Source: Fibrobacterota bacterium (GTDB taxonomy: Bacteria; Fibrobacterota; Fibrobacteria; UBA11236). Taken from it: a stretch of 41,982 bases of DNA. The translations under genes and the position numbers were made by a program. Each line of letters opens with the position of its first letter. The first letter of the stretch is position 1. Below the pieces are notes generated by a model. It was not told the origin of the DNA. It ran no database searches and was given only the letters and a program-made list of their open reading frames with translations. Below are positions 1 to 41,982 of the stretch, in pieces. The stretch lies in contig JAEKLQ010000079.1 of NCBI GenBank assembly GCA_019509785.1, forward strand, positions 1-41,982, read 5' to 3'.

Positions 1-2
1 TC

Positions 3-56
3 GGCGCCTTCGATCCATCCAACGGCTCCGCTTCCGAATGCCGCGCGGTGAAGTAA
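3..56 (+). CDS. 3' end of a CDS entering from the left edge (partial)
   Basis: An open frame runs from the first bases of the window to a TAA at 54-56 and would encode a tail ending SECRAVK. It stops 3 bases before the end of the convergent minus-strand frame at 59, which is typical of two genes meeting tail to tail. Only 17 residues are visible, so no function can be given. The frame could also be chance. Confidence 0.35.
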   Translation, partial: GAFDPSNGSASECRAVK

Positions 57-58
57 TA

Positions 59-466
59 CTACACCCTTCGCAAATTGTTCCCGTCCTCGGCCATGGCCTC
101 GCCTTGGGAAATGCGCTCAGGCCCTTTCGGGGTCTTGGCGAAGAGTTCGAAGGTGACCCTTTGCTTATGCGCTACCTCCGGAGGCAGTTCCAGCTCGACC
201 GAAATCGGAGACTCCTCGTTGAAGCCGACCTTCTGCGCCTCCCATTTGGGATTGAACAGGCGGGCCGATTTCGGTTTTGGCTTTTCCGGCGCGGGGGCCA
301 CGGGGGTAGCGCCTTCGGGCGTGAACGCGTCAGCCCCGATCGAGGCGGAGACGGCGTCGCTGGACTTGGGGCGGGGGCCCGTACCTAATCGCCTGTCGAT
401 TTCGCCTAAGGGCTTGAAGAAGGAGTCGGGTGGCATGGCCGGCGGAAAAGATACTACCGCCCGCAT
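59..466 (-). CDS. Small hypothetical protein
   Basis: A 135-residue frame from the ATG at 466; an in-frame TTG at 505 is possible but looks less likely. Residues 1-55 are Pro/Ala-rich and low in complexity. The last 65 residues resemble a small beta-sandwich: a FNPKWEA stretch, then alternating hydrophobic strands around VELELPPEV and VTFELFAKTPKGPE. That style of domain occurs in peptidoglycan-associated and secretion-associated proteins, but I cannot assign a family. It is divergent from the radical SAM gene that starts at 535. Overlapping plus-strand frames are of similar length, so the coding strand is chosen mainly because this translation looks protein-like. Confidence 0.5.
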   Translation of the reverse strand: MRAVVSFPPAMPPDSFFKPLGEIDRRLGTGPRPKSSDAVSASIGADAFTPEGATPVAPAPEKPKPKSARLFNPKWEAQKVGFNEESPISVELELPPEVAHKQRVTFELFAKTPKGPERISQGEAMAEDGNNLRRV

Positions 467-534
467 ATCGAAGCGGTGACCAGCCTCACGGGTCGATCCG
501 GCCAATCCACGGTCCCGGGGGATCGGGGGATGAA

Positions 535-1434
535 ATGCTAAATTGCTTGGTAGCCATGCCCCCCAAGGATCCGGACCTCAAAAGGGAACAAACCAACCAC
601 CCGCGCCAGTTCGCCGGCAACACCTACGCCTATCCCGTCATCTCGCGCCGCTCCGGCGGAGTGTCCTTCGGGGTGAACCTGAATCTGGATAAGGCCTGCA
701 ACTTCGATTGCCCTTATTGCCAGGTGGATCGGACGGGAGAGAAGCCGCGGCAAGTTATCGTGGTGCCGGACATCCGCGAAGAGCTTTCCCATATGCTCGA
801 CGCTTGCGATGCCGACGGCGTCTGCCGCCTCCCGAAGTTCGCCGGGCTTCCCGATGCGGCCAAGCGCCTGCGGGATATCGCGGTGAGCGGCGATGGCGAA
901 CCCACCATGGTCCCGGAGTTCCCCGCGGTCTGCGCCATGCTGGCCGGGTTGCAAGCTTCGCGCCCGGAACTGGATTTCAAATTGATCCTGATCACCAATT
1001 CGACGCTGCTCGATCGGAAAGGCGTACAGCAGGGGATCGGTAGCCTGCTCTCGGTCCGGGGCGAGATATGGGCCAAGCTGGATGCGGGCACGGATGCCTG
1101 GTACCAGCGCATCAACATTTCCAAGGTGGGCCTGGATCGCGTCGAGGCGAACCTGGTTGCCCTCGGCAAGCGTCACCCGTTCAAAATCCAATCCCTGTTC
1201 TGCGCATTGGACGGCGAGACGCCTTCGGGAACCGAACTCGATGCCTATCTGGAACGCTTGAAAAGGATCCGCGCCTCGGGGGCGGAGATCCCGGAGGTGC
1301 AATTGCATACCTTGGCCCGAAAACCAGCGCAGGCTTCCTGCGCGCCGGTCGATGCCGCCTTCCTGCATGGCCTCTCGGAGCGCATCCGCGCCGAAGCCGG
1401 GATTCCCGCCCGCGTCTACGGGGTCGAGGACTGA
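535..1434 (+). CDS. Radical SAM protein of unknown substrate
   Basis: The protein has 299 residues. The radical SAM CX3CX2C cluster motif is C55, C59 and C62 in KACNFDCPYCQVDR. A VSGDGEPT stretch follows, matching the GEP-type motif that contacts S-adenosylmethionine in this superfamily, and a LILITNST strand fits the partial TIM barrel. The architecture is closest to the short radical SAM proteins distantly related to wybutosine-synthesis enzymes; the reaction is unknown. I chose the ATG at 535 because GGGGGA lies 4 bases upstream; an ATG at 556 is the alternative. The stop overlaps the ATG of the next gene by one base (TGATG), so the two are probably translationally coupled and lead an operon with rsmE. 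Confidence 0.85.
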   Translation: MLNCLVAMPPKDPDLKREQTNHPRQFAGNTYAYPVISRRSGGVSFGVNLNLDKACNFDCPYCQVDRTGEKPRQVIVVPDIREELSHMLDACDADGVCRLPKFAGLPDAAKRLRDIAVSGDGEPTMVPEFPAVCAMLAGLQASRPELDFKLILITNSTLLDRKGVQQGIGSLLSVRGEIWAKLDAGTDAWYQRINISKVGLDRVEANLVALGKRHPFKIQSLFCALDGETPSGTELDAYLERLKRIRASGAEIPEVQLHTLARKPAQASCAPVDAAFLHGLSERIRAEAGIPARVYGVED

Positions 1435-1754
1435 TGCCCCTGGCCCTGTTGCTTCTCCAACTCGTCAACTTGTTCCTGGGGGCCGCCACGCTGTGGATCC
1501 ATTTCCGCGCACCCTTGCTGTGGGATGATCAAGCCATCGTCTTCGCGACTTGCGCCGGCACCCTGGCGGCCTGCGTTACCGCCTTGCTGCTCGGCTTGGT
1601 CTTGCTATTCGGCTCGGAGACGAAATGGGGATCGATCTTGCTGAACCTGGTTTTGACCTTGGGGTTCGCGGGTCTGCAGGGATATTTCCTGTTCTCCACG
1701 GGACGAGATTTGGGAGTGCTCCGCATCTTGAAGGCCAGGCTGGGCGGTGGCTGA
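1434..1754 (+). CDS. Small three-helix inner-membrane protein
   Basis: A 106-residue protein whose ATG overlaps the TGA of the radical SAM gene. Three hydrophobic stretches are visible: residues about 2-24 (beginning PLALLLLQLVNLF), about 34-62 (rich in Ala and Leu, ending GLVLLFG) and about 68-90 (ILLNLVLTLGFAG). The tail is short and basic. No enzymatic or transport motif is seen and I do not recognise the family. Its end overlaps the GTG start of rsmE by 8 bases, so it is the middle gene of a tightly coupled three-gene operon. Confidence 0.7.
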   Translation: MPLALLLLQLVNLFLGAATLWIHFRAPLLWDDQAIVFATCAGTLAACVTALLLGLVLLFGSETKWGSILLNLVLTLGFAGLQGYFLFSTGRDLGVLRILKARLGGG

Positions 1755-2475
1755 GGCTTTTTCCGAATCCTGGTTCTACGCTCCCGATTTGAACGCCCCG
1801 GGGGATCGGTTCCGGCTTCCCGAAGATGAATCCCATCATCTGCGCAAAGTGCTACGCCTACGCATGGGTACGCCCGTCATCGCCGGCAACGGACGCGGGC
1901 TCGCCTTCACGTGCGCGACCAGCGAGGCCGGAAGCGGGGTGGAACTGAAAGCCGTCACCGCGCTCGCCCCTCAGCAAGAGCAGCCACGCGTCAGAATGGT
2001 CCTTAGCTTGCTCAAGGGTCGCGACTTGGAAGAACCCGTCGATGCCCTTTGCCAACTCGAGATCGCGCGGATTTCCATCGTGATCACGGATCGTTCCCAG
2101 GAATTCAAGGGGCAGGATCATTCCCGTTTGGTGGAACGGCTCAGGGCCAAGGCCATCGTAGGTTTGAAGCAGTCCAAGAAGCCCTGGCTCACCACCATCG
2201 AAGAACCACAGAGCTTAGAAAGTTGGCGACAGAAGCATCCGGATTTAAAGGTCGTAACGCTGCACCCCGGCGAAGATCGCCTGCCTCCCGTCGGAAGCGA
2301 AATCGCCTTGTTATGCGGGCCGGAAGGCGGCCTTTCCGATCGCGAGCTGGCCTGGCTGGAGTCGCAGGGCGGCTATCGTATGGGGCTGGGACCGACGCGG
2401 GTCCGGGCGGTCCATGCGCCGATCTTGGCTTTCGGAAAACTGCTCGGGCTCAATCCTTCGGTGGCCGCGCGTTAG
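1747..2475 (+). CDS. rsmE: 16S rRNA (uracil-1498-N3)-methyltransferase RsmE
   Basis: RsmE methylates N3 of U1498 in 16S rRNA using S-adenosylmethionine; it is a SPOUT-fold enzyme. The 242-residue length is normal. The N-terminal PUA-like part has the family signature HHLRKVLRLRMG. The C-terminal knot region has LLCGPEGGLSDRE and a LGPTRVRAVHAP stretch in place of the more usual LGxRILRxETA, a modest departure in the knot loop. The start is GTG at 1747, inside the end of the preceding membrane-protein gene. It ends 12 bases before the convergent flippase-like gene. Confidence 0.93.
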   Translation: MAEAFSESWFYAPDLNAPGDRFRLPEDESHHLRKVLRLRMGTPVIAGNGRGLAFTCATSEAGSGVELKAVTALAPQQEQPRVRMVLSLLKGRDLEEPVDALCQLEIARISIVITDRSQEFKGQDHSRLVERLRAKAIVGLKQSKKPWLTTIEEPQSLESWRQKHPDLKVVTLHPGEDRLPPVGSEIALLCGPEGGLSDRELAWLESQGGYRMGLGPTRVRAVHAPILAFGKLLGLNPSVAAR

Positions 2476-2487
2476 AAGTGGGCCCAT

Positions 2488-3540
2488 TTATGAGACCTCT
2501 TCATTAGCATCGACCTGCTTGCGCACGCGATACAGCAGATAGAACGGCGCCCCCGTCAGCGAGACGACCAAGATCACCAGGTGCACCAGCACCAGCACTT
2601 CCCCGCCCCCCGAGGTAACTCCCAGGGTACGGTAGATGATCTTGCCGGCGGCCTCCCCCAACCCCAGGCCCGAAGGCGAGATGGGGAGCCCGTTGATCAT
2701 GGTCAGGGTGGGAACAACGAATCCGTGGACCCTTAAAGGGAGTTCGATCCCCAGGGAGCGGGCGCTGAAGAAATAGAGGAGGATGAGGCCGCAATCCACC
2801 GAGATGCCCAGCAGGAGCGGCAACAACAGCGGCCAGGGGCGCTCGCGGTAGACGATCAGGGATTCGGCCAGGGAGCGGAAGAAGCGGCCGCCGGGCAAAC
2901 GCCCCACGCGCGGATGCTTCAGGAAAAAATCCGACCAAGGCGAGAAGAAGAGGGCGACCGCGGCGGTGAAGATCAGGAAAACGCCGGCGTAGAAAAGGCT
3001 GTTGGCCCGCAAGGTGGCCGAGCCCCGCCAAAGGCTGACGTTGATGGCGGTCATGGCCATCGCCACGCACAGCAGAGCGTACAGCCCGATGAAGCGGTCC
3101 ATGGCCAGGGTGGTGAGGGCCAGGGCCTTGTCGCGGCCCTCATGCTCCTGGAACAGATAATATCCCTTGATGAGATCGCCGCCGGTTCCTCCCGGGATAA
3201 GGCTATTGAAGAAGATGCCGATCATCTGCAGGCTGAAGATGCGCCACGGCCTCACCTTGAGGCCCGCCAGCCGCAGCAGGATATACCACCGCCCCCAGGC
3301 TGCGGTCACCACCATGGTCAGATAGACGCCCAAGGCCGCGGCCAATAGGAAAGGGTGGCGAACGAAGGCTTCGCCCACCAAGCGGGGGTGGAGCGCCCCG
3401 GAATGGATCAGGGCCCAGATGGCGGCCCCGCCCAGAACGAACTTCAGGACATGCTGTACCGGGGTCGGGATGCGGAATCGGCGGCGCGGTGGCTTCGCGG
3501 GCGCCTGGGCGGCCGCGGGCGCTCGGGAAGTATCAGGCAT
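2488..3540 (-). CDS. Flippase-like membrane protein (LPG synthase TM-region / UPF0104 family)
   Basis: A 350-residue integral membrane protein with about eight hydrophobic segments after a basic, Pro/Ala-rich N-terminus of about 25 residues. Family hallmarks are NSLIPGGTGGDLIKGYYL near residue 115 and SPSGLGLGEAAG near residue 305, both typical of the transmembrane domain shared by lysylphosphatidylglycerol synthases and AglD/UPF0104 proteins. Only the flippase-like domain is present; the cytosolic aminoacyltransferase domain of MprF is absent, so lipid or polyprenyl-sugar translocation is the reasonable guess. Its start overlaps the end of rnhB by 8 bases, so it is the last gene of the purN-rnhB-flippase run. 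Confidence 0.85.
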   Translation of the reverse strand: MPDTSRAPAAAQAPAKPPRRRFRIPTPVQHVLKFVLGGAAIWALIHSGALHPRLVGEAFVRHPFLLAAALGVYLTMVVTAAWGRWYILLRLAGLKVRPWRIFSLQMIGIFFNSLIPGGTGGDLIKGYYLFQEHEGRDKALALTTLAMDRFIGLYALLCVAMAMTAINVSLWRGSATLRANSLFYAGVFLIFTAAVALFFSPWSDFFLKHPRVGRLPGGRFFRSLAESLIVYRERPWPLLLPLLLGISVDCGLILLYFFSARSLGIELPLRVHGFVVPTLTMINGLPISPSGLGLGEAAGKIIYRTLGVTSGGGEVLVLVHLVILVVSLTGAPFYLLYRVRKQVDANEEVS

Positions 3541-4210
3541 TGCCCTCGCCGACCGACGTCATGCCCGCTTCGGCCCCGGCGAAAAGATCTTCGGGTTCGA
3601 GGGGGGACGCGCAGAATGTGCGACGGTGGATGGGCGTGAGCCCGTGCTTGCGGATGGCGTCCCGGTGCATCTGGGTGGCGTAACCCTTGTGGGAATCGAA
3701 TCCGTATTCGGGATAACCCGCATGCATCTCCACCATCTGACGGTCGCGGGTGACCTTGGCCAGGATGGAGGCCGCCGCGATGGAGGCGGAAAGGCCGTCT
3801 CCCTGGACCACGGTGCGCTGGGCCCAGCGGATGTCGGGAATGCGTTGATTGCCGTCGACCAGCAATAGGCCGGGCGGGATCCCCATGGCTTCCAAGGCCC
3901 GGCGCATCGCCAGCAGGGAAGCGCGGAGGATGTTGAACCGATCGATTTCTTCCGGCGAGCACTCCCCCACCCCGAATGCGAACGCCCGCGCGCGGATTTC
4001 CGCGTACAGTTCCTCGCGCACGGGTTCGGAGAGCTTCTTGGAGTCGTTCAGGCCACGGATGGGCTTGGCCCCGAAGTCGAGGATGACGCAGGCCGCCACC
4101 ACGTTGCCCGCCAAAGGGCCGCGGCCCACTTCGTCGACGCCGCATAGGACGGGGAACTCCGGCAACATGGCTGTGTCGAACTCCCACAATGCATCGCGCT
4201 TGCGGCCCAT
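3533..4210 (-). CDS. rnhB: Ribonuclease HII
   Basis: RNase HII cleaves the RNA strand of RNA-DNA hybrids and starts removal of misincorporated ribonucleotides. The 225-residue protein has the defining CGVDEVGRGPLAG motif (first two acidic metal ligands), the LLVDGN strand (third) and AAASILAKVTRDR (fourth region), followed by GYDSHKGY-like YGFDSHKGYAT. I placed the start at the ATG at 4210, giving MGRKRDALWEF; the frame continues upstream to 4390 but that stretch is low-complexity Arg/Pro-rich and overlaps purN. No good Shine-Dalgarno sequence is visible at 4210. It overlaps the downstream flippase-like gene by 8 bases. Confidence 0.95.
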   Translation of the reverse strand: MGRKRDALWEFDTAMLPEFPVLCGVDEVGRGPLAGNVVAACVILDFGAKPIRGLNDSKKLSEPVREELYAEIRARAFAFGVGECSPEEIDRFNILRASLLAMRRALEAMGIPPGLLLVDGNQRIPDIRWAQRTVVQGDGLSASIAAASILAKVTRDRQMVEMHAGYPEYGFDSHKGYATQMHRDAIRKHGLTPIHRRTFCASPLEPEDLFAGAEAGMTSVGEGNA

Positions 4211-4269
4211 GGGGAGAATGATAGCTAATTGGGAAGGGCGGTACGCCTGGGCCGGCTTCGGGAAGGCGA

Positions 4270-4938
4270 TCAAGGCCCTGGCGGCAGCGCGGCCAGGAAG
4301 GCCGAAACGTCGGCGGCGCGGGAAGGATCGTCGCCGGGAAGGGGACGGATGGCGCCGGTCGCGAAAGCGCGGATCACTTGCCAATACCACGCATGCTCCA
4401 ACTTCAGGACCAAGGCCCCGACTTCGTCGGCGGTGCTGCCCGGCGGCACGGGGACCATGCGTTGCAAAAGAATTTGGCCTTCATCATATCGTTCATTGAC
4501 CATATGGATGGTCAGGCCGGTAAATTGGCAACCGCGGGCCAGCACGCCTTCGTGGACCTTATGGCCGTAATAGCCCTGGCCGCCGAAGGCGGGCAAAAGG
4601 GCGGGATGGATGTTGACCACCCGGTTGCGCATCCGGGCCAGCACCTCCAAAGGGACCGGCTTCATGTATCCGGCCAGGACCAGCAGGTCCGCCTTGTGGG
4701 CGTCGAGGAGGGCGAGCATACGGGCCACGGCCTTCCCTTCCCCGCCTTCGGATTGTGCCGAGACGTGGTAGGCCGGGGCCCCGAAGGCGCGGGCCTTTTC
4801 CAAAGCCCCGGACTTGCTGTTATTGGATAGGACGAAGGCGATTTCGACGGGGAGTTCGCCCGAGCGGATGCGGTCGATCAAAGCCTGTAGGTTCGATCCG
4901 CCTCCGGAGGCGAAGACGGCGATGCGGTAGACGGCCAT
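4270..4938 (-). CDS. purN: Phosphoribosylglycinamide formyltransferase
   Basis: PurN transfers the formyl group of 10-formyltetrahydrofolate to glycinamide ribonucleotide, the third step of purine synthesis. The 222-residue length fits. Visible motifs are the phosphate-binding FASGGGSNLQAL near the N-terminus, and the catalytic triad equivalents N109 and H111 in NIHPALLPAFGG and D152 in NERYDEGQIL. It is the upstream gene of a short minus-strand operon with rnhB and the flippase-like gene. No other purine genes are in the window. Confidence 0.95.
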   Translation of the reverse strand: MAVYRIAVFASGGGSNLQALIDRIRSGELPVEIAFVLSNNSKSGALEKARAFGAPAYHVSAQSEGGEGKAVARMLALLDAHKADLLVLAGYMKPVPLEVLARMRNRVVNIHPALLPAFGGQGYYGHKVHEGVLARGCQFTGLTIHMVNERYDEGQILLQRMVPVPPGSTADEVGALVLKLEHAWYWQVIRAFATGAIRPLPGDDPSRAADVSAFLAALPPGP

Positions 4939-5022
4939 GGGCTAGAGGGTACTTTTATCGGCGTCGGCCGTAAAGGGAACCACGATCCGGGAGAGTGGCG
5001 TTCAGGCCGGTCTCGCGAAGGA

Positions 5023-5059
5023 CCCCGGCCGAATGGCCGGCGCCTTCCGGAGGCCGGGG
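5023..5059 (-). other. GC-rich hairpin behind the radical SAM gene
   Basis: An 8-bp perfect inverted repeat, CCCCGGCC at 5023-5030 and GGCCGGGG at 5052-5059, lies just downstream of the minus-strand stop at 5067. No T-run follows on the minus strand, so it is not a textbook intrinsic terminator. It may stabilise the 3' end of the transcript. The rest of the 4939-5066 gap shows nothing I recognise. Confidence 0.3.
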
Positions 5060-5066
5060 ATTCGGA

Positions 5067-6674
5067 TCAGGCCTTGATTGCCGCTTCGGCCCTGGGAGCC
5101 GGCGTTTCCGCCAGAGGAGCCGCTTCCCGCACGGTTTCCTGATGGGAGTGGCTATGCGAAGACGCCGGGCGCGCCTTGGCCGCGTATCCGCTCGCCTCTT
5201 GCGGCGCCCCATGGCGCTTGAACAAGTGTTTGACCAGGGTACCCGCGCCGCGCAGGACGCGATAGCGTTCGCGGCTGTTGGTGAGGGCCATCTTGGCTTG
5301 CTTGGCGATGTAGGCCGGGCGCAGGTAGAATTCGCGGCGGGCGCGATCGCAGAAGTCCACCAGGTCCTGGGAGGTGAGTCCCTTGCGGATGACGGTGGTA
5401 TTGTGCTGCCCGTCCTTGTCCAGCCATTGATCGTAATCCTCGCTGGCCAATTCGCCGCGGGAACGCGCCTCATCGTAGGCGGTGGTGCCGGGGTAGGCCA
5501 TGATGGGATAGAACTGGGCCGTATTCGGGTTCAGCTTCTTCGCCATCTCGAGGGTGCCGTTCAGGGTTTCCTTGGTATCGCCCAGGTTACCCACCATGAA
5601 GCAACCGTGGATGAGGATGCCGGCCTTGTTGGCGGCGTCCATGAACTTCTCCGACATGCCGCCGGCCAGGCCCTTCTTCACGTTCTTCAGGACTTCCATC
5701 GAGCTCGACTCGAAACCGACGCAGAGTTCGCGGCAGCCGGCCTTCTTCATCACGTCCAGCACTTCGTATTTCACGTCGGCGCGGGCATTGGCCGACCAGG
5801 TGACCTTGAGGCCGCGGTTGATGACTTCCTGGCACAGTTCGGCGGTGCGGGAGGGATGGGCGGTAAAGGTATCGTCCTCGAAGAAAATCTCGCCCAGATC
5901 GGGGAACTCGGCCTTGATGTAGGCCATTTCGTCCACCACGTCCTTGATGCTGCGCTTGCGGTAGGTATGGCCGGTCAAGGTTTGCGGGATTACGCAATAG
6001 GTGCAGCGGAAAGGGCAGCCGCGACCCGACAGGATCACGATGAGCGGATTGATGTTGGCGCCGTAGAAATAGCGCTTGTAGCAAGAGAAGAGGTGCTTGC
6101 GGTAGACCTTGCTGACCCAGGGCAGGGTGTCCAGGTTCTCGATCTTGGGACGCTCGGGATTGCGGACCAGATCTTCGGCCTGTCCTTCGCCTTTGCGCCA
6201 GGAAATGCCCAGGATCTTGCGCTTCTCTTCCGGGCCGTCGCCGCGGAGATGGCGGACCAGTTCGCGGGCGGTATAATCGGCCTCGCCCGAGATGACGTAA
6301 TCGACGGCGGCTTCGCGCTCGAGGATTTCCACGGGCTCGGCGGTGGCATGGGTGCCCATCATGGCGATTTCGCAGCCGAGGGCTTCTTTGAGGGCCTTGC
6401 CGACCCGCATGTCGTTATTAATGGAGGGGGTGCTGGTATTGAGCACTGCCAGTTGCGGTTTGAAGTCCTTGACCCGGTCGAGGGTTCCTTGCAGATCCAG
6501 ATCCATGGCGGGAGAGTCGATCACCATGATCTCGTTCCCGTCCTCCTCCACGCAGCCGGCTGCATAGGCCATGAACATGGGCCAATACAGGGTGCTCGAC
6601 TTCGTGACGCAAGGGCTCCTCGATTCCCGGGAAAACATGGGGAAATAAGGAGGATTCAGGAACAGGACCTTCAT
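5067..6674 (-). CDS. B12-binding-domain radical SAM protein
   Basis: The protein has 535 residues. It starts MKVLFLNPPYFP, the opening strand typical of the cobalamin-binding-like domain of this family (about residues 1-150). The radical SAM domain carries C220, C224 and C227 in SGRGCPFRCTYC, with FFEDDTF and GFESSS stretches further on, as in the BchE/Elp3-like B12 radical SAM group. The classical DxHxxG cobalamin-ligand motif is not evident, so B12 may be bound base-off differently or not at all. The C-terminal 60 residues are Ala/Pro/His-rich and probably disordered. GGAGG lies 8 bases before the ATG at 6674. Substrate unknown; such enzymes often methylate unactivated carbons in lipid or secondary metabolism. 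Confidence 0.85.
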   Translation of the reverse strand: MKVLFLNPPYFPMFSRESRSPCVTKSSTLYWPMFMAYAAGCVEEDGNEIMVIDSPAMDLDLQGTLDRVKDFKPQLAVLNTSTPSINNDMRVGKALKEALGCEIAMMGTHATAEPVEILEREAAVDYVISGEADYTARELVRHLRGDGPEEKRKILGISWRKGEGQAEDLVRNPERPKIENLDTLPWVSKVYRKHLFSCYKRYFYGANINPLIVILSGRGCPFRCTYCVIPQTLTGHTYRKRSIKDVVDEMAYIKAEFPDLGEIFFEDDTFTAHPSRTAELCQEVINRGLKVTWSANARADVKYEVLDVMKKAGCRELCVGFESSSMEVLKNVKKGLAGGMSEKFMDAANKAGILIHGCFMVGNLGDTKETLNGTLEMAKKLNPNTAQFYPIMAYPGTTAYDEARSRGELASEDYDQWLDKDGQHNTTVIRKGLTSQDLVDFCDRARREFYLRPAYIAKQAKMALTNSRERYRVLRGAGTLVKHLFKRHGAPQEASGYAAKARPASSHSHSHQETVREAAPLAETPAPRAEAAIKA

Positions 6675-6799
6675 AGGCAAAGCCTCCGCAAAAAAAAAGG
6701 CCGAAACAGGTAAATGGCTGGCCCGAGTTACCCCTAACGGGGGCCGGGCCCAAACTACCATGTTCGGACGGCAATTCCAAATATACCCGATGGGCCTGA
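6675..6799 (-). other. Gap with T-run upstream of the radical SAM gene
   Basis: This gap separates the Omp85-type gene from the radical SAM gene on the minus strand. It holds a small CCCC-GTTA-GGGG hairpin and, on the minus strand, a run of nine T (plus-strand A at 6690-6698) directly after GGCC, which could pair with a GGCC 18 bases earlier. This looks like a weak intrinsic terminator for the upstream gene placed just before the ribosome-binding site of the next one. Confidence 0.3.
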
Positions 6800-8173
6800 T
6801 CAGCGCGCCCTAAATCGCTGCACGTCCGCCTTGTCCAAGACCCCAAGATCCCATGCGAACTCGAATTTTGCGAATTTTGAACCCGCTTCGATGCGCAGGC
6901 GATCGATGCCGGAGGCCAGGAGGTGCAATCCCACGTAGCCGGCCGGATGGAAGTCTCGCTCCAGCAAGGCATTATGATCCCAAAGGCTGGCGGTCTCGAG
7001 CCCCACGATCCCCTGCAGGGCGATGAATGCCCCCCAATGCCAAAGGCGGATGTTCCGCTTCCCCATCAGGTCGGTACGGTTCTCCAAGGTGAGGATGCAT
7101 TCGCTTTTCCCCCGCAGCGCATCGTGGCCGAATCCCCTCAGGGTATTGGATCCTCCCGCATGGAAGCGATCATAGCGCCCGAAGGTCTCCCCCAAGGTTC
7201 CGTCCCGGTACTGATAGAGGGCCACGGCCACCGCGGTATTGCGCCTTTGCCAGGGGAGGTAGAGGCGGGAATCCGAAAGCCATTCGCGGTAGTCGGCGGG
7301 GCCGCCCAGGAAGCCGCCGTTCTCGGTCACGCGCGCTTCCTGGTACCATCCTTGCCGGGGCAGATGACGGCGATCCCGGCTATCCCAGCGCGCGCCTATT
7401 GCGAGGCGAGGGACCCAATCGCCATCCTGACGTAGCACTACGGCGCTGTCGCTTTGGGCGGCGCCCATATGAAAGAGTTCCGCCGCCGCGATCAGGAAGG
7501 CGGGTTCGGGCCATCCCCATTGTTCCATCCCCAGCGCCAGATCCAGCTTGCTTCGCCAACTGTCCTCGTGGAAGGCTTCGAAATCGTTGTAGCTGTCCAC
7601 CCTCAGGACCGCGAGGTCGTATTGCAAAGGCAGCGGCCCGACGCGGGTAGAAGTCAACGATGCCTGGGCCTCGGTGGTGCCGCCGAAGCGGGTGATGAAT
7701 TCGGCGCGTATCCCCTGGCCCAGGAAATTGAGGGAGGCGAGCGCGGGGCCCAGGCTCAGGCCGTCCTGATCGGTTTTGGCCAGGGCGACGAACGGGATGT
7801 AAGGCGGCAATTCGCGGAAGCGGTAGGTGAGCGCAACCTGGCTATCGCGCGCGGCCGTCTCGAGGCGGACTTCCGAGAAGATGTCCAGGTCTTCCAGGCG
7901 GACCTGTTCCCGCTTCCACTTGGCGCAGGTAAAGCGCTCCCCCGGATGATTACGTAACTCCCGCGTTACTACGTCGGCATTGGTGGTCCGGAGTCCCTGG
8001 AAATCCTGGAAAGTGACGAGGCGGCCTTCGACCTCCCGGCAGACGGGATCGGAAACGGATTCGAGATCGGGTTCGGGATCGGCCGATGCCGAGAGGGCGC
8101 AGGCTAAGGCCAGGGCCAGGAGAAGGCCCCCGGCCGGAATCGAATAGCCGTGAAAGCGCGTCTCCGTTGGCAT
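6800..8173 (-). CDS. Short Omp85-family outer-membrane barrel (BamA/TamA-like)
   Basis: The protein has 457 residues with a signal peptide at about 1-31 (hydrophobic core GGLLLALALACALSAS, cleavage near SASADP). Residues about 48-125 look like a single POTRA-type domain, with LVTFQDFQGLRTTNADVV and a helix-strand ending DLDIFSEVRLE. The remaining residues alternate like beta strands and include GGSNTLRGFGHDALRG, matching the conserved RGF motif of the Omp85 lid loop. Canonical BamA has five POTRA domains and is about 800 residues, so this is a reduced member, not the main assembly factor. Two cysteines (in DPVCREV and RFTCAKW) may form a periplasmic disulfide. The last residue is not aromatic, unusual for a barrel. 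Cargo unknown. Confidence 0.75.
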   Translation of the reverse strand: MPTETRFHGYSIPAGGLLLALALACALSASADPEPDLESVSDPVCREVEGRLVTFQDFQGLRTTNADVVTRELRNHPGERFTCAKWKREQVRLEDLDIFSEVRLETAARDSQVALTYRFRELPPYIPFVALAKTDQDGLSLGPALASLNFLGQGIRAEFITRFGGTTEAQASLTSTRVGPLPLQYDLAVLRVDSYNDFEAFHEDSWRSKLDLALGMEQWGWPEPAFLIAAAELFHMGAAQSDSAVVLRQDGDWVPRLAIGARWDSRDRRHLPRQGWYQEARVTENGGFLGGPADYREWLSDSRLYLPWQRRNTAVAVALYQYRDGTLGETFGRYDRFHAGGSNTLRGFGHDALRGKSECILTLENRTDLMGKRNIRLWHWGAFIALQGIVGLETASLWDHNALLERDFHPAGYVGLHLLASGIDRLRIEAGSKFAKFEFAWDLGVLDKADVQRFRAR

Positions 8174-8231
8174 GGCGCGGGAAAGCTAGCAAAACGCCTC
8201 CCCGGCAATATCCGCGGTGGCCGGAGAAGCC

Positions 8232-8771
8232 CTAGAGCTCCAGCCGCATCACGTGGCGCCGCGAGCCTGCGCGTCCGATCCCGGCGAAACCTCTCTCGGC
8301 GAAGAGGGGGACGAAACCCATGAAACGGTAGCTCGGTGAATCTTCATCGACAGGATAAGCCTCCAGGGCGATCGCCTTCTGCTTGCGCGCCAGGGCGGAG
8401 GCGGCATCCACCAGGCGCTCCGTCAAGCCTTGGCCCCGCCACTCCTTCTTGACGAAAAAACAGGCGATGGACCAGATGCGGGAGGCGTCTTCGTCCGGAT
8501 GCAGGTCGTCAAGTTTACGATACGTGCTCTTGGGCGCCGCCGAACACCAGGCAACGGGTTCCTTGCCCGCATAAGCGAGAAGCCCGACGGGCGTGCCCGC
8601 CTCCACGCGGGCCTTCAGGAAGCCTTTCCGGCTCTTGCCATCCGTATGTTTCGCTTCCTCCTTCGTGGCCCGCCAAACCATGCACCAGCAATACTTCGGG
8701 GCGCCGGGGGATTCGAAAAGGGCTTCCAGATCCTTCCAGCGCGCGCGGGTGACGGGCTTGATGGAAATCAT
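8232..8771 (-). CDS. GNAT-family N-acetyltransferase
   Basis: A 179-residue protein. Acetyl-CoA-binding motif A is seen as FFVKKEWRGQGLTERLVDAA (the Q/RxxGxG/A-like WRGQGL), preceded by an IWSIACF beta strand and followed by ALEAYPVD and a SYRFMGF strand-helix typical of motif B. An N-terminal CWCMVW segment near residue 28 is characteristic of a subset annotated as acetyltransferases of unknown substrate. It is divergent from the WYL regulator, 24 bases away, and may be controlled by it. Confidence 0.85.
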   Translation of the reverse strand: MISIKPVTRARWKDLEALFESPGAPKYCWCMVWRATKEEAKHTDGKSRKGFLKARVEAGTPVGLLAYAGKEPVAWCSAAPKSTYRKLDDLHPDEDASRIWSIACFFVKKEWRGQGLTERLVDAASALARKQKAIALEAYPVDEDSPSYRFMGFVPLFAERGFAGIGRAGSRRHVMRLEL

Positions 8772-8795
8772 CGGGATCCAAATTAGCTTTCCGCC

Positions 8796-9488
8796 ATGTC
8801 GCGCGCCCGCCGCCTATTGGAGCTTCTCGAAATCCTGCGCCGCCACCGCTATCCGGTCACCGGCGCGGCCCTGGCCGCCGAGCTCGGCATCAGCCAGCGT
8901 TCCTTGTACCGCGACATCGCCACCTTGCAATCCCAAGGGGCCAGCATCGACGGGGCGCCCGGCCTGGGCTATATCCTGAAGCCCGGTTTCACCTTGCCGC
9001 CGCTCATGTTCTCGGACGATGAGATCGAGGCCTTGTCCCTGGGGGCGCAATGGGTGGCGGAGCGCACCGATGCGGACCTGGCCGATGCCGCACTCAGCGC
9101 CCTGGCCAAGATCGCCGCGGTACTGCCGCCGCGCCTGCGCGGGGATCTGGACGCTTCGACCCTGATGGTGGTGCCGACCGAGAAGCCCGCGGAGACCCGT
9201 TTCGGATTGGCCCTGCGCATGGCCATCCGCAACGAAAAGAAGATCCGCATCGGCTACCGGGACGCGCGCGAACAGGTGACCGAGCGCGTGGTATGGCCTT
9301 TCGCATTCGCCTATTTCGATCGGGTGAGGGTGGTGACGTCCTGGTGCGAGTTGCGCCAGGGCTTCCGGCATTTCCGCGCCGATCGCATCGCGTCGCTGGA
9401 GGCCTTGCCCGAGCGCTACCCGCGCGGACGCCAGGCGTTGATGGAAGAGTGGCGGAAACTGGAAGGCATCGATCGGCCGGGGGAATGA
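8796..9488 (+). CDS. YafY-like transcriptional regulator (HTH + WYL domain)
   Basis: A 230-residue protein. Residues 1-60 form a winged helix-turn-helix of the DeoR/HTH_11 type: RLLELLEILRRHRYPVTGAA, then LGISQRSLYRDIATLQSQG as recognition helix. The C-terminal half is a WYL-like ligand-sensing domain, with RIGYRDAREQVTERVVWPF and a late HFRADRI strand. Family members repress or activate neighbouring genes in response to small ligands or nucleic acids. The neighbours are a GNAT gene (divergent) and a VOC-family gene (downstream, same strand), plausible targets, but no operator was identified. Confidence 0.88.
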   Translation: MSRARRLLELLEILRRHRYPVTGAALAAELGISQRSLYRDIATLQSQGASIDGAPGLGYILKPGFTLPPLMFSDDEIEALSLGAQWVAERTDADLADAALSALAKIAAVLPPRLRGDLDASTLMVVPTEKPAETRFGLALRMAIRNEKKIRIGYRDAREQVTERVVWPFAFAYFDRVRVVTSWCELRQGFRHFRADRIASLEALPERYPRGRQALMEEWRKLEGIDRPGE

Positions 9489-9584
9489 AGGACAGGCGAC
9501 TGACTGCTGACAGGAATTGGCAGGGCATGCGCTTATCCTTATCCCATCGCCCGCAAGTCGCGGCGCATGCCAAAGGAAACGCCC

Positions 9585-9956
9585 ATGACTCCCAAGCCCA
9601 GCACCCTTATCCTGTACGTCGAGAACGTCGCGAAAAGCTGCGCCTTCTATACCGGCCTCTTGGAACGCCCGCCGGTGGAGGAGTCCCCCAACTTCGGCAT
9701 GTACGCTTTGGACGGTGGGATGATGTTGGGCCTATGGGCCGGGCATGACGTGGACCCGAAACCGAAAGCCGCGGGCGGAGGAGCCGAACTAGCGTTCACC
9801 TTGGGAAGCAAGGCCGAGTTGGATGCGTTGCATGCGGAATGGGGAAAGCGCGGTTACGCCATCGCGCAGAAGCCGGCGGAAAAGGATTTCGGCTACACCT
9901 TCACCGCGCTGGATCCCGATGGGCATCGCTTGCGGGTGATGGTGCTAGCGCAATAG
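9585..9956 (+). CDS. VOC-superfamily (glyoxalase/bleomycin-resistance-like) protein
   Basis: A 123-residue single-copy VOC fold: STLILYVENVAKSCAFYTGLL opens the first beta-alpha-beta unit and FTALDPDGHRLRVMVL closes the second, with the DPDGH segment typical of these proteins. The short length implies a homodimer. I chose the ATG at 9585 because AAGGA lies 7 bases upstream; an in-frame ATG at 9567 has no such site. Substrate is not evident. It follows the WYL regulator by about 100 bases on the same strand. Confidence 0.85.
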   Translation: MTPKPSTLILYVENVAKSCAFYTGLLERPPVEESPNFGMYALDGGMMLGLWAGHDVDPKPKAAGGGAELAFTLGSKAELDALHAEWGKRGYAIAQKPAEKDFGYTFTALDPDGHRLRVMVLAQ

Positions 9957-9957
9957 A

Positions 9958-10398
9958 TCACCATCCTGAGAATAGATCCATGAAGCCCAGGAAAAAATCT
10001 CCAAGGCCGGCGAAAACCCCGTAGTCGCTATAGACATCCTCGCCTAGGTTCCCGGTTGCGACGGGCCGGAAAGCGGGGATCCGATCAGGATCCTTGAGGT
10101 AGGACTCGAATTTTTTCAGCTCGAGGGCATCCAACCAGAGAGCCTCGCAGGCCTCGCAAAAATTGATTTCGATGCCATCGACCATTCGGGCGAGCATGGG
10201 CTTTTGGCAAAAGGGGCAGGGTAGCGGCTCGGGGGCCATCCGCCCCAGAGCCGCTGCGTCCACTCCGCCGCGCGCGAAGCTCGCGAATAGTTTCGAATCT
10301 TTGCGGAGCAATCCCTCGCAAACCGCGCAACGCCAACCTCCCGGTTTCTGAAGGGAGGCTTGCAGCCCCTCCCCGTCACGAGGACAGGAAGGGGACAA
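9958..10398 (-). CDS. Zinc-ribbon protein (zf-TFIIB-like)
   Basis: The protein has about 146 residues and two zinc-binding cysteine pairs per module. The first is CPRDG near the N-terminus with CAVCEG. The second is LPCPFCQKPM with INFCEACEALWLDALEL, the signature of the TFIIB-type zinc-binding domain of bacterial proteins. The C-terminal 25 residues are rich in Phe and Gly and may be membrane-active. The start is uncertain: a TTG at 10398 has GGAGG 7 bases upstream and begins 3 bases past the gnd stop, while an in-frame GTG at 10416 would overlap gnd by 16 bases and has no site. It is probably co-transcribed with gnd. Role unknown. Confidence 0.7.
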   Translation of the reverse strand: MSPSCPRDGEGLQASLQKPGGWRCAVCEGLLRKDSKLFASFARGGVDAAALGRMAPEPLPCPFCQKPMLARMVDGIEINFCEACEALWLDALELKKFESYLKDPDRIPAFRPVATGNLGEDVYSDYGVFAGLGDFFLGFMDLFSGW

Positions 10399-10400
10399 GG

Positions 10401-11822
10401 TTAGGCCTCCAGCCACTCGGTGTGGAAGACGCCGGGCTTATCCACGCGCTCGTAGGTATGCGCGCCGAAGTAGTCGCGCTGGGCCTGGAGCAGATTGGCC
10501 GGCAGCGAGGCGCTGCGGTACTGATCGTAATAGGACAGCGCGGAGCTGAAGGCGGGGATGGCGATGCCCGCCTTGCTGGCCTCGGCGACCGCCAAACGCC
10601 AGTTGGCCTGGCCCTTGCGAATGACCTCGGTGAAGTAAGGGGCCAGGATCAGGTTGGCCAGCTTGGGCTCGGTGTCGTAGGCTTTCTTGATCTCGTCCAG
10701 GAACTGGGCGCGGATGATGCAGCCGCCGCGCCAGAGCATCGCGATGTCGCCGTACTTCAGGTCCCACTTGTACTCCGCAGCGGCCGCGCGCAAGAGCTGG
10801 AAGCCCTGCGCGTACGACATGATCTTCGAGGCATAAAGCGCATCGTGGATGGCGGGGAGGAACTTGGCCTTGTCGATATTGAAGTTGATCTCCGGGGCGG
10901 GCAGCTTCGCGGAGGCCGCCACGCGCTGGTCTTTCATCGCGCTCAGGGAACGGGCCACCACGGCTTCCATCATGGTCGGGATCGGGATGCCGAGGTCGAG
11001 GGCGTTCTGCGAGGTCCATTTGCCCGTGCCCTTCTGGCCGGCCCTGTCCAGGATCACGTCCACCATGGGCTTGCCGGTTTCCGGATCCTTCTTGGCCAGG
11101 ATGTCCCGGGTGATTTCGATGAGGTAGGAATTGAGCGGGCCCTTGTTCCATTCCGCGAAGACCTGCCCGATTTCCGGCGCCGACATTTTCAGCAGCACCT
11201 TCATCATGAAATAAGCTTCGCAAATAAGCTGCATGTCGCCGTACTCGATGCCGTTGTGGATCATCTTCACGTAATGGCCGGCGCCGTCCGAACCCACCCA
11301 TTCGCAACAGGGGATGTCGTTCTTGGGGCCGACCTTGGCGGCGATAGCCTGGAAGATGGGCTTGACCTCGGGCCAGGCCGAGGGCTCGCCGCCGGGCATG
11401 ATGGACGGGCCCTTGAGCGCGCCTTCCTCGCCGCCGGAAACGCCTACGCCCAGGAAGCGGAAGCCCTTGGCCGCCAGGTCCCGGGTACGGCGAATGGAAT
11501 CGGGGAAGAAGGAGTTGCCGCCGTCGATGAGGATGTCGCCCTTATCCAATAGGGGAGTCAGTTGGTTGATGAGGTCGTCCACGGCCGGGCCGGCCTTCAC
11601 CATCATCATGATCTTGCGCGGGGATTTGAGCGAGCCGACGAACTCCTTGAGGTTATGGGAGCCCACGAGCTTCTTGCCCTTGCCGCGCCCTTGCAGAAGT
11701 TCGTCCACCTTGGACGTGGTGCGGTTGAACACCGCCACGGTATAGCCGCGGCTTTCCATGTTGAGGACCAGGTTTTCGCCCATGACCGCCAGGCCGATGA
11801 GGCCGATATCCGCTTGCGCCAT
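10401..11822 (-). CDS. gnd: 6-phosphogluconate dehydrogenase, decarboxylating
   Basis: This enzyme oxidises 6-phosphogluconate to ribulose 5-phosphate and CO2 with NAD(P)+, in the pentose phosphate pathway. At 473 residues it matches the long, dimeric form of the family. The Rossmann motif GLAVMGENLVLNMESRGY is near the N-terminus, the substrate-binding GVGVSGGEEGALKGPS follows, and the catalytic lysine and asparagine are in HYVKMIHNGIEYGDMQ. GGAG lies 8 bases before the ATG at 11822; an ATG two codons earlier (11828) is also possible. The frame stays open to 12065, but that part reads as intergenic. Confidence 0.96.
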   Translation of the reverse strand: MAQADIGLIGLAVMGENLVLNMESRGYTVAVFNRTTSKVDELLQGRGKGKKLVGSHNLKEFVGSLKSPRKIMMMVKAGPAVDDLINQLTPLLDKGDILIDGGNSFFPDSIRRTRDLAAKGFRFLGVGVSGGEEGALKGPSIMPGGEPSAWPEVKPIFQAIAAKVGPKNDIPCCEWVGSDGAGHYVKMIHNGIEYGDMQLICEAYFMMKVLLKMSAPEIGQVFAEWNKGPLNSYLIEITRDILAKKDPETGKPMVDVILDRAGQKGTGKWTSQNALDLGIPIPTMMEAVVARSLSAMKDQRVAASAKLPAPEINFNIDKAKFLPAIHDALYASKIMSYAQGFQLLRAAAAEYKWDLKYGDIAMLWRGGCIIRAQFLDEIKKAYDTEPKLANLILAPYFTEVIRKGQANWRLAVAEASKAGIAIPAFSSALSYYDQYRSASLPANLLQAQRDYFGAHTYERVDKPGVFHTEWLEA

Positions 11823-11970
11823 ATTCATTACTCCGGAATGCGTTTTCCGCGGCGGATCGATCCGCGCGAAGAGACGGGATGAAGCGCCCCGCGGGGTTCC
11901 ACCCCGTCCCAAGGACGCCCCTTGATCCCACCCGGGTGGCCAATGGCCCCCGGGGCGGGAATGAAAGGTA

Positions 11971-12000
11971 ACTATATCGAGACCGGGCCGAAACAGTGAA
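11971..12000 (-). promoter_or_regulatory. Candidate sigma-70-type promoter for gnd
   Basis: On the minus strand TTCACT (12000-11995) and TATAGT (11976-11971) are separated by 18 bases. They match the housekeeping consensus at 4/6 and 5/6 positions. The predicted start would leave a leader of about 140 bases before gnd. Confidence 0.38.
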
Positions 12001-12116
12001 ACCGATCGGAAGCGGCGGCGGTCTAAGGGGGTTTCCCGCCGCGCCACCCTCCGGCGCTTTGCCATTCCGACGCGAACCCATTTCGCAACGCCGGGTACTC
12101 GCGATGCCGGGTTTCC

Positions 12117-12146
12117 GGAAACCGGTTTTGTAATTTCCCCGCATAA
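12117..12146 (+). promoter_or_regulatory. Candidate ECF-sigma promoter for degP
   Basis: GGAAAC at 12117-12122 and CGCATAA at 12140-12146 are separated by 17 bases. This resembles the GGAAC/CGTNNAA style of ECF sigma promoters that often drive envelope-stress genes. The -35 box is half of the perfect palindrome at 12110-12123, so a repressor could compete there. The leader to the ATG at 12225 would be about 70 bases. Confidence 0.33.
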
Positions 12147-12224
12147 ACCCGATGTCCGTCGGCTCCCGTGTTCGAGGTTCGCCCGTCCACGCGGCCCGCG
12201 GCGACAGCTCCGAAAGGGAATTCC

Positions 12225-13784
12225 ATGCAGGCCTTCCGACTCCCCTTCTCCGTTTTGACCTTGGCGCTAGCCGGATCCCTGGCGGCTTCCGGCGTAATGG
12301 CCAAGGAGGCCAAGGAAGATCCGCGGCCTAAGCGCGGCAGCCTTGAATTGGGCAAAGGCAAGCCCGCCGCGGTGGACGCGGCCAAGATCGAAATGCTCAA
12401 CGGCGCCTTCGGCAAGGTGGTGGAAGCCGTCTCGCCCTGCGTGGTGGCGGTGAACACCGAGAAGAAATGGTCGGAGCGGGATAACCAGATGCAGCATCCC
12501 TTCTTCGAATTCTTCGGCATCCCCAACCAACAGGATCCGCAGCAGCCCGACAATTCCCCCAAGCGCAACATCCCCTTAGGCGGCGGCTCCGGCTTCATCG
12601 TCAACAAGCAGGGTTACGTCTTCACCAATGCCCACGTGGTCGAAGGCGCGGACATCGTGAAGGTAAGCCTGATCAACAAGAAAACCTACGTGGCCAAGGT
12701 GGTGGGCGTGGACAAGAAGGCGGACGTGGCGGTACTCAAGATCACCGCGCCGGGGGAAGACCTCCCGGTCGTCGCCTTCGGGGATACGCGCAAGCTGGCC
12801 ATCGGCGAATGGGTGTTGGCCATCGGCAATCCCTTCGGGCTGCAGAACACGGTGACCAGCGGGATCGTATCGGCCAAGGGCCGCCGCGATCAGATGCAGG
12901 CGGGCGACGCCTACCAGGATTTCATCCAGACCGACGCGGCGGTAAACCCCGGCAACTCGGGCGGCCCCTTGGTGAATCTCAAAGGCGAAGTCATCGGCAT
13001 CAATTCCAGCATCTATACCCGCACCGGGGGCTACATGGGCGTCAGCTTCGCCATTCCCATCAACATGGCCGTGAAGGTCGCGGAGGACCTCATCTTCGAA
13101 GGCAAGGTGACGCGCGGTTACTTAGGCATCGGGATCGATAACGTGTCCGAGAACCTGGCCGAAGCCATGGGCTTGCCCACCACCGACGGCTGCCTCGTGC
13201 GGGAGGTGATGAAGAACGGCCCGGCCGCCAAATCCGGTTTGAAGGAGGGCGACATCATCCTTAAGGTGCAGGGCCTGGCGGTGCAGGACGCGGCCGATCT
13301 GCGTAATCGCGTGGCCGATCTCAAGCCGGGCGACAAGTACGATTTCGAGGTCCTCCGCGACGGCAAGCGCAATACCATGGGCATCAAGATCGGCGCCAAG
13401 CCCGAGGATGGCGACAGCTCCGCCGATGATTCCCAGGCCGCTCCCGAACCGGACGAAGCCGACGGAAGCTTTTTCTCCAAGAAGCTGGGCATCCATTTCG
13501 GCCCCCTGGACAAGGAAACCCGGGTGAAGTACGCCGTTCCCAACGATCAAACCGGACTGGTCGTGACCGGCATCGCCGACGGATCAAGCGCGGCGGAAAA
13601 CGGCATGGTCGAGGGCATGGTCATCGCGAACTTCAAGCGGCAATCGGACGCGGCCTTCCAGAAGGTGGATGATCCGAAGAAACTGCTCGCGGTGCTGAAG
13701 TCCCTTAAGGCGGGCGAGAAGATCGCCTTCAAGATCTTTTATAAGGGACGGACCGACTTCATCGCGTTGCAGTCCGAGGAGTAG
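12225..13784 (+). CDS. degP: Periplasmic serine protease of the DegP/HtrA family
   Basis: HtrA proteases degrade or refold misfolded envelope proteins. The protein has 519 residues. A signal peptide covers about 1-25 (core LPFSVLTLALAGSLAAS, cleavage after VMA). The trypsin-like domain has the triad H137 (TNAHVV), D167 (ADVAVLKI) and S245 (NPGNSGGPL). Two PDZ domains follow, at about 300-390 (GYLGIGIDNVSENLA and on) and about 425-515, separated by an acidic linker rich in Asp, Glu and Ser. The ATG at 12225 has AAAGGGAA upstream. Protease plus two PDZ domains is the normal DegP/DegQ/MucD plan; which subtype cannot be told. Confidence 0.94.
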   Translation: MQAFRLPFSVLTLALAGSLAASGVMAKEAKEDPRPKRGSLELGKGKPAAVDAAKIEMLNGAFGKVVEAVSPCVVAVNTEKKWSERDNQMQHPFFEFFGIPNQQDPQQPDNSPKRNIPLGGGSGFIVNKQGYVFTNAHVVEGADIVKVSLINKKTYVAKVVGVDKKADVAVLKITAPGEDLPVVAFGDTRKLAIGEWVLAIGNPFGLQNTVTSGIVSAKGRRDQMQAGDAYQDFIQTDAAVNPGNSGGPLVNLKGEVIGINSSIYTRTGGYMGVSFAIPINMAVKVAEDLIFEGKVTRGYLGIGIDNVSENLAEAMGLPTTDGCLVREVMKNGPAAKSGLKEGDIILKVQGLAVQDAADLRNRVADLKPGDKYDFEVLRDGKRNTMGIKIGAKPEDGDSSADDSQAAPEPDEADGSFFSKKLGIHFGPLDKETRVKYAVPNDQTGLVVTGIADGSSAAENGMVEGMVIANFKRQSDAAFQKVDDPKKLLAVLKSLKAGEKIAFKIFYKGRTDFIALQSEE

Positions 13785-14262
13785 CCTGATTGTCTTTCGA
13801 GGCCGGCGGGATCCGGGGCGCGGGCCCTGGCGCGACGGCTTCGGGGGAGTCGGCGCTTTATGACCCGGTCCTTTGAACAAGCGGCGGGACGGTTGTACCG
13901 AATCTATGCGCGTGCTCGCGGGATTTCCGGTCGCCGAACCTGGGCCTCCGACGGACCGCGAGCGCGCGCCTCCGCCGCTTGTTCCGCCTCGTTCCCCTAC
14001 GCCGAATGCGCCATGTCCCGCACCCCGGCTCCCGCCGGACACGGTGCGAATCGGCGACTCCTCCGACCTATTCGCGGGGGGTAAGAAAGGGGATGGGCAT
14101 GAAGGGTTGCGGCGGGTAAGGAAAAGCAGTGCTCGGAGAAGACCGGTCGGGAAAGGCCCCTGTAGGGGAACCCATCGGCCACATAATGCATCGGCAAGAA
14201 AAGCCACGCTAGATAACGAACGCCAAGCGCAGGCCCACTAGACCCACCCGTATCTTCCACGC
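13785..14262. other. GC-rich gap downstream of degP without a recognised gene
   Basis: This 478-base stretch lies between the degP stop and the terminator of the minus-strand structured element. Open frames exist on both strands, but their translations are Arg/Pro/Ser-rich, mutually overlapping and without any recognisable domain, so I call none. I looked for tRNA, tmRNA, RNase P and SRP RNA signatures and saw none. No clear intrinsic terminator for degP is visible. Confidence 0.5.
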
Positions 14263-14288
14263 AAAAAGGCCGCTAATCCAGGGCGGCC
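14263..14288 (-). terminator. Intrinsic terminator on the minus strand
   Basis: On the minus strand GGCCGC (14288-14283) and GCGGCC (14273-14268) form a 6-bp GC stem with a 9-base loop, followed at once by TTTTT (14267-14263). It would end transcripts coming from the TonB-receptor gene or from the structured element between them. Confidence 0.6.
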
Positions 14289-14514
14289 CGTGGGTCCCGG
14301 TCGACCGGGCCGCGGCCGCGGGTCGCGCAGGGCGAGTGGGAAGCGGAGGGCCCGGCTTCCGTGCTAACCGATGAGTCTATCGAAAGCCCACGTGTAGCTC
14401 GGTAGCCCTGGAAGTATCGCCTGTGGGCGCCAGCACGGAAACCGGGCCCGTGGACCTAACCCTTCGAAACGCTTCCCTCCGAGCCCAGAGCGCCCCGCGC
14501 CCGCGGCACGGGCC
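14285..14514 (-). ncRNA. Candidate structured RNA (3' UTR or independent RNA)
   Basis: About 230 bases fold into one nested, closed structure on the minus strand. Helices, in plus coordinates: 14285-14292 with 14507-14514 (8 bp closing stem); 14338-14345 with 14470-14477 (8 bp); 14348-14365 with 14432-14449 (18 bp); 14386-14391 with 14423-14428 (6 bp). The 18-bp helix has a single non-Watson-Crick position, a G-U pair on the minus strand but a C-A mismatch on the plus strand. This favours minus-strand transcription, as does the terminator that follows. It starts only about 20 bases after the TonB-receptor stop, so it may be the 3' UTR. It matches no RNA family that I can recognise by eye. Confidence 0.5.
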
Positions 14515-14533
14515 CCGAAGCAAAGAGGCAGCA

Positions 14534-16987
14534 CTAGATTAGCAGCTTACCCTCGAAGCCGAACATGATGTACAGCCCCAACCCCTTGGTGATCACCGGC
14601 TGCAGATCCCCGTTCGGATAGTTGGCGCGGGTCCATCCGCGTTTGCGGCGGTTGGCGCCGCCCAGCCAATCCAAGCTCGAATTGTCGTAGTCGGCGAAGA
14701 GGTTGTCGGCCTCGAAAAAGAAACGCATGGACTCCAGCGGGCGCCAATGGCTCTTTAAATCCAGGTTGATCCGCAGGTCCGTACGCTGCCGGGAGACGGT
14801 GCCGAAATCCGGGTCCACGCCGATGGTTCGGTGCTGGGTGGGCTGTTCGGTCTTGGCATCGAAAAGCCCGGTATATTCGTACAAGGGGGCCCCGTTGCTG
14901 GCGGTATAGGTGAGGATGAAGCTGAGCAAGGAATCCCGCCGCGGCAGGAAACGCAGATTGGAAACCAGATCCAAGCTGCGGTTGGCTTCCCAGGGAAGGA
15001 ATTGATCGTTGTCCTTCAGATGGTAATCGCCCTGTACCACCGAAGCGTTCACGTTGATCCCGAGATGGTGGCTGGGCAACCAGGCGGCGGTCACGTTGCC
15101 GCCGCTGGCGTAAGCGTAATCGGACTGATGGGTTTCCCCGTAATTCCAGAACACCTCGGGCACGGGCAGAACCGGGTCCTTGTAAAGCCGCGAATAGACG
15201 CTGGCCGTCAGCTTCAATTCGTCCTTCCATCCGCTCTCCACGCCCACCTTGCCTTCCGCGCTGGATGTGGTGACCGCGTCGACGCGATTGACGCCGGTCG
15301 GTTGGATGGCGGTATTGGCCCTTATCGCCGTCTCCGCGTAGCCCAAGGTGGATCCGATGATGGGCCGGGTATAACGCACGGAGGCGAGGGGGGCGGGGGC
15401 ATTGAATCCCGGATGGGATCCATCCGACAGGGCTTGATAAACGCCGGTGGCCCCCACGGCCGCGTCCCAATTGCGCTTCTCGCCCGTCGTCCATCTCAGG
15501 CGAAGCAATCCGGTCGCCAACGCGTAGTCCATCGGGATATTGTGCCGATCGACGCCCACGCCCGGGCTGATGTCCAGGAAATCCCGGTCCTGATGCAGGT
15601 ATTCCAGATCGAGGCCATACCCGTAGCCCGCCCCGAGCAGCTTCCCGTTCGGATTCCATTGGAATGATCCGTTCGCCTGGTAATCTTCCACGTTCGCATC
15701 GCCGATTAAATTGGTGATCTCGTTGTTGCCTTCGGCGAAGTACCAGGCCGGCGCATCGGATACGTCGGTGCTCGGAGGCAGGGTATCCCGGAAGGCCTCT
15801 TCGCGCTTGCGGTGCAGAAAGCTTAATGAGTACTGGAGGTCGCCGGATTCGTGCGGGGTCATGGCCTCGTACGCGTACATGAACGCATCCTGGCTGCCTT
15901 CCACCAGGGTTTGCGGGGCGCTATGCGCCCAGTCCTTGGAAACGTCCTGCTGCACGCGGTAGTAATCATTGAGGCCCAGGATGCTATGCCGGGAATAGGC
16001 TCCCGTGGAGTCCCGGTAATAGGAACCCAGGTATCCGTCCATGGTTTTGAATTTGAAGGGATTGTCCAGGGTATTGCAATTCGTATCGCAAGGCTTGCCT
16101 CCGGTCTGGAGCCGGGCTTCCTTGGGATCGGTGAAGAAATGGTTCCCCAGATTGGCCAAGAAGGTGGGTTCCAGATAGCGGCCGCTCATGATGAAGGTTC
16201 GCCCGCCCCAATAGCCCGTCATGTTCAATTCGCGGTTCACCGTGCCGAAAACCACGTCGCCGGTGATGTTGTTGGGATCGCCCTCCTTGAGATCGTAGAC
16301 CAAGGCCGAGGCGTTGCCTTGGTTGAGCGGGCCCTTGGCCAGGTTGTCGGAGACGGTAACCGATTTAAGCAGGCGCGGATTCAGCACGCTCTCGTTGCCG
16401 GGAAAGCCGATATCCAGATGCCGCAGGCTGGGGATGCGGCTTTGGCCCAGGTAGTGGGTCACGTCGTTGGTGCGCGAGCCCCATACGGAAATGTCGTTGC
16501 TGAACTCCCCCATGCCCGACACCCCGGGCAACTGCCGCAAGTGATCGTTCAGATCGATGCGCATCCCCTGCATCGATTCCAGTTCTTCCATGCTGTGGGC
16601 CCCGGCCGCTTCCCGCACGGGCCCCCGCTTCGACTCGGCCGTCTTGTCCGTCAACGCCAGCACGTCCGACTCCATCGTCACCTCGATGTCGATGAGCTGG
16701 GTGAGGTCGGATAGATCGAGTTCCTGATCCTTGTAAGGGTGGCGCTTGAAAACCAAGGTCGCATTATGGCTGTTGACGGTGATCTCGAAGCGCCCGTTGG
16801 ACTTGGTGAAACCGAGCACCTTCCCGCTTTTGAGGGAGATCTCGACCTGTCCGACGGGCTCGCCATGCTCCGCGTCCTCCACCAGGCCAACCACATCGTA
16901 GGTCTGAGCGAAAGCGGGCGCCGCCCACAGCGCCAGGCCCAGTACCCATACCGTCCGCCATTTCCGCGCATCGAACCAATAACGCAA
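14534..16987 (-). CDS. TonB-dependent outer-membrane receptor
   Basis: These receptors import substrates across the outer membrane using TonB energy. The protein has 817 residues. A signal peptide covers about 1-28 (core VWVLGLALWAAPAFA). Residues about 31-115 form a carboxypeptidase-regulatory-like domain (VVGLVEDAEHGEPVGQVEIS, GRFEITV), common in Bacteroidota and Fibrobacterota receptors. A plug domain follows, with DLNDHLRQLPGV and DISVWGSRTN. The rest is beta barrel, ending GLYIMFGFEGKLLI as outer-membrane barrels do. The start is TTG at 16987, with GGAGG 7 bases upstream; a TTG at 17020 also opens the frame. Substrate unknown; no cobalamin riboswitch precedes it. It is divergent from serS. 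Confidence 0.88.
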   Translation of the reverse strand: MRYWFDARKWRTVWVLGLALWAAPAFAQTYDVVGLVEDAEHGEPVGQVEISLKSGKVLGFTKSNGRFEITVNSHNATLVFKRHPYKDQELDLSDLTQLIDIEVTMESDVLALTDKTAESKRGPVREAAGAHSMEELESMQGMRIDLNDHLRQLPGVSGMGEFSNDISVWGSRTNDVTHYLGQSRIPSLRHLDIGFPGNESVLNPRLLKSVTVSDNLAKGPLNQGNASALVYDLKEGDPNNITGDVVFGTVNRELNMTGYWGGRTFIMSGRYLEPTFLANLGNHFFTDPKEARLQTGGKPCDTNCNTLDNPFKFKTMDGYLGSYYRDSTGAYSRHSILGLNDYYRVQQDVSKDWAHSAPQTLVEGSQDAFMYAYEAMTPHESGDLQYSLSFLHRKREEAFRDTLPPSTDVSDAPAWYFAEGNNEITNLIGDANVEDYQANGSFQWNPNGKLLGAGYGYGLDLEYLHQDRDFLDISPGVGVDRHNIPMDYALATGLLRLRWTTGEKRNWDAAVGATGVYQALSDGSHPGFNAPAPLASVRYTRPIIGSTLGYAETAIRANTAIQPTGVNRVDAVTTSSAEGKVGVESGWKDELKLTASVYSRLYKDPVLPVPEVFWNYGETHQSDYAYASGGNVTAAWLPSHHLGINVNASVVQGDYHLKDNDQFLPWEANRSLDLVSNLRFLPRRDSLLSFILTYTASNGAPLYEYTGLFDAKTEQPTQHRTIGVDPDFGTVSRQRTDLRINLDLKSHWRPLESMRFFFEADNLFADYDNSSLDWLGGANRRKRGWTRANYPNGDLQPVITKGLGLYIMFGFEGKLLI

Positions 16988-17123
16988 GCTGCGCCCTCCC
17001 GATGGTCCGGGAGGCGGCAACGCCGGGCTCCCGAAAAACGGGTATAAACTACTATAGTTGCCCCGCCGGCAGCAGTTTTGCGGTTTTTGCTACGTTTGCC
17101 ACAGCAGTATAAGGGGCCTAAGC

Positions 17124-18401
17124 ATGTTGGATCCGCGGTTGTACCGGGAAGATGTGGACACGATCAGGAAAGGGCTGGAACGCCGGGGAGCCAAGGTCGA
17201 TCTGGATGCGATGGTAAACATCGACATCGAGAAGCGCAAGTCGAACCTACGCCTCGACCAGCTCAAGGCCGAGCGCAACGCGGCGACCGAGCAGATCGCG
17301 CAGATGAAGCGCGCCGGCCAGGACGCCAAGGATGCCATCGAGAAGACCCGCACCCTCGGGGATGCCCTTAAGGCGGAGCAAGAACGTTTCGACGATCTCG
17401 ATAGCCGCTTCCGCGCCCTGGCCCTGTTGGTTCCCAACCTTCCCCACCCTTCCGTTCCGGACGGCAAATCGTCGGCGGATAACGTGGTCCGCCGCGAATG
17501 GGGCCCGAAGTACGCCGGACCCAAGCCCAAGCATCATCTGGATTTCGGCAAGGAACTGGGCCTTTTCGATTTCGAACGCGGGGCCAAGATCACCGGCAGC
17601 GGCTTCCCCATCTACGTAGGACTGGGGGCGCGCCTGGAGCGGGCGATGCTGAATTTCTTCCTCGACGAGCACACCAAGCACAACGGGTTCACGGAAATCT
17701 CGCCTCCCTTCGTGGTCAACCAGGCTTCCATGATCGGCACCGGCCAATTGCCCAAGTTCGCCGAGGACATGTACACCATCGGCGAGGACGGCCTGTACCT
17801 GGTGCCGACCGCCGAGGTGCCGGTGACCAATATGCACGCCAACGAGATGCTGGAGCTGGCCCAATTGCCCATCTCCTACGCGGCCTATACGGCCTGCTTC
17901 CGGCGCGAGGCCGGTTCGTGGGGCAAGGAAACGCGCGGCTTCCAACGCCTGCACCAGTTCGACAAGGTGGAGATGGTGATGTTCTCCGATCCGGCCAAGT
18001 CGTACGAAGCGCATGAAAAGCTCGTCGGTTATTCCGAGGCCTTGCTCAAGAAGCTGGGCCTGCATTACCGCGTGCTGGAGCTATGCACGGGCGATATGGG
18101 TTTCGGCGCCGCGAAGTGCTACGATCTGGAAGTGTTCGCCCCCGCCGAAGAACGCTGGCTGGAAGTCTCGTCGGTTTCCAACTACGAGGACTTCCAGGCC
18201 CGCCGCGCCAACATCCGGACCAAGATCGAGGGAAAGCCGCATTTCGTGCATACCTTGAACGGATCGGGCCTGGCGACCCCGCGCGTCCTGGTGGCCTTGC
18301 TGGAACGGAACCAAACGCCCGAGGGCGGTTTCAGGATCCCGGAATGCCTCGTTCCCTATATGGACGGTTTGACCGAAATCAAGCCCAAGAAGAAGGGTTA
18401 A
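17124..18401 (+). CDS. serS: Seryl-tRNA synthetase
   Basis: SerS charges tRNA-Ser with serine. The 425-residue protein has the N-terminal coiled-coil arm (about residues 28-100, heptad-like, rich in Lys, Glu and Leu) and the class II catalytic core: motif 1 near GFTEISPPFVV, motif 2 in CFRREAGSWGKETRG and motif 3 in GSGLATPRVLVALLERNQ. AAGGGG lies 8 bases before the ATG at 17124, which gives the standard MLDPRLYRED start. The stop codon and last glycine codon lie inside a palindromic intergenic repeat (18395-18471), so the very C-terminus (KPKKKG) is partly specified by that repeat. Confidence 0.97.
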   Translation: MLDPRLYREDVDTIRKGLERRGAKVDLDAMVNIDIEKRKSNLRLDQLKAERNAATEQIAQMKRAGQDAKDAIEKTRTLGDALKAEQERFDDLDSRFRALALLVPNLPHPSVPDGKSSADNVVRREWGPKYAGPKPKHHLDFGKELGLFDFERGAKITGSGFPIYVGLGARLERAMLNFFLDEHTKHNGFTEISPPFVVNQASMIGTGQLPKFAEDMYTIGEDGLYLVPTAEVPVTNMHANEMLELAQLPISYAAYTACFRREAGSWGKETRGFQRLHQFDKVEMVMFSDPAKSYEAHEKLVGYSEALLKKLGLHYRVLELCTGDMGFGAAKCYDLEVFAPAEERWLEVSSVSNYEDFQARRANIRTKIEGKPHFVHTLNGSGLATPRVLVALLERNQTPEGGFRIPECLVPYMDGLTEIKPKKKG

Positions 18402-18479
18402 GGGTACAGGGTAAAGGGTTCAGGGTTATGATGCGGCGATCGCATTCCCCTTTACCCTGTACCCTTAACCCTGTACCCT
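18395..18479. repeat. Palindromic heptamer-repeat element, copy 1
   Basis: A 24-bp perfect inverted repeat: left arm 18395-18418, right arm 18448-18471, with a 29-base loop. Each arm is a run of degenerate 7-base units of the form AGGGTWM (GGGTTAA, GGGTACA, GGGTAAA, GGGTTCA). The right arm continues one more unit to 18479. The serS stop codon (18399-18401) lies in the left arm. A second copy is at 38729-38809; the right arms agree at 31 of 32 positions. It may act as a bidirectional 3'-end structure, but no T-run follows. Confidence 0.85.
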
Positions 18480-18506
18480 AATCGAGAGTCAACTACAGGG
18501 GATCGT

Positions 18507-19841
18507 TTGGCACCAGAGATAAAGTTTCCCACCCGCTTCCTCCGCCTTTTGCCGCCTTTGGGGAAGCTGCGCGGTTGGGTCACCTCGCTGTCGCTGGCCA
18601 ATATCAAATACATCCTGTTCACCAGCGCGCTCGCGCTGCTGGCCTGCTTCACCATACTCAACCAGATATTCATCAGCAATCTCGAGTCCCAGGCCCTCCA
18701 GATCAACGAGAAGGAGGCGCGCCTCTACGCGGTGGCCATTTCGGAGCAGCTGAACCACGAAGAGATCAACGTCATCTTCAACGAGATCGTGCGCAAGTCG
18801 CAGGTCCCCATGGTCATCACCGACAACCAGAACGTTCCCATCAACTGGAACAACATCAGCTACCGGTTCTGGAGCAAAGGCCGATCGAAGGTTCCGCAAG
18901 TGCCCTTCGCGTACCTGGCGAAAGCGGAGCAGGAGTTCCTGCTCAAGCTGGTGAAGGACATGGACAAGAAGAACCAGCCCCTGGAGCTGGAGGCCGAAGG
19001 CCATACCTTCGGTTTCCTGCACTACGGGGAGTTCACCTTGTTGCACATCCTCTCCTGGATGCCGATGGTGGAGCTGGTCATCATCTTCCTTTTCTGCTTC
19101 GTGGGATACTTCGGGTTCCACATCATCCGCTCCAACGAGCAGAGTTCCCTCTGGGTCGGGCTGGCCAAGGAGACGGCGCATCAGTTGGGGACCCCCATCT
19201 CATCGCTACTGGGGTGGATCGACTTCATGCGCATGAAACTGGAAAACCTTCCCGAGCCGGAAAAGAACCTGCGCATCCTGGGCGAGATGGAAAGCGACAT
19301 CTCCCGCCTCAACAAGGTGGCCACGCGCTTCTCGCAAATCGGATCCATCCCCGAATTAAAGCAGGCCGACCTCAACGAAATCCTGGGTTTTACGGCCCAT
19401 TACTTCTCCTCCCGGCTGCCGCACTTGGGCAAAAGGATCAATATCGAGCTCCATCTCGGCGAGCTGCCGGAAATCCTCATCAACAAGGAGCTGATCGGGT
19501 GGGTCATCGAGAACCTGATCCGCAACGCCGTGGACGCCATCGAAGTGGAAGCCGGAGTCATCTCCATTACCACCCGCTACGCCGAGGAAGAGGGGACGGT
19601 GCATATTTCCATGGCCGATAACGGAAAAGGCATCCCCCGCGAGCACCTCAAGCATATTTTTAACCCCGGCTTTACCACCAAGAAGCGCGGTTGGGGGCTG
19701 GGACTGAGCCTGTGCCGCCGCATCGTAAATGAATATCACGACGGAAAAATCTATGTTGAGAAGAGCCAGAAGGACGTGGGGACGCAGTTCGAGATAGTGC
19801 TGCCCCTAGCTCCGGAAAGGACTTCCAGGAAGAAGCCATGA
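18507..19841 (+). CDS. porY: Sensor histidine kinase, PorY-like
   Basis: A 444-residue membrane kinase. Transmembrane helices at about 34-55 and 187-206 flank a periplasmic sensor region of about 130 residues. There is no HAMP domain to be seen. The phosphorylated histidine is H225 in LAKETAHQLGTPISSLLGW. The ATPase domain has the N box ENLIRNAVDAI, G1 DNGKGIP, F box FNPGFTTKKRG and G2 GLGLSL. In Bacteroidota, PorY phosphorylates PorX to control type IX secretion genes. The assignment here rests on the AHQLGTPISSL style of H box and the overlapping PorX-like partner. The start is TTG at 18507, with AGGGGA upstream; the stop overlaps porX by 4 bases (ATGA). Confidence 0.85.
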   Translation: MAPEIKFPTRFLRLLPPLGKLRGWVTSLSLANIKYILFTSALALLACFTILNQIFISNLESQALQINEKEARLYAVAISEQLNHEEINVIFNEIVRKSQVPMVITDNQNVPINWNNISYRFWSKGRSKVPQVPFAYLAKAEQEFLLKLVKDMDKKNQPLELEAEGHTFGFLHYGEFTLLHILSWMPMVELVIIFLFCFVGYFGFHIIRSNEQSSLWVGLAKETAHQLGTPISSLLGWIDFMRMKLENLPEPEKNLRILGEMESDISRLNKVATRFSQIGSIPELKQADLNEILGFTAHYFSSRLPHLGKRINIELHLGELPEILINKELIGWVIENLIRNAVDAIEVEAGVISITTRYAEEEGTVHISMADNGKGIPREHLKHIFNPGFTTKKRGWGLGLSLCRRIVNEYHDGKIYVEKSQKDVGTQFEIVLPLAPERTSRKKP

Positions 19842-21397
19842 GCATTGCCGGCAAACGCCTCCTTTGGGTCGATGACGAAATCGAATTCCTCCGGGCCCAT
19901 ATCATGTTCATGGAAGAGCACGGCTACGTGGTCGAGAAAGCCACCAATGGCGACGATGCCGTGGCCATGATCAAGAGCGCGCCCTACGATCTGGTCCTGC
20001 TCGACGAGCAGATGGCCGGCAAGGACGGCCTCTCCACCCTGGAAGAGATCAAGGATTACGATCAGAACATCCCCGTGGTGATGGTGACCAAGAGCGAAGA
20101 AGAGCGCCTGATGGAAGCCGCCCTGGGCCGCAACATCAACGGCTACCTCATCAAGCCGGTGAATCCCTCGCAGATCCTTTCGGTATGCAAGGGCATCCTG
20201 CATTCGCGGGCCATCCGCAGCAACCACGTGACATCGGCCTACGTGCGCGAGCTCTCCGAGAACAAGTCCAGCCTGATGACCAACCTGCTTCCCCAGAAAT
20301 GGGAGAAGATCTTCTTCCAGCTCTGCAAATGGGACAACGATCTGCAAGCCCTCGTGGACCAGGGCATGATAGACACCCATATCGGGCAGAAGAAGGAAAT
20401 CGCCAAGCGGTTCATCTCCTACGTCGAGGAGAACTACGTTTCCTGGTTCGGCAAGAAGGGCGGCAACCCCAACATGTCCACCCAGGCGCTCAAGCGCAAG
20501 GTCATCCCGCCCCTTAAAAAGGGGGAGAAGGTCTGCTTGGTCGTAATGGCGGGTTTCCGGGTGGATCAATGGCTGGCCCTGCAACCCCTGCTCGAACCCT
20601 TCTTCAAGGTCGAGAACGCCATCTCCTGGGCGCTCCTCCCCAGCGAAAAGACCAACTGCCGCGCCGGGCTCTTCTCGGGCCAATCGCCCCGCGAAGTCAG
20701 CCTCAAGCAGCCGAGCTTGTGGAAGAAGATGCAGGAAGAAGAGGACAAGGCTCCCTATGAGCGGGAGCTACTGCGCCAGAATCTGCGCATCAACGGCATC
20801 GATCTCGAGGATCCCAAGATCATCCACTTGCGCCAACCCGAGGACGGCGAGAAGCTGCTCGCCGATCTTCCCAAGTACGAGGAAGAATCCCTGCTCACCG
20901 TCGTCGTCGAATTCTTCGATATGCTCAACCAGCTCCGCCAGGCGAGCCCGGTCCTCAAGGAAATCGCCCCGGACGAAAAAGGCTTCCGCGAATTGGCGCG
21001 CACCTGGTTCAAATCGTCCAAGCTTTTCGAAATGCTGAAGGCGATGGCGGAGAAGAACCGTACCGTGATCCTGACCAGCGATCATGGCACCGTCCTGGTG
21101 GACGCGCCGGCCGAGGTCTTCTGCCAGGAAGAAAAGACGCCCAACCCGCGCGTGAAGATCGGCCAGAATATCTCCTGCGATGAGCGTCACGCTTTGTTCG
21201 TGGAAACCCCCGTCCAGTTCGGCCTGCCCGGCGAAGTCGGCGAGATCGCCTACGCCATCGCGAAGGACAACTACTACTTCGTCTACCCCAACAAGTTCCA
21301 GTACTTCGTGACGCAGTTTAAGGGGCAAATGGTGGGGGGCGGGTTGTCCATCGAGGAGCTGCTGGTTCCTTTGGTGACTTTGACTCCGAAGACTTGA
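19838..21397 (+). CDS. porX: Response regulator with PglZ domain, PorX-like
   Basis: A 519-residue protein. Residues 1-120 are a receiver domain with acidic D12 and D13, phosphoacceptor D56 (LVLLDEQMAG), T84 and K106 (YLIKPVNP). A helical middle section (about 125-220) leads to a PglZ domain of the alkaline-phosphatase superfamily, with GFRVDQWLALQPLL, the catalytic-region SEKTNCRAGLFSG and the metal-site TSDHGTVLVD. PorX of Bacteroidota has this receiver-PglZ plan, binds zinc, hydrolyses cyclic oligonucleotides and acts with the sigma factor SigP on T9SS genes. There is no DNA-binding domain, so an indirect mechanism is expected here too. It overlaps porY by 4 bases. A 815-bp structured gap follows. 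Confidence 0.9.
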   Translation: MSIAGKRLLWVDDEIEFLRAHIMFMEEHGYVVEKATNGDDAVAMIKSAPYDLVLLDEQMAGKDGLSTLEEIKDYDQNIPVVMVTKSEEERLMEAALGRNINGYLIKPVNPSQILSVCKGILHSRAIRSNHVTSAYVRELSENKSSLMTNLLPQKWEKIFFQLCKWDNDLQALVDQGMIDTHIGQKKEIAKRFISYVEENYVSWFGKKGGNPNMSTQALKRKVIPPLKKGEKVCLVVMAGFRVDQWLALQPLLEPFFKVENAISWALLPSEKTNCRAGLFSGQSPREVSLKQPSLWKKMQEEEDKAPYERELLRQNLRINGIDLEDPKIIHLRQPEDGEKLLADLPKYEEESLLTVVVEFFDMLNQLRQASPVLKEIAPDEKGFRELARTWFKSSKLFEMLKAMAEKNRTVILTSDHGTVLVDAPAEVFCQEEKTPNPRVKIGQNISCDERHALFVETPVQFGLPGEVGEIAYAIAKDNYYFVYPNKFQYFVTQFKGQMVGGGLSIEELLVPLVTLTPKT

Positions 21398-22212
21398 GGC
21401 TGCAGTGGTGGTGCGTGGAGCGCTGTTGGGCTGGGTCTGGGCGGGGCCGGGGGGCCGGTTCGCCTCAGACGCTCGCTAATCGGTTCCACCCGGTCCATCC
21501 ACGTCCCGGGCAAGTGGGCGCCCGCGGAACCAAACTGTTGATCGGCTCGCCGGCTACCGCGCTGGTCTTATGGCTGGGCCATTTGTGTACCGCTCCTCCT
21601 CGCGGGGTCCCTTCGGACTGGGTCCTTAACTGCCCCCCTCCGCTCATCCGCGCGACACGACCGCCCCGACAGACCTTAGGGAGCTTCCTATCCACGCCAC
21701 TCATCGACCGCGCACATCGAAGGCCAATCCACCTAGGGCGAGAATGCGAGCCGGGCTCAAGCGGCGGTCCCGGATGCTTTTTCAAAACGCTGTTCCTTAT
21801 GGCTACCTCTTCCAACGCTTTTCCTTAAAGCACCGATCAAGGTGTCTGCGTGGATTGTCCTTGTCCCTCCCGTCCCTCCCGTCCCGCGCGTATCCCAGCG
21901 CGCGGTCCCGGCGCCGGTGCGGCAGGGCGAAGGCGGGGGTCGGACCCGGGCGCTCCGCGGCGAGTTGGGCGCAGGGCCCGGCGCGGCCGGACCGGCCACC
22001 CCGGCAGCGCCTGCAACGACGTCATTCATCGATGCCGCATGCGCGTTGCGGAGGGATATCGATCCCGTGTTGGCCGGTCCGGCCATCGATCAAACCCGGT
22101 CGATGCGCCGGGACCGAAGCCCATCCGAGCCCCGGAGCGCCCGGGGCCGCCCCCCGCCGGACCTCTGCAGCACAGGACGCATGGACCCCCGCGATTCCTA
22201 TTTTGATCCCCC
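21398..22212. other. Long GC-rich, hairpin-rich gap between porX and tsaE
   Basis: 815 bases without a convincing gene; frames on both strands translate to Pro/Arg/Gly-rich sequence or run through tsaE in another frame. Strong inverted repeats include 21435-21443 with 21461-21470, GGTTCC 21482-21487 with GGAACC 21526-21531, ATCGAT 22058-22063 with 22085-22090 around a GGCCGG-T-CCGGCC palindrome, and a CCCTCCCGT direct repeat near 21864. A hairpin with T-run at 21751-21782 divides the gap. The first 380 bases could be a structured 3' UTR or an RNA gene. No tmRNA, RNase P, SRP RNA or tRNA signature was found. Confidence 0.5.
21751..21782 (+). terminator. Weak intrinsic-terminator-like hairpin
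   Basis: CCGGG at 21751-21755 pairs with CCCGG at 21769-21773; four bases later a run of five T follows (21778-21782). The stem is short and the spacer is longer than ideal. It is the only terminator-like site between porX and tsaE. Confidence 0.33.
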
Positions 22213-22629
22213 ATGGAAGAGATCCGCACCCACTCCGAAGAAGCCTCGGAGGCCTGGGCCCGCGCCTTCGCAACGCGCCTCAAGGCCGGGGACGGGGTCG
22301 CGCTATCCGGGGACCTCGGCGCGGGAAAGACCGTCGTTTGCCGGGGCATCGCCCGCGGGCTCGGATTTCCGGGCGACGTCCATTCGCCTTCTTACGCCTT
22401 GGTCCACGAGTATCCCGGGGGCAGCCTGCCCCTCTTCCATATGGACCTGTACCGGCTGGCACCGGGATCGGATTGGGAAGAGATCGGGCTCGATCATTAT
22501 TTCCGGCAAGGCGGCGTATGCCTGGTGGAATGGGCGGAGCGTCTTCCCGCCGGAACGACGTTCACCTGGCGGATCGACCTCACCGCGGACGGCCCGTCGG
22601 ATCGGATAATCCGCGTCGCGCGCGACTAG
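22213..22629 (+). CDS. tsaE: tRNA threonylcarbamoyladenosine biosynthesis ATPase TsaE
   Basis: TsaE is the P-loop ATPase that resets the TsaB-TsaD complex making t6A37 in ANN-decoding tRNAs. The 138-residue protein has a Walker A motif GDLGAGKT at about 33-40, the family motifs SPSYALVHEY and FHMDLYRL, and VEWAERLP near residue 105. Length is normal. It stands alone after the long gap; tsaB and tsaD are not in the window. It is convergent with the next minus-strand gene, 4 bases away. Confidence 0.95.
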   Translation: MEEIRTHSEEASEAWARAFATRLKAGDGVALSGDLGAGKTVVCRGIARGLGFPGDVHSPSYALVHEYPGGSLPLFHMDLYRLAPGSDWEEIGLDHYFRQGGVCLVEWAERLPAGTTFTWRIDLTADGPSDRIIRVARD

Positions 22630-22632
22630 CGA

Positions 22633-23082
22633 CTAGGGTTTGGATGCGACGGCGCCGTGGCCGAGCACCGAATCCACCCAGGCTTGATCCTCGGTCGAAA
22701 GCAAATCGCGATGCGGCAATTTGGCCAATTGGCTGGCGAGCCCGACGGTGTCGTGGGCGGCCACGCGTTTCTTGGCTTCGGTGACCGCCGCGTTCTGTTG
22801 TTCCTGCGCGGTCTCGACGGCATCCAAACGCGCGTAGATGATGCTATCGTCCTTATTGCTCAGGTACTGGGCCGACTTCAGGGCCTCGTAAAGCTGCCCG
22901 GCTTCCTTCATATTGCCGGTCTTGAAGACCGCGTCCGCCTCCTGGAAGCGGCTGGTCGAAACCCGCTTCTGGTATTGGTAATAGACCGTGAAACCGCCGA
23001 TGAGGACGATCAGGCCGATACCCACCACCCAATCCCAGAAGGTGCTGGGCTTTTCGCTTTCTTCTTTTTCCAGGAAGCTCAT
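22633..23082 (-). CDS. Small single-pass membrane protein, TPR-like periplasmic part
   Basis: A 149-residue protein with an acidic cytosolic N-terminus, one membrane helix at about 17-38 (VVGIGLIVLIGGFTVYY) and a helical tail with a TPR-like pair (RFQEADAVFKTGNMKEAGQL and the following helix). It resembles YfgM-type bitopic TPR proteins in plan, but I cannot assign it. The ATG at 23082 has AAAGG 5 bases upstream; an in-frame GTG at 23088 is possible. It is 43 bases behind the DUF2953-like gene on the same strand and may belong to the same transcript as mlaC. Confidence 0.65.
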   Translation of the reverse strand: MSFLEKEESEKPSTFWDWVVGIGLIVLIGGFTVYYQYQKRVSTSRFQEADAVFKTGNMKEAGQLYEALKSAQYLSNKDDSIIYARLDAVETAQEQQNAAVTEAKKRVAAHDTVGLASQLAKLPHRDLLSTEDQAWVDSVLGHGAVASKP

Positions 23083-23125
23083 GATCACCTTTCCGGGGCC
23101 GAACGCGCCTGCCCGTACGGGGCAA

Positions 23126-23932
23126 TCAAGGTAGTAAAACCCGCTTTTGCCACCCGGCCAACTCCGGATCGCGCCAGCACTGAGCGAAGCGGCGGAGCAG
23201 CCCGCCGAACGGGAAGGTGGTTAAGGACACTAGTCCCAGCAGGGCCACCTCCAAGGCGGTGAAACGCCCGCCCAGCCGCATCCGGATTTCGGCCGCGCGG
23301 GCGCCGAAGCCATAGCTCACCGGGCATGCCAAGGCGGGAAGGGTGGCCTGGGCCACCGACCAGACCGAAGCCAACCGCGACAGATCGTAGGCGTTCGCGA
23401 GGCCTAAATGCAGGGACTGCATGCGCGGACGCGCCAGCCATAGGACCCGGCGGCTGGAGCGCCATCCGAAAGCGGCGATCAACCGCCAGACTCCCGGATC
23501 GAGCGCCCATTTCAATCCGGCCCGCCGGAACCGATTCCCGATGCGCCCGAGTAATGACACCCAGCTCTCCGGCAGGCGCAGCGCGCCGCGTTGGCCCGCG
23601 AACCCATCCGCAGCGCCCGGTCCGCTCCCATCCATGCCCTTGTTTCCGTTTCCATGCGAACCATGGTTTCCGGAAGCAGGCTTACTTGAAGGTTTTTTCT
23701 CCCCGTGCCCCGAAGGGTGATCCGAACCCGGATTTCCTCCGTCCTCATCAGGATCCTTTCCTAGCGCGCGCAACGGATCGGCCGAGAGGATCTTTTTCCA
23801 CCAAAGGAAATGGACGCCCGCGACCACGCGTAAGGCGGCCGGGCTTTCGTATTCGAGATGATAGCGGAAACGGATCAGCCAGAGCGCGAGCAGAAATAGA
23901 AACAGGATGGCGGCCAGGATCGACCAGACCAC
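23126..23932 (-). CDS. Membrane protein, possibly DUF2953-like
   Basis: A protein of about 268 residues with one N-terminal membrane helix (WSILAAILFLFLLALWLIRF). A low-complexity stretch rich in Gly, His, Ser and Pro follows (about residues 85-125), then a conserved-looking C-terminal part with LGLANAYDLSRLASVWS and MRLGGRFTALEVALLG. That plan resembles DUF2953 proteins, whose function is unknown. The start is inferred: the GTG at 23932 follows GAGG and begins 11 bases beyond the mlaC stop. The frame runs on to 24031 inside mlaC, but that part is Pro/Arg-only. It is translationally close to mlaC, suggesting a role in the same transport locus. Confidence 0.55.
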   Translation of the reverse strand: MVWSILAAILFLFLLALWLIRFRYHLEYESPAALRVVAGVHFLWWKKILSADPLRALGKDPDEDGGNPGSDHPSGHGEKKPSSKPASGNHGSHGNGNKGMDGSGPGAADGFAGQRGALRLPESWVSLLGRIGNRFRRAGLKWALDPGVWRLIAAFGWRSSRRVLWLARPRMQSLHLGLANAYDLSRLASVWSVAQATLPALACPVSYGFGARAAEIRMRLGGRFTALEVALLGLVSLTTFPFGGLLRRFAQCWRDPELAGWQKRVLLP

Positions 23933-23942
23933 CCTCAGGACC

Positions 23943-24659
23943 TCACGGGGTGACCGGCGCGGCGGCCGCGGGGCCCTTGGCCGGCGCTTTCGCCGAGGCG
24001 GAGGAGGATTTGGCGGACGAGGCCTTCGCATGGGCCGTGGCGCCCTTCTCGGACTTGGCCTTCAGGTTGTCGGCGCTCTTGGTGTCCCCGCCTTCGTTGG
24101 CCTTCTTCTCCAGCTTGGCGATGAGCCCGTCGATATTGGAGGTCTTCAGGATCGTCTTGAACTGATCCCCGTAATTGCGGGCCGTGCTCAAATCGTCGAT
24201 GATCAGATCCCAAGCCTTCCAGGTGGAGTCCTCGGCCAGCAGCTTGTAGGTCACCACCGACTCCGTCCCTTTGTTCCAAACATGGGCCGTAACGCTGGCT
24301 TTCCCGTTCGCGATCTCCGGGGCTTCGTAGGTGGAAGAATCGGACTCGTAGGCTTCCAGTTTCCTGACCGAGGCGTTCTCCACCATCTCCCGGAAAGCCT
24401 TCACGAATCGCTTCTGCTGGTCCGGCGTCATGGTCTTCCAGGTTTCCGGTCCCAGGGCCCGTTTGCCGAGCTCTTCGAAATCGAAAATCCCGTTGATGAG
24501 CACCTTCAGCCGATCCTTGGAGGCGCCTTTGTCCCGCAGCATCTTCTGAAGTTCCGCGTCCTTCTTCTTGATGATGGCCACCGGATCGCCGGGGTTGGCC
24601 GCGAAGGCCGTGACTCCCGCCATCAGAACTACCGCTATCGACCGCTTCAATCCGAACAT
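23943..24659 (-). CDS. mlaC: MlaC/Ttg2D-like periplasmic lipid-binding protein
   Basis: MlaC carries phospholipids across the periplasm between the inner-membrane MlaFEDB complex and the outer membrane. The 238-residue protein has a signal peptide (about 1-20, SIAVVLMAGVTAFA) and the MlaC fold: IFDFEELGKRALGPETW, TPDQQKRFVKAFREMVE and a late AWDLIIDDLSTARNYGDQF, a clear family signature. The last 50 residues are an Ala/Lys/Ser-rich tail not needed for the fold. AAGGAG lies 5 bases before the ATG at 24659. It sits in the leftward half of the mla locus, apart from mlaEFD. Confidence 0.9.
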   Translation of the reverse strand: MFGLKRSIAVVLMAGVTAFAANPGDPVAIIKKKDAELQKMLRDKGASKDRLKVLINGIFDFEELGKRALGPETWKTMTPDQQKRFVKAFREMVENASVRKLEAYESDSSTYEAPEIANGKASVTAHVWNKGTESVVTYKLLAEDSTWKAWDLIIDDLSTARNYGDQFKTILKTSNIDGLIAKLEKKANEGGDTKSADNLKAKSEKGATAHAKASSAKSSSASAKAPAKGPAAAAPVTP

Positions 24660-24717
24660 CCAAACTCCTTGCCCCCGCGGGTCGACGACCATCCGGCCGC
24701 CGCTTCGTCCCGATCGG

Positions 24718-26406
24718 CTAGGGGCTCTTAGGTCCCAAATTATGTATAAAATCGCCCAAAGTCCATCCGATCGACTTGATCACCTTGGCCACGGCGAGAT
24801 TGTAGTTCAGCACGGCTTCGTAATAATCCCGTCTGGCGCCCAGCGCGGTTTTGTACGGGGATATCAGGTCCTTGGCGTTGGACGGATCCAAATCGTATTT
24901 CATGGCCGCGCCTTTCAGCCAAGCCTCCGCGGCGCGCAGGGATTTCTGGGCATCGGCCACGTCCGCCTTGCAATTCAGCATCTGCAGGTATTCGTCCTGC
25001 ATCTTGAGCAGTAGCCCGCGGGCGGCATAGGCCTCGGTACGCTCCAGCTGGTTGAGTTCGATCCTCTCCTTGCGGACCTTCTCGTAACGCGACCAGAAAT
25101 TGAGGTTCAGGCGCATGCCCAGCCCGCCCACGGCGGTCAGCTCATTGAGGGGATCGCGGGCGAAGGGATCCTCGCCGCCCGAAGAGCGCGCCGGGGACCA
25201 GGCCTTGGTGTATTTGAAGTCGCCGAACAGGAAGATATCCGGGCCGAGTTCCCCTTTCGCGACGCGCACCAGTTCGCGACGGGCCGCCAAACCGTTGGCA
25301 AGGCGCTTGAGATCGGGATGGTTGAGCAGGGTCAGCATCTTCAGGGAATCCAGCGACGGGAATACTTCGGACCGCATCGTGAGGTTGGTATCCCGCGGGG
25401 CGAGAGCCTCGGAGTCCGGCACCTGGAGCAGGAAGTGCAAGGCCAGATCCGCGCGGGAGACCCCCGTGGTCGCCTCGTTGCGGGCTTTCTCGAAGGTGTA
25501 GCGACCGGCCTTCAATTCGAGGAGATCCGTCTGCTTTACGTTCCCGTCGCCCTCGTCGAGTTTCTCCTCCATCGTCTTCTGGGCCTTGTCCAGGTCCTTG
25601 GCCGCATTGCGGAGGATGGATAGCATTTGGCCCGCGTAGATCCGCTGGAAATACCGCTGCTGCGCCTCCTCGGAGACATCCATTTTTTCCTTTTGGAACT
25701 GGGCTTCGGAGACGCGGATATTGGCCTCGGCCGCGCGCTTGCCCGCGATGTAGCGGGTGAAATTCAAAGGCTGCGCCACCGTGGCTTCGATCCCGAAGAA
25801 GGGCCCCCACTGATGGAAGTCGTACTCTTTCTGCTTCTGGAAGATGGGCGTATTGTCCGGCAGGAATTCCCTGTTGGTTGAAATCGAGGTGCTATCGAGC
25901 ACGGTACGCAGGCCCGGCGCGGGGCCCATGCCGGTTTCCACGGTGAATTTGGGGAGGATGGCGGACCGCTTCAGATCCTCGAGTTGCAGTTCGCTCTTGT
26001 CGATCTCCAGCCGCTTCTCCTTCAAGATGGGATAGACCTCCATGGCCATCTTTTCGGCCGTGGCGTAATCGAAGGCGCGCGCGGGCGGCGTCGGACGATC
26101 GGCAGGCGGCGCGGAGGGAGCGGGCGCAGGGGGTTGGGGCGCGGCGGACGCGCTATCGGAAACGGGGCTATCCGTCCCGGCTTTGGCCGGCGCGGTACGG
26201 TTCGGGGCATGAACGGGCCCCGGTTTAGATGCCGGCACGCTGTCGGATCCGGGATGCGGGGCCGCCGACCGGGACGCGGCGGGCGCGCCCGTTGATTGCA
26301 ACGGGGACGGGCCTGTGCCGGCGGATGCGATGGCGGCGCAGACGAACGCGCCGCTTAAGATGCGCGCGAGACGGTTGCTTTCCCGGTGGGGTTCCATTTT
26401 AGGCAT
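24718..26406 (-). CDS. TolC-family outer-membrane channel (OEP)
   Basis: A 562-residue protein. An N-terminal signal peptide (about 10-30, LARILSGAFVCAAIASAG) is followed by an unusual Pro/Ala/Ser-rich region of about 75 residues before the channel domain. The channel part (about 110-560) is helix-rich with the two OEP repeats of long coiled-coil hairpins, for example LEIDKSELQLEDLKRSAI and VRKERIELNQLERTEAYA. TolC proteins form trimeric exit ducts through the outer membrane. Its place next to mlaC, and divergent from mlaEFD, suggests that it works with the lipid transporter and not with a drug pump. An ATG three codons in (26397) is an alternative start; neither has a good ribosome-binding site. 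Confidence 0.85.
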   Translation of the reverse strand: MPKMEPHRESNRLARILSGAFVCAAIASAGTGPSPLQSTGAPAASRSAAPHPGSDSVPASKPGPVHAPNRTAPAKAGTDSPVSDSASAAPQPPAPAPSAPPADRPTPPARAFDYATAEKMAMEVYPILKEKRLEIDKSELQLEDLKRSAILPKFTVETGMGPAPGLRTVLDSTSISTNREFLPDNTPIFQKQKEYDFHQWGPFFGIEATVAQPLNFTRYIAGKRAAEANIRVSEAQFQKEKMDVSEEAQQRYFQRIYAGQMLSILRNAAKDLDKAQKTMEEKLDEGDGNVKQTDLLELKAGRYTFEKARNEATTGVSRADLALHFLLQVPDSEALAPRDTNLTMRSEVFPSLDSLKMLTLLNHPDLKRLANGLAARRELVRVAKGELGPDIFLFGDFKYTKAWSPARSSGGEDPFARDPLNELTAVGGLGMRLNLNFWSRYEKVRKERIELNQLERTEAYAARGLLLKMQDEYLQMLNCKADVADAQKSLRAAEAWLKGAAMKYDLDPSNAKDLISPYKTALGARRDYYEAVLNYNLAVAKVIKSIGWTLGDFIHNLGPKSP

Positions 26407-26545
26407 CGAATCGGGAAACTATTTTATTTACAATGACATTCAGGATAATGAGCTTCATCCGTATGCCGGACAAAGGTACATTTATTCTCCGCATGATACC
26501 CGCATCAACCCACCGCGCGAACGCCCCCAGAATCCCAGACCGCGC
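26407..26545. promoter_or_regulatory. AT-rich divergent promoter region of the mla locus
   Basis: This is one of the lowest-GC stretches of the window, between the TolC-like gene and the STAS-MlaE gene. For the leftward genes, TTGTCC (26473-26468) and CATTAT (26450-26445) on the minus strand are 17 bases apart and match the sigma-70 consensus 4/6 each. For the rightward genes only weak boxes are visible. Shared control of both halves of the locus is likely. Confidence 0.4.
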
Positions 26546-27613
26546 GTGAACGCTCGGTCCTTCGCATTGCCCCCCGAGATCACCCCCGATTGGGTTTCGC
26601 GGGAGCATGGCCGCCTTCTGGACGGGGCCGGAAACGGTCCGCTGGAACTCGATTGCCGCAAGGTCGTCCGGCTCGATACCCTGGCCCTCGCTTGGCTGGC
26701 CCAATTGCAGGAGTCGCTATCCCAGCGCGGGGGCAAACTGGTGCTCAAGGGCCTTTCGCCCGAAATGAAGAAGCGCTTGGCCCACGCGGTGCTGCCGGAA
26801 ACCGGGGACGCGGAAAAAAAACCGCCCCTCCCGTTAACCGAGCGGGTGGGCGAGTCCGGCATCGCTTTCATCGTGGAGATGCGCGATACCCTTGTGCTTC
26901 TCAGCGAATCCCTGTACTGGTCCACCTTCGCCCTGTTCCGTTCCAAGACGCTGATGCGCGGGGATACCGTGATCCAGATGGTGCGTCTGGGGAGCAACGC
27001 CCTGCCCATCGTGCTCTTGCTCTCGGTCATCATCGGCTTTACCTTGGCGCTGCAATCGGGGATCCAATTGCAGAAATTCGGCGCCACGGTTTTCCTGGCG
27101 AGCGGCATGGGCATCAGCATGGTGACCGAGTTCGGCCCGATCCTGACCGCCGTGATCCTGGCCGGGCGCTCAGGCAGTTCGGTTACGGCGGAAATCTCCA
27201 CCATGGTGGTGCAGGAAGAAGTCGGCGCCTTGCATGCCATGGCCATCAACCCGATCCATTTCCTGGTGCTGCCCCGCTTCTGGGCCATGTCCCTGACCGG
27301 ACCCATGCTGACCGCGGTGTCGGCCGCTTCCGGCATTTTCGCGGGGGGCGCGGTGGGATTCTGGTTCTTCAAATTGTCCCCGGCATCGTATATCTCGGGT
27401 CTCAAGGAAGCGGTCACCCTCAACTTCATGGGACAAGCGTTGGTGAAATCCGTAACCTTCGCTTGGATCATCGCGTTGGTGGCGATCAACAAGGGGCTGA
27501 ACGTGCGGGGAGGGGCCGACGCGGTGGGCAAGGCCACCACTTCGTGCGTAGTGACCTGCATATTCGCGATAATCTTCGCGGATGCCGTGTTTTCCTTCAT
27601 CTTCTACTATTGA
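26546..27613 (+). CDS. mlaE: MlaE permease with fused N-terminal STAS domain
   Basis: MlaE is the inner-membrane permease of the Mla/MCE lipid ABC transporter. The C-terminal 260 residues are a typical MlaE domain with several membrane helices and the conserved segments GFTLALQSGIQLQKFGA, LAGRSGSSVTAEI and EVGALHAMAINP. The N-terminal 90 residues (SFALPPEI ... LELDCRKVVRLDTLALAWL ... GKLVLKGLSPEMKKRL) form a STAS domain, the role played by the separate protein MlaB in E. coli. Start uncertain: GTG at 26546 fits the domain boundary but lacks a ribosome-binding site; the frame is open upstream to 26315, inside the divergent gene. Confidence 0.88.
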   Translation: MNARSFALPPEITPDWVSREHGRLLDGAGNGPLELDCRKVVRLDTLALAWLAQLQESLSQRGGKLVLKGLSPEMKKRLAHAVLPETGDAEKKPPLPLTERVGESGIAFIVEMRDTLVLLSESLYWSTFALFRSKTLMRGDTVIQMVRLGSNALPIVLLLSVIIGFTLALQSGIQLQKFGATVFLASGMGISMVTEFGPILTAVILAGRSGSSVTAEISTMVVQEEVGALHAMAINPIHFLVLPRFWAMSLTGPMLTAVSAASGIFAGGAVGFWFFKLSPASYISGLKEAVTLNFMGQALVKSVTFAWIIALVAINKGLNVRGGADAVGKATTSCVVTCIFAIIFADAVFSFIFYY

Positions 27614-27618
27614 GTCGC

Positions 27619-28413
27619 ATGGACGAGGGGCCTAAATTAGTGGTGAAACGGTTGCGCGCCGGCTACGGCGGCGATCCGGTTTTGCAGGACGTATCCCTTA
27701 CCGTCCAGCCCCGGGAGATCCGCATCGTGCTGGGCGGTTCCGGTTGCGGCAAGTCCACCCTGCTCAGGAACATCATCGGGTTGGAGAAACCGCTGGGGGG
27801 CGAGATCGAGATCCTGGGTTCCAAGGTGGATTGGAGCCAGGGCCAATCCCCGATCGAGCAGCTCCGCCGCATGGGCGTGCTCTTCCAAGGCGGCGCCCTG
27901 CTCTCCTCCCTGACCGTCGGGGAAAACGTGGCCTTGCCCATGCGTATCCATAACCCCGGGCTCCCGCCGGCCGTGGTGGAAGAACTGGTCCGCATCAAGC
28001 TGGGGCAAGTGAAACTCGAACAAGCCTACGATAAGGCGCCCAATGAGCTTTCGGGGGGCATGCGCAAGCGGGCCGCCTTGGCGCGCGCCATCGTGAACGA
28101 TCCCGAACTCCTGTTCTGCGACGAGCCCTCGGCGGGACTCGACCCCGTCACTTCGCGTAGCCTGGACGAGCTGCTGCTCGAGTTGCGCGAGAACCTGGGG
28201 ATCACCATGGTGGTGGTGACCCATGAGCTGGATTCCATCCGTACCTTGTGCGATCGCCTTACCTTCCTCTCCCAAGGAAAGGTTATTTGCGATAGCACCC
28301 TCGAGGAGGCCGAGCGTTCCGGGCCGCAAGAGGTGAAGGATTTCCTGGCGCGCAAGCCCGAGCCGCATAAGGCCAAGGGACGGGTGGCCGTATTCAATGT
28401 GGAGGAGGGCTGA
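27619..28413 (+). CDS. mlaF: MlaF-like ABC transporter ATPase
   Basis: This is the cytosolic ATPase that powers the MlaE permease. The 264-residue protein has Walker A GGSGCGKST at about residues 38-46, a Q-loop LFQGGALLSSLTV, the signature LSGGMRKRAALARAI, Walker B LLFCDEPSAGLDP and the switch histidine in VVVTHE. The GMRKR wording of the signature is characteristic of the Mla/Ttg2A/Mkl group. The ATG at 27619 lies 5 bases after the mlaE stop; a TTG at 27610 is possible. The stop overlaps the ATG of mlaD by one base. Confidence 0.93.
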   Translation: MDEGPKLVVKRLRAGYGGDPVLQDVSLTVQPREIRIVLGGSGCGKSTLLRNIIGLEKPLGGEIEILGSKVDWSQGQSPIEQLRRMGVLFQGGALLSSLTVGENVALPMRIHNPGLPPAVVEELVRIKLGQVKLEQAYDKAPNELSGGMRKRAALARAIVNDPELLFCDEPSAGLDPVTSRSLDELLLELRENLGITMVVVTHELDSIRTLCDRLTFLSQGKVICDSTLEEAERSGPQEVKDFLARKPEPHKAKGRVAVFNVEEG

Positions 28414-29297
28414 TGGACGTGAGCCGCGCGGAAAAAGCCCGCTTGGGTATCTTCCTGATCGGAACGGCCGTTTTGCTGGTGGTGGTGATCTTCGCCTTGG
28501 TTGGCAAAAAGATTTTCACCAAGAAGGTGCCCTACTTCACCCGCCTGTCGGAAACGGTGAGCGGGCTGGAGCTCGGGACTCCCGTGAAACAGAACGGCGT
28601 GGACGTGGGAAACATCGTCGCCATCCTGACCGACACGACGGATGTCACGCGGTCGGTCGTGCGATTCGAGGTAAACAAGGGCACCCCCGTTAAGCAGGAC
28701 ATGGTGGCCAGCATGGGCAGCTATGGAATCACCGGACTGAAATACCTGGAGCTCACCGGGGGCAGCTACTCCGCCCCGGACGTGCCGCCCGGCGGCGAGA
28801 TACGCTCTGAACTATCGACCTTGGGGAAACTCACGCAACGGGCCGATTCCATCGCCTACAAGATCGATCGACTGCTCGGGAACGTGCTGGCCCTGACCGA
28901 GTCCCAGGGACGGGCCCAACTCGAGAAGCTGGTGAACAGTTCGGTGAACCTGGCAGGCAGCCTGGACAGCCTCACCTCGGATATCGCCCGCATCCGTCCG
29001 GGGCGGCGCATCGACGCGATCTTGGCCGATGCGGAAGCGGCTACCTCCACGCTCAAGGACAAAATCAAGAAAGCGGAAATCGATGAGACCGTCCATGAAT
29101 ACCGCAAGCTGGCGGAAGGCGCGGGAGACGTCGCCCAGAAGATGGACATCACGATTCTCCGCGTCCAAGAGGACTTGTCGCAATCGATGAATAACCTGAA
29201 GGAGACCATGAAGAACATGAACGCCTTCAGCCGCCAGATCCGGGAGAATCCCTCGGTTCTGTTGCGCAGCGAAGAGAAGCAGGAGCGCCACAAATGA
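28413..29297 (+). CDS. mlaD: MCE-domain protein MlaD
   Basis: MlaD is the membrane-anchored MCE protein whose hexamer forms the periplasmic lipid channel above MlaE. The 294-residue protein has one N-terminal membrane helix (about 11-31, LGIFLIGTAVLLVVVIF) and one MCE domain (about 38-120), with FTRLSETVSGLELGTPVKQNG, VGNIV and GSYGITGLKYLELTGG, the family hallmark. The C-terminal 170 residues are helical with coiled-coil character, longer than the tail of E. coli MlaD (183 residues in all). A long helical tail could bridge toward the TolC-like channel. It overlaps mlaF by 1 base and the lipoprotein gene by 4. Confidence 0.93.
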   Translation: MDVSRAEKARLGIFLIGTAVLLVVVIFALVGKKIFTKKVPYFTRLSETVSGLELGTPVKQNGVDVGNIVAILTDTTDVTRSVVRFEVNKGTPVKQDMVASMGSYGITGLKYLELTGGSYSAPDVPPGGEIRSELSTLGKLTQRADSIAYKIDRLLGNVLALTESQGRAQLEKLVNSSVNLAGSLDSLTSDIARIRPGRRIDAILADAEAATSTLKDKIKKAEIDETVHEYRKLAEGAGDVAQKMDITILRVQEDLSQSMNNLKETMKNMNAFSRQIRENPSVLLRSEEKQERHK

Positions 29298-30052
29298 ACC
29301 GCGCCCTTCCCCTCCGCCATCCCGCCCGCGCCGCGGCCGTCCTGATCTTGTCGCTCCTTTCCGGATGCTACTGGGGCAAGGTCCAGGAGACGAAGTATTA
29401 CGTGCTCGACTACGTGCCTACGCCCCCGCCCGAGCGCATCCAGAAGGGCCCCTACCCGTTCGTCCTGCGCCTGCGGGACTGCGAAATCGCCGAAGCCTAC
29501 CGGCGCAGCCAGATCGTCTACCGTCAATCCGCCAACCAGATGCAGTTCTACGGGCTGCACCTGTGGGCCGTCGATCCCGACCGGATGATGACCGACCTGG
29601 CGCTGAAGCATTTGAAGGCCGCCCAGCTCTTCGACAATGTCACCCGCACGGTGGAGAACTTCGTTCCCGACTTCTACCTCTCCTGCAACGTGCAAGCCAT
29701 CGAGGAGTTCGACAGCAAGGAGCAGGTGTATTCCCATCTCGCCATCGAATACCAGCTCGAGAACGCCAAGACCAACGTGATCACCTGGAAGAAGCTCTAC
29801 GACCTGCGCAAGGCGGTGGTCCAACCGGAACCGATCTACGTGGTCCGGGAGCTGTCGGCGCTGGCGGAAACCATTAACGATCGCCTGGTGCAGGAATTGG
29901 ACGTGGTGCTGGACGAGGCCAAGTACAAGAAGCAGGAGAAGACCGACAGCGTACGGGCCGATACGGCCGCCCACGGCGCCGCGGGCCCCGAGCGGCAAGC
30001 CGGCCCAGCGGCTCCCGGTCCCGTCCGCGAGGCCGGGAAGGCCAAGCGCTGA
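29294..30052 (+). CDS. ABC-type transport auxiliary lipoprotein (PqiC-like)
   Basis: A 252-residue lipoprotein. The signal peptide ends in the lipobox LLSGC (Cys at about residue 25), so it is lipidated, probably at the outer membrane. The following KYYVLDYVPTPP is the typical start of the ABC_trans_aux/PqiC family; VYSHLAIEYQLEN and LAETINDRLVQELD fit the rest. PqiC-type lipoproteins dock MCE transporters to the outer membrane. The last 45 residues are Ala/Pro/Gly-rich and probably disordered. It overlaps mlaD by 4 bases (ATGA), which suggests obligate co-expression. Confidence 0.82.
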   Translation: MNRALPLRHPARAAAVLILSLLSGCYWGKVQETKYYVLDYVPTPPPERIQKGPYPFVLRLRDCEIAEAYRRSQIVYRQSANQMQFYGLHLWAVDPDRMMTDLALKHLKAAQLFDNVTRTVENFVPDFYLSCNVQAIEEFDSKEQVYSHLAIEYQLENAKTNVITWKKLYDLRKAVVQPEPIYVVRELSALAETINDRLVQELDVVLDEAKYKKQEKTDSVRADTAAHGAAGPERQAGPAAPGPVREAGKAKR

Positions 30053-30056
30053 CCGC

Positions 30057-31742
30057 ATGCGCCGCGTGCTAGCCTCCTTTCTGCGGGCCCTTTGCGGAAC
30101 GGGAGCCGACCGGCGCAGCGCCGGCCCGATCGCCCGTCTAATCACCATCCTGCCGGGAATCCTGCTTTCCGTCCTGCCGGCGCGGGCAGTCCAGATCGGG
30201 GATCTGCCTGGCGAGGACATTTCCAGCGGGGAGGTCAGCAAGGCGGAAGCCCGGGCCCACGTGGAAACGCCCGTGCGGCACAACAATAATTGGTTGGCCG
30301 CTTCCATCGAAGAGCAATTGGCGCGGGAACGAACCCTCATCCCCATGGGGAAGGGCGCCATTTTCGTGCCGAGCTATACCGAACCCCGCCGCGAACCCGA
30401 AGTCACCGTTACCACCTTGGGCGGAATGCAGGTGAAGAACGGGACCACGGGGCAACGCATCCTGGTGGATTCCGGCCTGTACACCGTGCGGCTGGGCTCG
30501 GGCACCGCCGCGCAGCAAATGTCCGTCGACGTAAGGGTGGAAGAAGGGCATACTTCGGTGGTTCCGCCCGAATGGAGCGGCCTGCTGGTGGAGACGCTGA
30601 CGCCGGAGGGCAACTACCTCGAATCCCAATACGAGGTCATCCGCGTCGACCGCGGAACCAACTACGGCAAGGGCCGCGGCTTACCGGAAGAGCGCCTCCA
30701 GGATATCCGGGCCTGGCTTCTTCCCGCCGGCATGTACCGGATCAGCAAGCCCGGGGAAGGCTTCAACTCCTTACGCAATTACATCACCGTGCAACTCAAT
30801 CCCGGAGAGCTGACCCAGATCGAACTGATCTTCGACAAGACGAGCGGCGACCTCATCGCCGGGGGCGTGAAGGCATTGAACACCCGGGTCAAGATGGGCA
30901 GCAATTGGAGCCTGGGCATCCGCGCCGGCGGCAACGTGGATCTATCCCGTGTGACCGACAATACGGATACGCGCAAGGAGGCCGCCTTGGTTTCGGACGA
31001 CCTACGCATGCGCTTGCAATACGACGATGCCCTTTACCTGGGAACCACCGAGCTGTTCCTGCAAGATAATTTCAGCAAGGAGCGCAACCGCCGCCTGAAC
31101 GTCACCTCCGACATCGCCGAACTACGCACCACCTGGATTCGGCGCTTGCTGCCCTGGCTGGGCCCGTACGTACGCACCATCCTCTCCACCCATTTGTTCG
31201 ACAACAAGCCGGTCACGGACTCCGTCTCCATCGTCACCCAAAAGGACTCTTCCGGAACGCTGGTGCCGCAGGTCTCCAAGATCGTAGGCGGGAACTTCAT
31301 CATCCAACCATCCCTCGATCCCCTTAACTTACAGGAAGGGGCGGGATTCAACGTGGAGATGGTCTCGAAGTACTACCTGGAAGCCAATTCCCAGCTCGGG
31401 GTAGCGGCCATCCAGAACTTGGTGGACTACAGCTACGTCACCAATGGGGAGGGTCAATATCTCCGCGCCAAATCGACCTACGAGATCGGCGTCGAGGGTA
31501 ACCTGTACGGAACCCTCCGCCTGGGATCGGACATGACCTTGGATCTGCGCCTGGAGCTTTTCGCCCCCAATTCCGACCCGGCGCGCATCCGCTTGCGGGA
31601 CCTCACGGCCGACTTCCGCTTCTTCCTCACCCGGAACATCGAGATTGGGTACCTGTATCAGGTCAAGGAAGAGACCGCAATAACCAAAAACCGCTTCCCC
31701 AGCTCGCACAACCTGTCCCTGCGATTGTCCTTCAATTATTGA
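30057..31742 (+). CDS. Outer-membrane beta-barrel protein of the mla operon
   Basis: A 561-residue protein with an N-terminal signal sequence (hydrophobic LITILPGILLSVLPARA, about 28-44). Residues about 110-280 look like a beta-sandwich region (VTTLGGMQVKNGTTGQRI, IELIFDKTSGDLIAGG). From about residue 290 there are alternating amphipathic strands (WSLGIRAGGNVDLSR, LYLGTTELFLQDNF and so on), ending LSLRLSFNY with the terminal aromatic residue expected of barrels inserted by Bam. I do not recognise a named family. Lying 5 bases behind the lipoprotein gene, it is most likely the outer-membrane component of the MCE lipid system. Confidence 0.7.
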   Translation: MRRVLASFLRALCGTGADRRSAGPIARLITILPGILLSVLPARAVQIGDLPGEDISSGEVSKAEARAHVETPVRHNNNWLAASIEEQLARERTLIPMGKGAIFVPSYTEPRREPEVTVTTLGGMQVKNGTTGQRILVDSGLYTVRLGSGTAAQQMSVDVRVEEGHTSVVPPEWSGLLVETLTPEGNYLESQYEVIRVDRGTNYGKGRGLPEERLQDIRAWLLPAGMYRISKPGEGFNSLRNYITVQLNPGELTQIELIFDKTSGDLIAGGVKALNTRVKMGSNWSLGIRAGGNVDLSRVTDNTDTRKEAALVSDDLRMRLQYDDALYLGTTELFLQDNFSKERNRRLNVTSDIAELRTTWIRRLLPWLGPYVRTILSTHLFDNKPVTDSVSIVTQKDSSGTLVPQVSKIVGGNFIIQPSLDPLNLQEGAGFNVEMVSKYYLEANSQLGVAAIQNLVDYSYVTNGEGQYLRAKSTYEIGVEGNLYGTLRLGSDMTLDLRLELFAPNSDPARIRLRDLTADFRFFLTRNIEIGYLYQVKEETAITKNRFPSSHNLSLRLSFNY

Positions 31743-31747
31743 GGGCC

Positions 31748-32818
31748 CTACCCAACGCCCATGGCCCGGAGGTAGGCCCGCGCCACGGTCGGGAAGTCCC
31801 AACGGTACCGATTGGCCGGCGGCTGAACCTTTCCCTCCAGATAGCCCAGCGCTAGTCCGCGGAGTTCCGTTCCATCGCGGTAAAGATCCACGGGAGCCCC
31901 TTCCGCTTGGAGCCAGCGCGTAAGCGGCAAATCCGGAACCAGGATGGGACGTCCCAAGTGGAGCAGATGCAGCAACGATCCGCTATTGCTCTTGAAGCGC
32001 ATGGGGCTGACGAAAAGATCGCATAAGCTTAAGTGCGACCCGACCCGTTCCGGAGGCAGCCAACCCGTGACGCGAACGCGATCGGAAAGGCCGCGCGCCG
32101 CCGCTTCGTGTTCGAGGCGTTCCTGCATGCCGCTTGCGGATCGTTCCCCGCCCAGGATCAATAAAGCCGTCCCGGGATCGAGGGTCGCCAGCAGATCGAA
32201 AACCTGGGCATAATCCGAGGCCGGATTGAGGAATCCGAATATCCCTATGATGGACTTAGGCCTACGCGGGAAATAATCTTCCTTGCGCACGACCGGGCTG
32301 GCTACGGAGGGCGCGTAGAAGGCGTGCGGGACCGGTTCAAGCACCTTGCCGGGGGCCAGCGGGCCCAGGATGGCGGCGTTGGGGCCCGATAGGGGAATCA
32401 CGCGATGGGCTGCATATCCCGCGGCTTGGAGCCGCCGTTCACGGGCGAACTCCCGGTGCTTCCATCGATAGATGGCGCGCTTCAACCAGAGCAAGGGCGG
32501 GAAACCCGCGCGCAGATCGGCGTAAGGGAAGGCGAAGGGATCTTCCGCGTAGACTTCATGCGGAACCACGAACATCCGGCCGGGAAAGCGCGCCCCCAAG
32601 CGGATCAGGAAACCGGGATCGGGAACCAAGGACCTTTCGTAATGCACGAGGATGGCTTGGCACGATTCCAATCGGGGCGAAGCCAGCGCGTGCCGGAAGG
32701 GTACGAAGGCCAGATCGCATTCGGCCGCCAGGACGGCGGCCAATCTTCCGACGTAATCGGCGATGCCGCAGGGTTGGGATGCGTCGGGGCCGACGAGGCC
32801 GATGCGCGAACGGGGCAT
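31748..32818 (-). CDS. Glycosyltransferase, GT4-like
   Basis: A 356-residue protein with two Rossmann-type halves. The N-terminal half has IGLVGPDASQPCGIADYVGRL, the acceptor-binding start seen in GT4 enzymes (a G-rich loop then a helix). The C-terminal half has SIIGIFGFLNPASDYAQVFDLL, LLILGGERS and VRVTGWLPPERVGSHLSLCD, then SGSLLHLLHLGRPILVPD at the position of the nucleotide-sugar binding motif; the usual EX7E pair is not clear. Donor and acceptor are unknown. It is convergent with the mla operon (5 bases between stops) and stands alone. Confidence 0.8.
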   Translation of the reverse strand: MPRSRIGLVGPDASQPCGIADYVGRLAAVLAAECDLAFVPFRHALASPRLESCQAILVHYERSLVPDPGFLIRLGARFPGRMFVVPHEVYAEDPFAFPYADLRAGFPPLLWLKRAIYRWKHREFARERRLQAAGYAAHRVIPLSGPNAAILGPLAPGKVLEPVPHAFYAPSVASPVVRKEDYFPRRPKSIIGIFGFLNPASDYAQVFDLLATLDPGTALLILGGERSASGMQERLEHEAAARGLSDRVRVTGWLPPERVGSHLSLCDLFVSPMRFKSNSGSLLHLLHLGRPILVPDLPLTRWLQAEGAPVDLYRDGTELRGLALGYLEGKVQPPANRYRWDFPTVARAYLRAMGVG

Positions 32819-32888
32819 GGGGGGATTATAGCGTATGTCGGGCCGGGAAGGGGGCCCGCCCTATCGATTCCGGTCCGCCGAGGCGATA

Positions 32889-33809
32889 CTATTTGTGCTG
32901 CGAACGCGCCCGTTCCGACATCACCACGGTATCCGGCGGCACCGAAGAGGTAATCCAGCAGTTACCGCCGATCACGCTGTTGCGCCCGATGGTGGTCTTC
33001 CCGCCCAGCACGGTCGCCCCCGCATAGATGGTCACCCCGTCTTCGAGGTTGGGATGGCGCTTGATTCCCTTGATGGGATTCCCGTCCTCGTCCTTCTTGA
33101 AGCTCAGGGCCCCCAAGGTCACGCCCTGGTACAGCTTCACCCCGCGGCCGATCACGGCGGTCTCGCCGATCACCACGCCCGTACCATGATCGATGAAGAA
33201 GCCCGGGCCGATGGTCGCGCCGGGATGGATGTCCGAGCCGGTCCGGGAATGGGCCACTTCGCTCAGCATGCGCGGAAGCAATGGGACGCCGTCGCGGTAC
33301 AACTCGTGGGCCAGGCGATGGGTCGAGATGGTTTGCACGAACGGATAGCTCATCAGTACTTCCACCACCGAACCGGCGGCGGGATCGCCTTCGTAGGCCG
33401 CCAACAAATCCTCGCCCAATACGCGCCGGATGGAGGGAAGGTTCGATAGGAGGCGATCGGTGATTTCCATGGCGCGCGGGCCATTCCCGCCTTCCGGCGC
33501 AGGCGCGGTTTCGGGCCCGTTGCGGGAGGCCCGGTAGTCCAAGGCCTTGACGATATGCGAAGCCAAGGCCGAACGCGCCGAAGCCAGGCTGTCCCGCAGG
33601 AACGCATCCAACTCGTCCTCGCGCAAAGCCTGATCGCCGAATACGCCCGGGAACAGGATGGATAGAAGCTGATCCACCAATTGGGCGACGGCCTCGCGGC
33701 CGGGCAGCCGATGCACGGCGCTGATGTTGCACAGATGATCGCCCGCCACCGCGCGCCCCAGATCGGCGGCGATGGCGGCTAGGCTTTCTTTATCCAAGGG
33801 CTTATTCAC
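32889..33809 (-). CDS. cysE: Serine O-acetyltransferase
   Basis: CysE makes O-acetylserine from serine and acetyl-CoA, the first step of cysteine synthesis. The 306-residue protein has a helical N-terminal part and a left-handed beta helix of hexapeptide repeats from about residue 190. Motifs are GSDIHPGATIGPGFFIDHGT, VVIGETAVIG and LYQGVTLGAL, with the catalytic Asp-His pair in the FIDHGT segment. The long N-terminal part and the SFKKDEDGNPIKGIKRHP loop match the EpsC-like longer SATs. A Pro/Gly-rich stretch near residue 100 is an insertion-like linker. No cysK is in the window. Confidence 0.93.
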   Translation of the reverse strand: MNKPLDKESLAAIAADLGRAVAGDHLCNISAVHRLPGREAVAQLVDQLLSILFPGVFGDQALREDELDAFLRDSLASARSALASHIVKALDYRASRNGPETAPAPEGGNGPRAMEITDRLLSNLPSIRRVLGEDLLAAYEGDPAAGSVVEVLMSYPFVQTISTHRLAHELYRDGVPLLPRMLSEVAHSRTGSDIHPGATIGPGFFIDHGTGVVIGETAVIGRGVKLYQGVTLGALSFKKDEDGNPIKGIKRHPNLEDGVTIYAGATVLGGKTTIGRNSVIGGNCWITSSVPPDTVVMSERARSQHK

Positions 33810-33971
33810 GGGTTACTCGATCCTGGCCGGAAGTATGTCGATCCAAGTCGAAATATACCCCATGGGTAACCGACCTCCAAGGCGAAGGCATGGCGCCGGA
33901 TAGAGCGGGATAGCGGTATCCTGGCGCGGGCCCGCGGTATCTACGGTACAATTGGCAGGGAGGGAAATCCC

Positions 33972-35066
33972 ATGATTTCGCATATCGAGATCTTCCGGCT
34001 GGCGCTCCCCATGGAGCCGTTCCGGATCGCGACGGAACTCTCCACCGTCGCGCAGAACACCTTCATCCGCATCCACGACGGGGACGGGCTTGTTGGTATG
34101 GGGGAATGCTCCGCTTTCCCCATGCTGGTGGGAGAGACCCAGGAAACCTGCTTCGCGGTGGCCCAGGACTTCGCCCGGCTCCTCAAGGGAAAGGACCCCT
34201 TCGATATCGAGGGCCGCATGGCCGATCTGGACCGCGCCCTCGCCTTCAATACCACCATCAAAAGCGCTTTCGACATGGCCTTGCACGACCTCGCCGCCAA
34301 GGCCGCGGGCGTGCCCCTGTACCGCTTCCTGGGCGGGGAGCGTAAGGAAATCGAAACCGACCTCACCATAGGCATCAACGCGCCGGACCGCATGGCGGAG
34401 ACGGCCCGCGATTTCGTCCGCAAGGGCGTGCGCATCATCAAGATCAAGCTGGGCAAGGACGGCGAGGAAGACGTGGAGAGGGTGCGTTCCATCCGCGCGG
34501 CGGTGGGCCCTGACATCGGGCTGCGCATCGACGCCAATCAAGGTTGGGATTTCGATACCGCCCTTCGCTGCCTCCGCGCCTTGGAGCCCTGCGACGTCCA
34601 GTTCTGCGAACAGCCCATCCACCACCATTACGATTACCTTCTGCCGGAGCTGCGCGAACGATCCCCCATCCCCATCATGGCCGATGAAAGCGTCTTCAAC
34701 CACCACGATGCCATCCGCCTCATCGAGGCGGAAGCGGTGGATGCCATCAACGTTAAGCTCGCCAAATCGGGCGGCATCCTGGAAGCCCGGCGCATCGCGG
34801 AAACCGCCGCCCGCTACGGCATCCCCTGCATGCTGGGCGGCATGCTGGAAAGCCGCCTGGCCCTGACCGCCATGGCGCACCTCGCCATGGCCCAAAGGAA
34901 TTTCGCGTACTACGACCTGGACACCTGCCTGCTGGGGCAGTTGGAAGATCCCGTGGTGGGCGGGGCCCGCTATCGCGGGTATTTTCTCGAAGTTCCCGAT
35001 GCGCCGGGGATCGCCGCGGATATCGATCCCGCCTTCCTGGCGCGGTGCCCGGGCATCGTGATTTAA
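33972..35066 (+). CDS. Dipeptide epimerase (enolase superfamily, AEE-like)
   Basis: Such enzymes interconvert L-Ala-D-Glu and L-Ala-L-Glu in murein-peptide recycling, or epimerise other dipeptides. The 364-residue protein is a muconate-lactonising-type enolase superfamily member. K157 and K159 are in IIKIKLG, metal ligands D187 (DANQGW), E213 (CEQPI) and D238 (ADES), and the opposite base is K262 in NVKLAKSGG. The decisive mark is the DxD motif, D315 and D317 in YYDLDTCL, which binds the dipeptide amino group in known epimerases; its spacing from K262 equals that in the Bacillus subtilis enzyme as I remember it. A strong GGGAGGG site precedes the ATG. Confidence 0.87.
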   Translation: MISHIEIFRLALPMEPFRIATELSTVAQNTFIRIHDGDGLVGMGECSAFPMLVGETQETCFAVAQDFARLLKGKDPFDIEGRMADLDRALAFNTTIKSAFDMALHDLAAKAAGVPLYRFLGGERKEIETDLTIGINAPDRMAETARDFVRKGVRIIKIKLGKDGEEDVERVRSIRAAVGPDIGLRIDANQGWDFDTALRCLRALEPCDVQFCEQPIHHHYDYLLPELRERSPIPIMADESVFNHHDAIRLIEAEAVDAINVKLAKSGGILEARRIAETAARYGIPCMLGGMLESRLALTAMAHLAMAQRNFAYYDLDTCLLGQLEDPVVGGARYRGYFLEVPDAPGIAADIDPAFLARCPGIVI

Positions 35067-35121
35067 AGCCCCAAGGTCGGGAAATTCTTAGCTTTGGCGC
35101 TCACGTTCCGGGGACAACCGC

Positions 35122-36261
35122 ATGCGCATTTTCGTCGATGAAAACATTCCCATGGGCCGCGAGGCCTTCGCCGCCCATGGCGAGGTCACCCTTTTCGCCG
35201 GCCGCAACCTCAAGCGCGCCGACTTGTCCGCCGCCGACGCTCTCCTGGTCCGCTCCGTCACCCGCGTGGACGCCGGCCTTTTGGAAGGCACGCCCGTCCG
35301 CTTCGTGGGCACGGCCACCATCGGCACCGATCATATCGATCAGGCCTGGCTGGCATCGCAAGGTATCGGCTTCGCATCGGCTCCCGGTTGCAACGCCAAC
35401 TCCGTAGGCGAATACCTGGCTTCCGCATTGACCTGGCTGGCCGCCGAAAAGGGTTTCGCGCTGGAAGGCAAGACGCTGGGGATTATCGGATGGGGGCATG
35501 TCGGGAAGCGCGTGGAAGCCAAGGCCGCGGGCCTGGGACTGAAGGTATTGCGCAACGATCCTCCCCTGGAGCAGTCCGGCGGCGCGCCCGGAGTCGCCTT
35601 CGTATCGCTGGAGCGATTGCTGGACGAGTGCGATATCCTGTCGCTGCACGTGCCTCTCATCAAGGCCGGCCCCCACCCCACCCTCGAACTGGCGGGCCCG
35701 GACTTCTTCGCGCGCCTCCAGCGCCCCATCGTCCTATGCAATACCTGCCGCGGCGAAGTGATCGACGAAACCGCCCTGCGCCAGGCCCATGCCGCCGGGC
35801 GCATCCGCCATCTCGTCCTCGACGTGTTCGCGGGGGAACCGAGGCCTGATCCGGCCCTCTGCGCGATCGCCGATCTCGTGACTCCGCATATCGCGGGGTA
35901 TTCCCTGCCCGGCAAGCTCAACGGCACCACCCAGGTGGCCGCCGCCTTCCGTGCCTGCTTCGGATTCCCGGATGCCTGGGCGCCCGCCTACCCCCATCCT
36001 TCCGAAGACGAACTGGCGTACGTCCCGGGCAGCGACGCCTCCTTCCTCAGGCGATGCATCGCCTCCGTTTACGACGTGGCGGAAGACGATGCCCGTTTGC
36101 GTTCCGCCCTCCGCGAAGCCGATCCCGGCAAGGGATTCGATCGCTTGCGGCGCGAATATCCCATCCGTCACGAATTCGCATCATACCAAGTAATCGGGTT
36201 ACCGGCGGAAAAGCGGGAGTTGCGTTCCCGGCTGCAAGCCCTGGGTTTCCGCATCCGCTGA
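35122..36261 (+). CDS. pdxB: Erythronate-4-phosphate dehydrogenase
   Basis: PdxB oxidises 4-phosphoerythronate in the DXP-dependent pyridoxal phosphate pathway. The 379-residue protein starts MRIFVDENIPM, typical of PdxB. It has VRSVTRV, FVGTATIGTDHID and GCNANSVGEYLASAL in the catalytic domain, the NAD-binding GIIGWGHVGKRVE at about 118-130, catalytic-region CNTCRGEVIDE and TPHIAGYSLPGK, and a C-terminal dimerisation domain from about residue 290. It lies 55 bases after the epimerase gene on the same strand; the two may be co-transcribed. Other PLP genes are not in the window. Confidence 0.93.
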   Translation: MRIFVDENIPMGREAFAAHGEVTLFAGRNLKRADLSAADALLVRSVTRVDAGLLEGTPVRFVGTATIGTDHIDQAWLASQGIGFASAPGCNANSVGEYLASALTWLAAEKGFALEGKTLGIIGWGHVGKRVEAKAAGLGLKVLRNDPPLEQSGGAPGVAFVSLERLLDECDILSLHVPLIKAGPHPTLELAGPDFFARLQRPIVLCNTCRGEVIDETALRQAHAAGRIRHLVLDVFAGEPRPDPALCAIADLVTPHIAGYSLPGKLNGTTQVAAAFRACFGFPDAWAPAYPHPSEDELAYVPGSDASFLRRCIASVYDVAEDDARLRSALREADPGKGFDRLRREYPIRHEFASYQVIGLPAEKRELRSRLQALGFRIR

Positions 36262-36641
36262 ACCCAGGCGCGCGACGCTCCGGGGATCCGCCCGCCCACC
36301 ATCCCTGATTCCGGGCGGATATGCCCCGATCCGCCGTGGAGCCGCATAAAAAAAGGCAAACTTCACGCCGATAGCGCCGGGACGGCCTCCAGAAGCGGAT
36401 TGAGTTCGGAAAACGGTGGAGATTTGCCGCCGGATCCAGTACCTTAGGCCATACTGTGGCGAACCTTTGTTTCACCGCGAACCCGGGGTTCGCGAGGGAA
36501 GCAGAACGCCGCGTTCGCGACAAGCCGCCGGCAAGGGCGGCGAAACCGGGAAAACGAAATCCCGGGGTGCGGATCCGGTTCCCTGGCGATGCCTAGGGGA
36601 CGGGGTCGGTGACCCCATCTGACAGCCCAGAAAGGACTGCC
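36262..36641 (+). other. Gap with a run of hairpins upstream of the hemerythrin gene
   Basis: This 380-base gap has four successive short perfect hairpins before the hemerythrin start. They are GCGAACC/GGTTCGC at 36477-36493, GCCGCC/GGCGGC at 36524-36541, CCGGGA/TCCCGG at 36546-36565 and GGGGTC/GACCCC at 36602-36616. A run of seven A at 36348-36354 lies further upstream. I could not match the layout to a riboswitch class, nor find a convincing promoter; only a weak TTGCCG and CATACT pair 20 bases apart is visible. It may be a structured 5' leader. Confidence 0.4.
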
Positions 36642-37517
36642 ATGAAGAACATGCTCTCCCAGCAGACCCCGGTGCGCTCCCTGCTTAAGCTTCGCCCCAT
36701 GGCCATCGAGCTTTTGGATAAGCGCAAGCTGCGCTATTGGGACGCTCTGGACAAACCGCTGGGGGACTTGTTCCGGAAGGAAGGGCTCCGGTCCGCAGCC
36801 AACGGCCTTCCTGCGGAAGGCGGCCCTCAAAGAGAGGGCGGCCCTCGAAGCGAGGGCATGGATGATTTTCTGGACGAGGTGAGCTATACGCGCGTTCCGG
36901 CGCCAGATACGGACTGGAGCGCCATGCCGTTGTACATGCTCATTGATTACCTGACCCACGAGCATCGCAGCCTTCTCCTCCAGGAAGTCGCCGATATTTC
37001 CCACCTACTGGACGTGCATACCCTCTCCGACGATGCGGAGGCCAGGCAGCTGCGGCCCTTTCACCGCGACTTCCAGGCCTGGGTGCGGGATTTCCAGGGC
37101 CATATCGACCAGGAAGAGGGCTTCCTCTTCCCCCGGGTTCTGCGTTACGAGGCTTGCCTGCGTGATCGCAACGTCCATCCCGAATTCCACCGTGGTTCCA
37201 TCCAGTCCTTCATGGCCACCCGCGAAGCGCAAGTGGGCCGGCAATTCTACAAGACTTGCGAGACCTTCGCCCATCGCCTGGAAGCGCATTCCGCCGCCCA
37301 TCCGGGCTCACCCGCCGCCGGTGAACTTGCGGAAACCGCCGCGCGCCTGAGCGCCAAACTCAGCGCCCATTTCGAACTCGAATCCAAAATCCTCTACGTA
37401 GCCGCCCGGGAACTGGAGCGCAGCCTGTACAACATGTCCATCGACGGCGACCCGGCCGTGGTGATGCATCGTCGGGGGCCGATGGATTCCGGGATCATGC
37501 GCCTGGAAGACGCGTAA
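36642..37517 (+). CDS. Hemerythrin (HHE) domain protein with ScdA-like N-terminus
   Basis: A 291-residue protein with AAAGGA upstream of the ATG at 36642. Residues 1-45 resemble the ScdA_N/DUF542 segment of RIC/YtfE iron-repair proteins (TPVRSLLKLRPMAIELLDKR), but the usual double cysteine is replaced by LRYWDAL. The HHE domain follows, with putative iron ligands in YLTHEHRSLL, FHRDFQAW, GHIDQEEGFLFPR and LSAHFELESKILY. Family members bind di-iron for oxygen, NO or iron handling. Residues 55-72 are three hexapeptides (GLPAEG, GPQREG, GPRSEG) encoded by palindromic DNA. The stop overlaps the next frame as TAATC, so the DUF1080 gene is probably coupled. Confidence 0.85.
   Translation: MKNMLSQQTPVRSLLKLRPMAIELLDKRKLRYWDALDKPLGDLFRKEGLRSAANGLPAEGGPQREGGPRSEGMDDFLDEVSYTRVPAPDTDWSAMPLYMLIDYLTHEHRSLLLQEVADISHLLDVHTLSDDAEARQLRPFHRDFQAWVRDFQGHIDQEEGFLFPRVLRYEACLRDRNVHPEFHRGSIQSFMATREAQVGRQFYKTCETFAHRLEAHSAAHPGSPAAGELAETAARLSAKLSAHFELESKILYVAARELERSLYNMSIDGDPAVVMHRRGPMDSGIMRLEDA
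36804..36857 (+). repeat. Three tandem 18-base palindromic units inside the hemerythrin gene
   Basis: Units at 36804-36821, 36822-36839 and 36840-36857. Each is a hairpin: GCCTTC/GAAGGC in the first, GCCCTC/GAGGGC in the second and third. The T-A pair of the first unit is a C-G pair in the others, so pairing is kept while sequence changes. Each unit is in frame and encodes six residues in the linker between the two domains. Confidence 0.75.
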
Positions 37518-38680
37518 TCGTTCGCAAGGCCTTCATCGCCCTCTTCGCGGGCATTCTCGCAGCGGGATCGGCGCAGGCCCAACCCTCTGCGGCTACGGCG
37601 GCGGACTCCGGCTGGACGCCCCTTTGCAATGGCAAGAACCTGGATGGCTTCAACCTGTTCATCAACGGTACGGGCCTGGTCCCGCCCGCAGGGCGAACCG
37701 AATTCGACATCGATAGCGGCATGATCCATGCCCCCACGGGAGCCAAAGGGCATGTGGTCACGGCCAAGGAGTATGGCTATTACCGCGTCCGCGTGGACTA
37801 TCGCTTCAGCCCGGAAAACGGCACCGAGAATGCGGGAATGCTGATCCATTTCGATCTCGGGCAAGCCGCCACCCTGAAGAACGTGAGCCGCCCGCGCTCC
37901 ATCGAGGTGGACATCCAGAAGGGGGACAACTCGGAGTGGACCCTATGGGCCGCCGCGCAGCTTGGGCCTTATATCACCACCACCGTGAAATCGGGCACGG
38001 AAACATCGGCCAGCCCCGCTTACCTGCCCGCCGCGCAGGGGGGCGTCCCCTTTACCGCCGACCCTTGGGGCTCCCGCACCATCTTCAGCGCCATGCCCAA
38101 CTCCGACAAGCCCAAAGGCGAATGGAACCACGGCGAAGCCTCCATCCACGGCGATAGCGGATCCTTCTGGCTGAACGGGCAACTGCGCTGCGCCGGGTGG
38201 GACTTCCAGGCCCGCGCCAATGCGAGCAACCCGACTCCCCGCGTGCGGTATGGACGCGGAGCGATCGCTTTGCAATCGGAAGGGCACCAGATCTGGTACC
38301 GCAACTTCGAGATCATGGAACTCGATTCCGCGACGGGAATCCCCTTGCATGCCCGCCGCGGCTGCACCGCCCGGGCCGATACCCGCTACGATCCCCGCGC
38401 CGTGGTCGATGATGGCACTTGCGCGGCCGCGGCGGCGCGCGACCGGATCGCCTCGGAGCCTTTGTTCCGCGCTTTCGGGTCCTGCGCTTCGCTTTCCGCG
38501 GAGATCCGGCGGCCCGGCGCCTATTCCTTGGAAGTCCTCGATGCGCGCGGGAACCGGGTGGCCGCCTGGCACGGGCAGGGGCCCGAGGGCCGGAGGCTGC
38601 CTTTGGAAGCCCACGGGATTTTCCTGGTCCGCTTCGATTCGAGGGCCGGATCCTCGACTTCACTTATCGCGGTTCCCTGA
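37517..38680 (+). CDS. Secreted DUF1080 (3-keto-disaccharide hydrolase-like) protein with T9SS-like C-terminal domain
   Basis: The frame has a signal peptide (VRKAFIALFAGILAAGSAQA) with no ATG, GTG or TTG before it; the only well-placed start is ATC at 37517, overlapping the hemerythrin TAA and preceded by GGAAGA at 6 bases. Without it, an ATG at 37721 would cut the domain. Residues about 30-275 are a DUF1080 domain: GWTPLCNGKNLDGF, FSPENGTENAGMLIHF and WYRNFEIMEL; related proteins hydrolyse 3-keto-glycosides. Next is a GC...DDGTC linker (about 283-303) like calcium-binding or thrombospondin-type repeats of secreted enzymes. The last 70 residues (YSLEVLDARGNRV, GIFLVRFDS) resemble a type IX secretion sorting domain. 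Confidence 0.75.
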   Translation: MVRKAFIALFAGILAAGSAQAQPSAATAADSGWTPLCNGKNLDGFNLFINGTGLVPPAGRTEFDIDSGMIHAPTGAKGHVVTAKEYGYYRVRVDYRFSPENGTENAGMLIHFDLGQAATLKNVSRPRSIEVDIQKGDNSEWTLWAAAQLGPYITTTVKSGTETSASPAYLPAAQGGVPFTADPWGSRTIFSAMPNSDKPKGEWNHGEASIHGDSGSFWLNGQLRCAGWDFQARANASNPTPRVRYGRGAIALQSEGHQIWYRNFEIMELDSATGIPLHARRGCTARADTRYDPRAVVDDGTCAAAAARDRIASEPLFRAFGSCASLSAEIRRPGAYSLEVLDARGNRVAAWHGQGPEGRRLPLEAHGIFLVRFDSRAGSSTSLIAVP

Positions 38681-38728
38681 CTTCGTTTTCCCCGGCCGGC
38701 CGTGAACGCTGGCCCGGGTCTTTCGTTT

Positions 38729-38809
38729 TAGGGTACGGGGTAAAGGGTTCAGGGTAGAGAAAACCCCTCCTCTTCAACCCTTTACCCTGTACCCTTAACC
38801 CTGTGCCCT
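38729..38809. repeat. Palindromic heptamer-repeat element, copy 2
   Basis: Left arm 38730-38749 pairs with right arm 38776-38795 with one mismatch in 20; the loop is 26 bases. The right-hand side 38778-38809 agrees with 18448-18479 of copy 1 at 31 of 32 positions, while loop sequences differ completely. As in copy 1, it lies just behind a plus-strand gene. Conserved arms with a free loop are typical of selected or mobile palindromic units. Confidence 0.85.
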
Positions 38810-38867
38810 TCTCTCCCCGATCAGTCCCTGAAGCCCGATTCCAAAGGGCCCAACCGCATTCGCAGTC

Positions 38868-38896
38868 TTGAGCTTCCGCCCCCCGGGAACTACATT
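38868..38896 (+). promoter_or_regulatory. Candidate sigma-70-type promoter for ppdK
   Basis: TTGAGC at 38868-38873 and TACATT at 38891-38896 are 17 bases apart and match the consensus at 4/6 each. The leader to the ATG at 38966 would be about 62 bases and contains AAGGGAG as ribosome-binding site. Confidence 0.35.
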
Positions 38897-38965
38897 CTGT
38901 CCTCCAAAAAAACGGCTTTTTACACGATTTCCGAGACTCAAGAGATCCACTGAAGGGAGTTCATT

Positions 38966-41896
<2,931 letters not shown>

Positions 41897-41921
41897 GCTT
41901 CGGCGGAAATCGATTATCGAT

Positions 41922-41955
41922 AAGGAACCGGGTGTAAGCCCGGTTCCTTTTTTTT
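41922..41955 (+). terminator. Strong intrinsic terminator of ppdK
   Basis: An 11-bp perfect stem, AAGGAACCGGG at 41922-41932 and CCCGGTTCCTT at 41939-41949, has a 6-base loop and runs into eight T (41948-41955). It ends the ppdK transcript 25 bases after the stop codon. Confidence 0.92.
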
Positions 41956-41982
41956 GTCCCCAAAATCGACGGGGCCCGGCCG

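Follow-up and report, generated by a model that had tools for sequence, protein, structure and literature searches.

A PorY-PorX operon of Fibrobacterota whose PorX carries a decayed PglZ active site

The window, meaning the whole 41,982-nucleotide stretch of DNA that was analysed, carries a porY-like kinase gene and a porX gene in one operon. PorX of the window has a complete receiver, and its PglZ domain has lost four of the seven catalytic and zinc-binding residues known from active PorX. We consider it likely that the pair is a Fibrobacterota PorY-PorX operon in which PorX serves as a phosphorylation-controlled pseudo-phosphodiesterase, probably acting on type IX secretion (T9SS).

Gene organization

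The window belongs to a metagenome-assembled genome (MAG) of Fibrobacterota (5.4 Mb, 96% complete), so the host lies outside the Bacteroidota, as the initial annotation proposed. The pair and its main features upstream of the PglZ domain are the following.

18507..19841, + strand: porY-like sensor histidine kinase ORF, 444 aa, TTG start
18603..18659, + strand: kinase transmembrane segment 1, residues ~33-51 (Kyte-Doolittle)
19047..19130, + strand: kinase transmembrane segment 2, residues ~181-208 (Kyte-Doolittle)
19179..19181, + strand: kinase phosphoacceptor H225 in the H-box LWVGLAKETAHQLGTPISSL, common to the Bacteroidota kinase
19838..21397, + strand: porX, 519 aa, ATG start; receiver, three-helix linker and PglZ/alkaline-phosphatase-superfamily domain
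19838..20212, + strand: PorX receiver, intact (D12, D13, D56, T84, K106; alignment)
20003..20005, + strand: PorX phosphoacceptor D56 (GAC; sequence and alignment)

The ORF coordinates bear out a reported overlap of exactly 4 bases, the ATGA at 19838-19841. The kinase start position is kept in relatives, as ATG or TTG. Upstream of the pair is serS (17058-18401), and downstream, past a gap of 815 bases, is tsaE (22213-22629). The order serS-porY-porX-tsaE is the same in the four same-genus genomes compared, and the spacers before porY and after porX are not conserved among them. PorX of the nearest named relatives (Fibrobacteres/Fibrobacteria MAGs) is 87-89% identical to that of the window.

The pair had been placed between serS and a long structured gap. 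The upstream serS stands, and the gap (21398-22212) does contain long imperfect inverted repeats, with arms of 48 and 25 nt. It matched no Rfam family, no tRNA was found in it, and its sequence and length are unconserved in same-genus relatives; a structured RNA at this site was rejected on these grounds. With neither an Rfam family nor conservation in relatives, the gap has no evident bearing on the gene pair. At the same site a genome of the same genus (L009) has a different, near-perfect hairpin. The serS-porY spacer of the window (18402-18490) is a palindromic array of AGGGTACAGGGTTA-like units, and relatives carry other short repeats there, AT-rich or CCTAAA-like. Elsewhere in the window, the minus strand at 5067-6761 encodes a B12-binding radical SAM protein that resembles HpnJ, with a score of 382 bits where the cut-off is 577.6.

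The kinase

The kinase domain was recognized by Pfam as HATPase_c with 82 bits. The two hydrophobic segments are separated by ~130 residues, which are predicted to form an extracytoplasmic sensor region. In tblastn, the Parabacteroides distasonis kinase WP_057326855 shares 34.6% identity with the window kinase over 89%. Searched back into the window genome, it found this gene at 1.9e-66, the runner-up among 46 matches being at 4.5e-16. By these comparisons, which used the Parabacteroides homologue and not P. gingivalis PorY (PGN_2001), the window kinase appears clearly PorY-like: it and a Bacteroidota kinase are each other's best match. The two transmembrane segments and the common H-box, together with the reciprocal match, agree with the earlier naming of the gene as PorY-like.

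PorX and its receiver

The window PorX scores 512 bits against the curated profile T9SS_RR_PorX (NCBIfam NF052313, cut-off 300), the match covering residues 7-518. Pfam recognizes Response_reg (84 bits) and PglZ (44.7 bits, cut-off 25). In a search of solved-structure sequences, PorX of F. johnsoniae and P. gingivalis are full-length matches with E ~1e-99. The curated score and the full-length match uphold the naming of the regulator as PorX. The initial annotation had raised a grouping with BREX PglZ as the finding to guard against; the score for BREX_PglZ_3 is 73 bits (cut-off 250), and the PADLOC PglZ models reach at most 52 bits. A BREX PglZ origin was thus rejected.

The receiver residues DDDTK are complete in the window PorX and in all six genus members sampled, and in nearly all Fibrobacterota PorX aligned. 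Phylum-wide, the median identity is 63% for the receiver versus 31% for the PglZ domain. D56 and the TSDHG motif are present as first described, the motif being residues 413-417.

The PglZ active site

The catalytic and zinc-binding residues of F. johnsoniae PorX are T271, D237, D360, H364, D414, H415 and H499 (PMC11320123). T271, D237, D414 and H415 make up the Zn1 site, and D360, H364 and H499 the Zn2 site (PMC10951265). The corresponding positions in the window are given below, with F. johnsoniae numbering for the residues replaced.

20483..21394, + strand: PglZ domain, decayed active site, 3/7 catalytic and zinc residues kept (alignments)
20549..20551, + strand: A238 replacing zinc ligand D237 (HMMER pairwise and MAFFT)
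20648..20650, + strand: K271 replacing nucleophile T271 (HMMER pairwise and MAFFT)
20918-20920, + strand: D361, retained zinc ligand, equivalent to D360 (MAFFT alignment)
20930..20932, + strand: Q365 replacing zinc ligand H364 (HMMER pairwise and MAFFT); Q, N or L within the genus
21080..21085, + strand: D415 and H416 of TSDHG, retained zinc ligands, equivalent to D414 and H415 (MAFFT alignment)
21335..21337, + strand: G500 replacing zinc ligand H499 (HMMER pairwise and MAFFT)

The pairwise HMMER and MAFFT alignments give the same substitutions. Two PDB chains in which the nucleophile is mutated, to V in 8thp and to A in 7pvk, pin down its column independently. In the MAFFT alignment all seven residues are found in F. 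johnsoniae and P. gingivalis, and three of seven in the window PorX and all five genus mates sampled. The sequence of a Prevotella PorX also has all seven. Both zinc sites are hit in the window PorX: Zn1 lacks T271 and D237, and Zn2 lacks both of its histidines, H364 and H499. Two substrate-cleft residues differ as well (K329 to H, N357 to E), and R275 is retained. An AlphaFold prediction for the window PorX and four close relatives had a pLDDT of 41, too poor for a check of the site in three dimensions.

With four substitutions spanning both metal sites, the window PorX appears to be a clear case of a decayed site. The seven-residue set characterizes PorX proteins with biochemical activity, and the curated PorX model does not demand it. 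The initial annotation had expected the nuclease-like output to be active. The TSDHG motif by itself was misleading here: the nucleophile and three zinc ligands, four of the seven residues, are substituted. Judged by the catalytic and zinc residues in the MAFFT alignment, an active PglZ output was rejected as improbable.

Conservation of the kinase-PorX pair

A profile built from the kinase found it among 151 Fibrobacterota genomes in 33, and PorX is present in every one of these (Fisher p 5e-22; the genomes are related, so this value overstates their independence). In 31 of them the kinase gene and porX are direct neighbours with the same orientation. The only unlinked pairs in the phylum sample are in G003 (C4, C29) and G044 (C47/C116, C87), both of family f7 genus g18, where the genes are on different contigs. 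PorX was found in 48 of the 151 genomes, G023 and G056 having split or partial matches; 15 have PorX without the kinase, in G056 and G078 on contig fragments.

The constant company of PorX and the adjacency support the pairing of kinase and regulator that had been proposed. The initial annotation also presented the single operon as an arrangement outside the classical surroundings. The operon is confirmed, but the arrangement is the rule in the phylum wherever the kinase is present and is not specific to the window. The operon is independent genetic evidence that kinase and PorX are cognate, a relation that took biochemical work to establish in P. gingivalis. From the conserved co-occurrence and adjacency, we infer phosphotransfer from PorY to PorX.

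Decay and selection across the phylum

Only 4 of 46 Fibrobacterota PorX have the complete seven-residue site, and these belong to f9 (G008, G020) and f13 (G034, G072). The others keep five residues (two proteins), four (two proteins) or at most three (38 proteins), with none of the seven in f5. Dead enzymes are probably fewer than imperfect sites, for some changes, such as T to S at the nucleophile, may leave the enzyme active.

The PorX tree broadly tracks the families, which argues that the site decayed in place and not by replacement of the gene. With the seven columns masked and a third Bacteroidota sequence, from Prevotella, added, at least three changes between intact and decayed site are required on the tree. 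A single clade of all intact PorX was rejected only modestly (p 0.03).

Among six genomes of the genus, dN/dS has a median of 0.039 in the receiver, 0.075 in PglZ and 0.095 in the linker; with dS near 1 these values are approximate. Such low ratios within the genus indicate that the PorX protein is maintained, and the decayed PglZ domain is itself under purifying selection there (dN/dS about 0.08).

In the sister genus, f1 genus g2 (L066, L067, L069), the kinase is gone and the acidic pair DD of the receiver has become DP, DT or DG. Phosphorylation may have been lost from these receivers. On this pattern, catalysis may have gone first, then the kinase and finally the whole system, an order that we infer.

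Type IX secretion

SprA was found in 147 of 151 Fibrobacterota genomes including that of the window, the whole protein scoring 635 bits. The window genome also has a PorU-like sortase, whose 418.8 bits fall just below the cut-off of 420, and 20 sorting-domain matches above the family cut-off. The initial annotation had considered that the genome might have no T9SS core genes; SprA, the PorU-like sortase and C-terminal sorting domains are there.

The GldL profile gave no match in 151 genomes and the GldM profile no convincing match in 20 Fibrobacterota genomes, and the positive controls, including a Prevotella replicon, were silent for both. The GldK profile gave just short matches, in open frames of 924-943 aa. 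The Fibrobacterota T9SS motor may be very divergent or different.

Of the 89 Fibrobacterota genomes with completeness of 90% or more and contamination of 5% or less, all have SprA and only 30 have PorX, even by a phylum-specific profile. The profile searches of the 151 genomes found PorX and the kinase in no genome of family f3, which is probably Fibrobacteraceae; SprA was yet found in Fibrobacteraceae-like genomes. It has been stated that PorX occurs in all T9SS species (PMC10951265), and the genomes with SprA and without PorX make an exception to this statement. Since SprA is so nearly universal, also in genomes without PorX or PorY, the link between PorXY and T9SS in the phylum is weak. All 33 kinase-bearing genomes have a SprA match, and in the window organism PorXY would control T9SS.

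Proposed mechanism and alternatives

We propose that PorY, as a two-pass membrane kinase, would sense an envelope signal and phosphorylate D56 of PorX. The phosphorylated PorX would change conformation or dimerise through its receiver. Its output would be contact with partner proteins, most likely of the T9SS pathway, in the motor or in the control of gene expression. PglZ would carry out no phosphodiester hydrolysis by the known di-zinc mechanism and would persist as a module for structure, dimerisation or ligand binding.

In F. johnsoniae, the phosphorylated receiver by itself binds the motor protein GldL (PMC10951265). In P. gingivalis, the nucleophile mutant T272V keeps about half of gingipain secretion, and the double change of zinc ligands D361/H365 brings secretion down to 13-20%. 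Such published mutants suggest that PorX catalysis is only partly needed. The low secretion of the D361/H365 mutant also implies, by analogy, that damage to the zinc site may make a PorX work differently from that of P. gingivalis.

Related enzymes can shift metal ligands, and among alkaline-phosphatase relatives the use of metals varies. The window PorX could then still be an active phosphodiesterase with shifted ligands, for instance T272 beside K271, or with another metal. This general variability speaks for it, as do the retained D361, D415, H416 and R275 and the position of T272 one residue off the nucleophile column. We nevertheless hold it to be improbable. Ligands are missing from Zn1 (T271, D237) and Zn2 (H364, H499) alike, members of the genus have Q, N or L in the H364 column, as expected of an unconstrained position, and K329 and N357 of the substrate cleft are changed to H and E. 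Moreover, T271V or D360A/H364A alone abolished the activity of F. johnsoniae PorX (PMC11320123). Nor does the loss of catalysis look like a gene on its way out. The sister genus is without the kinase, the acidic pair of its receiver is partly gone, and the Fibrobacteraceae-like genomes have neither gene, as decay toward loss would predict; however, dN/dS is 0.04-0.09 in all domains of the window genus, the frame is open, and the kinase and receiver residues are intact in the six genus members sampled. A decaying porX is thus very hard to credit.

The target of the system is a separate question. The pair may descend from PorXY and now control something other than T9SS, the name PorX being historical. 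No por genes are beside the pair, PorLM was undetected by the GldL and GldM profiles (for which no positive control rang), Fibrobacteraceae-like genomes carry SprA without PorXY, and the enzyme part has diverged. On the other hand, all 33 kinase genomes have a SprA match, the window genome has the T9SS sortase and cargo with sorting domains, and the receiver, through which F. johnsoniae PorX binds GldL, is the best conserved part of PorX (63% against 31% median identity). We regard a target other than T9SS as rather unlikely, and favor a PorX that acts on T9SS as a pseudo-phosphodiesterase.

The same reading might extend to the phylum. Fibrobacterota PorX would then be a family of phosphorylation-controlled pseudo-phosphodiesterases that lost hydrolysis several times and kept the receiver and mostly the kinase, with a secretion-linked function that needs no catalysis and a dead PglZ serving as a dimerisation or ligand-sensing module. 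For this wider claim we see the case as evenly poised. No report of a catalytically decayed PorX was found in the literature searched, which did not cover NAR 2022 (PMC9757075). Fibrobacterota offer a natural test of the need for PorX catalysis, with four classes to compare: f9 and f13 have the site intact; f1 genus g1, f11 and much of f10 have it decayed and retain the kinase; f1 genus g2 and f10 genus g22 have it decayed and lack the kinase; and Fibrobacteraceae-like genomes carry SprA without PorX or PorY.

Comparison with known systems

The Parabacteroides distasonis kinase has a near-identical H-box and an identical TTKKRGWGLGLSL G2-box. It differs from the window kinase in its neighbours, which are a DUF177 gene and rpmF; no gene for a regulator follows it downstream (the kinase gene starts the record, so that its upstream side is unseen). 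In P. gingivalis, porX and porY are separate genes and have been called orphans (PMC4800418, PMC11320123), whereas the partner kinase in the window shares an operon with porX. BREX PglZ belongs to the same PglZ domain fold family and, unlike the window PorX, has no receiver. PorX of P. gingivalis and F. johnsoniae (PDB 7pv7, 7pva, 8ted, 8p6f) agree with the window PorX in domain order, length and complete receiver site, and differ from it in that four of the seven PglZ catalytic and zinc residues are substituted in the window. The window PorX is best read as a variant of these proteins with a pseudo-phosphodiesterase output.
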